Positions 1 through 64,000 of a DNA stretch of 64,000 nucleotides are shown piece after piece. Origin of the DNA: Wenzhouxiangella sediminis (lineage in GTDB: Bacteria; Pseudomonadota; Gammaproteobacteria; Xanthomonadales; Wenzhouxiangellaceae); contig NZ_QUZK01000018.1 in the NCBI RefSeq assembly GCF_003410055.1, positions 1 through 64,000 on the forward strand. Direction: 5' to 3'. Position 1 is the stretch's first letter. The number at the start of each line of letters is the position of its first letter. Below the pieces are notes generated by a model. That model did no database searches. It saw nothing but the letters and a program-made list of their open reading frames with translations, and was not told the DNA's origin. The translations under genes and the position numbers were made by a program.

Positions 1-192
1 CTCCGGCTTCTGCTCCGGCTTCTGCTCCGGCTTCTGCTCCGGCTTCTGCTCCGGCTTCTGCTCGGGCTTCTGTTCCGGCTTCTGCTCGGGCTTTTGCTCG
101 GGCTTTTGCTCGGGCTTTTGCTCGGGCTTTTGCTCGGGCTTTTGCTCGGGCTTCTGTTCCGGCTTCTGTTCCGGCTTCTGTTCCGGCTTGGG
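1..192. repeat. 12-bp tandem repeat inside rne, coding for QKPE
   Basis: Fifteen contiguous 12-bp units fill 1-180, followed by a variant unit at 181-192 that reads PKPE. On the coding (-) strand each unit reads CAR AAG CCS GAR, that is Gln-Lys-Pro-Glu. The units differ only at synonymous positions (CTCCGGCTTCTG, CTCGGGCTTCTG, TTCCGGCTTCTG and CTCGGGCTTTTG on the + strand). The first five are identical, as are five consecutive CTCGGGCTTTTG units, which suggests recent block duplication. The array continues beyond the left edge, so its full copy number is unknown. Confidence 0.95.
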
Positions 193-2301
193 TCCGGATT
201 GCTGTTGGGGCTGCTGCGCCTGCTTCTGATCAGCCGGCCGGCCCCGACCCGGGTCCTTTTCCTGATCCTTCTTGTCGTTCCGGGACTGGCCCTGGCCCTG
301 TTGGTTGCCCTGGTCCTGGCCCTGGTTGCCGGAACGACCGCGGCGCTTCTTGCCGCCGCGACGCCGACGTTTCTTCTTCTTGCTTCCGCCGTCGGGACCC
401 TGACCGTCCTGGGAAGGCTTCTGGTTGCCCGGTTGCTGGTCGGCGGGCTTGCCGCCGGTTTTCTTCTTCTTGCCGCGGGCTTGGGTTTTCTTCTTTTTCT
501 TGCTGCCGGGCTTGCCCTGGTGACGATGCGAACTGCCTACGGCTTTGTCGGGGCGCTTGCCGCCATGCTTGTGCGGGCGTGGACGATTGCGACTGCGCTC
601 GCTGCGCTCGTCCTCGTCGCCGCCGAAAATGCTGCGCAACAGCGACTTGAACCAGGCGGCGAAGCCTCCGCGCTTGCGTGTCGGGGCCGGTGCTGTTCGT
701 TGGATTCCGCTGACCGCGGCCGGCTCGGGCGCCGGTCCGGGCTGCACTTCGGCCTGGGCCGGCAGCGATTCCAGCTCCTCGCCGGTGGCCAGCGCGTAGC
801 TGGGTTCATCGACGGTTTCGCTGGTACGCAGCCGCTGGATCTCGAAGCGCGGCGTTTCGATCCAGCGGTTGGCCACGACCGTGATGCCCACCTTGGTGCG
901 CTCTTCGATTTCGTCGGCAGCCTGGCGTTTCTCGTTGAGCAGGAAGTTGGCCACCTCGATCGGTGCCTGGACGATCACGCGCGAGGTGTGCTCCTTCATG
1001 GATTCTTCCTCGGCCAGGCGCAGGATCGAAAGCGCGAGGGACTCGATCGAGCGAATGGCGCCGTAGCCGTCGCAGCGCGGGCAGGTGATGTAGCTCGATT
1101 CGCCCAGGGAAGGGCGCAGGCGCTGACGGGACATTTCGAGCAGTCCGAAGCGCGAGATTCGCCCGATCTGCACCCGGGCCTTGTCCATGCGCATCGCCTC
1201 GCGCAGGCGATTCTCCACCTGGCGCTGGGCGTCCTTACTCATCATGTCGATGAAGTCGATGACCACCAGGCCGCCCAGATCGCGGATGCGCAGCTGGCGG
1301 GCGATTTCGTCGGCGGCCTCCAGGTTGGTCTGCAGCGCGGTTTCCTCGATATCCGCGCCCTTGGTGGCGCGGGCGGAGTTGATGTCGATCGACAACAGGG
1401 CTTCTGTATGGTCGATCACCACGGCACCGCCCGACGGCAGTCGCACCTCGCGGGCGAAGGCCGACTCGATCTGACTTTCGATCTGGTAGCGCGAGAACAG
1501 CGGCGTGTCGTCGCGGTAGACCTTGAGCTTGCGCAGGTTGTGCGGCATGACCTGCTGCATGAACTCGCGCGCGTCCTCGAAGACCTTCTCGTCGTCGATG
1601 AGGATTTCACCGATGTCGTCGCGCAGGTAGTCGCGCAGGGCGCGGATGATCAGGTTGCTTTCCTGGTAGATCAGGAAGGGCGCTTTCTTGCTGTCGGCCG
1701 CTTCCTTGATCGCGCTCCACAGTTGCAGCAGGTAGTCGAGGTCCCATTGCAGTTCCTCGCGCTCCCGCCCCACGCCGGCGGTGCGCACAATGCAGCCCAT
1801 GCCGCTCGGAATCTCGATTTCCTTGAGCGTGTCGAGCAGTTCCTTGCGTTCGTCACGCGTGATCTGGCGCGACACGCCGCCGGCGCGTGGGTTGTTGGGC
1901 ATCAGCACCAGGTAGCGTCCCGCCAGGGAAACGAAAGTCGTCAGGGCCGCGCCCTTGGTGCCGCGCTCTTCCTTGTCGACCTGGACGATGACTTCCTGGC
2001 CGCCCTGGACGGCATCCTTGATTTCGACTCGTTCGCCGGATTCGAGCGCCTTGATCGCCGTCGGGCTGAAGTACTCGCGGCTGATTTCCTTCATGGAGAG
2101 GAAGCCGTGCCGCTCGGAGCCGAATTCGACGAAGCAGGCGTCCAGGCTGGGCTCGACCCGCGTGATGCGGCCCTTGTAGATGTTGGATTTCTTCTGCTCC
2201 TGGGCGGGCACCTCGATATCGAGGTCGAGCAGGGTCTGGCCGTCGGCAATCGCCACGCGCAACTCTTCGGGCTGAGTCGCGTTGATCAGCATGCGTTTCA
2301 T
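1..2301 (-). CDS. rne: Ribonuclease E, N-terminal part (3' end lies outside the window)
   Basis: This is the essential endoribonuclease that starts mRNA decay, matures rRNA and tRNA, and scaffolds the degradosome at the inner membrane. The ATG at 2301 follows a strong Shine-Dalgarno (GGAGGA) and the protein begins [10 protein letters not shown], typical of the family. An S1 domain lies near residues 35-125. The catalytic metal ligands are Asp306 (SIDINSAR) and Asp349 (VIDFIDM), and the Zn-link is C407-P-R-C410. After about residue 520 the protein becomes a low-complexity, Lys/Arg-rich non-catalytic region, as expected for an RNA- and membrane-binding scaffold. It then enters a run of QKPE tetrapeptides. 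All 767 codons in the window are open and no stop is reached. It is divergent from rluC, as in many gammaproteobacteria. The identification is secure; the C-terminal length is unknown. Confidence 0.96.
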
Positions 2302-3003
2302 TGTTGTTCCTCCGGCGCTCCCGACCGCCACGAGGCAGGGGTTCTTCGGGAGATGAGTGCCGGACTCCGCCACGCTCCGAAAGACGGAGCCGGGCGGGCA
2401 AACCAGCCTGCATCGATTGTCGTCGGACCAGCCGGCCCGGACACTCCGTCGAGACGACGCGCCCAAGGCGCGACATGGTCTGGTTTGGCATGCGGCCGCG
2501 CGAGGCGCTGGCCTGCAAAGTCTGGCACCCAACCCGGATCCGGTGCATCGGTCGATCCGGGAGCGCGTAATTTTCAATGTCAGGCCGCCGGGCGTCTGTT
2601 TGCCTCGTCCACGCTGGCGGCACACGTTGTTCATCTGCCGGAACCCGAATCCTGGGAAATCGGGTCGCCGCGCAAAATCGAATCGTTCGGGTCCCGTGGG
2701 GGACCGCTCCCGTTCCAGGCACTGGCCGGCCCGGGAGTCGAGCAAATGGTTCTGGTGGCGGATGCAGCATTCGGCCGTCGAGGCCCTGCCATGGCCGCTT
2801 GTATCGGCATCGGCAGATGTGTCAGCATCCGCGATCGGGTTCACGCGGGTTCAAGCCTTCCAGCCATCCTGCTGGTTGCCGCTCGACCACGCATGCGCCT
2901 GACCTTGTCATTTTATCATTGATCGTATTGCGACGATAGCCGTTGTCGATGGTCGGACCCTCCCGGCGAGAAGGCAGGCGCAGGACATTTCCGAGGAATC
3001 CCG
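2302..3003. other. Divergent rne/rluC intergenic region (702 bp), likely the long rne 5' UTR
   Basis: No convincing gene lies here. The space separates the divergent starts of rne (2301) and rluC (3004). RNase E mRNAs in enterobacteria carry a long structured leader through which RNase E autoregulates. The length here and a hairpin at 2374-2390 would fit a similar arrangement, but that is inference. The most AT-rich patch is around 2905-2930, containing TTGTCA and, on the minus strand, GATAAAAT. It is the best place to look for both promoters. The reading frames that cross it in other directions look like GC-rich shadow frames. Confidence 0.5.
2374..2390 (-). promoter_or_regulatory. Hairpin in the putative rne leader
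   Basis: GCTCCG and CGGAGC form a perfect 6-bp inverted repeat around a 5-nt loop, about 73-89 nt upstream of the rne ATG. In the transcript the loop reads UCUUU. It could be part of an RNase E autoregulatory leader structure. A single short stem in GC-rich DNA can also arise by chance. Confidence 0.3.
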
Positions 3004-3933
3004 ATGAAGGAGAGCAAACAGGGCGGAGGCGTCAGGCACGTTACCGTCAGCGGCGACCGCTCCGGCCAGCGGCTGGACAACTTCCTGATGTCCCAGCTCG
3101 GATCGGTTCCCCGCGGCCTGGTCTACCGGCTGGTGCGCACCGGGCAGGTTCGGGTGAACGGGCGCCGCGCCAAGCCGATGAAGAAGCTGCAGGCCGGTGA
3201 TGAAGTACGGATTCCGCCCGTGGCGAGCCAGGCGCCCGAGGATCGTCGCGTACCCGAGGGCATGGTAGAACGTATCCGCGAGTGCATCATCGAACAGGGT
3301 GAGGGCTTCCTGGTGCTGGACAAACCGGCCGGCGTGGCGGTGCAGGGCGGCAGTGGCCTCAATTGGGGCCTGATGGACGTGCTTTCGAGAATGGGCGAGG
3401 GATATCGGCCGGTGCACCGTCTGGATCGGGCCACCAGCGGCGTCCTGGTCGTGGCGCGCAGCCACCGGGCGGCGAGGGAACTGCAGAAGGCCTTCTCGGG
3501 CCAGGCCGTCGAGAAACGCTACCTGGCGCTCCTCCAGGGCGAACTGGCCGAGGACAGGGTGACCGTCGATTCGCCCCTCAAGAAGGTCCGGGACGCGAGC
3601 GGGCAACACCGCGTCATCGCGTCACCGGAGGGTCAGTCGGCGGTCAGCCACTTTCGCGTGCTCGAGCGGGTCGGCGGCTACAGCTACGTCGAGGTGCGCA
3701 TCGAGACCGGCCGCACTCACCAGATCCGGGCTCACGCGGCCAGCATTGATCATCCGCTGGCCGGAGACGAGCGGTACAATCATGATCCGGCCCCGGAGGG
3801 CCTGAACCGGCTCTTTCTCCATGCGCACTACCTGAAGCTGCCCTGGCCGTCGGAACAGGTCTTTTCGGCACCGTTGCCCGAGGAACTGGCTGCCGTGCTC
3901 GATGGCCTCCGTTCCGGCACTTCGTCGGCCTGA
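3004..3933 (+). CDS. rluC: Ribosomal large subunit pseudouridine synthase C
   Basis: This 309-aa enzyme of the RluA family isomerises specific uridines of 23S rRNA. An S4 RNA-binding domain lies at about residues 15-75. The catalytic domain follows, with the family motif HRLDRATSGVLV at residues 138-149 and Asp141 as the catalytic aspartate. RTHQIRAH, near residue 240, is another RluA-family signature. GAGGAA sits upstream of the ATG. Divergent placement with rne matches the E. coli arrangement, which supports rluC over rluD. It is followed 20 bp later by lolC. Confidence 0.93.
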   Translation: MKESKQGGGVRHVTVSGDRSGQRLDNFLMSQLGSVPRGLVYRLVRTGQVRVNGRRAKPMKKLQAGDEVRIPPVASQAPEDRRVPEGMVERIRECIIEQGEGFLVLDKPAGVAVQGGSGLNWGLMDVLSRMGEGYRPVHRLDRATSGVLVVARSHRAARELQKAFSGQAVEKRYLALLQGELAEDRVTVDSPLKKVRDASGQHRVIASPEGQSAVSHFRVLERVGGYSYVEVRIETGRTHQIRAHAASIDHPLAGDERYNHDPAPEGLNRLFLHAHYLKLPWPSEQVFSAPLPEELAAVLDGLRSGTSSA

Positions 3934-3952
3934 CACAGGAATCCGCTAGCGA

Positions 3953-5197
3953 ATGTACCAACCCCTGAGCATTTTCGTCGGCCTGCGCTACCTGCGCGCC
4001 AAGCGCCGCAATCACTTCATTTCCTTCATTTCGCTCATATCCATGGGGGGGATCGCGCTGGGCGTGACCGTTTTGATCACGGTGCTGAGCGTGATGAACG
4101 GTTTCGAGAAGGAACTGCGGGAGCGCATCCTCGGCATGATTTCGCACGCCACGATCGAGGGCTACGAGCGCCGGCTTTCGGACTGGGAGTCCCTGCTCGA
4201 GGAAGTCCGGCGTCATCCCGACGTGGTGGGCGCAGCGCCCTATGTGGAGCAGGAAACCCTGATCAAGGGGCGTGGCACGGCGGGTGCTCAGGTTCGAGGT
4301 ATCGATCCCGAGCTCGAGCCCCAGGTCTCCGAGATCGACGAGTTGATGCGGCACGACGGTTTCCAGGCCTTGGCGCCCGGTGAGTGGCGGGTGATGCTCG
4401 GCGCGGGGCTGGCCGCCCGGCTGGGGGTGCGGGAAGGTGACCCGGTCACGATTTTCGCGCCCGAGATCCGCGCCACACCGGCCGGCGTCGTGCCCCAGGT
4501 GCGTCGCTTCGAGGTCGCCGGCATTTTCGAAGCCGGCGTGCAGCAATACGATACGGCGCTGGCCATCGTTCACTATCGCGACGCGCAGCGACTGTTCCGG
4601 CTGGATGAGCAGGTCAGCGGTGTGCGACTGAAGTTCGACGACATGATGCGCTCCCGGGCGATCGCCTGGGAATTGAGCGACCAGCTCGGCGGAGTGCACC
4701 GCGTGCGGGACTGGACCCAGCAGCACGCCAATTTCTTCCGGGCCGTGCGCACCGAGAAGACGGTGATGTTCATCATCCTGTCGCTGATTATCGCGGTGGC
4801 GGCCTTCAATATCATCTCGACCCTGGTGATGGTCGTCACCGACAAGCAGGCCGACATCGCCATCCTCAAGACGATGGGGCTGGGGCCGAGGAAGATCATG
4901 GGGATTTTCGTCGTTCAGGGATCGCTGATCGGCATCATCGGCACGCTGCTGGGCATTGTCGGCGGCGTGGCCCTGGCGCTCAACGTCGAGCAGATCGTGG
5001 CCTGGCTGGAACAGTTCCTGAGTACCGATTTCCTGTCCGCCGAGGTCTACTACATCAGCGACCTGCCATCGGAACTGCGCTGGGGCGACGTGGTCAAGTT
5101 CGGCGGGGTGGCGCTGTCGCTGTCGCTGCTGTCGACCATCTACCCGGCGTGGCGGGCGGCTCGAACCGAACCGGTGGAGGCACTGCGCCATGAATGA
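3953..5197 (+). CDS. lolC: Lipoprotein-releasing ABC transporter permease (LolC/LolE family)
   Basis: This 414-aa inner-membrane permease should act with LolD to extract outer-membrane lipoproteins from the inner membrane and pass them to LolA. The protein has the FtsX/MacB-type layout: one N-terminal membrane segment (about residues 22-48), a large periplasmic domain, then three C-terminal segments. The conserved TPVEALR-like end is seen as [10 protein letters not shown]. Only one permease gene is present, so the complex may be a LolF-like homodimer or may need a second permease elsewhere. The last 8 bp overlap lolD. Confidence 0.9.
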
Positions 5198-5873
5198 CAT
5201 CGTCATCAGCGCCAGGGGACTCACGCGGACCTTTGTCCAGGGACGCACGGAACTCAACGTCCTCAAGGGCGTCGATCTCGACATCCACGCGGGCGAGCAG
5301 GTAGCCATTCTCGGGGCATCGGGGGTGGGCAAGAGCACCTTGCTTCATCTGCTCGGCGGCCTGGACAAGCCGACTTCGGGCCGGGTGGAAGTGGCCGGCG
5401 AGGACATGGCCCGGGCCGACGAGACCCGGCGGGCGGCCATCCGCAATCGCCATCTCGGCTTCGTTTACCAGTTCCATCACCTCCTGCCGGAATTCACCGC
5501 GCTGGAAAACGTGGCCATGCCGCTGTTGATCGCGGGCCGCGGCGCCGGTGACGCGAGCCGTGAGGCGACCGCGTTGCTCGAGCGCGTCGGACTGGGTGAT
5601 CGGCTCTCGCACAAGCCGGGTGAGCTCTCCGGCGGCGAGCGCCAGCGCGCTGCAGTGGCCCGGGCGTTGATCAACCGGCCGGACTGCGTACTCGGCGACG
5701 AACCCACCGGCAACCTGGACGAACGCAACGCCGACCACGTCTATGGCCTGATGCTCGAACTCAACCGCGAATTTCGAACCAGCGTCGTCCTTGTGACCCA
5801 CGACCCGCAGCTGGCTCGCCGCATGGACCGGCGCCTGGAAATGACCGGCGGTCAGCTCGTGCCCATCGACTGA
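5190..5873 (+). CDS. lolD: Lipoprotein-releasing ABC transporter ATP-binding protein LolD
   Basis: This 227-aa ATPase powers the Lol permease. Walker A is GASGVGKST at residues 42-50 with Lys48, the signature is LSGGERQR, and Walker B is followed by GDEPTGNLD. These are the hallmarks of the MacB/LolD/FtsE ATPase group. Its ATG lies inside the end of the permease gene, so translation is probably coupled. comEC begins 3 bp after its stop. Confidence 0.94.
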
Positions 5874-5876
5874 GCG

Positions 5877-8153
5877 ATGCGTGGCGGGGGCGGGCGCTTG
5901 CTACTGGCCTTCGTCGGAGGCTGCCTGCTTGCGTCCTGGGCGCCCTCGCTGCCCGGCATGCCGGCGCTCCTGGTGCTTGCCGCCCTGGCCGGAACGGGCT
6001 GCGCGTTCCGCTATACGCGACTGCCCGCTGCTTTCCTGCTCGGCGCGCTGTGGTTCCTGGCCGCGGCGCAGGGTCAGATCGGCAGCCAATGGCCCGCCGA
6101 GGAGGCGGGCGCAACGCGCACCCTGACGGGCACCGTCGTCGGCCTGCCCCAGCGTCACGAGCAGACCGTGCGTTTCGTCCTCGCCGTCGATGAAGCCTCG
6201 ACCGGCACCGCGCTGCCCGAGCGGATCCGGGTCAGCTGGTATCGCCCCTTCCGGCGTGTCGTGCCGGGCAGCCGCTGGCGCATGACGCTGCGGCTGGAAC
6301 CGCCGGTCGGGCGCGACAATCCCAACGGGTTCGACTACGAGCGCTACCTGCTGGCCCGGCGAATCGCTGCCACGGGCAGCGTGCGGGGGCGGCCGGAGCT
6401 CGTCGCCGACGACCCGGGCGAGCGATGGCTCGACCGTCAGCGTCAGCGCCTGTCCGACATCATCCAGTCCGAAACCGTCGATCGCGATGTCGCCGCCCTC
6501 AAGCGCGCCCTCGGCGTGGCCGATCGCTCGGCCATGCCGACGGCGCTCTCCGAGCGGCTTCGCGAGACCGGTACGGCCCATCTTCTGGCCATTTCCGGGC
6601 TGCATGTCGGCATGGTGGCCGGCCTTGCCGGCCTTCTGTCCGGATGGCTGGCGGCACCGCTGTCGCTCGTCGCCAGCCGTTTCGACCGGCGGCGGGTCGG
6701 CGTGTCGTTCGGTTTACTGGCCGCGGTGGCTTATGCGGGCCTGGCGGGCTTCACGCTGCCCACGCAGCGCGCCCTGGTCATGCTCGCCGTCGTCGCTGCT
6801 GCGCTGTTCTTCCGGCGTGCCGTTCCGCCCGGCCGGGCCTTGTTGCTGGCCCTGCTCGCCGTTCTCGTGTTCGATCCCCTTTCTCCGCTGTCGCTGGGTT
6901 TCTGGCTGTCGTTTGCGGCCGTCGCTGTCCTGGTTTTCGCTTTCGCGTGGCGTCCGTCCAGGCCCGGCCAGTGGGTGGCCGGCCTGTTGCGGGCCCAGAT
7001 GGTTCTCCTGATCGGGCTATTGCCCCTCAACGTCGGCCTCTTCGGGCAACTCGTGCCCGGCGCTTTCCTCGCCAACCTGGCCGCGATCCCACTGGTGGGC
7101 CTGGTCGTGCTGCCCTCGCTGCTGGTGGATATCGCGACCATGCTGTTGGGCTGGCCCGCTTCGCCGCTCGCCGCGCCCGCGGACTTCGGCCTGCGCTTGC
7201 TGCTGGACATCCTCGAGGGGTTGCATGGCCTGGGCGGAACCCACATCGCGATGTCGTCGGCAGCGACCTGGGCGATACCGCTGGCGGCGGCGGGAGCGGC
7301 GTGGCTGATCGCGCCGCCGGGCTGGCCTGCAAGGGGTCTCGGAGCGGTCCTGCTGCTGCCCTTGCTGTGGCCGGCCGCCGACGAACTCGGCGAAGACCAG
7401 CTGGAGGCCTGGTTCCTGGATGTCGGCAACGGCCTGGCCGTGCTCGTGAGAACCGCCGACGAAGCGCTGCTCTACGACACGGGGCCGGGCGACGGTGAAG
7501 GCTCGGACGCCATTTCGGGAATCCTCCCGGGTGTATTGCGGACGGTCCGCCTCGACGGAGTGGATCGTGTCGTGATCTCGCACGAACATCGTGGTCATTC
7601 GGGTGGCCTGGCTTCGGTGACCGGCGAGGGCGTCGCGGTGCAGGCCGCCACGGGGCGACTCGGGGCGCCTTGCGTGGCCGGCCGCTCCTGGCGCTCGGCC
7701 GGCTGGCGCTTCCGCTTTCTTCACCCCAGCGCGGCCCTGCCGGACCTGGGCGGCAATTCCTCCTGCGTGCTGCACGTCTCCGGTCCGGGCGGCGACCTGC
7801 TGCTGACCGGCGGCATCGATGCCGACGTGGAGGCGCGCCTCGTCGCCGAGTGGGGCGGTCCGGCGTCCGATGTGCTCCAGCTGCCTTCCGGCGGCCACCG
7901 GGAAGGAAGCAGTCGAGGCTTCCTCGAGGCGGTCTCGCCGGGCACGGCCATTGCCTCGGTGGCACGTCATGATCGCTTCGGGCGCGTTCACGCCGAAACC
8001 CGCGAAAGACTTCAGGCGCACGGCACGACCCTGCTGACGACGGGGCGCTGCGGCGCGATCAGGGTTCGGTTCGCCTCCGACCGGCCGCCTGGCATTCGCT
8101 CCATGGCGACGCTCGCGCCCCGTTTCTGGAAGCCGCGCACCGGTTGTCCCTGA
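5877..8153 (+). CDS. comEC: ComEC/Rec2-type DNA uptake channel with a degenerate metallo-beta-lactamase domain
   Basis: This 758-aa polytopic membrane protein has the ComEC order: N-terminal membrane segments with a DUF4131/OB region (about residues 1-200), a competence channel domain (about 210-500, including HLLAISGLHVGM), and a C-terminal metallo-beta-lactamase-like domain (about 515-750). ComEC carries single-stranded DNA across the inner membrane during transformation. The nuclease-like domain is altered. LYDTG is kept, but the usual HxHxDH metal site reads HEHRGH (569-574, Gly573 in place of Asp), and the usual HHGS motif reads SGGH (671-674). Metal-dependent hydrolysis may therefore be lost while transport is kept. 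The gene order lolD-comEC-exbB matches Xanthomonadales. The family is certain; activity is uncertain. Confidence 0.88.
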   Translation: MRGGGGRLLLAFVGGCLLASWAPSLPGMPALLVLAALAGTGCAFRYTRLPAAFLLGALWFLAAAQGQIGSQWPAEEAGATRTLTGTVVGLPQRHEQTVRFVLAVDEASTGTALPERIRVSWYRPFRRVVPGSRWRMTLRLEPPVGRDNPNGFDYERYLLARRIAATGSVRGRPELVADDPGERWLDRQRQRLSDIIQSETVDRDVAALKRALGVADRSAMPTALSERLRETGTAHLLAISGLHVGMVAGLAGLLSGWLAAPLSLVASRFDRRRVGVSFGLLAAVAYAGLAGFTLPTQRALVMLAVVAAALFFRRAVPPGRALLLALLAVLVFDPLSPLSLGFWLSFAAVAVLVFAFAWRPSRPGQWVAGLLRAQMVLLIGLLPLNVGLFGQLVPGAFLANLAAIPLVGLVVLPSLLVDIATMLLGWPASPLAAPADFGLRLLLDILEGLHGLGGTHIAMSSAATWAIPLAAAGAAWLIAPPGWPARGLGAVLLLPLLWPAADELGEDQLEAWFLDVGNGLAVLVRTADEALLYDTGPGDGEGSDAISGILPGVLRTVRLDGVDRVVISHEHRGHSGGLASVTGEGVAVQAATGRLGAPCVAGRSWRSAGWRFRFLHPSAALPDLGGNSSCVLHVSGPGGDLLLTGGIDADVEARLVAEWGGPASDVLQLPSGGHREGSSRGFLEAVSPGTAIASVARHDRFGRVHAETRERLQAHGTTLLTTGRCGAIRVRFASDRPPGIRSMATLAPRFWKPRTGCP

Positions 8154-8258
8154 TCGTCGGTGCGCGAGCTGCTTCATCCGGCGAGTGGAGGCGACGAATG
8201 AACGGCAAACCCGTTATCATGCGCGCTGGACAAGCAACGGTCGGGGCTGACTCCGGAC

Positions 8259-8879
8259 ATGCTCGAAATCGTCGTCGCGGGTGGATGGTTGATGGTGCCC
8301 ATTCTGGCCTGTTCCATCATCGCCGCCGCCATCATCATCGAACGCTTCGTGAACCTGCGCCGCAAGCGCGTGCTACCCGCTGGCATCCTCGAGCGCGTGC
8401 GCCAGTGGGCGGCGCAACGGGAACTCGATCGCCAGCACATCGAGCAGTTGCGGCGGTCCTCGGCCCTGGGCCGAGTCCTGGCCGCGGCGCTGGTCAACCG
8501 CCGGCGCGAGCGTGAAGTCATCAAAGACGCGGTCCAGGACACCGGCCGGCACGTCGTGCACGAACTGGAGCGCTTCCTCAACACCCTGGGCACGATTGCG
8601 GGCATCACGCCGCTGCTCGGGCTCCTCGGTACCGTGATCGGCATGATCCAGGTCTTCTCGGCGATCATGATTCACGGCGTCGGCGACCCCAACGAGCTGG
8701 CCGGCGGCATTTCGCAGGCTTTGATCACGACCGCCGCGGGCCTGACCGTGGCCATTCCCAGCTATTTCTTCTACCGCTATTTCCGCGGTCTGGTGCGTTC
8801 CTACGTCGTGGAAATGGAGCAGCAGGCACTCGAATTGCTGCACACCATCGAGCTCAAGCGCCCGCAGGCCGCCGGCTGA
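8259..8879 (+). CDS. exbB: MotA/TolQ/ExbB proton channel family protein
   Basis: This 206-aa inner-membrane protein has the ExbB/TolQ topology: one N-terminal membrane segment (about residues 5-28) and two C-terminal ones (about 108-135 and 150-175). The motif TLGTIAGITPLLGLLGTVIG is characteristic of the proton-channel helices. With ExbD it should couple the proton gradient to an envelope machine. Its place between comEC and msbA is conserved in Xanthomonadales-like genomes, so the pair may serve an envelope role tied to LPS rather than TonB-dependent uptake. A second ExbB/ExbD set lies at 56759-59231. Confidence 0.9.
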   Translation: MLEIVVAGGWLMVPILACSIIAAAIIIERFVNLRRKRVLPAGILERVRQWAAQRELDRQHIEQLRRSSALGRVLAAALVNRRREREVIKDAVQDTGRHVVHELERFLNTLGTIAGITPLLGLLGTVIGMIQVFSAIMIHGVGDPNELAGGISQALITTAAGLTVAIPSYFFYRYFRGLVRSYVVEMEQQALELLHTIELKRPQAAG

Positions 8880-8888
8880 AGCCAAGGC

Positions 8889-9308
8889 ATGAAACTACAG
8901 CAGGAAGAACACGAAGAACCGGAGATCAACCTCACGTCACTGATCGACGTGGTGTTCCTGCTCCTGATCTTCTTCATGGTCTCGACCACCTTCGAGCGCC
9001 AGGCCCTGTTGCGCCTGGACCTGCCGGAGGCCAGTACGGCCGAGGCGGAGACTGTGCCGGAAATCGTGGAGTTCATCGTCACCGACGACGGGCGGTTGTT
9101 CGTCGGCGACCAGGAACTGGTCGACGCACGCCAGGCGACGGTGCAGGCCGCAATCGCCCAGCGTTTTCGTGATAATCCGGAGGCGGTGCTCGTGGTGCGT
9201 GCCGACGGGGAGGCGCCGCACAGGCTGGTCGTGCGCGTGCTGGACTCGGCGGCGGCCGAAGGCATCCGGCGGGTCAGCATCGCGACGGTCGAGGGAGATT
9301 CCGAATGA
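8889..9308 (+). CDS. exbD: ExbD/TolR family biopolymer transport protein
   Basis: This 139-aa protein has a short cytoplasmic tail, one membrane helix (INLTSLIDVVFLLLIFFMVS, with the conserved Asp in LIDVVF that takes part in proton translocation) and a periplasmic ExbD/TolR domain. It begins 9 bp after exbB and its end overlaps the msbA start by 4 bp (ATGA), consistent with one operon and coupled translation. Confidence 0.9.
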   Translation: MKLQQEEHEEPEINLTSLIDVVFLLLIFFMVSTTFERQALLRLDLPEASTAEAETVPEIVEFIVTDDGRLFVGDQELVDARQATVQAAIAQRFRDNPEAVLVVRADGEAPHRLVVRVLDSAAAEGIRRVSIATVEGDSE

Positions 9309-11059
9309 ACGCGCCGACGAGCATGACCGGCAGGCAGGTCTACCGCCGCCTGCTGGGCATGGTGCTAAAGCACCGCCTGATCTTCGGCCTGGCGCTGTTG
9401 GCCGTCGCCCTGGACGCGGCCGGGCAGGGACTGTTCTTCTACCTGTTGCGCCCGTTGATCGACGACACCATCGCCAATCCCAACCCCGAGTTCAACTACG
9501 CTCTGCCGGCGCTGGTGTTCCTGTCGCTGATCCTCCGGGTGGTGGGCAATTTCGGCGGTGAATTCGGCATGCAGTGGGTCGGCCGAAAGCTGATCGCGGA
9601 CTTGCGCAACGCACTGTTCGACCGTTACCTGGAGCTGCCCGCCGCGTACTTCGACCGGGAGTCTTCGGGCCAGATGATCTCGCGGGTGACCTACAACACC
9701 GAGCAGGTGGCCGAGGCGGCGACCAAGGCCTTGATCGGCATCTCGCGCGACATCATGACCGTGGTCGCGCTGTTCGGCGTGATGCTGATCCAGTCCTGGC
9801 GGCTGACGCTTTCCCTGTTGCTGCTGTTGCCCATCATCGGCGTGATCGCTTACTTCATCAGCCGGCATTTCCGGAGCATCTCGACCAACATCCAGGACTC
9901 GATGGGAGATGTCACCCACATCACGGAGGAGGCGGTCAACGGTCACCACGTGGTCAAGGTCTTCGGCGGCCAGCGGCAGGAGCGCGACAAGTTCCACGGC
10001 ATCAACGAGAGCAATCGCAAGCTGCACCTTCGCCTGGTGGGCACGCAGCTCCTGTCGTCTTCGCTGGTGCAGATGGCCGCCGGCGTGGCGCTGGTGGTGC
10101 TGTTGGTCGTGGCGGCCAGCGAGCTGATGGGCGACACGGTCACCGCCGGCATTTTCATGTCCGTGCTGGCGGCCCTGGCTGCGACGATTCCACCGCTCAA
10201 GCGCCTGACCAAGATGCACGTCACCATCGAGCGTGGCGTCGCGGCGGCCGAGAGCATTTTCCGTGTGGTCGACACGCCGGGAGAAACGGATACGGGCACC
10301 TACGAGCCCGAATCCGTGCGCGGCGAGATCCGCTTCGAGAATGTCTCGTTCTCGTATCCGGACGCCAGCAATTCGGCTCTGATCGATCTCGACCTGACCA
10401 TTCCGGCCGGCAAGGTCACCGCCCTGGTGGGGCGATCCGGCTCGGGCAAGAGCACGATCGTCAAGCTACTGCCGCGCTTCTACCAGCCCGCTGCGGGCCG
10501 CATCCTGATCGACGGCGTGGATATCCGGGACTACAAACTGGCAGCGCTTCGCGATCGCATTGCCCTGGTCAGCCAGGACGTGGTGCTGTTCAACGACACG
10601 ATCGGCCGCAACATCGCCTACGGCGGGCTGGCCGGCGCCACCCGGGAGCAGGTCGAGGAAGCCGCGCGCGCCGCGCACGCCATGGAATTCATCGAGCGCC
10701 TGCCGCTCGGGCTGGACACGCCGATCGGCGAAGACGGTTCCCTGCTTTCGGGCGGTCAGCGCCAGCGCATCGCCATCGCGCGGGCCGTGCTCAAGGATGC
10801 GCCCATTCTGATCCTCGACGAGGCCACCTCGGCGCTGGATGCCGAGTCCGAGCAGGCCGTTCAGGATGCCCTCGAGGTGCTGATGGAGAACCGCACGACG
10901 CTGGTCATCGCGCATCGCCTGGCCACGGTTCAAATGGCCGACCAGGTGGTCGTGCTCGACCACGGCCGGGCAGTCGAGTCCGGCTCGCACGCCGAACTGC
11001 TAGAGCGCGACGACGGTCTCTATCGCTACCTGCACCGCCTGCAGCTCGCCGGCGCGTGA
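9305..11059 (+). CDS. msbA: Lipid A export ATP-binding/permease protein MsbA
   Basis: This 584-aa ABC half-transporter flips lipid A-core from the inner to the outer leaflet of the inner membrane. Six membrane segments occupy about residues 1-320. The nucleotide-binding domain has Walker A GRSGSGKST (Lys382), the signature LLSGGQRQRIAIARAV and Walker B ILILDEATSALD. The length matches MsbA, and lpxK follows directly, the classic msbA-lpxK pairing. Confidence 0.94.
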   Translation: MNAPTSMTGRQVYRRLLGMVLKHRLIFGLALLAVALDAAGQGLFFYLLRPLIDDTIANPNPEFNYALPALVFLSLILRVVGNFGGEFGMQWVGRKLIADLRNALFDRYLELPAAYFDRESSGQMISRVTYNTEQVAEAATKALIGISRDIMTVVALFGVMLIQSWRLTLSLLLLLPIIGVIAYFISRHFRSISTNIQDSMGDVTHITEEAVNGHHVVKVFGGQRQERDKFHGINESNRKLHLRLVGTQLLSSSLVQMAAGVALVVLLVVAASELMGDTVTAGIFMSVLAALAATIPPLKRLTKMHVTIERGVAAAESIFRVVDTPGETDTGTYEPESVRGEIRFENVSFSYPDASNSALIDLDLTIPAGKVTALVGRSGSGKSTIVKLLPRFYQPAAGRILIDGVDIRDYKLAALRDRIALVSQDVVLFNDTIGRNIAYGGLAGATREQVEEAARAAHAMEFIERLPLGLDTPIGEDGSLLSGGQRQRIAIARAVLKDAPILILDEATSALDAESEQAVQDALEVLMENRTTLVIAHRLATVQMADQVVVLDHGRAVESGSHAELLERDDGLYRYLHRLQLAGA

Positions 11060-11065
11060 CCGGCC

Positions 11066-12058
11066 GTGAAAGGGCGGCTGGAGCGGTATCTGACCGGGCT
11101 GTGGTACTCGCAGCGGCGTGTGCCGCTTTGGCTGCGGGCGCTCGTCCCGGTCTACCGCGCCGTGGCGGCCTCGCGTTGGCGACCCTCGCATGAGCGCCCG
11201 CCTTGCCCGGTCATCGTGGTCGGCAACATCACGGTCGGCGGGAGCGGCAAGACGCCGGTCGTGGCTGCGCTGGCCAGGCTGCTCGCTCAGGCCGGCCATG
11301 CCCCGGCGGTGATCAGCCGGGGATACGGCGGCCGGAACGGTGACGAGCCGCGGGCCGTGACGCCCTCGAGCGATCCCGAGTCGGTCGGTGACGAGCCGGT
11401 GCTGCTGGCCCGTCGGGCGGGTTGCGCCGTCTGGGTCTGCCGGGACCGGCGCGCGGCTCTGGACGCAGCACGCAGCGGCGGTGCGGACGTGGTCCTGTCC
11501 GACGACGGCCTGCAGCACCCGCGCCTGCCGCGAAGCTACGAAATCTGCGTTGTCGACGGCCTGCGCGGGCTCGGCAACGGCCGCTTGCTGCCGGCCGGGC
11601 CGCTCAGGCAGCCGGTCGACCGGCTCGATTCGGTCGACCAGGTGCTGGTCAAGCAGGCCGCAGGGGAAGCGGCGGAGTACCGGGCCGCCGCAACGCCTTT
11701 TGCAGTCGCTCCCGGCCGCCCCTATCTTCTGGGCGGCGGCCGTTCGGACGACACTTTTCCTGCACAGGCCGAATTCGACGCCGTCTGCGCCATCGGCAAC
11801 CCGGACAGCTTCTTTGCCCTGCTGGAGGCTCTGGGATACCGTTTCCGGGCGCGAGCGTTTCCGGATCACCATGCCTTCGCAGCGAATGATTTCAAGGCAA
11901 TGGAAGGTCCGCTGCTCGTCACCGAGAAGGACGCAGTCAAGCTGGAGCGGCTGGCGGGGCTGCCGCGGACCTGGGTCTTGCCCATCGAGGCCCGCCTGCC
12001 CGAGCCCGTCCGCGTTGCCGTGCTGGCGCATGTGCGAGAATTTCTGCGGCATGAGTGA
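11066..12058 (+). CDS. lpxK: Tetraacyldisaccharide 4'-kinase
   Basis: This 330-aa kinase phosphorylates the 4' position of the lipid A precursor disaccharide-1-phosphate. It starts at GTG 11066, six bases after msbA. The P-loop is GNITVGGSGKTP (Lys62), the distinctive LpxK form. The conserved DDGLQHPRL segment and a late LVTEKDAVKL motif are also present. An N-terminal amphipathic membrane-binding helix precedes the P-loop. kdsB starts inside the lpxK end (overlap 12051-12058). Confidence 0.94.
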   Translation: MKGRLERYLTGLWYSQRRVPLWLRALVPVYRAVAASRWRPSHERPPCPVIVVGNITVGGSGKTPVVAALARLLAQAGHAPAVISRGYGGRNGDEPRAVTPSSDPESVGDEPVLLARRAGCAVWVCRDRRAALDAARSGGADVVLSDDGLQHPRLPRSYEICVVDGLRGLGNGRLLPAGPLRQPVDRLDSVDQVLVKQAAGEAAEYRAAATPFAVAPGRPYLLGGGRSDDTFPAQAEFDAVCAIGNPDSFFALLEALGYRFRARAFPDHHAFAANDFKAMEGPLLVTEKDAVKLERLAGLPRTWVLPIEARLPEPVRVAVLAHVREFLRHE

Positions 12059-12794
12059 CTTCCACGTACTGATTCCCGCCCGCCTGGCATCCACACGATT
12101 GCCCGGCAAGCCGCTGGCCGACCTGGCCGGCCGCGCACTGATCCTGCGCGTGTGCGACCGGGCCCGCGCAGCGGGTGCGGCCAGCGTCCACGTTGCGACC
12201 GACAGCGAGGAGGTGGCCGGCATCGTGCGCGCCGACGGCGGCGACGTCGTGATGACCCGCGGCGACCACCGCTCCGGCACCGACCGGCTGGCGGAAGCCG
12301 CTTCGAAGCTGCAGCTCGGCGAGGACGAAATCGTCGTCAACCTGCAGGGTGACGAGCCGGAGATGCCGTCTTCCTGCCTGCGCCAGGTGGCCGGGCTGCT
12401 GGCCCGTGAATCCGAGGCCCGAATGGCGACCTTGTGGCGGGTCTTCGACAGCGAAGTCGAATGGCGCAACCCCAACGTGGTCAAACTGGTGGCCGACGAG
12501 CGCGGACGGGCCCTGTACTTTTCGCGCAGCGCCATCCCCCATGCCCGCGACGGCGGGTGGCCGGAAGCCGTCGCCCGGGCGCATCTCGGGCTTTATGCCT
12601 ACCGGGCGGGCGCACTCCGGGACTGGCAGTCGCTGGGGGCCTCCGACCTGGAGCGGCTCGAGTCGCTCGAACAGCTCAGGGCGCTCTCGGCCGGGTGGGT
12701 CATCGTCTGCGACCGGGCCGATGCGCCCGTTCCGTCCGGGATCGACACGCCCGAGGACCTGGCGGCGGCCTGCGCCCGATTCGGCCGGGAATGA
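12051..12794 (+). CDS. kdsB: 3-deoxy-manno-octulosonate cytidylyltransferase
   Basis: This 247-aa enzyme activates Kdo as CMP-Kdo for attachment to lipid A. The N-terminus MSDFHVLIPARLASTRLPGKPL carries the nucleotide-binding motif of the family, and VNLQGDEPEM and the LGLYAYR segment are conserved. The frame stays open upstream, but the family N-terminus fixes the start at ATG 12051, which overlaps the lpxK stop by 8 bp. It is the third consecutive lipid A/Kdo gene. Confidence 0.94.
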   Translation: MSDFHVLIPARLASTRLPGKPLADLAGRALILRVCDRARAAGAASVHVATDSEEVAGIVRADGGDVVMTRGDHRSGTDRLAEAASKLQLGEDEIVVNLQGDEPEMPSSCLRQVAGLLARESEARMATLWRVFDSEVEWRNPNVVKLVADERGRALYFSRSAIPHARDGGWPEAVARAHLGLYAYRAGALRDWQSLGASDLERLESLEQLRALSAGWVIVCDRADAPVPSGIDTPEDLAAACARFGRE

Positions 12795-12840
12795 GTCTAT
12801 TCAGGCTTGATGCGACAAGTGAATAAATGAAGCCAATATC

Positions 12841-13308
12841 ATGAAAAGCATGCTTTTTGTCTGCCTCGGGAATATCTGCCGCAGCCCGACCGCAAAGGCT
12901 GTCTTCGACGCCCGCTTGAGCCGGGCTGGACTGGTGATCGAGACGGACTCGGCCGGCACCACCGGATACCACGCCGGCTCGGCGCCCGATCCGCGTGCGC
13001 AACGCATCGCCCGGCAGTGGGGGCTGGACCTGAGCGCCGAACGGGCAAGGGTGGTCGTGCCCGATGACTTTGAGCGTTTCGACGCCATCTTCGTTATGGA
13101 CCGCTCGAACCTTCGCGACCTCGAGGCGATACGGCCCGCTGAAAGCGCCTGCCGCCTCGATCTGGTGATGAGCCTGGCGCCGGACTACGGCGTCGACGAG
13201 GTGCCCGATCCTTACTACGGCGGCGTCGACGGGTTCCAGCGGGTCATCGACATGCTCGAAGCGGCCGCCGAACAGCTGGTCGAGGAACTTTCCGCGTCCC
13301 GGCGATGA
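12841..13308 (+). CDS. Low molecular weight protein-tyrosine phosphatase
   Basis: This 155-aa cytoplasmic phosphatase has the catalytic loop CLGNICRSPTA near the N-terminus (Cys9 nucleophile, Arg15) and the late general-acid loop VPDPYYGG. Relatives often dephosphorylate polysaccharide-export tyrosine kinases or other phosphotyrosine proteins; no kinase is nearby. A gap of 46 bp separates it from kdsB, so it may have its own promoter. The end overlaps uvrC by 4 bp. Confidence 0.9.
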   Translation: MKSMLFVCLGNICRSPTAKAVFDARLSRAGLVIETDSAGTTGYHAGSAPDPRAQRIARQWGLDLSAERARVVVPDDFERFDAIFVMDRSNLRDLEAIRPAESACRLDLVMSLAPDYGVDEVPDPYYGGVDGFQRVIDMLEAAAEQLVEELSASRR

Positions 13309-15116
13309 GCGAGTTCGACGGCCGCGCCTTCGCCCGCAGCCTCGGTACCGGACCGGGCGTCTACCTGATGCGCGACGCGGCGGGCAAGGTGCTCTACGTG
13401 GGCAAGGCGCGCAACCTGCGCCGGCGGGTGGGCAGCTATTTCAGCCGACGCGATCTCGGTCCCAGGCTCAACCTTCTCGTGCGCAAGGTCGACCACATGG
13501 AAGTCAGCCTGACCCGCACCGAGGCCGAGGCGCTGTTGCTGGAGAACGAATGGATCAAGGCGCACCGGCCGCGCTTCAATATCAATCTTCGCGACGACAA
13601 GAGCTACCCCTGGATCCGGCTCGAGACCGCGCACCCGTATCCGCGTATCGGTTTCTATCGCGGCAGTCGCAAACCGCCGCACCGCTACTTCGGTCCGTTC
13701 TCGAGCGCCGGCGCGGTGCGCGAGGCGCTCAACCAGATCTATCGGCTGTTCGGTGTCCGGCAATGTCGCGACACGGTGTTCGAGAACCGCAGCCGTCCCT
13801 GCCTGCAGTACCAGATCAACCGCTGCAGTGCTCCCTGCGTGGGCTACATCAGCGAGCAAGACTACGCCGCCGATGTCCGCGCCGCCGTGCAGTTCCTGGA
13901 AGGGCGCAGCGACGAGGTCATCGAACACCTGGGCGAACGGATGGAGCAGGCCTCGAGGTCGCTGGATTTCGAGAAGGCAGCGACCTACCGTGACCGAATC
14001 CGGGCGGTCCAGCAGGTGCGCGGCAGCCAATTCGTCACCGGCGCCAGCGGCGAGATGGACGTCGTCGGCATGCACGTCGAAGCCGCCAAGGCCTGCGTGC
14101 ACGTGGTGGAATTCCGGCATGGCCGGAACGTGGGCGGACGGAGTTACTTTCCGGGCAACCTGCACGAGGACATGACGGCGGCCGACATCCTCGGGGCTTT
14201 CCTGGGCCAGTACTACGCCGATCGCAATCCGCCGGCCGAGATCCTGCTCTCGCAGGAGCCTTCCGATGCCGCTCTTTGGGAGGAGGCACTCGGTTCCCGG
14301 CGCGGGTCACGGGTGGCGCTTTCCTGGCGCCTGCGGGGCCAGCGGGCCGAGTGGGTGCGCCTGGCGGCGGCCAATGCCGGTGATGCGCTCCGGCGCCGCC
14401 TGGCGGAGCGGGACCAGGTCGGCCGCGGGCTGGCCGCCCTGGCCGAAATGCTCGAGATGCCCAATCCGCCCGAGCGCCTGGAGTGCTTCGATATCTCGCA
14501 CATTTCGGGCACCGAGACGGTGGGCTCCTGCGTGGTGTTCGGCCCGCGCGGACCCGAGAAGAAGCAGTACCGGCGCTTCAACGTCAGCGATATCGAGCCC
14601 GGCGACGACTATGCGGCCATGGAGCAGGTGCTGCGGCGGCGCTACACGCGGGTGCTCGAGAAGTCCGAGGACCTGCCGGACCTGGTCGTCATCGACGGCG
14701 GCAAGGGCCAACTCGGTCGCGCACGCAAGGTATTCGAGGAACTGGGACTGGATGCCATCCCGCTGCTGGGCGTTGCCAAGGGGCCGGCCCGACGCGCCGG
14801 CCACGAGCGCTTCATCATGGGCGACCGGGAGGCCGTGCCGGGGCCGCATCATCCCGCCTCGCACCTGGTGCAACAAATCCGCGACGAAGCACATCGCTTC
14901 GCCATCAGCGGCCATCGAAAGCGCCGGCAGAAGCGAGCGCAGGCCTCGCCCCTGGAGCAGGTGCCCGGCGTGGGGCCCAAGCGGCGGCAGGCCCTTCTCA
15001 AGGCCTTCGGCGGGCTCCAGGGCATTCGCAAGGCGGGCGTGGACGAACTCGTGCGGGTCGGGGGCATCAGCCGCAAGCTCGCCGAGGCGGTCGTCGAACA
15101 TCTGCACAAGCCCTGA
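13305..15116 (+). CDS. uvrC: Excinuclease ABC subunit C
   Basis: This 603-aa subunit makes both incisions in nucleotide excision repair. The N-terminal GIY-YIG nuclease (about residues 10-95, GPGVYLMRDAAGKVLYVGKA) is followed by a cysteine-containing region (RPCLQYQINRCSAPC), a UVR motif for UvrB contact (about 200-235), the RNase H-like UvrC domain (ECFDISHISG) and C-terminal helix-hairpin-helix motifs (LEQVPGVGPKRRQALL). The length is normal. It starts 4 bp inside the preceding gene and precedes pgsA, as in many gammaproteobacteria. Confidence 0.96.
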   Translation: MSEFDGRAFARSLGTGPGVYLMRDAAGKVLYVGKARNLRRRVGSYFSRRDLGPRLNLLVRKVDHMEVSLTRTEAEALLLENEWIKAHRPRFNINLRDDKSYPWIRLETAHPYPRIGFYRGSRKPPHRYFGPFSSAGAVREALNQIYRLFGVRQCRDTVFENRSRPCLQYQINRCSAPCVGYISEQDYAADVRAAVQFLEGRSDEVIEHLGERMEQASRSLDFEKAATYRDRIRAVQQVRGSQFVTGASGEMDVVGMHVEAAKACVHVVEFRHGRNVGGRSYFPGNLHEDMTAADILGAFLGQYYADRNPPAEILLSQEPSDAALWEEALGSRRGSRVALSWRLRGQRAEWVRLAAANAGDALRRRLAERDQVGRGLAALAEMLEMPNPPERLECFDISHISGTETVGSCVVFGPRGPEKKQYRRFNVSDIEPGDDYAAMEQVLRRRYTRVLEKSEDLPDLVVIDGGKGQLGRARKVFEELGLDAIPLLGVAKGPARRAGHERFIMGDREAVPGPHHPASHLVQQIRDEAHRFAISGHRKRRQKRAQASPLEQVPGVGPKRRQALLKAFGGLQGIRKAGVDELVRVGGISRKLAEAVVEHLHKP

Positions 15117-15177
15117 CGGTTCCGCTCGCGCCGATGTTGCGTGATAATGATGCGTTTACCGGCCCCGGAGCGATTCC

Positions 15178-15738
15178 TTGCAGTTGACCATTCCGACACT
15201 GCTGACCCTGCTGCGCATCGTGCTCATTCCGGTGCTCGTGGTGGTGTTCTACCTGCCGTTCGATGCGTCCAACCAGGTCACCGTTGCGCTGTTCATCATC
15301 GCGGCGGTTACCGACTGGCTCGACGGCTGGATTGCGCGGCGTTGGGGCATGACGAGCAGTTTCGGGGCCTTTCTGGACCCGGTGGCCGACAAACTGATGG
15401 TGACGGTCGCGCTGCTGCTGATCGTGCAGCGCCATCCCGAAATCGGCATTGCCCTGTCGGCGGCGGTCATTATCGGGCGCGAGATCACCATTTCGGCGCT
15501 GCGCGAGTGGATGGCGGCGCTGGGCGAGGCCGGGCGCGTCAAGGTCGCATGGGTCGGCAAGATCAAGACCATCCTGCAGATGGTGGCCATCGGCTTCCTG
15601 CTCTACGGCGAGTCGCTGTGGTTCATCCCGGTGCTCGAGATCGGCCGCTGGCTGCTGATCATCGCCGCGGCACTGACGATCTGGTCGATGTTCATCTATC
15701 TCCGCGCGGCCTGGCCGGCGGTCCGCAAACAATCCTGA
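15178..15738 (+). CDS. pgsA: CDP-diacylglycerol--glycerol-3-phosphate 3-phosphatidyltransferase
   Basis: This 186-aa integral membrane enzyme makes phosphatidylglycerol phosphate, the committed step to phosphatidylglycerol and cardiolipin. The CDP-alcohol phosphotransferase motif is intact: DWLDGWIARR, then G, then FLDPVADK. Several hydrophobic helices are visible. The start appears to be TTG 15178 with GGAG upstream; the family N-terminus (MQLTIPTLLTLLRI) supports it. The uvrC-pgsA order is widely conserved. The tRNA genes that often follow pgsA are absent. Confidence 0.94.
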   Translation: MQLTIPTLLTLLRIVLIPVLVVVFYLPFDASNQVTVALFIIAAVTDWLDGWIARRWGMTSSFGAFLDPVADKLMVTVALLLIVQRHPEIGIALSAAVIIGREITISALREWMAALGEAGRVKVAWVGKIKTILQMVAIGFLLYGESLWFIPVLEIGRWLLIIAAALTIWSMFIYLRAAWPAVRKQS

Positions 15739-15782
15739 GCCGGATGTCGCTCCGGCCTTTCACGACACACGGAGTCTGACGC

Positions 15783-16601
15783 ATGTCGCGTGCCCGAAAA
15801 CGCTCAAGCACCCTTGCCAGCCGCGCCGACCGGCACGCCCTCTACGAAGAGAGCGTGCAGGATCCGGAGTCCGAACTCGAATTCGTGGCCGAGACCTTCG
15901 AGGTCGTGGCCGGGCGTCCGCTCGAGTTCATCCGGGAGGATTTCTGCGGCACGGCCAACACGGCCTGCTACTGGGTTCGCAGCGATCGTGGCCGCCGTGC
16001 GGTTGGCGTCGATCTCGACCCCGAAGTCCTGGCCTGGGGCAGGGCGCATCACGTCGAGGCGCTCACGGCGGAGGAGCGGTCACGTATCGAGCTCATCGAG
16101 GGCAATGTGATGACCGCCAGCACACCACGCGTCGACGCCTTGCTGGCCATGAACTTCAGCTACTACCTGTTCACCAGCCGGGATGCGCTGCGGGCCTACT
16201 TCGAGCGTGCCCGGGAAGCCCTGGTCGACGACGGCGTACTCTTTCTCGACGCTTTCGGCGGCTATGACGCCCATCGCGAGCTCGAAGAGCGGACCGAGTA
16301 CGACGATTTCACTTACGTCTGGGACCAGGCCAGCTTCGATCCCATCCAGCACGCGATGACCTGCCAGATCCACTTCGAGTTCCCGGACGGCTCGGAGATC
16401 AGGCGGGCGTTCGAGTACCACTGGCGTCTCTGGACCCTGCCCGAGATCCGGGAGTTGCTCGAGGAGGCCGGCTACTCCTCGGTCGAGGTGTACTGGGAGG
16501 GTACCGACGAGGACACGGGGGAAGGCAACGGCGTGTACGAGCCAGCCGACACCGGCGATGCCGATGCCGGCTGGATCTGCTACCTGGTGGCGAAGCGCTG
16601 A
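15783..16601 (+). CDS. Class I SAM-dependent methyltransferase
   Basis: This 272-aa cytoplasmic protein has a Rossmann-type methyltransferase core: EDFCGTANTACYW is the SAM-binding loop (about residues 57-69), VGVDLDPE is the acidic end of strand 2, and ALLAMNFSYYLF marks the post-IV region. The C-terminal part holds FDPIQHAMTCQIHFEFPDGS, rich in aromatic residues. The substrate is unknown. It stands alone between pgsA and an opposite-strand gene. Confidence 0.82.
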   Translation: MSRARKRSSTLASRADRHALYEESVQDPESELEFVAETFEVVAGRPLEFIREDFCGTANTACYWVRSDRGRRAVGVDLDPEVLAWGRAHHVEALTAEERSRIELIEGNVMTASTPRVDALLAMNFSYYLFTSRDALRAYFERAREALVDDGVLFLDAFGGYDAHRELEERTEYDDFTYVWDQASFDPIQHAMTCQIHFEFPDGSEIRRAFEYHWRLWTLPEIRELLEEAGYSSVEVYWEGTDEDTGEGNGVYEPADTGDADAGWICYLVAKR

Positions 16602-16614
16602 GGAGCCGGGCTCC

Positions 16615-17667
16615 TTACAGCGTCGAGTAGACCAGCTCGAGCCATTCTTCCAGGCCGTCGTACTGGCCGGGACGGGCTTCGATGAACTGGCTGATGTCGA
16701 GTTCGTTGAGGGCGGCAAAGTGCTCCTCGTCCTCGTGCAGCGCCAGCAGCGCGGCGCGGATCTCTTCCTGGATATCCACCGGGACTTCCGGGCTGGCGGC
16801 GACCGTCACTCCGGGAAACTCCTGCGAGGTCAGGACATTGGCCATGTTGACGTAGCGCGACACCAGGTTGTGCGGAACGATCGCGGCGTCGGCTTCCTGC
16901 GAGAAGACGATCTCGACGGCGTCGAGCCAGGAAGCGGCATTGGACTGGATGATCGGCTGCTGCATGGGATTGTCGAACCAGCTCGTCAGGATCAGGTAAC
17001 CGAGGCTCGGTGCCGGCATCGTGGAGACACGACGCCCGATGAAGTCCTGGACGCTGGATTCGGCGTTGTTCATCGAGGTCAGGAGCGAATAGGTGATCGG
17101 CGCCTGAGCACGCACAAGCGGTGTGTAACCGTGTTCTTCCATGCGGTAGGCGGTCAGGTGCGGCTCTTCCAGCACCAGGTGCGGATTCTGCCCGCGGCGT
17201 GTGCTCAACCAGTAGCGGTGGTAGTCGGGAGCCAGCTCCAGGTCGAAGCGGTAGGGAAGCGCATCGTTGAGATAGTTGACCAGTGGGCGATAGACCAGCT
17301 CGGCGGTTTCCGGCGAAAAGATCGGATGGCCCTGGAAGACGAAAGTCTCTGCCGATTCCGGCGTCGCTTCCGCTGCGGCCGGCATCGGCTCGGCGGCGGC
17401 CTCTGCGGATTCTTCCGTTCCAGTCGTTACTGCAGGAGCCGAGCCTTCCTCGTCGGCAGTTTCGGCTGTCGAGCCCGATTCTTCCGCTTCGGTCGCTTGC
17501 TGCGGCTCGTCGCTTGCCTGCTCCTGCGCTTCCTGGGCTGCCTGCTCGGTCGCGGCGGCCTCCTCCGCGGACTGGCCGGACTGTTGCTGACTCTCTTCCT
17601 GAGTCCAGGCGGAAACGGCCAGGATCAGCCCGAGCAGCAGCCCCGACCATTTGATTGAAGTTTTCAT
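16615..17667 (-). CDS. Secreted PhnD-like substrate-binding protein with a long acidic linker
   Basis: This 350-aa protein has a signal peptide (MKTSIKWSGLLLGLILAVSAWT). An acidic Glu/Gln/Ala/Ser-rich low-complexity stretch follows at about residues 23-107. The C-terminal domain resembles the PhnD-type periplasmic phosphate/phosphonate-binding fold: FSPETAELVYRPLVNYLN, FIGRRVSTMPAPSLGY and VAASPEVPVDIQEEIRAAL are typical. No ABC permease or ATPase is nearby, so a transport role is not supported by context. A sensory or orphan binding role is equally possible. It lies 54 bp downstream of ygfZ on the same strand and may be co-transcribed with it. Confidence 0.7.
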   Translation of the reverse strand: MKTSIKWSGLLLGLILAVSAWTQEESQQQSGQSAEEAAATEQAAQEAQEQASDEPQQATEAEESGSTAETADEEGSAPAVTTGTEESAEAAAEPMPAAAEATPESAETFVFQGHPIFSPETAELVYRPLVNYLNDALPYRFDLELAPDYHRYWLSTRRGQNPHLVLEEPHLTAYRMEEHGYTPLVRAQAPITYSLLTSMNNAESSVQDFIGRRVSTMPAPSLGYLILTSWFDNPMQQPIIQSNAASWLDAVEIVFSQEADAAIVPHNLVSRYVNMANVLTSQEFPGVTVAASPEVPVDIQEEIRAALLALHEDEEHFAALNELDISQFIEARPGQYDGLEEWLELVYSTL

Positions 17668-17721
17668 TGAACTGACCCCTCTAAATTCATGATTTGTGGA
17701 TTTCTTTTGGGCTTCTGGATG

Positions 17722-18528
17722 TTAGCACAGCGTTTCAGGCGCCGTCACTCGGGCCGAATGCGCGCGCTCGCCGCAGGCCACAAGCACCGCACCGTCCGAC
17801 TCGGCTCGCGTCGCGAGAACCGCCAGGCCGATGGTCGAACTCTCCAGTGCCATGCCGCCCAGCCAGTGCCCGATACCGGCGCCGGCGGCATCCGTGATCC
17901 GGGCGTGAGCATCGATTGCCTCGACGGTGTCGATTTCCAGCCCGGCGAGGCGATACTTCACCGTGCCTCGGTAGTGCAAGCGGGCGATGACTTCCTGGCC
18001 GGGATAGCAGCCCTTGTCGTAGGCTACTGCCCCCAGTTCCTCGAGGCCCAGCCATTGGGGCAGGTGCCGGGCGCTGCTTTCGGGCTCGAGCCACGGAAGG
18101 CCCTGGCACAGGTCCAGCCGGCGCCAATTCCGCAGGGCTGCCGCGTCGCCCGGGGCCGCCACGTCGTTCAGCAAGCCTCGCTCCGGATCGAAAGCCAGGG
18201 GAGTTGCCTCACCGAGCCCATCGAACACGCCCGAAACGGGCCCGCTCTCCGAGAGATCGACGCGTCGCCCGATCGTGAATCGCCCGAGCCCTTCGCGGAT
18301 GGACTCGCATTGAACGGCGGGGAGCACGAGATCGACACGGTTTTCACCCGCGCGGGCCATCATGGTGGCCAGTACGCGACCTTTCGGGTCGCACCAGGCC
18401 AGCGGCGACCAGGCATCCCCGGCGAGGCGATCGACGTCCGCCGTGAATTGCGACTGGGCATAGCTGCGGGCATCGGGGCCGGCGATCGAAAAGCTTGCGA
18501 GATGATTCAGCAGAAATTGATTCGACAT
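17722..18528 (-). CDS. ygfZ: Folate-binding protein YgfZ (iron-sulfur cluster repair/assembly)
   Basis: This 268-aa cytoplasmic protein of the GcvT-like family helps maintain certain iron-sulfur enzymes. The family signature KGCYPGQE is at residues 172-179 with the functionally important Cys174. The N-terminal GcvT-like fold and the C-terminal barrel region are both present. It is divergent from the succinate dehydrogenase block, with only 20 bp between the two start codons. Succinate dehydrogenase carries three Fe-S clusters, so the linkage is sensible. Confidence 0.92.
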   Translation of the reverse strand: MSNQFLLNHLASFSIAGPDARSYAQSQFTADVDRLAGDAWSPLAWCDPKGRVLATMMARAGENRVDLVLPAVQCESIREGLGRFTIGRRVDLSESGPVSGVFDGLGEATPLAFDPERGLLNDVAAPGDAAALRNWRRLDLCQGLPWLEPESSARHLPQWLGLEELGAVAYDKGCYPGQEVIARLHYRGTVKYRLAGLEIDTVEAIDAHARITDAAGAGIGHWLGGMALESSTIGLAVLATRAESDGAVLVACGERAHSARVTAPETLC

Positions 18529-18548
18529 GCCGAGTAAAATGGAGCGTC

Positions 18549-18752
18549 ATGAGCGGTTACAATTCTACATCGTCAGGCACGAATCCAGATCAGCACACCG
18601 ACGAAGCGACCCGCCAGGCGGAGCATCGCGATCACGCGCCGGAAGAGGAGTCGGCGTCTGATCGGCCGCGGGAGTTCGGCGGTCGCAGAAAGGGTCTCGA
18701 GCCTACCCGCTACGGCGACTGGGAAAAGGACGGTCGCTGCATCGATTTCTGA
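18549..18752 (+). CDS. Succinate dehydrogenase assembly factor 4 family protein (DUF1674)
   Basis: This 67-aa protein ends in EFGGRRKGLEPTRYGDWEKD and then GRCIDF, the DUF1674/SdhAF4 signature. The family binds the flavinylated SdhA subunit before assembly in mitochondria; a similar role here is inferred. The first 40 residues are hydrophilic and probably disordered. ATG 18549 has GGAG just upstream; an in-frame extension to 18495 would overlap ygfZ and lacks support. It lies 30 bp before sdhC, which fits an assembly role. Confidence 0.85.
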   Translation: MSGYNSTSSGTNPDQHTDEATRQAEHRDHAPEEESASDRPREFGGRRKGLEPTRYGDWEKDGRCIDF

Positions 18753-18782
18753 CCTGGACGGAAAACCGGGAGAACTGAATCC

Positions 18783-19160
18783 ATGGTGACGGACAACCGC
18801 CCCCTTTCACCGCACCTTCAGGTGTATCGCCCGCAGTTGACTTCCGTGATGTCGATCTCGCATCGAATCACGGGCCTGTTGCTGAGTCTCGGCATGGTCA
18901 TGGTCACGGCCTGGGTCGTGGCGCTTGCAGCCGGCCCCGAGGCTTTCGCCTCGCTGACGGGACTGCTCGCCAGCCCGGTCGGCCTGGTCGCGCTGCTGCT
19001 GTGGACCGTGAGCCTGTTCTACCACCTGCTCAACGGCATCCGGCACCTGTTCTGGGACGCCGGCTGGCTGCTCGAGCTCAAGGGCGCCTATGCTTCGGGC
19101 TGGACCGTGCTGGTCCTGACCGTCGTGCTGACCGCCATCGTGTGGGGAGGCTTGCTGTGA
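18783..19160 (+). CDS. sdhC: Succinate dehydrogenase cytochrome b556 subunit
   Basis: This 125-aa inner-membrane anchor has three hydrophobic helices. The family motifs are [19 protein letters not shown]-like at the N-terminus, SISHRITG (quinone-site Ser/Arg region) and [14 protein letters not shown] with a probable heme-ligand His. It overlaps the sdhD start by 4 bp (GTGA). Confidence 0.94.
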
Positions 19161-19540
19161 CCGGACTTCGCAACCCGCTCGAAAGAGCCCACAATCATGG
19201 TTCGGCCGGCGACGGTGTCGGCCACTGGTGGGCGCAGCGCTTCTCGGCCATGCTGCTGGTGGTTCTGACGGCCTGGCTGGTCTGGGCCCTGACCGCGCTG
19301 GTCGGCGCCGACCACGCGGCCGCCACGGCCTTCCTGGCGCATCCCTTCCATGCAACGATGGCCATCCTGTTCGTGGCCACCGGCTTCTATCACGGCCAGC
19401 TCGGCCTGCAGGTGGTCGTCGAGGACTACGTTCATCACCGAGCCCTCGAGGTGGCCCTGATGGTGACCATCAAGGCGCTGGCTATCTTCGGCGGCCTGCT
19501 GGCCGTACTCGCCATTCTCAAACTGGCTCTGGGAGTCTGA
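19157..19540 (+). CDS. sdhD: Succinate dehydrogenase hydrophobic membrane anchor subunit
   Basis: This 127-aa three-helix membrane anchor pairs with SdhC to hold heme b and the quinone site. [12 protein letters not shown] (quinone-site region) and [17 protein letters not shown] (heme/quinone region with the family VxxDY element) are visible. The start is GTG 19157, overlapping the sdhC stop; the frame is open upstream but the family N-terminus sets this start. Confidence 0.92.
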
Positions 19541-19542
19541 AG

Positions 19543-21330
19543 TTGAGTAACTACGACATTACCCGGCACGAGTACGACGTGCTGGTCATCGGCGCGGGTG
19601 GCGCCGGCCTTCGCGCCACCATGGGTCTGGCCGCGACCGGCCTGAACACCGCCTGCATCACCAAGGTCTTTCCGACCCGTTCGCACACCGTCGCAGCGCA
19701 GGGCGGCATGAGTGCCGCGCTCGGCAACATGGGCGAGGACGACTGGCGCTGGCATATGTACGACACGGTCAAGGGTTCGGACTGGCTCGGTGACCAGGAC
19801 GCCATCGAGTACATGTGCAAGAACGCCATGCAGGCGGTGATCGAACTCGAGCATTTCGGCGTGCCGTTCTCGCGCACCGAAGAGGGCAAGATCTACCAGC
19901 GCCCCTTCGGCGGCATGACCACGCACTTCGGCGAAGGCACTGCGCAGCGCACGGCCGCGGCCGCCGACCGGACGGGCCACGCCATCCTGCACACGCTCTA
20001 CCAGCAGTCGCTCAAGCACGATGCCCAGTTCTTCATCGAGTATTTCGCCATCGACCTGCTGATGGACGACGACGGCGTCTGCCGCGGTGCGCTGGCCTGG
20101 GACCTGGGCACGGGCACGCTGCACGAATTCCGGGCGCATGCCGTCATCCTGGCCACCGGTGGCTACGGCCGCTCGTACTTCTCCTGCACCTCGGCTCATA
20201 CCTGCACGGGCGACGGCAACGGCATGGTGCTGCGCGCCGGCCTGCCGCTCCAGGACATGGAGTTCGTGCAGTTCCACCCCACCGGCATCTACGGCGCCGG
20301 CTGCCTGATCACCGAGGGCGTGCGCGGCGAGGGCGGTTACCTGACCAATTCCGAGGGCGAGCGCTTCATGGAACGCTACGCGCCCAATGCCAAGGACCTG
20401 GCCTCGCGCGACGTGGTTTCGCGCTCGATGACCATCGAGATCCGCGAAGGCCGCGGGGTGGGACCCAACAAGGATCACATCCATCTCAACCTGCAGCACC
20501 TCGGCGCCGACGTCATCCACGACCGGCTCCCCGGGATCGCCGAGTCGGCCCGGATCTTCGCCGGCGTGGACGTCACGAAAGAGCCGATTCCGGTTCTGCC
20601 GACCGTGCACTACAACATGGGCGGCATCCCGACCAACTATCACGGCGAGGTGGTCACGCTTGCCGACGGCGATCCCGACAGCGTCGTGCAGGGCCTCTAC
20701 GCCATCGGCGAGGCGGCCTGCGTGTCGGTGCACGGAGCCAATCGCCTCGGCTCGAATTCCCTGCTCGACCTGATCGTCTTCGGCCGCGCCGTGGCCAATC
20801 GCTGCGGCGAGACGATCCAGCCGGGGCAGTCGCACAAGCCCCTGCCCAAGGGCACGCTGGATGCGCTCGTCGGCGAGTTCGACCGCCTGCGCCACGCCGA
20901 CGGCGATGTGTCGACCGCGGAGATCCGGGGCGAGATGCAGCAGGTCATGCAGAACAACGCAGCCGTATTCCGCACCGGCGAGACGCTCGAGGAAGGCTGC
21001 GGAAAGATCAACGAGGTCGCCGCCAAGTTCGAGCGCGTCAAGGTCAGCGACCGCGGCCTGGTCTGGAACTCCGACCTGGTCGAAACGCTGGAACTGCGCA
21101 ACCTTTTGGGCAACGCGGTGACCACCATGGTGGCGGCCGAGAACCGCACCGAAAGCCGCGGCGCGCATGCCCGCGAGGACTACAGCGACCGCGACGACGA
21201 CAACTGGATGAAGCACACGCTCATCTGGATGGACGAGGCGAGCAAGACGAAGATCGACTACCGGCCGGTGCACATGCACACGCTGACCGACGAAGCCGAA
21301 GTCATTCCTCCGAAGGCGAGAACCTACTGA
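19543..21330 (+). CDS. sdhA: Succinate dehydrogenase flavoprotein subunit
   Basis: This 595-aa catalytic subunit oxidises succinate to fumarate. The FAD-binding GAGGAGLRA is near residue 18. His48 in [10 protein letters not shown] is the covalent FAD attachment site. [15 protein letters not shown] and the C-terminal [12 protein letters not shown] segment are family features. The start is TTG 19543, two bases after the sdhD stop, with GGAG upstream. The open frame reaching back to 19228 is inside sdhD and is not part of the protein. Confidence 0.95.
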
Positions 21331-21332
21331 CC

Positions 21333-22118
21333 ATGGCTGAATTCAGACTCCCGAAGAACTCTCGCATTTCCAAGGGCAATCATCACCCCGCGCCCGAGGG
21401 TGCGAAGAACGTCAAGACCTTCCGCGTCTACCGCTGGGACCCGGACAGCGGCGAGAATCCGCGGGTCGATTCATACGATATCGACCTCGACGACTGCGGG
21501 CCGATGGTGCTCGACGCGGTCATCAAGATCAAGAACGAGATCGATCCGACGCTGACGTTCCGTCGTTCCTGCCGCGAAGGCATCTGCGGGTCCTGTGCAT
21601 TCAACATCGACGGCACCAATACGCTCGCCTGCACCAAGGGTATCGACGAGATCTCCGGCGACGTCAAGATCTACCCGCTGCCGCACATGCCGGTGGTCAA
21701 GGACCTGGTGCCCGATCTCACTCACTTCTACGCCCAGTACGCGTCGATCCGGCCCTGGCTGCGCACGCAGAGTCCCGCGCCGCCGGACAAGGAGCGCCTG
21801 CAGTCGCCCGAGGACCGCAAGCACATCGACGGTCTCTACGAATGCATCCTGTGCGCCTGCTGCTCGACTGCCTGCCCGAGCTACTGGTGGAGCGGCGAGC
21901 GCTATCTTGGCCCCGCGATCCTGCTGCAGGCCTATCGCTGGCTGGTGGACTCGCGCGACGAAGCCACGGGTGAACGCCTCGACGATCTCGAGGACCCGTT
22001 CCGCCTGTATCGCTGCCACACCATCATGAACTGCACCAAGACCTGCCCGAAGGGTCTCAACCCGGCCAAGGCGATTGCCGAGATCAAGAAGATGATGCTA
22101 GCTAGGCGGGGGCTCTAG
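21333..22118 (+). CDS. sdhB: Succinate dehydrogenase iron-sulfur subunit
   Basis: This 261-aa subunit passes electrons from FAD to quinone. It has a ferredoxin-like [2Fe-2S] motif ([15 protein letters not shown], then Cys), the [4Fe-4S] ligands [12 protein letters not shown] and the [3Fe-4S] ligands [14 protein letters not shown]. All expected cysteines are present. It begins 2 bp after sdhA; sdhE follows 24 bp later. Confidence 0.96.
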
Positions 22119-22142
22119 CGAGTCGCCTCGAGGTTCACCGGG

Positions 22143-22403
22143 ATGACAGCGCAAGAGCCCCCTGCGAAACTGCGCTGGCGCTGCCGGCGGGGCATGCAGG
22201 AGCTCGACGTGATGCTCGGCGGCTGGCTGGAGGTGTGCTGGGCGGGAGCCGGCGACGATCTGCGCGAGGCCTTCGATCGTCTGCTGGAGATCGAGGACGA
22301 CCGGCTCTGGGATTGGTTGTTGGGGCGCTCCGACCCCGAACGGGGCCTGGAAGAAATCGTCGAGGCCATTCGTGCCCGCCACTTCGGCCCGTCCCGGCGC
22401 TGA
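22143..22403 (+). CDS. sdhE: FAD assembly factor SdhE
   Basis: This 86-aa protein of the DUF339 family is required for covalent flavinylation of SdhA. The signature RGMQELD is at residues 16-22 (RGMxELD), followed by the helical acidic region. Directly downstream of sdhB it completes an unusually full SDH block with two assembly factors. It has a normal ATG start. Confidence 0.92.
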   Translation: MTAQEPPAKLRWRCRRGMQELDVMLGGWLEVCWAGAGDDLREAFDRLLEIEDDRLWDWLLGRSDPERGLEEIVEAIRARHFGPSRR

Positions 22404-22803
22404 CTGGCCAGTGGGACCGGCTCGCGGCGCGGCCCTGGTCGTGTCCGGGCTGAGCCTGCTCGCCTGCCTGGCCGCGTTCGCCAACGGATCGCCCTTTTTC
22501 ATTCGCCTGTTCCTGGCATGCCTTGTCGCAGTCGTCGGCGGTTTCGCCGTCCTGCGCCTCCTGCGTCCGACGGTCAGTGGCCTGACGGTGACGGGGCGAC
22601 GCGTACGCCTCGATCGACCGGGCCGCCAGCCACGGACCGGTGAGGTGGTCGGCCTGCCGTTCGTCTCACCGCTGTACGTCGGATTCCGCTGGCGTCCCGA
22701 CACGACGCGCCTGCCGCGCGCCGTCGGCCTGTTCAGGGAACAAATGAGCGAGTCGGATTTTCGACGGCTCTGCGCCGAATTGCGCCAGGGTGACGAGCCA
22801 TGA
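22372..22803 (+). CDS. YgfX-like membrane protein
   Basis: This protein of about 143 aa has two hydrophobic helices near the N-terminus (about residues 20-65), then a soluble tail. The position right after sdhE and the topology match the YgfX/CptA family, whose gene overlaps or follows sdhE in many gammaproteobacteria. Its role is poorly defined; an envelope or cytoskeleton-linked function was proposed in E. coli. The start is uncertain: GTG 22372 has GAGG six bases upstream but overlaps sdhE by 32 bp, while GTG 22411 lies just after sdhE. The last 4 bp overlap mtgA. Confidence 0.62.
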   Translation: MPATSARPGADWPVGPARGAALVVSGLSLLACLAAFANGSPFFIRLFLACLVAVVGGFAVLRLLRPTVSGLTVTGRRVRLDRPGRQPRTGEVVGLPFVSPLYVGFRWRPDTTRLPRAVGLFREQMSESDFRRLCAELRQGDEP

Positions 22804-23501
22804 AACGATTCCTGCGAGGCCTTGGGCGGTGGCTGTTTCGACTGGGCGTCCTCGGCATTCTCTTGCTCGTCGGCCTGACCCTCCCGCTGCGCTGGATCGA
22901 TCCGCCCACTTCGGCCTACATGATCCTCGACGAAAGGCGCAACGATCGAGCCGTCCGCCAGCAATGGGTCGCCTACGAACGCCTATCGGACCATCTCAAG
23001 CTGGCGGTCATCGCGTCGGAGGACCAGAAGTTCCCCCATCACTTCGGCTTCGATCTGGAGCAGATACGCCAGGCCGTCGACACGCGGCTGGACGGCGGAC
23101 GCCTGCGCGGGGCCAGTACAATCAGCCAGCAGCTGGCCCGCAATCTCTACCTCTGGCCGGGTCAGGACTGGATACGGAAGGGTCTCGAAGCGGCGCTGAC
23201 CGTGCCGCTGGAATTGTTCGTCCCCAAGCACCGGCTGCTCGAGATCTATCTCAACATCGCTGAATTCGATACCGGCGTGTTCGGTGCCGAGGCCGCGTCG
23301 ATGCAGTATTTCGGCAAGTCCGCGCGAGCACTTTCCCGGAACGAGGCAGCGCTACTGGCCGCCGTGCTGCCGGCGCCGAAACGGTTCGAGGCGAACCGCC
23401 CGGACGACTTCCTGCGCCAGCGCCAGAACTGGATCCTGGAGCAAATGGACAACCTGGGTTACGGCTGGATTCCGCCCGGCCCGAAAGCCGCCGATCCCTG
23501 A
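22800..23501 (+). CDS. mtgA: Monofunctional biosynthetic peptidoglycan transglycosylase
   Basis: This 233-aa enzyme polymerises lipid II glycan strands. One membrane anchor (about residues 12-31) precedes a GT51 domain with catalytic Glu74 in SEDQKFPHHFGFD and the GASTISQQLARNLYLW motif. No transpeptidase domain is present, as expected for MtgA. Its 3' end overlaps the convergent exonuclease gene by 43 bp. Confidence 0.94.
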   Translation: MKRFLRGLGRWLFRLGVLGILLLVGLTLPLRWIDPPTSAYMILDERRNDRAVRQQWVAYERLSDHLKLAVIASEDQKFPHHFGFDLEQIRQAVDTRLDGGRLRGASTISQQLARNLYLWPGQDWIRKGLEAALTVPLELFVPKHRLLEIYLNIAEFDTGVFGAEAASMQYFGKSARALSRNEAALLAAVLPAPKRFEANRPDDFLRQRQNWILEQMDNLGYGWIPPGPKAADP

Positions 23502-24190
23502 CTTCGGACCGAGTGGAATCCTGAGCGCGGCGGCTGAGCCACTTCGATCAAGCGGGCGTGACCCAGTCGGGCGAGCGCCAGCGCCAGTTCGGCACAGGAC
23601 AGGGCATCGGCCAGCGCGTCGTGCTGGCTTCGAGCGACCAGCCCAAGGCGGCGGCAGGCCGCTTCCAGCGTCGACGCGTTCCCGTGGGCGTGTTCCGTCC
23701 CGGACATCCGCATGCGCCGACGGTGCCACGCGAGGGTGTCGATGACCGGCACGGGCCAGGCCGTTCGGAGGCTTGAGGCCAGCGCACGCTGCAGGAACGC
23801 CAGGTCCAGCGGCGCATGGTGAAAGACCGCGACGCGACCGTCCAGCGCCGCGATCAGCGCCCGCAGGGCGACATCCGGTGACTTCGCGTCGGCGAGATCG
23901 CAATCCCGCAGCCCGTGGATGGTCGCCGAGTCACCGACGGTGTCGCGTTCGCTTCGCGCCAGGCGATGATCCTGCGCGCCGCCGAGATCGATCGCGCCAG
24001 CGTTGATGGGTACCCATCCGATGCTGATGATTTCGTCCCTGACGGGATCCAGGCCGGTCATCTCCAGGTCGATGGCCAGCAGAGGGGCGGCCTCGACGGG
24101 CAGGGCCGCTGAGGGCCAGTTTCCGCCGAGGCGGCGCCGGGCACGTTGCCAGCGCCAGTAGCGCAGTGGATGGAGGAAAGCCGCGTTCAC
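23459..24190 (-). CDS. DEDDh-family 3'-5' exonuclease (DnaQ-like)
   Basis: This 243-aa protein has the exonuclease fold of the DNA polymerase III epsilon subunit. The Exo I motif is AIDLEMTGLD (Asp41, Glu43), the middle aspartate lies in HHAPLDLAFL, and the Exo III motif is HDALADALSCAEL with the DEDDh histidine. It lacks a DnaQ polymerase-tethering tail and starts with GTG 24190, overlapping the DUF294 gene stop by 4 bp (GTGA). Such exonuclease genes commonly accompany the cNMP/CBS/DUF294 and SSS transporter genes. Its real substrate is unknown. Confidence 0.88.
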   Translation of the reverse strand: MNAAFLHPLRYWRWQRARRRLGGNWPSAALPVEAAPLLAIDLEMTGLDPVRDEIISIGWVPINAGAIDLGGAQDHRLARSERDTVGDSATIHGLRDCDLADAKSPDVALRALIAALDGRVAVFHHAPLDLAFLQRALASSLRTAWPVPVIDTLAWHRRRMRMSGTEHAHGNASTLEAACRRLGLVARSQHDALADALSCAELALALARLGHARLIEVAQPPRSGFHSVRSQGSAAFGPGGIQP

Positions 24191-26013
24191 AGCATGTAGT
24201 GCTGGGCCAGGGCGCGCTGCGCGGAGGTGACGATGCTGAAGGCCGAGCGCAGGTAGCGACGGTGCAGGCTGGACAGTTCGTCCGGGTCGACCAGGTTGTC
24301 GGGCTTGTGGCCGTGTTCCATCTGCCGGGCCTGGTGGCGCAATCGTACGCCGCCGATGAAGCGCAGGGCGTGGATGAGGTCGTCGGCATCGCCGCTGCTG
24401 ATGAGGCCGGCTTCGCCGGCAGCGCGAATTCGATCCTCGCTGTGCACGGCCCCGAGGGCGCCTTCCAGGGCGTGAACCCGGGCCAGGTCGACGATGGGGA
24501 TGACGCCCCGCTTCTTGAGGTTGAGTCCCTTGCTTCTCTCGCCGCCGCGCTCCTGGACGAATTGCCGGAACAGGCCGAGCGGCGGTCGGTGGGTCATCGA
24601 CTCTGCGGCCAGGAAACGACGAAAGATGTCGCTTTCCCGGGCTTGCTCGAGGACTTCGCGGTGGAGTGATTCGGCCATGCGCGAATCGCCTCGTACCGCG
24701 CGCATGTCGAAGAAGATGCTGCAGTGCATGACCGACTTGGGTTCCGGCTCGCGCATCCAGTCATCGAAGCGCTTGCGCCAGGCCCGACGCGACATCCGCC
24801 ACTCGCCCTGGGCCATGACGCCGCCGGGACAAAAGACATAGCCGCAGGCGTCCAGCCCCGTGCAGACGAATTCGGCCATGGATCGAAAGTAGTCTTCGGC
24901 GCCATCGTCGGGCTCGTCGGCTAGCAGGAGGCCGTTGTCCTGGTCGCTGACCAGCCCTTGCTCGAGCCGAGCCTGGGAGCCGAAGGACAGCCAGGTCCAG
25001 GCCATCGGCGCTTCGCCCAGGTCCCGTTCGGCCAGTTCCAGCAGGCGACCGGTGCAGGCGTCGGTGATGCGCGATGCCATGCGACCGACTTCCGTGACGC
25101 CGGTGCCGGCCCGCGCCAGTCCGGCAAGCAGCGCCGGCCCCCGCCGGGCGAGGTGCGCGACGGCGTCGGCGTCTTCGGCACGCGCGATGTCGCGAACCAG
25201 GCGCAGGGGGTCGGGCGCCTGCAGTTGCATCAGGTCGCCGGAGCTGACCACGGCGACCAGGCGATCGCCGGCATCCAGGACCGGCAGGTGATGCACGCCC
25301 AGGCGCATCATCTCCACCACGGCCTCCGAGGCTGGCGCCGAGTCTCTTACGGGCGACGGATCGGGGGTCATGATCTGGCCGACGTCCGTGTCGGCCGGGA
25401 GGTTTCGTGCCAGCACACGGTTTCGCAGGTCGCGGTCGGTGACGATGCCGACCAGCCGATCGTCGGAAACCACGGGCAGGCAACTGATGCGGTGTTGGGC
25501 CATCAGCCGGGCGCAGTCTCCGATGGACCGCTCCGGTCCGGTGGTGACGGGCGGGCGCAGGCCGAGATGGGCCAGTGCATCGCCTCCCGTGGTCCCATCG
25601 CCGGTGGCCAGTCGCGCGGCGGGGCGCGCGGCCAGGAATCGGGACATCGCGTCATGCTCGGCGATGAGCCGCTCGACGTGTTCCCGACCGAGTTCCCATA
25701 TCAGGCAATCCTCGACCGCCCTGACCGAATAACGCTCGACGGGCGGATCGAAAACGATCCGGTGCCCGAATAGCTCGCCTTCCCCGCGGTGCTCGAGTGA
25801 GTCACCGTTTGCATCAAGCAGTTCGACCGCCCCCTTGCGCACGATGAACAGTGCCGACTGGCCGGGCGGATCGAACGCGGCGATCCGGTCGCCGGCGCGA
25901 AAGTACCGGATGGTCAGCAATCCGGCGAGCCGGCCGACGAGATCCTGCGCCAGGGCGTCGAAGGGAACGACCTGCGACAGGAACTCTGAAATGTCTTTGG
26001 GTGCCGGGCTCAT
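24187..26013 (-). CDS. cNMP-binding, CBS and DUF294 nucleotidyltransferase-like protein
   Basis: This 608-aa cytoplasmic protein has an N-terminal cyclic-nucleotide-binding-like domain (about residues 15-135), a pair of CBS domains (about 155-280), a DUF294 nucleotidyltransferase-like domain (about 310-450; SFGSQARLEQ then SDQDNG resembles the GS...DxD active site) and a DUF294 C-terminal helical domain (about 455-605). It therefore combines two nucleotide-sensing modules with a possible nucleotide-transfer module, like a distant GlnD. It lies between an exonuclease and an acetate-type symporter. A regulatory role in carbon uptake is likely but unproven. Confidence 0.87.
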   Translation of the reverse strand: MSPAPKDISEFLSQVVPFDALAQDLVGRLAGLLTIRYFRAGDRIAAFDPPGQSALFIVRKGAVELLDANGDSLEHRGEGELFGHRIVFDPPVERYSVRAVEDCLIWELGREHVERLIAEHDAMSRFLAARPAARLATGDGTTGGDALAHLGLRPPVTTGPERSIGDCARLMAQHRISCLPVVSDDRLVGIVTDRDLRNRVLARNLPADTDVGQIMTPDPSPVRDSAPASEAVVEMMRLGVHHLPVLDAGDRLVAVVSSGDLMQLQAPDPLRLVRDIARAEDADAVAHLARRGPALLAGLARAGTGVTEVGRMASRITDACTGRLLELAERDLGEAPMAWTWLSFGSQARLEQGLVSDQDNGLLLADEPDDGAEDYFRSMAEFVCTGLDACGYVFCPGGVMAQGEWRMSRRAWRKRFDDWMREPEPKSVMHCSIFFDMRAVRGDSRMAESLHREVLEQARESDIFRRFLAAESMTHRPPLGLFRQFVQERGGERSKGLNLKKRGVIPIVDLARVHALEGALGAVHSEDRIRAAGEAGLISSGDADDLIHALRFIGGVRLRHQARQMEHGHKPDNLVDPDELSSLHRRYLRSAFSIVTSAQRALAQHYML

Positions 26014-26049
26014 GTCGCCATTATCTCCATGCCCGAACGGAAAAAAAGA

Positions 26050-26073
26050 GGCCGGCAGCGCCTGCTGCCGGCC
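26050..26073 (-). terminator. Rho-independent terminator after the symporter gene
   Basis: A perfect 10-bp stem (GGCCGGCAGC with GCTGCCGGCC) around a GCCT/AGGC loop is followed on the minus strand by seven T residues (A run at 26041-26047). It lies 48 bp beyond the symporter stop and should end its transcript before the DUF294 gene, which implies a separate promoter for DUF294 in the region near 26014-26040 or read-through. Confidence 0.9.
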
Positions 26074-26120
26074 AAGCGGATCCTTCCGGAGGAAGAAGGA
26101 TCATCGGGGAGAGCCGGGGA

Positions 26121-27890
26121 TCAGTGGCCGTGCGCGGCGGCAGCACCGCGCGGCACCCGGATGTCCTCGACCAGGTCGCGGATATCGGCCGGCGGCGGAG
26201 CCGTCAGCTTGCTGACCACGGTTGCCACGATGACGTTGAGCAGCATGCCGACCACGCCGATGCCTTCCGGCGAGATGCCGAACAGCCAGTTCTCCGGCAC
26301 GTTCTCGGCCAGGGGCGTGATGAAGATGCCCTTGAAGTAGAGAATGTAGCCGAAGGTGAACAGCAGGCCGGTCAGCATGCCGGCGATGGCGCCTTCGCGA
26401 TTGATGCGCGTCGAGAAGATGCCCATGATGATGGCGGGGAACAGCGACGCGGCCGCCAGCCCGAAGGCGAATGCCACCACCTGGGCCACGAAGCCGGGTG
26501 GGTTGTAGCCGAGATAGCCGGCGATGACGATGGCCACTGCCGCGGCGATGCGTCCGGTGAGCAGCTCTCCGCGCTCGCTCATGTCGGGTTTGAAGATACC
26601 CTTCACGAGGTCGTGCGACACGGCCGAAGAGATGACCAGCAGCAACCCGGCCGCGGTGGACAGGGCGGCGGCGATCCCGCCGGCGGCGATCAGGGCGATG
26701 ACCCAGTTGGGCAGGTTGGCGATTTCCGGGTTGGCCAGCACCATGATGTCGCGGTCGACGGTCAGTTCGTTGCCTTCCCAGCCGCGCGACTCGGCCACCG
26801 GCGAGAACTGCTCGTTGGCGTCGTTGTAGTACTGGATCCGGCCGTCGCCGTTCTTGTCCTCGAAACCCAGCAGGCCCGTCTCTTCCCAGGTGCGGAACCA
26901 GTTGGGCCGTTCCTCGTAGGCCAGCGGCTGCGTTTCCTCGCTGTTGCCGCCCGGCCAGATCGTCTCGATCAGGTTCAGGCGGGCCATGGCGCCGACGGCG
27001 GGGGCCGTCGTGTAGAGCAGGGCGATGAAGAAAAGCGCCCAGCCGGCGGATCGCCGGGCGTCGCTGACCTTGGGGACCGTGAAGAAGCGCACGATGACGT
27101 GCGGCAGCCCCGCCGTGCCGACCATCAGGGCCAGGGTGATACAGAACACGTCGATGGTTGCCTTCGAGCCGTCGGTGTAGGCGCCGAAACCGAGGTCCTG
27201 CACGACGCTGTCCAGTCGCTCCAGCAGCCAGACCGATTCCGAGCCGCTGACGGTCGAACCCAGGCCCAGTTGGGGCAGTGCATTGCCGGTCAGTTGGATC
27301 GAGATGAAGACCGCCGGCACGGTGTAGGCGAAGATCAGCACGCAGTACTGCGCCACCTGGGTGTAGGTGATGCCCTTCATGCCGCCGAGCACGGCATAGA
27401 TGAAGACGATGCCCATGCCGACCAGCAGGCCGGTGAGGATGTCGACCTCCAGGAAGCGCGAGAAAACGATGCCCACGCCGCGCATCTGTCCGGCCACGTA
27501 GGTGAAGGAGATGAAGATCAGGCAGATCACGGCGACGATGCGCGCCGATTTCGAGTAGTAGCGATCGCCGATGAACTCCGGCACCGTGAACTTGCCGTAC
27601 TTGCGCAGGTAGGGGGCCAGCAGCAGGGCGAGCAGCACGTAGCCGCCGGTCCAGCCCATCAGGTAGACCGAGCCGTCGTAGCCCAGGAAGGCGATCAGGC
27701 CGGCCATGGAGATGAACGAGGCGGCCGACATCCAGTCCGCGCCGGTGGCCATGCCGTTGGCCACCGGATGCACGCCCTTGCCGGCCACGTAGAAGTCGCC
27801 GGTCGAATGCGCCCGCGACCAGATCGCGATGCCGATGTAGAGCACGAAGGTGGCGCCGACGACGATGTAGGTGAGTGTTTGCAGGTCCAT
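26121..27890 (-). CDS. Sodium:solute symporter family protein (acetate/monocarboxylate type)
   Basis: This 589-aa polytopic protein has about 13-14 membrane helices. It belongs to the SSS family (ActP/VC_2705-like), with GKGVHPVANGMATGADWMSAASF at the sodium-site region near residues 38-60. A long hydrophilic insert at about residues 310-380 is also seen in this subgroup. It starts 9 bp after the small DUF4212 partner with AGGAG in front. Acetate or another short monocarboxylate is the probable substrate, judged from its neighbours CrbS, CrbR and acetyl-CoA synthetase. Confidence 0.9.
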   Translation of the reverse strand: MDLQTLTYIVVGATFVLYIGIAIWSRAHSTGDFYVAGKGVHPVANGMATGADWMSAASFISMAGLIAFLGYDGSVYLMGWTGGYVLLALLLAPYLRKYGKFTVPEFIGDRYYSKSARIVAVICLIFISFTYVAGQMRGVGIVFSRFLEVDILTGLLVGMGIVFIYAVLGGMKGITYTQVAQYCVLIFAYTVPAVFISIQLTGNALPQLGLGSTVSGSESVWLLERLDSVVQDLGFGAYTDGSKATIDVFCITLALMVGTAGLPHVIVRFFTVPKVSDARRSAGWALFFIALLYTTAPAVGAMARLNLIETIWPGGNSEETQPLAYEERPNWFRTWEETGLLGFEDKNGDGRIQYYNDANEQFSPVAESRGWEGNELTVDRDIMVLANPEIANLPNWVIALIAAGGIAAALSTAAGLLLVISSAVSHDLVKGIFKPDMSERGELLTGRIAAAVAIVIAGYLGYNPPGFVAQVVAFAFGLAAASLFPAIIMGIFSTRINREGAIAGMLTGLLFTFGYILYFKGIFITPLAENVPENWLFGISPEGIGVVGMLLNVIVATVVSKLTAPPPADIRDLVEDIRVPRGAAAAHGH

Positions 27891-27899
27891 GTCGGCTCC

Positions 27900-28160
<261 letters not shown>

Positions 28161-28228
28161 GACGGAGATTCCCTCGTGATTGCGGTGATTCTCCGGGGAA
28201 TGTAGCAACGCCTTATCCGAAGCGCCTT

Positions 28229-28242
28229 TCGACTTTAGTCGA
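28229..28242. promoter_or_regulatory. Perfect palindrome between the symporter operon and crbS
   Basis: TCGACTTTAGTCGA is a 14-bp palindrome (TCGACT and AGTCGA around TT). It is near the middle of the 144-bp gap between divergent starts, 69 bp from the DUF4212 ATG and 63 bp from the crbS ATG. Related sites occur in the acs/porin gap at 34503-34530. A CrbR-type LuxR-family regulator is the obvious candidate binder; that is inference. Confidence 0.6.
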
Positions 28243-28304
28243 TGGGCCCGCGATACCGGAGGCGCGGATTGCTATGATGAATCCGGTTTCCGAGACCTGC
28301 GCGA

Positions 28305-31300
28305 ATGTTCTCAGCGTCCCTGATCGCTCTCCTGTCCCTGGCCTATGTGGGGCTGCTGTTCGCCATCGCCTGGTGGGGCGATCGCGGCGCGGCGATTCCG
28401 CTCGGGCCGAAGACCCGCGCCGCCGTCTATTCGCTTTCCCTGGCGGTCTACTGCACTTCCTGGACCTTCTTCGGCGCCGTGGGCAGCGCCGTGGAGAATG
28501 GCTGGCTGTTCGCGACCATCTATCTCGGCCCGATCCTGGTGCTGGTCTTTGGACACGACCTGATGCAGCGAATCCTCCGACAGAGCCGCCAGCAGCGCCT
28601 GACCTCGATCGCCGATTTCATCGCGCATCGCTACGGACGCTCCCGCCCGCTGGCCATCGCAGTGACCCTGGCGGCCGTGATCGGGTCGATCCCCTACATC
28701 GCGCTGCAGCTCAAGGCCGTCACCATGGGCCTGGTCGCGATCAGCGACGGTCGCGACGCGCTCTCCGAACAAACCCTTGCGCTGGTGCTGGCCCTGGGCC
28801 TGGGCGTCTTCGCCGTGCTCTTCGGCGCGCGCCGGCTCGAAGCCAGCGAGCACCACCGCGGCATGGTCGTGGCGGTAGCCTTCGAGTCCATGGTCAAGCT
28901 CGTCGCTTTTGCCGCGGTCGGCCTGTGGGCGCTGTTCGCGGTGCTCGACGGGCCGGGCGGCATGCTCGAGCGAGTCAGCGGCGATGTCGAATACCGGGCC
29001 CTGTTCCTGCCGGGTGCCTTGCCCGAGGGCTTCTGGGTGCAGACCCTGCTGGCGGCCGCGGCCATCATCTGCCTGCCGCGGCAGTTCCAGGTCAATTTCG
29101 TCGAAAACGAAAACGAGGCCGACCTGCGCACCGCGCGCTGGCTGTTTCCCGTCTACCTGCTGGCGTTCACGTTGCTGGTGGTTCCGATCGCGCTGGCCGG
29201 CATGGAGCGCCTCGGCCAGGGATCGTTCAACGCCGACACTTTCGTGCTGACCCTACCGATGAGCGCGGATCAGGGCTGGCTGACCATGCTCAGTTTCCTG
29301 GGCGGGTTCTCGGCGGCCACCGGCATGGTCATCGTGGCCACCGTGGCCTTGGCCACCATGGTCAGCAACGACCTGCTGGTGCCGTTGTTGTTGCGTCTGA
29401 AATCGCGCCGGGGCAACGACTTCAGCCAAGTCGTTCTCAACGCCCGCCGCATCACCATCATCGCCCTGGCCGTCATGGCCTGGCTGTATTACCTGGTGCT
29501 GCAGACCACCGACCGGCTTGCCGCGATCGGGCTAACGTCCTTCGCGGCGGTGATCCAGTTCGCGCCCGCGCTGGTCATCGGCGTCTACTGGCGCGGTGCG
29601 AGCCGGGAAGGTGCCATGGCGGGCCTGCTGTTCGGGCTGGGCGTCTGGCTGTCGATGATCTTCATGCCCTCGATATTCACCGACTGGCCGGGCTGGCTCG
29701 AGCCCGGACTCTACCGCGCCACCCTGATCGGCCTGGCGGGCAACGTGTCCGCGCTTTTGCTGGTGTCACTGTGGGTGCGGCGGCGCCGCCCGGTCCTTCC
29801 CAGGCTGCTGGGCAGCCGCACGGCCCGTCCGGTCACCATCGGCGAGTTGCGCGAACTCGCCGCCGGCTTCATCGGCCGCGAGCGGGTCGATACCGCCTTC
29901 GCCAGCGCGCTGGGCGGTGAGCGAACGGCGGCCGATGAGGACATGCCCGCCGACCACGACCTCATCGGGTTCACCGAGCGCCTGCTTTCCGGCTGCATCG
30001 GGTCGGCCTCGGCGCGTACCGTCCTGGCCGCGGGACTGCGGCGCAGCGGCATGCGGCCCGACGATGCGCTGGCCCTGCTGGAGCAGACCTCCAGCGCGAT
30101 CCAGTTCAACCGCGACCTGCTCGACGCCACGCTCGACCACATCAGCCAGGGCGTGAGCGTGGTGGACGCCGACCTGCGCCTGGTCAGCTGGAACCGGGCC
30201 TATGCCGAACTGCTCGAGTATCCGCCCGGCATGGTCTACATCGGGCGCCCCGTGGAGGAGTTGATCCGCTACAACCTGGAGCGCTGGCTCGAAGGCAGCC
30301 CCGAGCAAATCGAGGAGGCCGTCGATCGGCGTATGCATCACATGCGGCGGCGAACGCCTTACGTGTTCGAACGCCATCACGGCGACGGCCGCGTCATCGA
30401 GATCCGCGGCAATCCCATGCCGCAGGGCGGCTACGTGACCACCTATACCGACATCACCAGCTTCAAGCGAACCGAGCGCGAGCTCAAGCGCGCCTACGCC
30501 ACGATGGAGCAGCAGGTGGCCGAACGCACGCGCGAACTCAACCGCGCCATGCAGGCCCTCGATACCGCGAGACAGGAGGCCGAGGCGGCCAACGAGAGCA
30601 AGACGCGATTCCTGGCCGCGGCGAGCCACGACCTGCTACAGCCGCTCAATGCCGCGCGCCTCTTTTCTTCCTCGCTCAGGCAGTCCGCCGATCGCCTGCC
30701 CGAGGAGGAGGCCAACCTCAGCCGCCGTGTCGATCACAGCCTGAGCGTGGCCGAAGACCTGCTGTCGGCATTGCTCGACATCAGCCGCCTCGACCAGGGC
30801 GCCCTGCAGCCGCGCTGGTCGGAGTTTCCCGTTCAGGTCCTGTTCGACAAGCTCGAGCGCCAGTTCGGGGCGCTGGCGGCGCGCCGGGGGCTCAAGCTGC
30901 GGCTCCGCCCGAGCGGCGCCTGGGTCCGCAGCGATCAGAAACTGCTCCAGCGGGTCCTGGCCAACCTCGTCGGCAACGCCCTGCGCTACACGAGGGAAGG
31001 TGGTGTGCTCCTGGGCTGCCGGCGGCGCGGGGAGAACGTGCTGATCGAAGTATGGGATTCGGGCCCGGGCATCGCCGAGAACGATCGCGAACGGGTCTTC
31101 CGGGAGTTCGAGCGCCTGGCGGCGGAGGAAGACGCCGACGTGTCGGAACAGGGCCTGGGTCTTGGGCTCGCGATCTGCCAGCGAATCAGCCTGATGCTCG
31201 AAGCGCCGCTCGACCTTCGCTCGAGGGTGGGGTGCGGCAGCGTGTTCTCGGTCAGCGTTCCCGCCGCGCAGGTCGGCTCATGGGAACGGAACGGGCAAGC

Positions 31301-31721
31301 GGCACGCCCGGAGAGTCAGGTGGGACAGTTCAGCGATCGCCGGGTGTTGTGCCTGGACGACGACCCGGATGTTCTGGACGGCATGCGCGCCATGCTCGAG
31401 CGCTGGGGTTGCGCCGTTTCGACCGCGCGCGACCGCGAAGCCGCAGCCCGGCAGATGCTCGAGCATTCGCCCGATTTGCTGATCGTCGACTACCACCTGG
31501 AAGGCCAGGACAATGGCCTCGATGCCGCGCTGTCGATACGCAGCGACTCGGGCCGGTCCCTTCCGGTCCTGGTGGTCACCGCCGATCGCGGCAGCGCGCT
31601 GCAGGAACGGATCGCAGCACTCGGATTCAGGCGCCTGCTCAAACCGGTCAAGCCGGCAGCCCTGCGCGCGGTCATGCGGCGCTTGCTGGACGAGGCGGGG
31701 ACCGGGCAACCCGACGGCTGA
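28305..31721 (+). CDS. crbS: CrbS-type hybrid sensor kinase with an N-terminal SSS transporter domain
   Basis: This 1138-aa inner-membrane protein has an SSS/PutP-like module of about 13 helices (about residues 1-495), a STAC-like linker (about 510-590), a PAS domain (about 600-715, HISQGVSVVDADLRLVSWNR), a coiled coil, a HisKA domain with phosphoacceptor His775 (AASHDLLQPLNA), an HATPase domain (NLVGNALRYTREGG, SGPGI, GLGLGLAICQRI) and a C-terminal receiver with Asp1062 (LLIVDYH). This layout matches CrbS, which with CrbR controls the acetate switch in Vibrio and Pseudomonas. The nearby crbR-like and acs genes agree. CbrA is a relative, but the location favours CrbS. Confidence 0.86.
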   Translation: MFSASLIALLSLAYVGLLFAIAWWGDRGAAIPLGPKTRAAVYSLSLAVYCTSWTFFGAVGSAVENGWLFATIYLGPILVLVFGHDLMQRILRQSRQQRLTSIADFIAHRYGRSRPLAIAVTLAAVIGSIPYIALQLKAVTMGLVAISDGRDALSEQTLALVLALGLGVFAVLFGARRLEASEHHRGMVVAVAFESMVKLVAFAAVGLWALFAVLDGPGGMLERVSGDVEYRALFLPGALPEGFWVQTLLAAAAIICLPRQFQVNFVENENEADLRTARWLFPVYLLAFTLLVVPIALAGMERLGQGSFNADTFVLTLPMSADQGWLTMLSFLGGFSAATGMVIVATVALATMVSNDLLVPLLLRLKSRRGNDFSQVVLNARRITIIALAVMAWLYYLVLQTTDRLAAIGLTSFAAVIQFAPALVIGVYWRGASREGAMAGLLFGLGVWLSMIFMPSIFTDWPGWLEPGLYRATLIGLAGNVSALLLVSLWVRRRRPVLPRLLGSRTARPVTIGELRELAAGFIGRERVDTAFASALGGERTAADEDMPADHDLIGFTERLLSGCIGSASARTVLAAGLRRSGMRPDDALALLEQTSSAIQFNRDLLDATLDHISQGVSVVDADLRLVSWNRAYAELLEYPPGMVYIGRPVEELIRYNLERWLEGSPEQIEEAVDRRMHHMRRRTPYVFERHHGDGRVIEIRGNPMPQGGYVTTYTDITSFKRTERELKRAYATMEQQVAERTRELNRAMQALDTARQEAEAANESKTRFLAAASHDLLQPLNAARLFSSSLRQSADRLPEEEANLSRRVDHSLSVAEDLLSALLDISRLDQGALQPRWSEFPVQVLFDKLERQFGALAARRGLKLRLRPSGAWVRSDQKLLQRVLANLVGNALRYTREGGVLLGCRRRGENVLIEVWDSGPGIAENDRERVFREFERLAAEEDADVSEQGLGLGLAICQRISLMLEAPLDLRSRVGCGSVFSVSVPAAQVGSWERNGQAARPESQVGQFSDRRVLCLDDDPDVLDGMRAMLERWGCAVSTARDREAAARQMLEHSPDLLIVDYHLEGQDNGLDAALSIRSDSGRSLPVLVVTADRGSALQERIAALGFRRLLKPVKPAALRAVMRRLLDEAGTGQPDG

Positions 31722-31746
31722 GGCAGTCAGGCGAAGCAGTCAATCC

Positions 31747-32418
31747 CTACGGGCTGTCCTGCTCGAACGCCTTCGGAGAGACCTGCAGTCGATTGAGCAG
31801 CGTGACCGCCTGGGTGCGGTTGGAGACGTCGAGCTTTCGCATGATGGCGGTCATGTGGGCCTTGACCGTGGCTTCGGTGATGTCGAGTTCCCAGGCGATC
31901 TGCTTGTTGAGCAGGCCTTCGCCGAGCATCATGAGAATCCGGTACTGCTGGGGCGTGAGCGCGCCGATCTTCTGCACCAACTCGAGCTCGCCGGGGTCGC
32001 GCTCGCGCGGTTCGAGCCCGGCCGGCACCCAGGTGTCGCCGTCGAGCACGCGGTCGATCGCCTGATCGATGGTTTCCGAATCAGCCGACTTCGAAAGAAA
32101 CCCGGCCGCCCCGTCGGCGATCGCGCGCTGGATGATCCGGGTGTCGTCGTGCGCCGAGATCAGCAGGACGGGTATTTCGGGATAGCGGCCCCGCATCCAG
32201 GCCAGGGCCGACAGGCCGTGCCGGCCGGGCAGGTGCAGGTCGAGCAGCACCAGGTCGATCGCCGAATCGGCCTCCAGGAGTTCCTGAAGCTGCTCGAACG
32301 AAGCCATCTCCGACACCCGGCATTGCGGGTGCATTCGCCTGAGCGTGCCGGCCAGGGCCTCGCGAAACAGCGGGTGGTCGTCCACGACCACCATGTGCTC
32401 GGCCGCCTGCAGGTTCAT
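31747..32418 (-). CDS. crbR: CrbR-type LuxR-family response regulator
   Basis: This 223-aa regulator has a receiver domain with phosphoacceptor aspartate in LVLLDLHLPG and acid pocket VVVDDHP, and a C-terminal LuxR/NarL helix-turn-helix (ALTPQQYRILMMLGEGLLNKQIAWEL, TEATVKAHM). The start MNLQAAEHMVVVDDHP at 32418 lies 5 nt after the acs stop, so it is probably co-transcribed with acs. The N-terminal extension open to 32580 is inside acs. It is expected to receive phosphate from the CrbS kinase and to activate acs. Confidence 0.85.
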   Translation of the reverse strand: MNLQAAEHMVVVDDHPLFREALAGTLRRMHPQCRVSEMASFEQLQELLEADSAIDLVLLDLHLPGRHGLSALAWMRGRYPEIPVLLISAHDDTRIIQRAIADGAAGFLSKSADSETIDQAIDRVLDGDTWVPAGLEPRERDPGELELVQKIGALTPQQYRILMMLGEGLLNKQIAWELDITEATVKAHMTAIMRKLDVSNRTQAVTLLNRLQVSPKAFEQDSP

Positions 32419-32423
32419 GCGCG

Positions 32424-34385
<1,962 letters not shown>

Positions 34386-34493
34386 GATTTCGCTTCCTCT
34401 TCGCGACTGCTTGGTTGGGGGCCCGGGAAGGCCTCGTGACGCCGTCGTTCAGTGTCGCCAAAGCCCGAAAGCTTGTAAAGGAGGGGTCGCGCA

Positions 34494-34530
34494 TACGACG
34501 TACGACTTTGGTCTAACACGACTAAAGGCT
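34494..34530. promoter_or_regulatory. Cluster of CGACT-type sites in the acs/porin promoter region
   Basis: Two sites resemble the palindrome at 28229-28242: CGACTTTGGTCT (34503-34514) and CGACTAAAGGCT (34519-34530), centred 16 bp apart. A TACGAC direct repeat (34494-34499 and 34501-34506) adjoins them. The cluster lies 109-145 bp upstream of acs and 76-112 bp upstream of the porin ATG. It is a good candidate control region for both genes, possibly bound by CrbR. Confidence 0.5.
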
Positions 34531-34605
34531 AATTGCCGCGCAGGTGCGATGCCGGAACCATGAGGGCCGTCCATCGAACTCACCAACGGAAAGAGGGATT
34601 TTCCA

Positions 34606-36003
34606 ATGACGGGACGGCAAATCGTCGAGATCAGGGATCGGAACGGATCCCCGAGCTGGCGCCGCGGACTGCTGGCGCTCTCCATTTCACTGGCCTGCGC
34701 CGGCCCGGTACTGGCCGACGACGCCGACCGTGTTGCCGAGCTCGAGCAGCGCGTGGCCGATCTCGAAGCCATGGTCCAGCAGCTTCTCGACGAGCGTCGC
34801 GCCGCGGCGCCCGCCGGTGAGGAAGTCCGGCGGGTGGCGGAAGAGTCGCGCGCGACCCGCGCCATGGTCGAGGAGATGCGTGATCGCGCCGAACCGGTCC
34901 TGGCCGCCGCCGAGGAAAAGGCTGCCGGACCCGAGTTCTACTGGGGCGGCTATGTCAAGGCCGACGCCATCGTCTCCGACTTCTCCGACGGCGAAGTCGC
35001 TGCCGGCAGCATCGGGCGGGACTTCTTCGTGCCGAGCACGATCCCGGTCGGAGGCGAAGGCGAGGGCGCGGTCACGGACTTCCATGCGCGCCAGAGCCGG
35101 GTCAATTTCGGCGTACGCCACCAGGTCGACGAGAACAACAGGCTGGGTGCCTTCGTCGAGTTCGATTTTCTCGCGACCGCCGGCGGCAACGAGCGCGTCA
35201 GCAACTCCTATTCACCGCGCATGCGCCACGCCTTCATCACCTGGAACAACTGGCTCGTCGGCCAGACCTGGAACACCTTCATGGATGTGGGTACGCTGCC
35301 CGAGAGCGTCGACTTCATCGGCCCCGCCGGCAGCACGACCTTCGGCCGCCAGACCCAGATCCGTTACACGAGCGGAAACTTCGCCGTTGCGCTGGAGAAC
35401 CCGGAAACGACCATCACGCCCTTCGGCGGTACAGGCAGGATCGTAACCGACGATCACCTGATGCCGGAACTGGCCGCCCGTTATACCTGGAAGGGCGACT
35501 GGGGCCACGTCCAGCTCGGCGGCATGCTGCGCCAGCTTGCCTACGAGGACGACGCGCTGGGCATCGACGACGACGAGATGAGCTGGGGCGTCAGCGTTTC
35601 GGGCAAATTCCCGATCGGCCGCGACGACATCCGCTGGATGGTGCATCACGGCGACGGTCTGGGACGTCATGTCGGATTGAACTTCGTCAACGCAGCGGTA
35701 CTCACCGACACCGGCAGTCTCGAGCCGATCGGCACGACCGGCGGGTTCGTGGCCTACCGGCACTGGTGGAGCGAACGCCTGCGCTCGACCGCCGTTTTCG
35801 GTTACCTGGACGTCGACAATCCGGTCCAGTACACGGGAACGGGGGTGAGCAGCGGCAACTGGAGCGGCCAGGTGAACCTGTTCTACAGCCCGGTGGACAC
35901 GCTGAGCTTCGGCGTCGAGTACCTGACCGCCGAGCGCGAGATCGAATCGGGCGAAAGCGGCCGGCTCGACAGACTGCAGTTCACGGGCAAGTACAGCTTC
36001 TGA
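34606..36003 (+). CDS. DcaP-like outer membrane porin
   Basis: This 465-aa protein has a signal peptide (RRGLLALSISLACAGPVLADD), a short periplasmic coiled coil (DRVAELEQRVADLEAMVQQLLDE, about residues 43-66) and a beta-rich remainder with many alternating segments ending in an aromatic residue (GKYSF). This layout fits DcaP-type trimeric porins that take up small acids. Divergence from acs suggests import of an organic acid such as acetate or a dicarboxylate. ATG 34606 was chosen because the signal peptide follows. Confidence 0.82.
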   Translation: MTGRQIVEIRDRNGSPSWRRGLLALSISLACAGPVLADDADRVAELEQRVADLEAMVQQLLDERRAAAPAGEEVRRVAEESRATRAMVEEMRDRAEPVLAAAEEKAAGPEFYWGGYVKADAIVSDFSDGEVAAGSIGRDFFVPSTIPVGGEGEGAVTDFHARQSRVNFGVRHQVDENNRLGAFVEFDFLATAGGNERVSNSYSPRMRHAFITWNNWLVGQTWNTFMDVGTLPESVDFIGPAGSTTFGRQTQIRYTSGNFAVALENPETTITPFGGTGRIVTDDHLMPELAARYTWKGDWGHVQLGGMLRQLAYEDDALGIDDDEMSWGVSVSGKFPIGRDDIRWMVHHGDGLGRHVGLNFVNAAVLTDTGSLEPIGTTGGFVAYRHWWSERLRSTAVFGYLDVDNPVQYTGTGVSSGNWSGQVNLFYSPVDTLSFGVEYLTAEREIESGESGRLDRLQFTGKYSF

Positions 36004-36039
36004 ATTCCTACCGGCCCGATCTCGGGCCGGATCAGGAAT
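36004..36039. terminator. Bidirectional terminator-like hairpin between porin and HAD genes
   Basis: CCGGCCCG and CGGGCCGG (36011-36030) form a perfect 8-bp stem with loop ATCT. Outer arms ATTCCT (36004-36009) and AGGAAT (36034-36039) extend it. It sits exactly between the convergent stops at 36003 and 36032. No T tract follows on either strand, so intrinsic termination may be weak. Confidence 0.5.
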
Positions 36040-36676
36040 CGTGCGCGAGGACGGTCGGCAGTTCCATCGGCGCGTTCAGGAGGTCGGCCGCTCCGGCTTC
36101 GATCAGTTCCGCGCGCGACCCATAGCCCCACGTCACCCCGTGGGGCTGGATGTTGTTGTTCCGGGCGCCGATCATGTCGTGCTTGCGGTCCCCGATCATC
36201 CGCGTGGTTTCGGTCGCCAGTCCGAGCTGCTCCGCAACGTACGCGAGGAGTTCGGACTTGTCGGTCCGGGTCCCGTCGAGTTCGCTGCCGAAGACGTCTT
36301 CCAGATACTTGTCCAGGCCGAAGTGGACGACGATGCGTCGCGCATAGATCGTGGGCTTCGAGGTCGCCACGAACAATCGCGCGCGCCCTGAACGAAGCGT
36401 CTCGAGCGCTTCGGCGATGCCGGGGTAGGGCGCGTTCTCGTAGAGACCGACTTCGCCGAAGCGTTCCCGATACAACGCCACGGCCCGGCTCGCAAGCTCG
36501 TCGTTTCCGTCGAGCATCTCCGAGAAACTTTCATGCAGGGGTGGACCGATGCAGTGCAAAAGCCGGTGCTGTTCGGGCACGGGCCGTTCGAGTCGCTCCA
36601 GGGCGTACTGGATACAGCGGGTAATGCCTTCGCGCGGGTCCGTGAGGGTGCCGTCGAGATCGAGCAGGATATCCAA
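36032..36676 (-). CDS. HAD-superfamily phosphatase (phosphoglycolate phosphatase-like)
   Basis: This 214-aa hydrolase has motif I DLDGTLTD (aspartate nucleophile), motif II VATSK, and motif III/IV GDRKHDMIGA. The helical cap between them puts it in the Gph/PhnX-like subfamily; the substrate is unknown. The frame is open to 36844, but that part overlaps yccF in another frame. The start is therefore probably TTG 36676 (MDILLDLDGT) with AAGGGA about 11 nt upstream, 7 nt after yccF. Confidence 0.82.
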   Translation of the reverse strand: MDILLDLDGTLTDPREGITRCIQYALERLERPVPEQHRLLHCIGPPLHESFSEMLDGNDELASRAVALYRERFGEVGLYENAPYPGIAEALETLRSGRARLFVATSKPTIYARRIVVHFGLDKYLEDVFGSELDGTRTDKSELLAYVAEQLGLATETTRMIGDRKHDMIGARNNNIQPHGVTWGYGSRAELIEAGAADLLNAPMELPTVLAHDS

Positions 36677-36683
36677 GCCGTTG

Positions 36684-37118
36684 TCAGTCCCTTCTTGCCG
36701 CTCGCGTGGCGTCGGCCACTTCCGACAGAACCACGGACTTGCCGATCGGGAAAAGAGCGATCCCGGCCAGCTTGACGTGCTGGATACCGAAGGGGATGCC
36801 GAGGATGGTGATGAACAGCGCCAGTGCCCAGAACAGGTGGCCAATGGCCAGCCAGAGACCGGCGACCACGAACCAGATGACGTTGCCGATCATGCCCAGG
36901 CAGCCGGTACCCAGGTCGTCCCGGCCGGTCATCATTCGCCGATTGACGGCCTCGCGGCCGAAGGGCCAGAACATGAACTTGCCGATGACGAAGCAGGCTC
37001 GTCCCCAGGGGATGCCGATGATGCTGATGAAGCAAAGCAGCCCGTAGAACCACCAGGCGAGCCCCATGAAGAAGCCGCCGAGGACGAACCAGATCAGGTT
37101 GCCGATCAATCGAAGCAT
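36684..37118 (-). CDS. yccF: YccF-family inner membrane protein
   Basis: This 144-aa protein has two repeats of a hydrophobic unit: GNLIWFVLGGFFMGLAWWFY near the start and GNVIWFVVAGLWLAIGHLFW in the middle, each followed by a GIPWG/GIPFG turn. This duplication is the DUF307/YccF signature. The start MLRLIGNLIW at 37118 is the family N-terminus; the frame continues upstream without support. Function is unknown. It forms a two-gene unit with the HAD phosphatase. Confidence 0.86.
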   Translation of the reverse strand: MLRLIGNLIWFVLGGFFMGLAWWFYGLLCFISIIGIPWGRACFVIGKFMFWPFGREAVNRRMMTGRDDLGTGCLGMIGNVIWFVVAGLWLAIGHLFWALALFITILGIPFGIQHVKLAGIALFPIGKSVVLSEVADATRAARRD

Positions 37119-37228
37119 GTGCGTTTCCGTCGAGAGTCGATGAGCGTAAATTCTATCGCGTCGTGCTTGGTACCGTGCACAGGCTGGCAATCGGCTAATA
37201 TCAAGGCCTGTTGATCGGAGTCCTCCCA

Positions 37229-38677
37229 GTGACTGAGCAAATCCTCCTCGGAAAGGGCGATCGGGTGGTTCAGCTCGAAGGTCGCTACGCCAACCGTCAC
37301 GGCATGGTGGCCGGCGCGACGGGGACGGGCAAGACCGTCACGCTTCTGGTCATGGCGGAAGGCTTTTCGCGCATGGGAGTGCCGGTGTTCATGGCCGACG
37401 CCAAGGGCGATGTCGCCGGCCTGGCTGCCGCCGGTACGCCGCACGCAAAGATCGACGAGAGAATCGCGACCATCGGCATCGAAGACTATCGACAGGAACC
37501 CAGCCCAGTCGTCTTTTGGGATCTGTGGGGGCGGCAAGGACATCCTGTAAGGACGACGGTCTCGGAGATCGGTCCGACGCTTCTGGCGCGAATGCTCGAG
37601 CTCAACGACATTCAGGAAGGCGTGCTGAACGTGGTCTTCCGCGTTGCCGACGAGAGTGGCTTGCTACTGCTGGACCTGAAAGACCTGCGCGCGCTGCTCA
37701 ATCACGTCGCGGAGAATCGCCGGACAGTCAGCCAGGAGTTCGGGCTGGTCAGTTCCGCCAGTCTCGGCGCCATCCAGCGAAGGCTGCTCGCGCTCGAAGA
37801 CGAGGGAGGAGAACATTTCTTCGGTGAGCCCGCGCTGGAGCTCAACGACCTGATGCGCACCGACCTCTCCGGGCGGGGCATCGTCAACATCCTGTCGGCC
37901 GAGAAACTGATTCTCAAACCCGGCCTGTATTCGACGTTCCTTCTCTGGCTGTTGTCGGAGTTGTTCGAGCAGTTGCCGGAAATCGGCGACCGGGACAAGC
38001 CGCGCCTCGCGTTCTTCTTCGACGAGGCCCACCTGCTATTCGATGACTGTCCGCCTGCGTTGCGCCAGCGCGTCGAGCAGGTCGTGCGCTTGATTCGTTC
38101 CAAGGGGGTCGGAGTCTATTTCTGCTCCCAGAATCCCGATGACGTCCCCGAAGAAATTCTGGGTCAACTGGGCAATCGCGTGCAGCATGCTTTGCGAGCA
38201 TACACCCCGCGCGACCAGAAGGCCGTTCGGGCCGCAGCCGAGACCTTCGTGCCAAATCCGGAACTCGACGTCCAGGAAGTCATCAAGACCCTGGGCGTGG
38301 GCGAGGCGCTGGTCTCGACCCTGGGTGAAAAGGGCGTTCCGCAGCCGGTCGAGCGAGCCCTGATTGCGCCGCCGCGTTGCCGCATGGGCGTCCTGAGCCC
38401 TGAAGAGCGGGCGGCCGTTCGTTCGCGCAGCCCGGTCAGCGAAAAATACGACCGGGCCGTGGATCGCGAATCGGCCTACGAGATCCTGAAGGAACAGGCA
38501 CAGCAGGCCGCGCTGCAAGCCGAGCGCGAGCCGGCTGCTTCAAGGCCGGCCAGGAGGAGCAATCGCCAGAGTGCGGGTGAAGCATTCCTCAAATCCACCG
38601 TGCGCACCATCGGGACGCGACTGGGCCGCGAAATATTCCGCGGCCTCATGGGCGTGATGTTCAAGGGGCGTCGCTGA
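37229..38677 (+). CDS. HerA-like ATPase of the DUF853 family (YjgR-like)
   Basis: This 482-aa cytoplasmic protein has Walker A GATGTGKTVT (near residue 30), Walker B AFFFDEAHLLF and a C-terminal arginine-finger-like region typical of FtsK/HerA ATPases. It matches DUF853/YjgR, whose role is not settled. The start is probably GTG 37229 with GGAG eight bases upstream; TTG 37211 is an alternative. The C-terminal 70 residues are basic and Gln/Ala-rich. Its stop overlaps the convergent serine hydrolase gene by 17 bp. Confidence 0.86.
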   Translation: MTEQILLGKGDRVVQLEGRYANRHGMVAGATGTGKTVTLLVMAEGFSRMGVPVFMADAKGDVAGLAAAGTPHAKIDERIATIGIEDYRQEPSPVVFWDLWGRQGHPVRTTVSEIGPTLLARMLELNDIQEGVLNVVFRVADESGLLLLDLKDLRALLNHVAENRRTVSQEFGLVSSASLGAIQRRLLALEDEGGEHFFGEPALELNDLMRTDLSGRGIVNILSAEKLILKPGLYSTFLLWLLSELFEQLPEIGDRDKPRLAFFFDEAHLLFDDCPPALRQRVEQVVRLIRSKGVGVYFCSQNPDDVPEEILGQLGNRVQHALRAYTPRDQKAVRAAAETFVPNPELDVQEVIKTLGVGEALVSTLGEKGVPQPVERALIAPPRCRMGVLSPEERAAVRSRSPVSEKYDRAVDRESAYEILKEQAQQAALQAEREPAASRPARRSNRQSAGEAFLKSTVRTIGTRLGREIFRGLMGVMFKGRR

Positions 38678-40004
38678 GGCGCTCGGTGTCCAGTTCGAAG
38701 CCGCCCATGATCGACAGACGCATTTGCGGGGCCGCACTTTCACTCGGCTCGACGAAGCTTATGCTGTCGCTGCTGTCGGCCTTGATGTAGAACACGTTAT
38801 GCGCTTCCGGGTGGATGGGTTGCGGGTCCACCGGTCCTTCCTCGGTGACCTCGTAGATCACCAGGCCTTCTTCTTCCAGCCGAACATCGAGTATTTGACC
38901 GTTGGCGATGACGCGATATCGTCCGACGTAGCGCTCCAGTGTTTCGCGCGGTACTTCGACTCGCTGCCGCTTGATCCGTCGGGGCAGGGGCACTTCTTCG
39001 CCTTTCAGGATGGCGCCGGTCTCGTCGATAACACGCTGGATCGGAGTCGTGGCGAGGTTGCTCAGCACAATCAGGGTTCTGTCCCTGGCGATGTCGTGAT
39101 GGACCCAGCTGCGGTATCCCTTCTTGCCCCCGGCATGCGCGATGCTCTCGTTGCGCGCGAGGTTCTCCGTGACGGCGGGGTGCCTGAGAAAGGCCAGGAG
39201 GTCCGTGGACGTACTGTAGATGTTGCCGGTTTCGAATTGCGCAACATCCAGATCACGGACCGGGTGCAGCTGATCTTCCTGTTCGTAAAGGCCGATTGCG
39301 ATTGGCAACTTTTCGGGGCGCCGGTGGAACTCGAAGCTTTGCGGCATGCCCACTCGCTGGAAGATCCTTCGCTCGATCAGATCGGCCGGGTGCAGTGCGG
39401 TCGCTTCCTGCAGGATCAGGTCGATCATCATGTACCCGAAGTTCGAGTAGCGCGTCCGGGTGCCCGGCTCGAATTCCAGGGGATGGGAAGCGATCAGTTC
39501 CAGGTAGTCCTCGATCGGATAGTGACGTGGCTCGAACTGGAAGCTCTCGCCGCGGGACAGGCCTGACTGGTGATCGAGGAGGTGCCGAATGGTGATTTCC
39601 TCGCCGCGCGGAAAGTAAGGAAAGTACCTCGAGACGGGGTCGTCGAGTTGCAGTTCGCCGCGCTCGGCGGCATCGCGAATCAGCCATTCGGAGAAAAGCT
39701 TGCGTATCGAGGCGATGTGAAACGATGAACCCAGCTCGATGGCGCCGGCATCCGGCAGATCGCGCATGGTGTATGCCCGATGCAGCAGCACCTGGTTGCC
39801 CTGGGCCCACAGCACCACACCGTTGAAGCGATCGATCCCTGTCAGGGCATCGAAGTACTCCCCCAGCCGTTCGGCAATGGCCGATGGGCTCGGCTCCGGC
39901 GAGTCGGACGCCTCGGTCACTGCGAGCAGTTTCGACGGCTGGGCGAGGGTGATCGTCATCAGCGCAATAAGGAGGAGCGCTTTTGCGTGGATTCGAGGGC
40001 GCAT
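38661..40004 (-). CDS. Exported serine hydrolase, class C beta-lactamase fold
   Basis: This 447-aa protein has a signal peptide (KALLLIALMTITLAQPS). The beta-lactamase/esterase EstB-type fold shows SIRK (the SxxK nucleophile motif), YSN (YxN) and a late HAGG (H/KxG-like). The C-terminal 100 residues form an extra domain like those in EstB/PBP4*-type peptidases. Substrates could be peptides, esters or peptidoglycan; true beta-lactamase activity is doubtful given the altered third motif and extra domain. It is divergent from a MarR regulator, with an operator-like palindrome between them. Confidence 0.83.
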   Translation of the reverse strand: MRPRIHAKALLLIALMTITLAQPSKLLAVTEASDSPEPSPSAIAERLGEYFDALTGIDRFNGVVLWAQGNQVLLHRAYTMRDLPDAGAIELGSSFHIASIRKLFSEWLIRDAAERGELQLDDPVSRYFPYFPRGEEITIRHLLDHQSGLSRGESFQFEPRHYPIEDYLELIASHPLEFEPGTRTRYSNFGYMMIDLILQEATALHPADLIERRIFQRVGMPQSFEFHRRPEKLPIAIGLYEQEDQLHPVRDLDVAQFETGNIYSTSTDLLAFLRHPAVTENLARNESIAHAGGKKGYRSWVHHDIARDRTLIVLSNLATTPIQRVIDETGAILKGEEVPLPRRIKRQRVEVPRETLERYVGRYRVIANGQILDVRLEEEGLVIYEVTEEGPVDPQPIHPEAHNVFYIKADSSDSISFVEPSESAAPQMRLSIMGGFELDTERLSDAP

Positions 40005-40050
40005 CTTGATTGGGTTTCATTGTAAGCGAACGCTGATATTAGGGCATTAA

Positions 40051-40068
40051 TATCTTTACATCAAGATA
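40051..40068. promoter_or_regulatory. MarR-type operator between the serine hydrolase and marR genes
   Basis: TATCTTTACATCAAGATA contains perfect 6-bp arms (TATCTT and AAGATA) separated by 6 bp, in the AT-rich gap between the divergent starts. Palindromes with TATCTT/AAGATA arms are typical MarR-family sites. It could control both genes, with the regulator repressing itself. Confidence 0.75.
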
Positions 40069-40128
40069 GATATCCCGGATAGAATGAGCGCGAGCCACAA
40101 ACGACTGCGGTCGAAACCGGACCAGGAC

Positions 40129-40686
40129 ATGAATCGAATCGAGAAAATCGCCGCGGACTGGAAGCGGGAAAGGCCCGATCTTGATGCGACCGACGCCGCC
40201 ACGATCGGTCGGTTCCTGATGGTCGCGCGGCAGTTGGAGCGCGTGGGGCGCGCGGAGCTGGCGCCCTTCGATCTGGGGCTGACCGATCACGACGTGCTTT
40301 CGGCGCTGCGGCGCAGCGGCTCACCCTATGCGCTCAAGCCGGGCGATCTGCTCGATGAGCTTGTCCTGACTTCCGGCGCCTTGAGCAGCTGTCTGGATCG
40401 ATTAGAAGGGCGGGGCCTGGTCGAGCGAAGGCGACACGAGAAAGACGGTCGGGCCAGGGTGGTCTCGCTGACGCCACGCGGGACGGACCTGATCGACGCC
40501 GTTGTCGAGGCGCGATATGCCGCCGCCCGCGAAGTTCTCCGGGATATTTCCGCCCCCCGGAAAAGGCAACTCGACGAGCTGGTGGCGCAAGTCGAGATCG
40601 GCGCCGAACGAGCGGAGCGAAATCAGTCCAGGGCCGACCAGTCGACTTCGGGCAGGGCTTCGAAGGCCGGACGGGCGAAAAGGTAG
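40129..40686 (+). CDS. MarR-family transcriptional regulator
   Basis: This 185-aa protein (200 aa if ATG 40084 is used) has a winged helix: LDELVLTSGALSSCLDRLEGRGLVERRRHEKDGRARVVSLTPRG is the MarR recognition helix and wing. The N-terminal MNRIEKIAADWKRERPDLD is typical of a subgroup with an extended helix 1. Neither ATG has a strong Shine-Dalgarno; 40129 is preferred because the family N-terminus begins there. It is divergent from the serine hydrolase gene. Its 3' end overlaps the opposite-strand EAL gene by 64 bp. The ligand is unknown. Confidence 0.86.
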   Translation: MNRIEKIAADWKRERPDLDATDAATIGRFLMVARQLERVGRAELAPFDLGLTDHDVLSALRRSGSPYALKPGDLLDELVLTSGALSSCLDRLEGRGLVERRRHEKDGRARVVSLTPRGTDLIDAVVEARYAAAREVLRDISAPRKRQLDELVAQVEIGAERAERNQSRADQSTSGRASKAGRAKR

Positions 40687-41357
40687 CCCTGGAACAGCGA
40701 CACGCCCATCGATTTCAGCGCCTCGTATTCTTCCGGTGTCTCCACGCCTTCGGCAATGGCCCGGATGCCGAGGCTCTCGCAGGCTGAAAGGGTGGCGCGA
40801 ACCACCGCCTGCCGGCTGGACTTCCGGTCGATGTCGCGCACCAGCCCCATGTCGAGCTTGACCAGGTCGGTCCTGAAATCGGCCAGCAGGCTGAGGCCGG
40901 CATAGCCCGCACCGAAATCGTCGATCGCGGTCAGGAAGCCCTGCGCCTGGTAGTAGCGGATGATCTGGTCGAGGTGCTCGGGATCCTCGACGCGCTCGCC
41001 CTCGGTGATCTCGAAGATGATCCGGTCGGTAGGGAAGCCGTGCGTCTCGGCGGCCTCGAGCGTCGTCTGGATGCAGCGCTCCGGCTCGTAGACGGCATTG
41101 GGCATGAAGTTGATGCTCAACGGCGATTGCATTCCCAGCCGAGAGGCCCATTCGATGGCCTTGATGCGACAAGCCTGATCAAAGCCGTATCGGTTTCGGT
41201 TGTTGACCTTCTCGAAAACCTGTCCGGCGGGTTCGCCCGAACGGCCGCGAACCAGGGCCTCGTGCGCGAAGATGTCGCGGGCTTGGGCATTGACGATCGG
41301 CTGGAATGCCATGGAGATATCGAAGCCGGGTCGGTTCCGTTCGCGCATATCCGGCAA
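40623..41357 (-). CDS. Stand-alone EAL-domain cyclic di-GMP phosphodiesterase
   Basis: This 244-aa protein consists almost only of an EAL domain. The key motifs are kept: HEALVRG (EAL), NFMPN (metal-binding Asn), FEITEGER, IDDFGAGYAG (DDFGxG), LVKLDMGLV (catalytic Lys), AEGVET and FQGYLFARP. It is therefore probably active in degrading cyclic di-GMP to pGpG. No sensory domain or membrane segment is attached, so control must be transcriptional or through partners. It is convergent with marR. Confidence 0.9.
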   Translation of the reverse strand: MPDMRERNRPGFDISMAFQPIVNAQARDIFAHEALVRGRSGEPAGQVFEKVNNRNRYGFDQACRIKAIEWASRLGMQSPLSINFMPNAVYEPERCIQTTLEAAETHGFPTDRIIFEITEGERVEDPEHLDQIIRYYQAQGFLTAIDDFGAGYAGLSLLADFRTDLVKLDMGLVRDIDRKSSRQAVVRATLSACESLGIRAIAEGVETPEEYEALKSMGVSLFQGYLFARPAFEALPEVDWSALD

Positions 41358-41496
41358 TCGGAACGCTGACTATTGCTTTCTGCCATGCAAGCGATAGGGG
41401 TCGTTGACTGTTGCTGAAGTATGCCACAGACCCGGAAACCCCGAGTCGCCGTTTGGAGCAACGAGTGCGCTCGATCGTGCGAAGCGTTTGTGCAAT

Positions 41497-41519
41497 CTAG
41501 GGGAATCGCCTAGGATTCC
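41497..41519. promoter_or_regulatory. Nested inverted repeats upstream of the Crp/Fnr gene
   Basis: GGAATC and GATTCC (41502-41507, 41514-41519) are perfect arms around 6 bp. CTAGG and CCTAG (41497-41501, 41509-41513) form an overlapping second palindrome. They lie about 26-48 bp upstream of the likely start, a position suited to autoregulation. Not recognised as a known site. Confidence 0.4.
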
Positions 41520-41544
41520 TGCATGTCAATGCGGGGACGGAGCC

Positions 41545-42240
41545 TTGTCCAGGGAAAGCTGTATCGTGGCGCAATTCAGGCGTCATGCCGACCTGTCCGA
41601 CCAGGAAGTTGAATTACTGACGGCGCTCGAGAAGGACGTCCGTGACTTCCCCGCAGGGAGCGTGCTCAGCGAGGCGGGAATGGAGGCAGGCAGCTTCTTC
41701 AGCCTGCACAGCGGCTGGGCCTGCGCGACCCGCCTGCTTTCCGACGGCCAGCGGCAAGTGCTCGACATCTTCCTCGCCGGCCAGGTCATGGGCCTGCGGG
41801 ACATCGGTTTCTCGCATACCCAGACCGAGCTGACTGCGTTGACCGAGGTCAGAGCCTGTCCGTTTCCGGCCAAGTACCTCGACGAGATCTTCGAGCGCTC
41901 TCCCAGGCTGGCGCGCATCTTCTTTCTCAAGCTGGTGCGCGAGAACGCGCTGTTGACCGAGCGCATCATCAACATCGGGCGACGACCGGCCGCACAGCGA
42001 CTGGCGCACTTCCTGCTGGAGATGAAGGTGCGCCTCCATGCTGCAGACCCCGAGTTCGAATTGCCTCTAAATCAGAACGTGATCGCCGACGCGTTGGGCA
42101 TCAGTACCGTTCACGTCAGTCGAACGCTCAGCCAACTCAAGGAGGAGGGGCTCGTCAGGGTGGGGCAGAACCGGGTCACCATTGATGACCTGGACGGCCT
42201 GGTGGCACTCTCCGGCTTTGATCCTGCCTATCTGGAATGA
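41545..42240 (+). CDS. Crp/Fnr-family transcriptional regulator
   Basis: This protein of about 231 aa has a cyclic-nucleotide-binding-like beta-barrel (about residues 15-125) and a C-terminal winged helix (LNQNVIADALGISTVHVSRTLSQLKEEGLVRV). The N-terminal four-cysteine cluster of FNR is absent, so direct oxygen sensing through Fe-S is unlikely. The frame opens at 41404, but TTG 41545 or GTG 41566 is the more plausible start. It precedes genes for DUF1328, CsbD and a lipoprotein; related Crp/Fnr genes often sit beside such stress genes. Confidence 0.85.
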   Translation: MSRESCIVAQFRRHADLSDQEVELLTALEKDVRDFPAGSVLSEAGMEAGSFFSLHSGWACATRLLSDGQRQVLDIFLAGQVMGLRDIGFSHTQTELTALTEVRACPFPAKYLDEIFERSPRLARIFFLKLVRENALLTERIINIGRRPAAQRLAHFLLEMKVRLHAADPEFELPLNQNVIADALGISTVHVSRTLSQLKEEGLVRVGQNRVTIDDLDGLVALSGFDPAYLE

Positions 42241-42296
42241 AACGGGGCCTGGAAGCGGGACCGGCAAGCCGCCGGCCCGCTCGGCAAGTCATGCCG

Positions 42297-42461
42297 TCAC
42301 ACTCTCGGCCTTCGGCCACTGATGAAGAAGATCAGGGCCACGATCAAACCGATGACGAAGAGGATCCAGGCGATGTTGGTCGCCGCCCCCGCGATGCCGC
42401 TGAGGCCCAGGGCGCCGGCGATGATCGCGACGATCAGGAATATCAAAGCCCAAGAAAGCAT
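42297..42461 (-). CDS. DUF1328 (UPF0391/YtjA-like) small membrane protein
   Basis: This 54-aa protein reads [20 protein letters not shown] and continues with [20 protein letters not shown] and [14 protein letters not shown]. It has two membrane helices joined by a Gly-rich turn, the DUF1328 signature. AGGA lies 8 nt upstream of the ATG. It is antisense to a longer shadow frame. Function is unknown; homologues are induced by stress in several bacteria. It is convergent with the Crp/Fnr gene and divergent from csbD. Confidence 0.85.
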
Positions 42462-42605
42462 GTTGAACGTCCTTTTTCTTCGTGAAGGGGAGCGCTCATG
42501 CTAGGCGCAGCTGGGTTGCGTGTCCTTAACCTGTGTTATGGACTGGGCGGCCGCAAGCCATTACAGTGATCGTTTCGCAAGTGACTGATTGTTAAATTTT
42601 TATTT

Positions 42606-42809
42606 ATGGAGAAACACCAGGCCAAGGGAAAACTCAACCGTCTGACTGCAAGCATCAAGCAGGAGTGGGGGAAGCTGACCGACGACGAGGTCAGCCAAGC
42701 GGAGGGCAACTACGACGAGCTGGTTGCCCGCATTCAGGAGAAGTACGGCGAAAGCCGCGAAGCGATCGCCGCCAAACTCAACAAGATGAAGGAGCGAGTG
42801 AACTCATGA
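42606..42809 (+). CDS. CsbD-family stress protein
   Basis: This 67-aa hydrophilic helical protein has the CsbD pattern AKGKLNRLTASIKQEWGKLTDDE and then YDELVARIQEKYG. CsbD proteins are induced in general stress; their action is unknown. No clear Shine-Dalgarno precedes the ATG, which follows the AT-rich TTGTTAAATTTTTATTT. The last 4 bp overlap the lipoprotein start (ATGA). Confidence 0.88.
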   Translation: MEKHQAKGKLNRLTASIKQEWGKLTDDEVSQAEGNYDELVARIQEKYGESREAIAAKLNKMKERVNS

Positions 42810-43018
42810 GAAAGCTGATCAACAACAAACTGTTCAACGTACTCTTTGCGCTGATGCTGGCCCTGTCCGTCGGCATGCTGGCCGGCTGTGAACAGCAGGG
42901 TCCGGCCGAGGAAGCCGGCGAGGAAGTCGACGAAGCCGTCGAGGAAGCCGGCGACGAAATGGAAGAAGCCGCCGAAGAAGTCGAGGACGAAGTCGACGAC
43001 GCCACCGGCGGCGGTTGA
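42806..43018 (+). CDS. Small acidic lipoprotein
   Basis: This 70-aa protein has a signal peptide (LFNVLFALMLALSVGM) and the lipobox LAGC, with Cys28 as the likely lipidated residue. The mature part is almost all Glu, Asp, Ala and Val in heptad-like spacing, predicting a strongly acidic amphipathic helix. It starts inside the csbD stop codon, so the two are translationally coupled. Its function is unknown; it may act as a small envelope stress lipoprotein. Confidence 0.8.
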   Translation: MRKLINNKLFNVLFALMLALSVGMLAGCEQQGPAEEAGEEVDEAVEEAGDEMEEAAEEVEDEVDDATGGG

Positions 43019-43045
43019 TTGCCGACTCTCCATGTCCGACTCGAG

Positions 43046-43076
43046 AAATCCCGGCCACTGTGCCGGGATTTTTTTT
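43046..43076 (+). terminator. Rho-independent terminator of the csbD-lipoprotein operon
   Basis: AAATCCCGGC (43046-43055) and GCCGGGATTT (43062-43071) form a perfect 10-bp stem with loop CACTGT, followed by a T run to 43076. It lies 27 bp past the lipoprotein stop and could also stop transcription of the opposite DUF4126 gene, through the A-rich arm. Confidence 0.93.
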
Positions 43077-43085
43077 GCGTCTACG

Positions 43086-43688
43086 TCAGTCCTGTCCTGC
43101 TCGTTCGGATCTGCGGAGACGCCCCGAACGCGTGGTGATCCACACCAGCAACATCACGAGCCCGGCAATCACCAGGATGCCGAAGAAGACAGGAACGAGC
43201 AAAGCCAGGGCCACGGCAAGCACGCTGCCGCCCGTCTCTCCCGTCGAGAACAGGGGGTTGGCCAGTCCGCCGGTCGAAGCGGTCGACAGGCCGCGTGCCA
43301 GGACCGTCGATCCCTGGACGATGCCCGCCGTACCGCCTCCGAGCAGCGCGGCCGCACCCCACTGGGCCAACGGATTCATCTCGGGCAGTAGCGACGAGAC
43401 GATCACCGTCCCGCCGGCCAGAGCGGCCGGCGTGGCCACGAGGTCGAGCAGGTTGTCCACGATCGGAATGTAGTACGCGGTCGCCTCCATCACGGCGGCG
43501 ATACCGACGACCACCAGGAAGGGCTCGGACATCATCCAGGCGAACTGCTCGCCCAGCGGCAACAGGCCGAATCTTCCCGCCAGGCCCAGTGCCAGAATCG
43601 GAATGAACACCCGCAAGCCGGCCGCAGCGCTCAGGCAGATGCCGGCCATGACGGCGGAGAGCATGCCGATATCCGATGCGGTTTCCAT
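43086..43688 (-). CDS. DUF4126 membrane protein
   Basis: This 200-aa protein has several hydrophobic helices (about residues 8-38, 55-75, 85-105, 110-125 and 155-185) and Gly/Ala-rich loops such as GGGTAGIVQGSTVLARG. The pattern matches DUF4126, a family of unknown role. It is next to the copper gene pair, 44 bp beyond the ATPase stop on the same strand, so it may be co-transcribed. Confidence 0.75.
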   Translation of the reverse strand: METASDIGMLSAVMAGICLSAAAGLRVFIPILALGLAGRFGLLPLGEQFAWMMSEPFLVVVGIAAVMEATAYYIPIVDNLLDLVATPAALAGGTVIVSSLLPEMNPLAQWGAAALLGGGTAGIVQGSTVLARGLSTASTGGLANPLFSTGETGGSVLAVALALLVPVFFGILVIAGLVMLLVWITTRSGRLRRSERAGQD

Positions 43689-43732
43689 TGCGGAATTCTA
43701 CCGCCAACTCCGGCCGGCCGGCAGGTAGCTGC

Positions 43733-46048
<2,316 letters not shown>

Positions 46049-46106
46049 GGCAATCCTCGAAAGTGGATTCGACGAGTCGGTCGGAGGTTCAAAGGGGCAG
46101 GGCGCC

Positions 46107-46385
46107 TCAGCGCCCGTAGCGCGTCAGCACATCGATCAGTTCGTCGATGCGCTCGTTGGGGCGCTCCGTGTTGCCCTTCGCAAGCTCGTCCTGAATGCAG
46201 TGCTGAACGTGGGTTCGGAGAACGCCGTCCTCCACGGCTCGCAGGGCGGAGCGGGCCGCTCTGAGCTGGGTGAGTATGTCCACGCAATAGCGCCCCTCGT
46301 TGATCATCTTCACGACGCCGTCGATCTGCCCGCGCGCCCGGTTAAGGCGCCGGAGCTGATCGCGGTGTGACGGGTGTTGAGTCAT
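46107..46385 (-). CDS. CsoR/RcnR-family metal-sensing repressor
   Basis: This 92-aa all-helical regulator (DUF156) has the Cys-His-Cys copper-ligand pattern of CsoR: Cys34 in GRYCVDIL, His59 in RTHVQHC and Cys63. It begins [24 protein letters not shown], typical of the family. It is 58 bp upstream of copA on the same strand with an operator-like palindrome just before its start. Copper binding should release DNA and derepress the pair. Confidence 0.9.
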
Positions 46386-46759
46386 TCGAAAATTATACCC
46401 CTAGGGGGTATCGTGATCAACCAGAAATTGCCTTTAGAGCCAGGCAATCATTTATATTCAATAATTTACAATATATTCATGATGTGTTTTATAGGTCGTT
46501 CCACCGAGCAGTCGGGGGTATCCACGCTCCTCGATCGGCCGCCCGCCTGGGGCGAACGCCGTCGTTCAGTGCACGCGATCGGCGCCTGTATGACACAAGC
46601 GCCGAGCACGTTTGCCGCGACAGACTGATTCATCTGGCGGGCATCGCACCGCCCTCACGCTTCCCCTTCAAACCGGAGACGTGCCCTTCGTCCGCTCCCG
46701 TCTTCCCGGGGGAAGGCTCGGGGCCTTGATGACTCGCAGCTATGATCAGGAGCAACCAG
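46386..46759. other. 374-bp divergent region between csoR and the secreted HExxH protein
   Basis: No gene was found. The csoR-proximal end holds the copper operator (46395-46411). A 7-bp inverted repeat, ATTGCCT/AGGCAAT, lies at 46427-46448, followed by an unusually AT-rich run to about 46498, which probably contains promoters. The rest is of ordinary GC content. The small open frames here lack support. Confidence 0.5.
46395..46411. promoter_or_regulatory. CsoR-type operator
   Basis: ATACCCCTAGGGGGTAT is a near-perfect palindrome of C and G runs around TA, starting 10 bp upstream of the csoR ATG. C/G-tract palindromes of this kind are typical CsoR sites in front of copper pumps. Confidence 0.85.
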
Positions 46760-49066
46760 ATGAATACCGCAGGAGTGATTTCGACATCTATTGTCCGACC
46801 CGGCAAGGCTCCCGGGTGCGGACCCACCGACGATCGCAACGATCAGCGAAAGCCTCCGTTTGCCTCAAGCGCATTTTCGGCATTGCTTCTGACTCTGTTT
46901 GTGGTGAGCGGCATTGGGTCAGCGCTCGGAGGTCGGGCGAATGCGGCCGAGACCGAGGACAACGAACCGGCAGTCGCTTATCTTCGCTTCGAACCGATGA
47001 TTATCTTCAACGATGGGCAGGATGAAATGAGCCTCAAGGCGCGTGTGACAGGTTCGGTCTCCAAGGTAGAGGCCCGCCAGCGCTATCACGACGGCCTGAT
47101 ACAAGTGGATGGTCAGGACATGGATCTCGGGGAGCGATTCGAGCTGCATCATGCTGGAGACGGTATCTATGTTCGGGACGGCATCACTTCCAATCATGTT
47201 CAATCTCGCGCTCGAGCCGACATCATCGTTACCGATGAAGAAGGCGAAGAACATGAGTTCTTCAGAACGGACAGCTGGTTCATGGTGAACGACAAGCGCA
47301 CCCAGCGCCGCATTTTCGAGGTTTCCGAGGACGTGCGCATGAGCACGAACCTGATAAACATCCGAGCGGATGAGGAAATCTTCGACGTGCGCGCGTCCAC
47401 CGACGAGACCGAACCACCCAATCTGGAGAGAGTCGGCCAGACGGTTTACGAGCATTTCCCGGATGACTTCGATTTTCTTGCGGTTTTCACGACCACCAAC
47501 ACGGGGCCTTTCAGGTTCTACGTTGACGCCAAGAACAAAATCGAGGGCATCGGAAAGCCCAACTTCGACGATGCCCATTCCTTCGGCAGTGCCGGCAGGC
47601 TGCAGGGTGTCGCCTACCTCAACACCTCGACGGGGCAGCCCCTCATTCACGAACTGACCCACAACTTCGGTGTCTTCCTCGACCCCGACCTGGGACTGGA
47701 CGACGGCACGCCCCACTGGGGTGGCGTGGATATCCCGGGAACTCTGGGAGGGCTCGACTTCGAGCAACAGGGAGGCAATCAGTACAAGATAACCTGGTCA
47801 CCTTTCGACGTGGAATCCGAGTCGCTGTCGATGGCGCCCATGGAGTTGTACCTGTGGGGACTTTTGCCGGCCGAAGATGTGCCCGAGACGACTGTGCTAC
47901 ATGGCGTTGACCCTCGAGACCAAGAGGTTGGCGACGTCGTAACGCCTGAATCGGTTTCCTCGGTAACGATGGCCGACGTTCAGGCCATCCATGGACCCAG
48001 AGTGCCGTCGCCTGCCAATGCTTCCAGCAGATTCCGAATCGCGGCCGTGGTCGTGTCGGCCGGGCGATGGGCCACGGACGCGGAAATGGCCTTCTGGAGC
48101 GGGGTCATGGAACGATTCGGGGTCGAGGAAGGGACGGCGACAGTCCTGGAACATTTCGATCAAGCGCTTGCCGACGAATTCGGCCAAGCACCCCCGACGG
48201 CTACATTCGACTACCTCACCCAGGGGCGCGGAGAAATGAACTCCACCCTCGCCGGTGAATCTCACGACCTCGCGGGCCTCACGGGCGCCTGGCACGATCC
48301 GGCCAGCTCGGGACAGGGGTTCAACCTGCAGATGGCGCCTTCCGGTCTCTTTGGCTATTACTACGGTTACAGCGATGCAGGCGAAGATTTGTGGTTGGTG
48401 CTGGACCTGCATGAACAGGCGATCGAGTTCGGCGAGCCATTCACGCTCAAGGCATTTGCCGGAACAAGCGGTGTCTTCGGGGCGCCGAATGAAGCGACGG
48501 AATGGGGCAGGGTCACCTTCGAATTCCAGTCGTGCCAGGAAGGCGAGGCCTTGCTTACCAGTCACTCCGGTGACCAGGTTCAGGAGTTCGACCTGAAGCC
48601 AATAGCGCTGGTCGATGGCGCAAGCCAGGAGGACTGCCGATTGCTTCACCGAACCGATGGCGCCGACGCAATGGTGAATCTCAACGCCGCTTGGCACGAT
48701 CCCCAAACGAGCGGGCAAGGCTGGAATCTGGTGCGCACGACCGCCGGAATGTTCGGCTATTTCTATGGCTATACGGCCGACGGTGAACCGCTGTGGCTGG
48801 TCACGAAGGAAGTGATCGGCGATATCCAGTTGGGCCAGCCTGTCGAGTACACGCTGTTGACCAATACGACGGAAGCTGCGTCCTTCGAATCGCCGGCCCC
48901 ATCCACCGAACTCGAGACCTGGGGCACGGCGACGCTGACCTTCGAGAACTGCCGTACCGGAACTGCTGACATGCAGGGGATCGACGGCACTCAGGTTCAG
49001 GAGCTGGAGGTGGTGGCCACCACGCTCGGACTGCCTGCCTGCCATGATCCCGGGGGCGAAGACTAG
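46760..49066 (+). CDS. Secreted HExxH protein with duplicated C-terminal 'SGQG' repeats
   Basis: This 768-aa exported protein has a long basic n-region, a hydrophobic signal (FSALLLTLFVVSGIGSALGGRANA) and no other membrane segment. HELTHNFG at residues 297-304 fits HExxHxxG, the zinc site of many metallopeptidases, and PHWG lies about 20 residues later, so a protease is possible. The C-terminus carries two copies of a module starting WHDPxxSGQGxNL and containing a GYxYGY..G..LWLV segment, near residues 511 and 645. The start ATG 46760 has AGGAG seven bases upstream; 46742 is less likely. The overall family is not recognised. Confidence 0.72.
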   Translation: MNTAGVISTSIVRPGKAPGCGPTDDRNDQRKPPFASSAFSALLLTLFVVSGIGSALGGRANAAETEDNEPAVAYLRFEPMIIFNDGQDEMSLKARVTGSVSKVEARQRYHDGLIQVDGQDMDLGERFELHHAGDGIYVRDGITSNHVQSRARADIIVTDEEGEEHEFFRTDSWFMVNDKRTQRRIFEVSEDVRMSTNLINIRADEEIFDVRASTDETEPPNLERVGQTVYEHFPDDFDFLAVFTTTNTGPFRFYVDAKNKIEGIGKPNFDDAHSFGSAGRLQGVAYLNTSTGQPLIHELTHNFGVFLDPDLGLDDGTPHWGGVDIPGTLGGLDFEQQGGNQYKITWSPFDVESESLSMAPMELYLWGLLPAEDVPETTVLHGVDPRDQEVGDVVTPESVSSVTMADVQAIHGPRVPSPANASSRFRIAAVVVSAGRWATDAEMAFWSGVMERFGVEEGTATVLEHFDQALADEFGQAPPTATFDYLTQGRGEMNSTLAGESHDLAGLTGAWHDPASSGQGFNLQMAPSGLFGYYYGYSDAGEDLWLVLDLHEQAIEFGEPFTLKAFAGTSGVFGAPNEATEWGRVTFEFQSCQEGEALLTSHSGDQVQEFDLKPIALVDGASQEDCRLLHRTDGADAMVNLNAAWHDPQTSGQGWNLVRTTAGMFGYFYGYTADGEPLWLVTKEVIGDIQLGQPVEYTLLTNTTEAASFESPAPSTELETWGTATLTFENCRTGTADMQGIDGTQVQELEVVATTLGLPACHDPGGED

Positions 49067-49836
49067 CCGACGAAAGCCCGCTCGAAGACGTAGTCGCCGG
49101 CCTGGCCGATGGACGCGCTGGCTTCGAACCCGCGCCGGTCGAGCAATTTCCGGAAGTCCTTGATCATCGCCATGCTGCCGCAGAGCATGACGCGGTCGTA
49201 CTTGGGGTCCAGCGGGGGCAGGTCCAGGTCGCGGGCGAGCTGGCCGGAGTCGAGAAGATGGGTCAGCCGGCCGTTGTGAACGAATGGTTCGCGTGTCACG
49301 GCCGGGTAGTAGAGCAGGTGCCCGTTGATGGTGTCGCCGAGCAGCTCGTGGCGGGGCAGATCTTCGCTGATTGCTTCGCGGTAGGCCAGGTCGTCGATTT
49401 GCCGAACCCCGTGAGCGACGATGACGGTATCGAAGCGTTCGTAGGTCTCGGGATCCTTGATGATCGACAGGAAGGGTGCAAGCCCGGTTCCGGTGCCCAT
49501 CAGGTAGAGACGCTTGCCGGGATGGAGGTCGCTTATGAGCAGCGTCCCCGTGGGCTTTTTCGACAGCAGGATCTCGTCGCCGACCTGCAAGTGCTGCAGG
49601 CGCGAAGTCAGGGGGCCGTCGGGTACCTTGATCGAGAAGAACTCGAGTTCTTCCTCCCAGGAGGCGCTGGCGAAGGAGTAGGCGCGCATCAGGGGCTTGC
49701 CGTCGATCTCCAGGCCGACCATGATGAATTGCCCGCTGTCGAAGCGAAGCCCGGGGTCGCGGGTGGTGCGAAAGCTGAACAGCCCCTCGTTCCAGTGATG
49801 CACGCTCAGCACGCGCTCTCGTCGGAATTTGTCCAT
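49063..49836 (-). CDS. fpr: Ferredoxin--NADP reductase
   Basis: This 257-aa flavoenzyme moves electrons between NADPH and ferredoxin or flavodoxin. FAD binding is seen in RAYSFAS (RxYS), NADP binding in GTGTGLAPF, and the late LCGSMAMI element is present. The C-terminus FERAFVG resembles the bacterial subclass that ends in an aromatic-rich tail. Its stop overlaps the secreted protein gene by 4 bp, convergent. Confidence 0.94.
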   Translation of the reverse strand: MDKFRRERVLSVHHWNEGLFSFRTTRDPGLRFDSGQFIMVGLEIDGKPLMRAYSFASASWEEELEFFSIKVPDGPLTSRLQHLQVGDEILLSKKPTGTLLISDLHPGKRLYLMGTGTGLAPFLSIIKDPETYERFDTVIVAHGVRQIDDLAYREAISEDLPRHELLGDTINGHLLYYPAVTREPFVHNGRLTHLLDSGQLARDLDLPPLDPKYDRVMLCGSMAMIKDFRKLLDRRGFEASASIGQAGDYVFERAFVG

Positions 49837-49958
49837 GAGTCTGCAACGGATCCTCGGCGATGGAAGCGCCGCATCCTAACGCAGAAATGCGAGGAATTCT
49901 TGTTTCAGATCAAACTAATCAAAGTGCTTCAGGAGCGGTCGAACGGCTGGGCGCCCGC

Positions 49959-49976
49959 GGCGGGGAATGCCCCGCC
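49959..49976 (-). terminator. Possible weak terminator hairpin after rhlE
   Basis: GGCGGGG and CCCCGCC form a perfect 7-bp stem around AATG, 16 bp beyond the rhlE stop. On the minus strand no T run follows, so it may be only a stable 3' hairpin. Confidence 0.4.
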
Positions 49977-49991
49977 ACGGAAGCGCTTGAT

Positions 49992-51320
49992 TTACGCCGC
50001 CCGGGATTGCTGAGATCGCTGGCCGCCATTCCGTCCCCGTCCGCGGCCGTTGTTGCCGCGAGCAGATTTCTGACCCCGTGGGGCGCTGTTGCCCCGACCG
50101 CCACCGCGATTGCCGCCGTTGCCACGGCCTCCGCCGCCCTTGCCGCGGCCCTGGCGGGTCGGTGTCTTGCCGGCGTCCCTTGAAAGCGGCTCGGTCGGTT
50201 CGTAACCTTCGACGCCGTAGGTGGGAATCTCGACTTTGACCAGCTTGCGGATATCCTCGAACAATCCGTGCTCGGAACCGGCCACCAGCGAGACGGCGAG
50301 GCCGTCGCGACCGGCCCGTCCGGTGCGGCCGATGCGGTGAACGTAGTCTTCGGGCACGTTGGGAATGTCGTAATTGACCACGTGCGGCAGCTGGTCGATA
50401 TCCAGCCCGCGTGCGGCGATGTCGGTCGCAACGAGCACTCTGATCTTGTTCTTCTTGAACTCGCTCAATGCTTTGGTGCGGGCACCCTGGCTCTTGTTGC
50501 CGTGGATGGCCGCCGCCGGCAGTCCATCGGTCTCGAGCTGACGGGCCAGGCGGTTGGCGCCGTGCTTGGTACGGGTGAAGACCAGCACCTGCTGCCAGTT
50601 GTTCGAGCCGATCAGCCAGGACAGCACTTCCCGCTTCTTCTTCTGGTCGACGCGGAACGCCTGCTGTGCGATGGCTTCCACGGTGGAATTCGGCGGTGAA
50701 GTCTCGACACGCTCCGGATTGTTCAGATAGCTTTGGGCGAGCTGGCTGATTTCCTTCGAGAAGGTGGCCGAGAACAACAGGGTCTGCCGTTGATTAGGCA
50801 GCGACTTGACGATGCGCTCGATGGCCGGGCGAAAGCCCATGTCGAGCATGCGGTCGGCTTCGTCGAGCACCAGGAACTCGATCCTGGAGAGATCCACGGT
50901 GCCGCGCTGCATATGGTCGATGAGGCGGCCCGGCGTGGCGACGAGTACGTCGATGCCGCGCTGGAGCTTGGTGATCTGCGGGTTGATGTTGACGCCGCCG
51001 AAGATCTCCAGCGATCGCAGCTTGATGTGCCGGCTGTAGGCGCGGAGATTCTCGTTGACCTGTGCGGCCAGCTCGCGGGTGGGCGTCAGGATCAGCGCAC
51101 GCGGCTGTCGCTGGTGACCGCTGCGCTCGCTCAGGCGATGCAGCAGCGGCAGCGTGAATGCGGCGGTCTTGCCGGTGCCCGTCTGGGCGCTGGCCATGAC
51201 ATCGCGGCCGGCCATCACGAAGGGGATGGCGCGTTCCTGGATGGGCGTGGGGGCGGTATAGCCCTGCTCGCTGACGGCACGCAGCAGTTCGGCCTTCAGG
51301 CCGAGGGAATCGAATTTCAT
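49992..51320 (-). CDS. rhlE: DEAD-box RNA helicase (RhlE-type)
   Basis: This 442-aa helicase has the Q motif ([14 protein letters not shown]), Walker [13 protein letters not shown] box [13 protein letters not shown], and motif [15 protein letters not shown]. The C-terminal 60 residues form an RGG/Gly-Arg-Asn-rich tail typical of RhlE and likely binding RNA. The start [16 protein letters not shown] at 51320 matches the family; the frame is open upstream to 51497 but without a better start. AGGA precedes the ATG. The 5' region is about 267 bp long. Confidence 0.92.
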
Positions 51321-51587
51321 TTTTTTGGTCCTTGAGTCGGGCCAAGGCATGCAATATCCCCGGAAGTTTCGGGGGAGGTACAAATCGGGGAGAGGCCTTG
51401 GCCGGAATCCTTTCGATTCCATCAATCCGCGAGAGGGCATCCGCTGTAACCTTTGCAGGGAAGCGCAAAGCACGAACGCCGCTGCAAGATAGCACAAGTC
51501 GAAAGCGTGCGGGGAAGTTTAGCGTGGGACCGATGTCCGTTGGGATCACGGACCGACCGTGTCGGCCGGTCCGCGCAGCCCATCAGC

Positions 51588-52001
51588 TTATTCGATGCGC
51601 AGGAGTTCAGCCTCGTACTCGTCGATCATGTGGGTTTCGCGCAGCTGCCGCACCTTCTCGACAATGCGCTGCACGTGGTCAAGACTCGCGCCCGGGTCGC
51701 TGTCGTCGACGGCATAGCTCAGCTTGTGGTTCGGGGTGGCCATACCGTAAGGCGGCCTGTAGCTGCACGGAGACGTCGACACGACCGTCCAGCCGCGAAT
51801 GTTGACATCGTAGGCCAGAGCGTCCTGGTAGGCCTGGTTGCAAGCTGCCCAGCTTGAGTACGGGCCCACGACAAAGCCCTGTCCGCTGTCGAACCAGGCG
51901 CTGCCGTAGTAGCCGCCACCAGTGCCGCTTGGCGGCACGGCCGCCGCCATGCTGCTGGCCACGATCAGGAGAAGGGCGACAAGAATGCGATGTTTTTTCA
52001 T
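51588..52001 (-). CDS. Hypothetical small secreted protein
   Basis: This 137-aa protein has a clear signal peptide (MKKHRILVALLLIVASSMAAA). The mature part has a Gly/Tyr/Ser-rich segment (GTGGGYYGSAWFDSGQGFVVG), two cysteines (in AACNQAY and SPCSYR) that may pair, and an acidic helical C-terminus. No known family was recognised. SGQGF recalls the repeat of the secreted protein at 46760-49066, though the match is short. It is transcribed toward rhlE and divergent from another secreted protein. Confidence 0.65.
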   Translation of the reverse strand: MKKHRILVALLLIVASSMAAAVPPSGTGGGYYGSAWFDSGQGFVVGPYSSWAACNQAYQDALAYDVNIRGWTVVSTSPCSYRPPYGMATPNHKLSYAVDDSDPGASLDHVQRIVEKVRQLRETHMIDEYEAELLRIE

Positions 52002-52132
52002 TGTTGAACTCCACTAGTTTGAATTTCGCTTTCGGCGCTTGCCGAGACCGCCGCTTCGGCGGCCGGAGTCCACACTGCACCGAGGTTGACCATCGGACCA
52101 GCAAATAGTGGTGATCAAAGCGGGCAAGTAAG

Positions 52133-52219
52133 TTGTTCCCGACCGTTCCCGCGCTGTTTGGGCAAATGTAGCTTATTGATTAATAAGCTTTAATATTTAT
52201 TGTTCCCAGAACGTCCCGC
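52133..52219. promoter_or_regulatory. Repeat-bearing AT-rich spacer between two divergent secreted-protein genes
   Basis: TTGTTCCC-N6-TCCCGC occurs at 52133-52152 and again at 52200-52219 in the same orientation, 67 bp apart. Between them AGCTTATT and AATAAGCT form a perfect 8-bp inverted repeat around GATT (52170-52189). The whole region lies between ATGs at 52001 and 52286 and is much richer in A and T than its surroundings. It may be a control site for one or both genes; no known binding site was recognised. Confidence 0.45.
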
Positions 52220-52285
52220 AATTTCTGCTGCTACCCGACCGCGCCTGGCCTAGGATTGGAGTGACTCATCAACGGAGATCCTGGT

Positions 52286-52795
52286 ATGCATCGAGCGAAA
52301 TGTCGACTGATGACAGCCGCCACCGTGCTTTCGGTCGGTATCGCAACCGGCGCATTGGCTCACAACCCTCTCGATCACCCGGACTGGTGCACGGAAAATG
52401 CGCGTCTCGTGGTGGTCGATGAGTTCGAATGGGATGGCGAAATGCTGGCGCAGGAGGTGCGCGAAGCGTCGAAAGGCAGCGACGATACCTGCAGTTCGCC
52501 GCAGTCCGGGGATACCGGCATGAAGACATGCGGCCAGTTCGACGACGATTGGGGTGCGGTCAACGCAATGGCAATCCATCACTGCGACGGTTACGCCGTT
52601 CGCTTCGTGGACGCCACGCACCCCGACCACGGTACGGTCATTCACATCGCAGAGGGGCCGGAGGCCTTCAACGACGAAGAAGGGCACCACGATCGCTATC
52701 GCGCGCGAATGGGACTGCGCGCCATGTGCGTTCGTTGCGAACCGGTCGTGCTCGAGCCGCTCAGGCCGGGCAAACCGGTCGATCCGGTACGTTGA
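52286..52795 (+). CDS. Hypothetical secreted Cys/His-containing protein
   Basis: This 169-aa protein has a signal peptide (TAATVLSVGIATGALA) ending before HNPLDHPDWCTENARL. Six cysteines in the mature part (in WCTEN, DTCSS, KTCGQ, HHCDG, MCVRC) and numerous His residues suggest disulfides or metal binding in the periplasm. No family was recognised. It has no operon partner in the same direction. Confidence 0.6.
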   Translation: MHRAKCRLMTAATVLSVGIATGALAHNPLDHPDWCTENARLVVVDEFEWDGEMLAQEVREASKGSDDTCSSPQSGDTGMKTCGQFDDDWGAVNAMAIHHCDGYAVRFVDATHPDHGTVIHIAEGPEAFNDEEGHHDRYRARMGLRAMCVRCEPVVLEPLRPGKPVDPVR

Positions 52796-52819
52796 CGGGG
52801 ACGGGGCGGGGCTGCGCCA

Positions 52820-55030
52820 TCAGGCCAGCCCCAGTCTCCGTGCGTTTCGCTTGACCTTTTCTATACCGGCCTCGATGCGCCCGTCATCTTCGCCCGCACA
52901 CTCCCCGAGCACGAAATAAGCGGTTCGCAGCACTTCCCGCCAGCGCGGCTGCTTCGGTAATTGCGCCAGGCTCAGGTAACGGTCCATCGCCCGCGTCCGC
53001 AGCCGACCCTCGTCGATCGTCACGCGCCAGATGCCGCTGCTTTCGGCGAGGTCGACACGCGTCTTGCCGGTCGCACGCTCCCAGGTCTCCAGGCTGCCGG
53101 CCATCAACTCGACCAGGTCCTGCCTGAATTCCCCGCGAATGTCCTGCTGCACGGGCTGCAGCTGCTCCGAGAGCAATTGCAGGTCGCCGTCGATCGAGGC
53201 CCAGCGCTGGTAGAGGTCGCCCTGAATGCCGCCTTGCTCGAGCGCGGCTTGCAGCACGCTGCCGAAGGACTGGATCCGGGAGAAGTGGCGGTTGATCAGG
53301 GGGATCAGCTCTTCGGCCGCGTGCGGATGCTGATCGGGCGTGCGGATGTTGACGACCTGGAGTTCCTCCTCGAGATTGAGCGGCTCCAGATCCAGTCGCA
53401 GTTCCGTGCCGCGGCCCGTGGTGACGGCCACGTCGCGGCGCTCCGCCTGGAGACGTTGCCAGGTGCCTTCGCCGAACAGCTGATCGAGCGTGCTGTCTTC
53501 TGGCAGGGAGTCCAGCTCCAGCAGGCGGCAGGCCGCCTGGTTGGCGAAGACGATGCGATCGTTGGCGTCCAGGCTCAGCAAGGCGTCCGTGCCAAGGTCC
53601 AGTAGCTGTTGCAGCTGTTCGCGCGATGTCCGCAAGGACCGGGCAGAGGCCTTGTGACCCTCGATCACTTGCTGGAGACGCTCGCGGCGTTCCGCCTCGC
53701 GACGATTGCGGCGCCGGTGCAGTCCGACCGCCACCAGCAGGATCGATCCCATACCGGTCGCGCCGCCTATGGCGATCAGGGCCGATCGGTTTCTCTGGTT
53801 GGCCAGTTCGAGATCCTGCATGCGGTTGTCGGCCGCAAGCCGTTCGATCTCGCGTTGCTTCTCGGAGACCTCGAAAAGCACCCGGCTGCGGTTGAGTTCG
53901 CGGTCTCGTTCCCGCTGCGCCCGGGCCAGGCTTTCCGTGTTGTATCGGCGATGCCAGGCCAGCGCCGCTTCGAGATCGCCGGTCTCTTCGTGTAAATCGG
54001 CGACCTGTTCGAGAATCTGCAGGCGGCGGTCGCCCGGCCAGGCCGATGCCTCTTCGAGAGCGCCCTCGAGCAGGGCCAGTGCCGTATCCGCTTGCCCCGA
54101 TGCGGCCAGCCTTCTGGCCTGGATGGAGAACCAGCGCGGCGGGAGATCGATGCCCGAAAGCGTGGCCGTGGCGCGCGCGGTCTCGAGCCAGCGAGTCACT
54201 TCCTTCTGCCTTTCCAGCCCATCGGCAATCCCCGCCAGCTGCACGGCGGTGCGGACTTCGTCCGGCGGGCGATCCATCTTCTGAAATGTCGCATACGCTT
54301 CCCGAGCCAGTGCCATGGCTTCCTCACCCCGTTCCTGCTCGGCCAGCAGGCGGGCCAGGCTTTCGGTGCTGTGCGCCACGTGATGATGCGCATCCGCGCG
54401 CCGGTGGTGCGTGAGCGCCTGTTCGTAGAAATCCTCGGCTCGTCCGAGATCGCCGAGATCGGTCAGCAGGTCGGCAATGTTGTTGAGCGTGCTGCCGAGC
54501 TGCTCCTCTCCCAGGTTTCGCTTCATTTCCAGGCTGGTGGTATAGGCGTCGAGCGCTTCCTGGTGAGCCCCGATGTGCCGGTAGGCGTTGCCGAGATCAT
54601 TGTGGCTGCGCGCGATCAGGGCGGGATCATCGTGTTGCGAGGCCAGTGCCAGCGCGCCGCGAAAGAAGGTCAGGGCGCTGGAACTGTTCCTGCGCACGTG
54701 GGCGAGGATGCCCTGTTCACGGGCAAGCCGATACTGGTTCAGCCACTGACCGGAGAACTCCGGTGTCCGCTGGATTTCGGCATGCAGTCGTTCGGCCTCG
54801 GCGTAGCGGCCCGCTTCACGCGCCAGAATGGCGAGCTGAAAGAGGGCAGTGAGTGCCGCGGAATGATCGTTGCGCTCGCGGGCCAGAGTCAGTGCGCTCC
54901 GGCAAACGGAGGCCGCCGATTCCGACTGCTGCTGACGGGCCTTGACGCAATCGCCGGCGTTCGCGGTGGGCTCGGAGCCGGAAACCGCGGAAATCAGCGC
55001 AAGAAGAAACGGGGCGAACAGGCTCGACAC
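52820..55030 (-). CDS. Exported TPR sensor protein with membrane segment and PAS-like domain
   Basis: This 736-aa protein starts at GTG with a signal peptide, then has tetratricopeptide repeats on the periplasmic side (about residues 40-350), a coiled coil, a membrane helix near residues 413-435 and a cytoplasmic PAS-like domain near residues 465-560 (LLSLDANDRIVFANQAACRLLELDS). The rest has no histidine-kinase, GGDEF, EAL or helix-turn-helix signature that I can see. It ends in a Trp-rich, Arg-rich module (SLETWERATGKTRVDLAESS region, about 637-720). It looks like a sensor with an unusual output. It lies 108 bp downstream of tpm. Confidence 0.68.
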   Translation of the reverse strand: MSSLFAPFLLALISAVSGSEPTANAGDCVKARQQQSESAASVCRSALTLARERNDHSAALTALFQLAILAREAGRYAEAERLHAEIQRTPEFSGQWLNQYRLAREQGILAHVRRNSSSALTFFRGALALASQHDDPALIARSHNDLGNAYRHIGAHQEALDAYTTSLEMKRNLGEEQLGSTLNNIADLLTDLGDLGRAEDFYEQALTHHRRADAHHHVAHSTESLARLLAEQERGEEAMALAREAYATFQKMDRPPDEVRTAVQLAGIADGLERQKEVTRWLETARATATLSGIDLPPRWFSIQARRLAASGQADTALALLEGALEEASAWPGDRRLQILEQVADLHEETGDLEAALAWHRRYNTESLARAQRERDRELNRSRVLFEVSEKQREIERLAADNRMQDLELANQRNRSALIAIGGATGMGSILLVAVGLHRRRNRREAERRERLQQVIEGHKASARSLRTSREQLQQLLDLGTDALLSLDANDRIVFANQAACRLLELDSLPEDSTLDQLFGEGTWQRLQAERRDVAVTTGRGTELRLDLEPLNLEEELQVVNIRTPDQHPHAAEELIPLINRHFSRIQSFGSVLQAALEQGGIQGDLYQRWASIDGDLQLLSEQLQPVQQDIRGEFRQDLVELMAGSLETWERATGKTRVDLAESSGIWRVTIDEGRLRTRAMDRYLSLAQLPKQPRWREVLRTAYFVLGECAGEDDGRIEAGIEKVKRNARRLGLA

Positions 55031-55138
55031 GGCAGGGTTGCGATGCTGGAGAGGACCCGGCGACCAGTATACGCAGGGTCGGGCACCGGGCCGCCTCGAA
55101 TCCGACCGAAGGCGCCGGAACCGCGACGAGCTCCGTTT

Positions 55139-55783
55139 CTACACCGGGATGACGCGCCAGGCGCACTCCTGCAGGTCCGTCAGCCCTCGCTGGGCGAAGC
55201 CGGGATGATCGGCGAGCGCATCCCGGCGCTCGATCAGCTCGAAGCGGAAGCCGGGATAGTCGCCGAGTTCGTCGGCGGGCACAGAAAAAGGCGGGCCGTC
55301 CATCGAGGCCTGGTCGTATTCGAAGGTCACCAGCAATCCGCTGGCATTGTCCGCGAGAAGGCTGCCGAGGTGATCGATGTACCTGCCGCGCATTTCCTGC
55401 GGCAAGGCGACGAGGGCCGCTCGATCGTAGAACATCTGAAAGGGCTCGTCGTTCAGGTAGTCGAAGAAGTCGCCCTCGAATATCTCGACGTTGCCGGCCC
55501 GCCAGTGTTGCAGCCGGCCCGAGCGCGTGCATGTCGGTGCCTTCTTCCATTCCCGGTAGAACTCTTCGACGGCGCGACCGCTGAGTTCAACGCCGACCAC
55601 GCCGTGTCCGCGCTCGGCCAGCCAGCGCAGGTCGAGGCTCTTGCCGCACAGCGGCACCATCACCCGCCCGGCCCGGCCGCCGGATATTTCATCCCAGTGA
55701 CGTTTCAGTGCCCAGTGGATTTCGGATCGATGAAAGCCGATTTCGCGGCGATGCCAGCGTTCGTGCCAGAAGTGTGTCTCCAT
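55139..55783 (-). CDS. tpm: Thiopurine S-methyltransferase family protein
   Basis: This 214-aa SAM-dependent enzyme has the bacterial TPMT order: FWHERWHRREIGFH, MVPLCGKSLDLRWLAERGHGVVGVELS (SAM loop) and YDRAALVALP. Bacterial Tpm methylates thiopurines and also tellurite or selenite; physiological substrate is unknown. Standard start at 55783. Confidence 0.92.
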   Translation of the reverse strand: METHFWHERWHRREIGFHRSEIHWALKRHWDEISGGRAGRVMVPLCGKSLDLRWLAERGHGVVGVELSGRAVEEFYREWKKAPTCTRSGRLQHWRAGNVEIFEGDFFDYLNDEPFQMFYDRAALVALPQEMRGRYIDHLGSLLADNASGLLVTFEYDQASMDGPPFSVPADELGDYPGFRFELIERRDALADHPGFAQRGLTDLQECAWRVIPV

Positions 55784-55864
55784 GGCCGCTTGGAACTCCC
55801 TGCAGCGATTGCGATTTGCATTGCCCGGAACGGCGTGGGCGGGATCGCGCGTGTTGATGTTTCA

Positions 55865-55923
55865 TGACGGCCCTTGAAACACGGCCGTCACATTCGCGTC
55901 ACCGACGTGCAACGAAGCGTCAC
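55865..55923. promoter_or_regulatory. Inverted repeat and phased CGTCAC repeats upstream of the TonB operon
   Basis: TGACGGCC and GGCCGTCA (55865-55872, 55883-55890) are perfect arms around 10 bp. Three same-strand copies of (C/G)CGTCAC begin at 55885, 55896 and 55917, that is 11 and 21 bp apart, near one and two helical turns. They lie 51-109 bp before the DUF3450 ATG in the tpm/TonB divergent gap. A Fur box was not seen. Confidence 0.45.
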
Positions 55924-55973
55924 TAACCTAGCCAGCAACGATCAACGCCACACACACCACGGGTGGAGCATTC

Positions 55974-56759
55974 ATGCACAGGCGAGTTTATCAGCCTTTT
56001 CTTATGGTCGGGCTGCTGCTGTTTCCCCTGCTTCTCTCGGCCCAGTCCGGGTACGAGGGAAGGAACCTCGAAGCACTGGCCGAAGAGCTGGTGCGCATTC
56101 GCGGCGAAGTCGAGTCGCTCAACGCCGAACTCAACCGGATGCAGGAGCAGCATCGCAACGAGATGAGCTCGCTGGCGGCACAGAAGGGCGAACTCGAGGC
56201 CACGCTGCGCCGCGAGCAATTGCGCGTCGATCAGCTCGAAGAGGACCTCGCCCGCAACCGCGAGCGCGCGGAGCAGGCCGGCATCGCCGGCGAATCGCTC
56301 GTGCCGGTGGCGCAGGATGCGATCGCGTCGCTCAGGCAGCATATCCAGGGTTCCTTGCCCTTCAAGCCCCAGGAGAGACTGGCGGCTGTCGAAGAGATCG
56401 AGACGCAGCTGCAAGCCGGCTCGCTCTCGCCGCCGCGCGCGGTCAATCGCCTGTGGGGTTTCTTCGAAGACGAACTGCGCCTGACCCGGGAGAACGGCCT
56501 CTACAGCCAGGTCATCGACCTCAACGGCGAGGAAGTGTTGGCCGACGTCGCGCGCCTCGGCACGGTGGCGATGTACTTCAAGACCCGTGACGGCCACTAC
56601 GGCCAGGCCGAGCAGCGAGGCGGCGACTGGCGCTTCACGCGCCTGGACGAGCGCGCTGCCATCCAGCGCGTCGACGCCCTGTTCGAATCCCTCAGAAAGC
56701 AGATCCGCACCGGCTACTTCGAACTGCCCAACGGCGCCATCCGGCTGGAGTCCGAATAA
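55974..56759 (+). CDS. DUF3450 periplasmic coiled-coil protein of the TonB system
   Basis: This 261-aa protein has a signal peptide (VYQPFLMVGLLLFPLLLSAQ), a long coiled coil (about residues 30-110) and a C-terminal DUF3450 domain (YSQVIDLNGEEVLADVARLGTVAMYFKTRDG). Members are encoded first in TonB2-type operons and are thought to help the TtpC/ExbB complex; the molecular role is unclear. Its stop overlaps the next ATG by one base (TAATG). Confidence 0.88.
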   Translation: MHRRVYQPFLMVGLLLFPLLLSAQSGYEGRNLEALAEELVRIRGEVESLNAELNRMQEQHRNEMSSLAAQKGELEATLRREQLRVDQLEEDLARNRERAEQAGIAGESLVPVAQDAIASLRQHIQGSLPFKPQERLAAVEEIETQLQAGSLSPPRAVNRLWGFFEDELRLTRENGLYSQVIDLNGEEVLADVARLGTVAMYFKTRDGHYGQAEQRGGDWRFTRLDERAAIQRVDALFESLRKQIRTGYFELPNGAIRLESE

Positions 56760-58216
56760 TGAGCATCCGCAATTCCCACATCCTGATCCTGCTCCTGGCC
56801 GCCTGCCTGGCCCTGCCGGCGATGGCCCAGGAGGCCGAATCCGGGCAGGAAGAGGCCGCAACCGCGGAGTCGGCGCCGGCCAACACCGCCCAGGCTGAGC
56901 AGGCCGAATCCGGGCCGGAACCGGTCGCGGCGCAAGCGCCTTCGCTCGAGCAGGCCTACCAGAAGGAATTCGCGTTCCTTCAGGGTCAGAAGCGCGACCT
57001 GGCGCGTCGTATCGCGGAGTTCGAGCAAACCAGCCAGTCCGACCGCCGGGAACTGCAGTCGCAGATCCGCTCGCTCGAGCGCCGGGTGGTCGAGGCCACC
57101 AGCCGCGGCGATCGCCTCGATGAACAGGTGTTCGAGTCGGAGCGATCGGTCGAAGCCGCGCGCGACAACGTCAACCTGCTGGCCAGTACCTTCCTGCAGG
57201 CCGAAGCCACCATCGACGGCTGGGAAGCCCCCGCCCTCGAGGGTGACGAAGTGCCGCAGCCCGAAGACATCACGGCGATGTTCGCCACCGCTCTCGCCGA
57301 GCTGGATCGGCGCGGCGGCGTGCGGCGGGACAGCGGCGAATTCTTCCTCGCCGACGGTACGCGGGTGAGCGGCGACATCATTCAGGTCGGCCGCATTGCC
57401 AGCTACGGGGTGAGCGAACGCGGCGCCGGTGTGCTGGCGCCGGCCGGCGAGGGTGAACTGAAACTCTGGAACGAAGCCTCGGCCGAGGCAGCCCGTTCGA
57501 TGGCCGCCGGCCAGATGGTTTCCCCGCTTCCGATCTTCATCTACGAAACGCTCAGCGCCGAAGTGGAAAAGAAGGGCGCCAAGGGCGTGTTCGAGACGAT
57601 CTCGGACGGCGGCGTGATCGGCTGGATCATCTTCTTCCTGGGTTTGCTGGCCGCCGCACTGGTCATCCTGCGCGCGGTCTTCCTGGGACGGGCCGGCGCT
57701 TCGACCGGCAGGATTCTCGACGACATCTCCGGCCACGTGCGCCGGGGCGACAAGGAGGCGGCGCTTTCGGTCCTCAGGAAGCGCCAGGGCGCGACCGCCC
57801 GCGTGGTGGCCTCGGCCATCCGCAATCTCGACCGCGACCGCGAACACCTCGAGGACATCGTCTCCGAGTCGATCCTGCACGAAAGCGGGCACCTCAACCG
57901 CTTCGGCGCTTTCATCATGGTGATCGCCGCCGTCTCGCCGTTGCTGGGCCTGCTCGGCACGGTCACGGGCATGATCTCGACCTTCGACGTCATCACCGAG
58001 TTCGGCACGGGCGATCCCAAGCTGCTCTCGGGCGGCATCTCGATCGCGCTGGTCACCACCGAACTGGGCCTGATCGTGGCCATTCCCACGCTGCTGTTCG
58101 GCAACCTGCTGTCGAGCTGGGCCGAGCGCATCAAGGACGACATGGAGAAGGCCGCGCTGCGGGTGACCAACCAGTACACCGAAGCGCGCGCTGAAATGGA
58201 GCCGGGTCAGGCCTGA
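56759..58216 (+). CDS. MotA/TolQ/ExbB proton channel with a periplasmic extension (TtpC-like)
   Basis: This 485-aa protein has a signal peptide, a periplasmic coiled coil (about residues 60-135), then a membrane helix and the TolQ/ExbB channel domain at about 270-465 (MVIAAVSPLLGLLGTVTGMISTFDVI). The long N-terminal region is the mark of TtpC, required for TonB2 signalling in Vibrio. It sits between DUF3450 and a short ExbB, with one-base overlaps on both sides. Confidence 0.88.
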   Translation: MSIRNSHILILLLAACLALPAMAQEAESGQEEAATAESAPANTAQAEQAESGPEPVAAQAPSLEQAYQKEFAFLQGQKRDLARRIAEFEQTSQSDRRELQSQIRSLERRVVEATSRGDRLDEQVFESERSVEAARDNVNLLASTFLQAEATIDGWEAPALEGDEVPQPEDITAMFATALAELDRRGGVRRDSGEFFLADGTRVSGDIIQVGRIASYGVSERGAGVLAPAGEGELKLWNEASAEAARSMAAGQMVSPLPIFIYETLSAEVEKKGAKGVFETISDGGVIGWIIFFLGLLAAALVILRAVFLGRAGASTGRILDDISGHVRRGDKEAALSVLRKRQGATARVVASAIRNLDRDREHLEDIVSESILHESGHLNRFGAFIMVIAAVSPLLGLLGTVTGMISTFDVITEFGTGDPKLLSGGISIALVTTELGLIVAIPTLLFGNLLSSWAERIKDDMEKAALRVTNQYTEARAEMEPGQA

Positions 58217-58824
58217 TGCTCGGGGATCTCCTCAACGATTTCGCGACCTACTTCGAGCTGGGCGGCTACGTCATGCCGCCGCTGGTCCTGGCCACGGTCG
58301 TTCTGTGGTTCGCCATCGGCTATCGCTTCGCCGCACTCAAGCGCGGCAATGTCCGGTCGGTGCGCCGAATCATCCAGAAGCATCCGGACGGCTTCGGGCG
58401 CGAGCCGCGCGGGGTGATCGAGAAAGCGATCGAGCAGGGCATCTCGATTGGCCGTTCGGCACACGGAGACCTTCGGCGCCTGCTCGACGATGCCTTCTGG
58501 CCGATCGAGCGCGAAGTGAGCCGTTTCCACAAGCTGATCATGACGATCGTCGCGGTAGCGCCCCTGATGGGCCTGCTCGGCACGGTGGTCGGCATGATCG
58601 AAACCTTCGATTCGCTTGGCGACATGTCGCTGTTCGCCCAGTCGGGCGGGATTGCCGGCGGCATCTCCCAAGCGCTCTTCACGACTCAGATGGGCCTGGC
58701 CGTGGCCATTCCCGGTCTGATCGTCGGCGGTCTGCTCGAGCGGCGGGCGGCGGTCATCCGGCTGGAACTCGCCCAGGTCAAGGACATTCTCTGCGCACGT
58801 GCGCAGCAAGGCAGCCCGGTATGA
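58216..58824 (+). CDS. exbB2: ExbB-type proton channel protein (second TolQ-family protein of the operon)
   Basis: This 202-aa protein has an N-terminal helix (about residues 15-36) and two channel helices (LIMTIVAVAPLMGLLGTVVGMIETF region and GLAVAIPGLIVGG). It matches ExbB of TonB2-type systems. It overlaps its neighbours by one and four bases. Confidence 0.9.
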   Translation: MLGDLLNDFATYFELGGYVMPPLVLATVVLWFAIGYRFAALKRGNVRSVRRIIQKHPDGFGREPRGVIEKAIEQGISIGRSAHGDLRRLLDDAFWPIEREVSRFHKLIMTIVAVAPLMGLLGTVVGMIETFDSLGDMSLFAQSGGIAGGISQALFTTQMGLAVAIPGLIVGGLLERRAAVIRLELAQVKDILCARAQQGSPV

Positions 58825-59231
58825 GATATCGCGAACGCGCGAACACCGAACAGAACGTCGACATTTCGCCGCTGATCGACATGGTGTTCATCCTGCTCAT
58901 CTTCTTCATGGTGTCGACGACCTTCGTCAAGGACATGAAGCTCGATCTCGACCGGCCCAGTGCCAGTTCGTCCGAGCAGGCCTCCACCAAGGCGATCCGG
59001 CTCTATATCGACAACGCCGGCGACACATTCCTCGACGGACAGCCCATCCGCGTATGGGTCATCCAGAGCAAGCTTCGCGACATGCTGCAGGGCGCGGCCT
59101 CGCAGTCGGTGCTGGTGGTGACCGACAGCAACGTGCCCGCCCGGAAACTGATTGAAGTGGTCGACCAGGCCCGCCGTTCCGGCGCGGCCGACGTCGGCGT
59201 CGCCACGGTCGAAGAAGCCGGCTCCGGCTGA
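58821..59231 (+). CDS. exbD2: ExbD-type biopolymer transport protein
   Basis: This 136-aa protein has one helix (SPLIDMVFILLIFFMVSTTF, with conserved Asp) and an ExbD periplasmic domain. The start ATG 58821 overlaps the ExbB stop. The longer open frame upstream is inside exbB2. Confidence 0.9.
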   Translation: MRYRERANTEQNVDISPLIDMVFILLIFFMVSTTFVKDMKLDLDRPSASSSEQASTKAIRLYIDNAGDTFLDGQPIRVWVIQSKLRDMLQGAASQSVLVVTDSNVPARKLIEVVDQARRSGAADVGVATVEEAGSG

Positions 59232-59269
59232 ACGCAAGTATTCGTGCAAGGACACGAGGAGGTAATGAC

Positions 59270-59902
59270 ATGACATCCGAATTCAAGAAGTGGACCTACG
59301 GGCTCGCCTTCATGTTCGCCGGCTCGGTGCTGATCATCGGCACGCTGCTGATGATCAACCGCCTGGCCTCCGGCCCCGATTCGCAGGAGCTGGCCAAGCA
59401 GACCAGCTTCTCGGTCGAGAAGCGGCCCGAGCCGCCGCCGCGCAAGGTCGTCAAGCAGGAACGGCCCGAACCGCGCCGCTCGCGAGACATCAACCCGCCG
59501 ATGGTGGATCTCGACACCTCCCTGTCGGGCATCGACATGGGCATCCCGGGCGTGAGCGCCGACGACCTGGGCAGCCTGCGAGACGAGTTGTTGGGCGACA
59601 CGCAGGACGTGGTCATGACCGACGATTCGGTCGACCAGCCGCCGCGTCCGACCCGCCAGACGCCGCTGCCGTATCCGGCCTCGGCCCGCAAGCAGGGCGT
59701 GGAGGGCTACGTGGTGCTTTCGCTGTTGATCAGCGCCGCCGGCGAGATCGAGAAGGTGCAGGTGCTCGAATCGAATCCGGTCGGCCTGTTCGAGGACGCC
59801 GCGGTGCAGGGCGTGCAGAACTGGCGTTTCGATCCGGCGCAATACCAGGGCCGCAACGTGCGCGTCTGGGCCAAGCAGCGCATTCGCTTCGACCTCAGCT
59901 AG
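59270..59902 (+). CDS. tonB: TonB energy-transducing protein (TonB2-type)
   Basis: This 210-aa protein has an N-terminal anchor (LAFMFAGSVLIIGTLLMI), a short Pro/Arg-rich linker (RPEPPPRKVVKQERPEPRR) and a C-terminal TonB domain (PYPASARKQGVEGYVVLSLL to WRFDPAQYQGRNVRVW). The linker is short, as in TonB2 types. It is 38 bp after exbD2, with GAGGT before the ATG. Confidence 0.93.
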   Translation: MTSEFKKWTYGLAFMFAGSVLIIGTLLMINRLASGPDSQELAKQTSFSVEKRPEPPPRKVVKQERPEPRRSRDINPPMVDLDTSLSGIDMGIPGVSADDLGSLRDELLGDTQDVVMTDDSVDQPPRPTRQTPLPYPASARKQGVEGYVVLSLLISAAGEIEKVQVLESNPVGLFEDAAVQGVQNWRFDPAQYQGRNVRVWAKQRIRFDLS

Positions 59903-59927
59903 GCGCCGGCAGGAGAGACGGGATTCC

Positions 59928-61115
59928 ATGAGGCCTTACCTGACAACCTGGCTGCTGCTGCTCGCGCTGCTGTCGGCACCCGCCGCAGCCCAGGAAGAGG
60001 CGGCATCTTCGCCGGACGAGGAGGTCGATCGCCTGTCGCTGGCGGCGCTGCTTATCGGCGACGGCAATTATGACCGGGCCCGTGGCGTCCTCGCCGCGGT
60101 CGATTTCGACAATCCCGAAATCGATCGGGTTCGGTATCACAGCCTGGACGGCCTGGTGGCCCTGAACCTCGACGAGCTTGCCCGGGCCGAGTCGGCCTTC
60201 GAGCGGGCCATCGAGGCCGGGGGCGAAGCCGAAGCCGAAGCCCCGGCCGCCGACGTGGTCTGGCTCTACCTGGCCCAGGCGCGTTTCGGCCAGGAAGACT
60301 ACGCCGGCACGCTCGACGCCCTCGACGGCGCCAATCCCGAAACCACGGAATTGCCCTCGGTCTACCTGATGCGCGCCCAGTCGCACTGGCAGATGGAGGA
60401 CCTGGACGCCGCCTGGCGAGTCCTGACGCGCGGCGCCGGACGCTTTCCCGACCGTGCGGGGGACTTCACGCGCCAGCAGGTCTTCCTCCTGGTCGAGCAG
60501 GGGCTCTACCAGGAAGCCGCCGATCTGGGGCAGCGCTTCATGGCCCGGGGCAAGGCGACCGTCAGCGATGCCCTGGCCATCGGCAATGCCCTGCGCGAGG
60601 CCGGCGAAACCGACCAGGCCCTGCGCATCCTCGAAGCCGCCCGCCTGGAAGACAGCGACAACGTGCGCCTGGCGCGCGTCCTGGCCCAGACCTGGCTCGA
60701 CCGCGAACAGGTTCTGCCGGCGGCCGACATCCTGCACGAAGCCGCCCGACTCGATCCGGAACTGATGGCCGAAGCCGCCGAACTCTATCGTCGCGCCGGC
60801 TGGCTGATGCAGGCGCTCACCCTCAATGCGCAGGTCATCGACCAGGCAAAGAAGCTCAAGCAGCGCCTGGCGATCTTCATCGAGCTCGGCCGGTTCGACC
60901 AGGCCGCCGGCATGGAGCCCGACCTGGTGCGAACGGGCCTGCTGTCGGAAGAGGACATCCGCTACGCGCTGGCCTATGCCCTGTTCAAGACCGGCCGCTA
61001 CGAGCAGGCCGAGTCCCACCTGAGCCTGCTGACGCGCAACGACCTGTTCCGCAAGGCCAACGAGCTCCGGCGGGCCATGGAGCAGTGCCGCGACGAGCCG
61101 TGGCTCTGCACCTGA
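59928..61115 (+). CDS. Exported tetratricopeptide-repeat protein of the TonB operon
   Basis: This 395-aa protein has a signal peptide (TTWLLLLALLSAPAAAQ) and tetratricopeptide-like helical repeats from about residue 35 to the end. TPR proteins are regularly the last gene of this kind of TonB2 operon and are essential for uptake in some species (TtpB-like), acting in the periplasm. It starts 25 bp after tonB and is followed by a receptor gene. Confidence 0.85.
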   Translation: MRPYLTTWLLLLALLSAPAAAQEEAASSPDEEVDRLSLAALLIGDGNYDRARGVLAAVDFDNPEIDRVRYHSLDGLVALNLDELARAESAFERAIEAGGEAEAEAPAADVVWLYLAQARFGQEDYAGTLDALDGANPETTELPSVYLMRAQSHWQMEDLDAAWRVLTRGAGRFPDRAGDFTRQQVFLLVEQGLYQEAADLGQRFMARGKATVSDALAIGNALREAGETDQALRILEAARLEDSDNVRLARVLAQTWLDREQVLPAADILHEAARLDPELMAEAAELYRRAGWLMQALTLNAQVIDQAKKLKQRLAIFIELGRFDQAAGMEPDLVRTGLLSEEDIRYALAYALFKTGRYEQAESHLSLLTRNDLFRKANELRRAMEQCRDEPWLCT

Positions 61116-61141
61116 ACCGCAACATGTTTCCGAGGTATCCG

Positions 61142-64000
61142 ATGACGACGCTGTCCGCCCGGCGGTTTCCGGCCGTCCTTCTCGCAACGCTCCTGTTCGT
61201 ATTCGGCGCGGTGCCCGCCGCGGCCCAGGACGAAGGCCCGGCCGACATCAGCGTGCTCGTCTTCGAGCAGGGCCGGCCCGTGCCCGGGCTTCGCGTGGAA
61301 ATCGGTGATGCCTCGGGCACGACCGATGCCGACGGCGCCTGGCGCGGCAAAGTCGAGCCGGGCCGTACGCGACTGGCCGTCTACGAACATGCACTGGCCC
61401 TGGCGGCGCTGCCCGTTGAGCTTCACGAAGGGGAAGTCGCGCAGTACATCATCACGCTCACCGGGCCCGATCGAAAGGCCCTGGTCAGTATCGAGAGTTC
61501 GCACGAAGGTGTCCGGCAGCCGATGCCCCGGGCGGCGGGCGACGCTTCCGTGGGAGAGCAGGGCAGCGGCGTGCTCGTCGGGCGGGTCGTGTCGACCGAG
61601 GACGGTTCGCCGGTCACCGGCGCCCGGGTCTTCGTCAGCGGCACGCCTGTTGAAGCGCGCACCGACGAAGACGGGCGCTTCCGGGTGGAAGTGCCGACCG
61701 GCCGGTACGCCGTCTCCGTACTGCACAGCGAGTTCGCCACGCGCACCGTCGACGACGTGCCCATCCAGGAAGACAGCCAGACCGAACGGAACTTCGAGCT
61801 GCCGCCCGCCGGGCTGGAGCTGGCCGAATACGTGGTCGTCGAACCCTACATCCAGGGCAGCGTGACTTCGGTGATCGCCGAGCAGCGCGACACCGCCGGT
61901 GTGGCCAACATCATCGGCACCGAGCAGTTCTCCCGCGCCGGCGACGGCGACGCCGGCAGCGCGCTGGCCCGCGTGACCGGGCTGACCCTGGTCGGCGGCG
62001 AGTTCATCTACGTGCGCGGGCTGGGCGAGCGCTATTCGAGTACCCTGCTCAACGGCGCCAACGTGCCCAGCCCGGATCCGACGCGAAAGGTCGTGCCCCT
62101 GGACCTGTTTCCCACCGGCGTGATCGAGTCCATTCGCGTGCAGAAGAGCTACTCGCCCGAGATGCCGGGCGACTTCGGCGGTGGCGTGGTCGAGATCCGC
62201 ACCCGGGGCATTCCGGAAGAAGACTTCCTCGAAATGAGTCTCTCCGTGGGCGGGCGTCAGGGCACGACCTTCAAGGATGGCCTGACCTACGAAGGCGGCG
62301 ACCGCGACTTCCTGGGCATGGACGACGGCACGCGTGAGCTGCCCGGTCCGATCGCCGAGGTGATCGCCGATGGCGGCACGATCACCGAGCAGAACATCGT
62401 CAACCCCGACGGCCTGACGCCCGAAGAGATCGAGGCGCTCGGGGAGTCCTTCCCGGTCATCTACGATGTGGATCGCCGCAAGGTCGGCCCCGATCTGGGG
62501 TTCTCGATCGAAGGCGGCAAGCTGTTCGAGTTCAGCGACGACTGGACCGCCGGCGTCACGACGGCCGTGATGTGGTCGGATTCCTACCAGGCGCGCACGG
62601 AGCAGCGCCAGAGTTTCATTCCGCTGGGCGACGGCAGCCTGCGGCCCAACGACGACTACGAGATCGAGCGCTCCACCCGCGACATCGAGCTCAGCGGTTT
62701 CCTGACCGCGGGGCTCCAGTACACCGAGAACCACCGCATCAACCTGACCTCGATGCTGCTGCGCCAGACGCAGGACGAAACCTTCATCCAGGAGGGTTAC
62801 AACCTGGACGAAGACGGCATCGTGCGCTTCACCGAGATGGAGTGGGAAGAACGCGAACTGCTCTCCCACCAGCTCCGCGGCGAGCACACCTTCGGCTTCC
62901 TGGGGGACACGCTCCTGGAATGGGACTACGCCGAGTCGCGCGCGCGCCGCGACGTGCCCGACCAGCGCCGTTACCGATACGATCCCGACAGCGAGTCGGA
63001 CTTCATCTTCTCGCGGCGCTCAGACAACATCGTGCGACGCTTCTCCTACCTGGTCGACGACGCCACCGACTACGGTCTCGACCTGAAGGTGCCGTTCGGG
63101 AAGGGCTGGTTCAGCGGCAACGTCAGCGTCGGCGGTCGTCGCCTGGACAAGTCGCGCGATTCGAGCATTCGCCGCTTCCAGTTCGATGGCGTCAACCGGA
63201 TTCCCTTCGACGTGCGCCGCAACCTGAACCCGGAAGAATTCTTCAACCCCGAGTTCATCGGCCCGGACGGTATCGAGATCAAGGACTCCACGCGCGAGAC
63301 CGACAACTACACCGCGCAGCTCGAAGTCGACGCGCGCTATGCCAACCTCGACATGACCTTCTTCGAGCGGCTGCGTCTGACCGCCGGCATGCGCGTGGAG
63401 GACTGGTCCCAGAACGTCACCACCTTCCAGCTGCTCAATCCGCAGGCCACTCCCGTGGTCGCGGACCTGTCCGCCGAAGACCGCCTGCCGGCCTTCTCCG
63501 CGACCTGGTATCTGACGGAAAACCAGCAGATCCGGGCCAGCTACGCCGAGACCATCGTGCGGCCCGACTTCAAGGAGCTCTCGCCTGCGCCGTTCACCGA
63601 CCCGGTCCTCAACCGCGAGGTCATCGGCAACGCCGAGCTGGTGCCGTCGGACATCGAGCACATGGACCTGCGCTGGGAGTACTACCCCGAGCCTTCCGAG
63701 CTCATCTCGGTCGGACTGTTCTACAAGTCGATCGTCAATCCCATCGAGGTGACCGTCGAAGCCGGTGTGGAACAAAGGCTCACCTACGCCAATGCCGACG
63801 AGGCCGAAAACTACGGCGTGGAGCTCGAGTGGCGCAAGAGCCTCGGCTTCTTCGGCGACTTTCTGGGTATCGAATCGGTCTGGGACCGGCTCTACGTGGC
63901 CGGCAACTACTCCTGGATCGAATCGGAGATCTTCATCGATGATCTCGGCATCCTGACCAACGAAACCCGACCGCTTCAGGGCCAGTCGCCCTACGTGGCC
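61142..64000 (+). CDS. TonB-dependent outer membrane receptor, 3' end outside the window
   Basis: All 953 codons in the window are open. The signal peptide (FPAVLLATLLFVFGAVPAAAQ) is followed by two beta-sandwich carboxypeptidase-regulatory-like domains (about residues 32-110 and 142-225). Next comes a TonB-box-like AEYVVVEPY, the plug domain (RDTAGVANIIGTEQFSRAGD, YVRGLGERYSSTLLNGANVPSPDPTRKVVPLDLF) and a beta-barrel. GAGG lies 6 nt before the ATG. It is 26 bp after the TPR gene, so the operon probably feeds this receptor. The substrate cannot be told. Confidence 0.92.
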   Translation, partial: MTTLSARRFPAVLLATLLFVFGAVPAAAQDEGPADISVLVFEQGRPVPGLRVEIGDASGTTDADGAWRGKVEPGRTRLAVYEHALALAALPVELHEGEVAQYIITLTGPDRKALVSIESSHEGVRQPMPRAAGDASVGEQGSGVLVGRVVSTEDGSPVTGARVFVSGTPVEARTDEDGRFRVEVPTGRYAVSVLHSEFATRTVDDVPIQEDSQTERNFELPPAGLELAEYVVVEPYIQGSVTSVIAEQRDTAGVANIIGTEQFSRAGDGDAGSALARVTGLTLVGGEFIYVRGLGERYSSTLLNGANVPSPDPTRKVVPLDLFPTGVIESIRVQKSYSPEMPGDFGGGVVEIRTRGIPEEDFLEMSLSVGGRQGTTFKDGLTYEGGDRDFLGMDDGTRELPGPIAEVIADGGTITEQNIVNPDGLTPEEIEALGESFPVIYDVDRRKVGPDLGFSIEGGKLFEFSDDWTAGVTTAVMWSDSYQARTEQRQSFIPLGDGSLRPNDDYEIERSTRDIELSGFLTAGLQYTENHRINLTSMLLRQTQDETFIQEGYNLDEDGIVRFTEMEWEERELLSHQLRGEHTFGFLGDTLLEWDYAESRARRDVPDQRRYRYDPDSESDFIFSRRSDNIVRRFSYLVDDATDYGLDLKVPFGKGWFSGNVSVGGRRLDKSRDSSIRRFQFDGVNRIPFDVRRNLNPEEFFNPEFIGPDGIEIKDSTRETDNYTAQLEVDARYANLDMTFFERLRLTAGMRVEDWSQNVTTFQLLNPQATPVVADLSAEDRLPAFSATWYLTENQQIRASYAETIVRPDFKELSPAPFTDPVLNREVIGNAELVPSDIEHMDLRWEYYPEPSELISVGLFYKSIVNPIEVTVEAGVEQRLTYANADEAENYGVELEWRKSLGFFGDFLGIESVWDRLYVAGNYSWIESEIFIDDLGILTNETRPLQGQSPYVA

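Follow-up and report, generated by a model that had tools for sequence, protein, structure and literature searches.

We found that the output module of a 736-residue sensor protein from Wenzhouxiangella sediminis is a known ChiS-family DNA-binding domain (matched over residues 635–725). The protein is probably a kinase-less, membrane-bound one-component transcription factor that would bind DNA and activate a convergent gene, which encodes a small exported protein of a family we call A, via a CCC-N7/8-CCC direct repeat upstream of that gene. This reading starts from four computed results: 1) the identity of the domain, 2) the pairing of the two genes, 3) the conservation of the repeat, and 4) its fixed distance to a -10-like hexamer. 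All features lie within the window, as we call the whole stretch of 64,000 nucleotides that was analyzed, and their coordinates are listed in Table 1.

Table 1. Features of the regulator locus, with positions counted from the first nucleotide of the window
Feature	Position	Strand	Remarks
rhlE	49992..51497		
Family B, small exported protein, divergent from A	51588..52001	minus	Found in 20 of 81 sources scanned, window included
Distal operator candidate, CCC repeat	52133..52151	plus	153 bp before the start codon of A
Proximal operator candidate, CCC-N7-CCC direct repeat	52200..52218	plus	86 bp before the start codon of A
-10-like hexamer, TAGGAT	52251..52256	plus	33 nt past the second CCC of the proximal operator candidate
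Family A, small exported protein, convergent with the regulator	52286..52795	plus	Mature part predicted from the His codon at 52361
TPR-TM-PAS-ChiS-DBD regulator gene	52820..55030	minus	736 aa, GTG start; Pfam and AlphaFold2 model
ChiS-family DNA-binding domain, residues 635–736	52823..53128	minus	7KPO match, residue mapping, model
PAS domain, predicted cytoplasmic, residues ~470–563	53342..53623	minus	PAS_8 E 5.1e-06; model
Membrane helix, residues ~417–440	53711..53782	minus	Hydropathy; model
TPR region, predicted periplasmic, residues ~25–352	53975..54958	minus	Pfam; model
tpm	55139..55783		

The original prediction was that the protein is a sensor with TPRs, a membrane helix, and a PAS-like domain, which Pfam, hydropathy, and an AlphaFold2 model bear out, and that its conserved C-terminal end could be a new output or interaction domain, which the search results contradict. 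When the last 126 residues were searched against the PDB, they matched 7KPO with an E value of 1.9e-20, and a profile of 12 such C-terminal domains had 7KPO, an HTH variant, as its only match at E up to 1 (E 7.9e-28); a clear match to a known output domain was the very result that had been named as speaking against novelty. 7KPO is the crystallized DNA-binding domain of Vibrio cholerae ChiS, spanning residues 1024–1129, in which two short strands lie between H2 and H3 of a helix-turn-helix (HTH) variant, giving a helix-sheet-helix that its authors call a cryptic HTH (PMC8092284). Of 77 aligned residues, 35 are identical between the regulator and ChiS, and four of the five positions critical for DNA binding in ChiS (R1074, K1078, R1090, and R1092) are basic in the regulator (R680, R684, R696, and R698). 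The fifth, R1068, which is poorly conserved (PMC8092284), corresponds to E674. W668 and the four arginines are invariant in all 47 aligned full-length proteins, window included, so the suspected conservation of the C-terminal end (guessed at residues 630–736) proved well placed. Structure prediction, which had been proposed as a check, gave elements H658–665, E671–673, E676–678, H680–684, and H697–710, which, compared by their order, form a helix-sheet-helix in the model of the whole protein. The domain occupies the extreme C terminus of the regulator, and the ChiS family has been found at C termini only, with 587 of its 3,829 matches in non-ChiS architectures (PMC8092284).

It had also been noted that no output motif could be seen. 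This stands for kinases, cyclases, and phosphodiesterases, and nothing is visible by eye, but a DNA-binding domain is present. It escaped notice because no Pfam model matches any of the 12 C-terminal domains of this kind, and NCBIfam gave only two insignificant matches, each confined to a single member (E 0.066 and 0.088). Likewise, Pfam finds nothing in the regulator C-terminal of the PAS domain. A fold search with the whole model returned only TPR-type proteins among the best 50 matches listed; the absence of 7KPO from this whole-protein listing is no evidence against the assignment. As regards other identities, a degenerate kinase, cyclase, or phosphodiesterase was rejected, with no such Pfam model at E up to 1, and the NCBIfam kinase models FimS (residues 33–243, the TPRs), MASE3_PAS_HK, and PnpS (the PAS domain) matched the sensor part only, far below their cut-offs.

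From N to C terminus, Pfam, hydropathy, and the model place a signal peptide, periplasmic TPRs, a single membrane helix, the PAS domain, and the C-terminal domain. The TPRs are matched by TPR_12 (E 2.2e-26) and further TPR models, the best stretches above noise spanning residues 115–358, and PAS_8 matches residues 471–514. There is one hydrophobic stretch at the N terminus (residues 1–19) and one internally (residues 417–435). Since a signal peptide is thus followed by a later membrane helix, the TPRs are probably periplasmic, and the PAS domain and C terminus cytoplasmic. The AlphaFold2 model, built from 47 sequences (mean pLDDT 84.6, pTM 0.57), consists of helix pairs up to about residue 349, a long helix (353–464) crossing the membrane, the PAS-like domain (470–563), and two linker helices (572–598 and 605–623) that lead into the C-terminal domain. 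Near the N terminus, C28 and C43 are likewise invariant across the 47 aligned proteins (that of the window among them), which fits an oxidizing compartment, and a disulfide between them is possible. HisKA, HATPase_c, and receiver domains are absent from the regulator (Pfam, E up to 1).

We found the ChiS-family domain in 9 of 61 related genomes (the window's own included), in 3 of 30 genomes of the genus, and in 9 of 369 genomes drawn evenly from the class. A scan of genome contigs confirmed 87 places, with 79 named loci among the matches listed. These were split into 46 loci of the TPR type (47 proteins when aligned with that of the window), 27 of another type, and 6 that were left out because of short or broken frames (L047, L056, L060, L081, L105, and L109). 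TPRs are found by Pfam in all 47 TPR-type proteins and PAS_8 in 32, and the 25 commonest of their 37 Pfam families include no HisKA, HATPase, or receiver. The proteins of the 27 other loci are mostly histidine kinase/receiver/PAS proteins built like ChiS (receiver in 22, HATPase in 20, and 7TMR-DISM in 17). The TPR-type regulator belongs to an architecture already recorded in the survey of the ChiS family, in which TPR and PAS are among the accompanying domains given in the legend of Fig. 5A (PMC8092284). A phage or plasmid origin was rejected: no relative was confirmed in viral contigs (full-length query, seven pattern matches), no match was found in phages, and the five records from the plasmid collection all showed less than 60% identity.

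A survey of homolog surroundings, which had also been proposed, revealed that the regulator is paired with family A. Iterated HMM searches of all ORFs gave 58 A matches, window included, in 49 of 81 sources, and A lies inside the fetched locus in 44 of the 46 named TPR-type loci, a count that includes L034, where the match is a poor fragment. In the two exceptions, the contig ends just downstream of the gene (L088) or A is missing locally (L053), and both genomes have A elsewhere. In L062 the nearest downstream A is ~2.6 kb away, and several Lysobacter-type loci have more than one A. Outside the TPR-type group, A was found in L047, L094, and L098 (of 33 named loci). At the level of whole genomes, A is present in 7 of 61, i.e., in 7 of the 9 with the ChiS-family domain versus none of the 52 without (Fisher p 8e-8, computed on related genomes that are not independent). 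One genome (G047) has three domain genes adjoining three A genes, and two others (G044 and G051) have the domain with no detectable A.

Family A proteins start with a signal peptide, with Ala at -1 in 55 of 58 and at -3 in 43 of 58. The first residue after the predicted cleavage site, which was placed by eye, is His in 52 of 58. A later His-His pair is conserved too, with each of its residues present in 56 of 58, as are several cysteines. Alignments took 43 and 42 of the 58 matches, the 15 omitted being the L034 fragment, L051, and divergent paralogs. The window member matches nothing in Pfam or NCBIfam, and among 42 members we observed scattered weak matches to these databases in one or two members each (best E 0.00063). 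At E up to 10, no PDB sequence matches family A. The model of mature A (pLDDT 84.1) gave no Foldseek match in the PDB at E ≤ 0.001, only four insignificant ones, and its best VIA Z score, 4.8, was to an unrelated protein. The predicted first-residue His and the conserved HH pair liken A to proteins that bind metal through an N-terminal His, and A may do the same.

Upstream of A, a direct repeat is common to Shewanella-, Rheinheimera-, Pleionea-, Lysobacter-, and Wenzhouxiangella-type loci. The repeat was first spotted by eye and tested afterwards with search patterns derived from it; partly independent checks come from its fixed distance to the -10-like hexamer, from controls with the reversed pattern, and from the B and C genes (see below). 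Among the 56 of 58 A genes with at least 150 bp upstream, CCC-N7/8-CCC occurs within 250 bp in 52 (200 dinucleotide shuffles: mean 10.9, maximum 19), and the opposite strand has it in 23 too. The repeat starts 70–130 bp before the A start codon in 49 of 56, versus 17 for the reverse complement and 4.2 for mononucleotide shuffles. Between 60 and 140 bp upstream, it is found in 49 of 56 A, 10 of 21 B, and 5 of 11 C genes, and in 2 of 50 of the regulator's own genes; the controls gave 23 of 422 other conserved ORFs, a figure that may be lowered by taking longest frames for these ORFs and a signal-peptide rule for the starts of A, B, and C, and 3.2% of random windows. After removal of similar A upstream regions, the repeat was kept in 39 of 46. 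In 34 of 49 promoters, TAnnnT starts 33–34 nt after the repeat (1,000 shuffles: mean 0.9, maximum 5), as it does in 24 of 39 in the reduced set of dissimilar upstream regions. T, G, and G stand 10–12 nt after the repeat in 33, 29, and 31 of 49 promoters. A -35-like element lies ~9 nt past the repeat end, and the -35 region after the proximal copy in the window looks poor by eye. Such a fixed spacing to the -10-like hexamer means that the repeat abuts the -35 region, where activators bind. We consider CCC-N7/8-CCC a candidate operator of the ChiS-type regulator. The available portions of PMC11856585 and PMC10208484 contain no letters of the V. cholerae ChiS site for comparison.

Strong sites are rare and local. 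An exact pattern made from the window sites and that of G026, another genome of the genus, matches twice in the window's genome, both times here, and once in G026, at its A gene. It is absent from G010 and G017, which are without the regulator, and from G009, whose contig ends ahead of the A promoter. In two Rheinheimera genomes, one Arsukibacterium genome, and one gammaproteobacterial MAG, seven of eight sites are at the regulator locus (reversed-pattern control, 0). In four Shewanella genomes, four of six exact sites are at the locus, and with up to one mismatch there are 12 matches versus 6 for the reversed control. Of the two remaining exact sites, that in L164 has no ORF start (at least 80 aa) near it, and that in L170 lies ~100 bp before an exported ORF. 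This 405-aa ORF of Shewanella nanhaiensis (L170:191-1408), fibronectin-III-like by eye, is on a contig other than the regulator's and is a possible unlinked operator target. With up to two mismatches, the window's genome gave 41 matches versus 30 for the reversed control, which is no clear excess, so that a wider regulon cannot be separated from background; the distal window copy itself scores 14.5, below the 16.2 of a match at window position 69. In G051, which lacks A, a similar repeat is present ~140 bp ahead of a different exported ORF next to the regulator, but the 6 kb scanned contain six pattern matches in all.

These data bear on how A might be controlled. An improbable alternative is that the ChiS-type protein, bound to the repeat, represses A until the signal releases it. 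The sign of regulation is not fixed by any computed result, and the two window copies lie 67 bp apart; two spaced operator copies are an arrangement that repressors also use. However, the repeat ends ~9 nt before the -35-like element, upstream of the promoter rather than over it, the -10-like hexamer is 33–34 nt past the repeat in 34 of 49 promoters, and ChiS itself is an activator (PMC8092284). Quite unlikely as well is that the repeat is bound by some other regulator, under which A would also stand, and that the TPR-ChiS protein acts elsewhere. A and the regulator are so tightly linked that co-conservation alone cannot assign the site to the protein, and G044 and G051 retain the regulator without A. 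Against this, strong sites cluster at the regulator locus (seven of eight in four genomes), some of the B and C genes have the repeat upstream as well, and no exact copy occurs in two related genomes that lack the TPR-ChiS regulator. A new interaction or output domain at the C terminus, suggested by the want of a Pfam model or significant NCBIfam match, is contradicted by the 7KPO match and the conserved DNA-critical residues and is extremely improbable.

We return to activation of A by the regulator as the reading that most likely holds, despite points that count against it: the repeat precedes no more than 10 of the 21 B genes and 5 of the 11 C genes, the window B gene has none in its own orientation 60–140 bp upstream, G044 and G051 have the domain without A, and only four of six Shewanella sites are at the locus. 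Moreover, G+C-rich DNA contains many CCC pairs, so that part of the B matches may be due to chance. We infer that a periplasmic signal or ligand would be sensed by the TPR domain and relayed along the long membrane-crossing helix and the PAS domain to the ChiS-family domain, which would bind DNA while attached to the membrane. Its binding to CCC-N7/8-CCC just upstream of the -35 region would activate A as the main target and, in many relatives, nearby exported proteins (B and C) as well.

Family C (L084:4548-5078 and 10 similar loci) is a distant homolog of A without the N-terminal His ('AVPWC'). It lies just upstream of the regulator and in the same direction in Shewanella-, Rheinheimera-, Pseudoalteromonas-, and Pleionea-type loci, and inverted operator pairs are seen near its start in several loci. 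In Lysobacter-type loci, a strong operator match lies upstream of the gene for a large exported protein that carries an F5/8-type galactose-binding domain (L062:7738-9840 and L075:2654-4891).

The window has B, A, and the regulator between rhlE and tpm. We compared this site in the 12 genomes of the genus that have both genes at the cut-offs used, the window being the twelfth. The two genes are adjacent (gap of ~75–190 bp) in G016, where they are so on two contigs, and in G026; they are 4.4–4.5 kb apart, with other genes between them, in G010 and G024, and distant or on separate contigs in seven genomes. Positions 51498–55138 thus form a variable site that is empty in G016 and G026 and holds a B-A-regulator cassette in the window. 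In G010 it contains genes for a TolB-like 892-aa protein and an M20-type peptidase, and in G024 for a similar peptidase and a hydrolase-like protein, all named by eye. G026 has its own B, A, and regulator elsewhere in the genome. Taken together, these comparisons suggest that the three genes move as a unit. Farther out, positions 55974–61115 encode DUF3450, two MotA/TolQ/ExbB proteins, TonB, and a TPR protein, all in one direction, which looks like an ordinary TonB energy-transduction operon, and a 774-aa ORF at 46742–49066 (plus strand), a putative gene, has no Pfam match at E up to 0.001.

The part played by A could go beyond that of a target. V. cholerae ChiS is kept inactive by its periplasmic partner CBP when chitin is absent (PMC10208484), and A, by analogy, could act as partner or ligand of the regulator rather than as its target alone. 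In a closed loop, metal-carrying exported A would be the ligand, or the carrier of the ligand, of the TPR domain, and the regulator would turn on A; this is a speculative scheme that we regard as rather unlikely.

The domain and the TPR architecture are already known, and what is new here is their surroundings, i.e., the pairing with A and the repeat. The available portion of PMC8092284 names no target for the 587 non-ChiS proteins with the domain. The direct repeat offers a concrete operator candidate, together with target genes, for one branch of ChiS-domain proteins. It makes testable how a helix-sheet-helix reads DNA and how a kinase-less, membrane-tethered factor activates a promoter. Family A adds a recognizable set of exported proteins, whose window member, with its predicted N-terminal metal-binding His, lies outside Pfam and NCBIfam.

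How does this system compare with those already known? The regulator falls in the same group as the TPR architectures of PMC8092284, the available portion of which does not report the targets, operators, and neighbor genes added here. It shares with ChiS the domain by sequence, its C-terminal place, the predicted helix-sheet-helix, and basic residues at four of five DNA-critical positions, but it differs 1) at two of these positions (R1068 is E674 and K1078 is R684), 2) in having no histidine kinase or receiver, 3) in that predicted periplasmic TPRs replace the ChiS sensor, and 4) in its candidate targets. ToxR, CadC, and TcpP are membrane-bound transcription factors that, like the regulator, combine a periplasmic part, a membrane helix, and a cytoplasmic DNA-binding domain in one chain, whereas in the regulator the DNA-binding domain is C-terminal, giving the opposite orientation, and has another fold, and a PAS domain follows the membrane. 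ToxR and TcpP appear in PMC11856585. For A, the nearest likeness is to histidine-brace proteins, which a 2025 paper searches for by their N-terminal His (PMC12537917). A is not among the classes DUF4198, DUF6702, Ang-1, and Ang-2 given in the available part of that paper and has no fold match, yet the mature protein is predicted to begin with an exposed His, and a later HH is retained.

Rap and NprR chains are among the fold neighbors of the regulator model (best 50 matches listed). RRNPP receptors such as these are cytosolic and bind short peptides. In both systems, the gene of a TPR receptor lies beside that of a small exported product it may control, although the TPRs of the regulator are predicted to be periplasmic by hydropathy rather than cytosolic and the neighbor is a folded protein of ~145 residues. 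If the closed loop were true, RRNPP receptor/propeptide pairs would have a periplasmic counterpart in Gram-negative bacteria, in which a metal-binding protein replaces the peptide.
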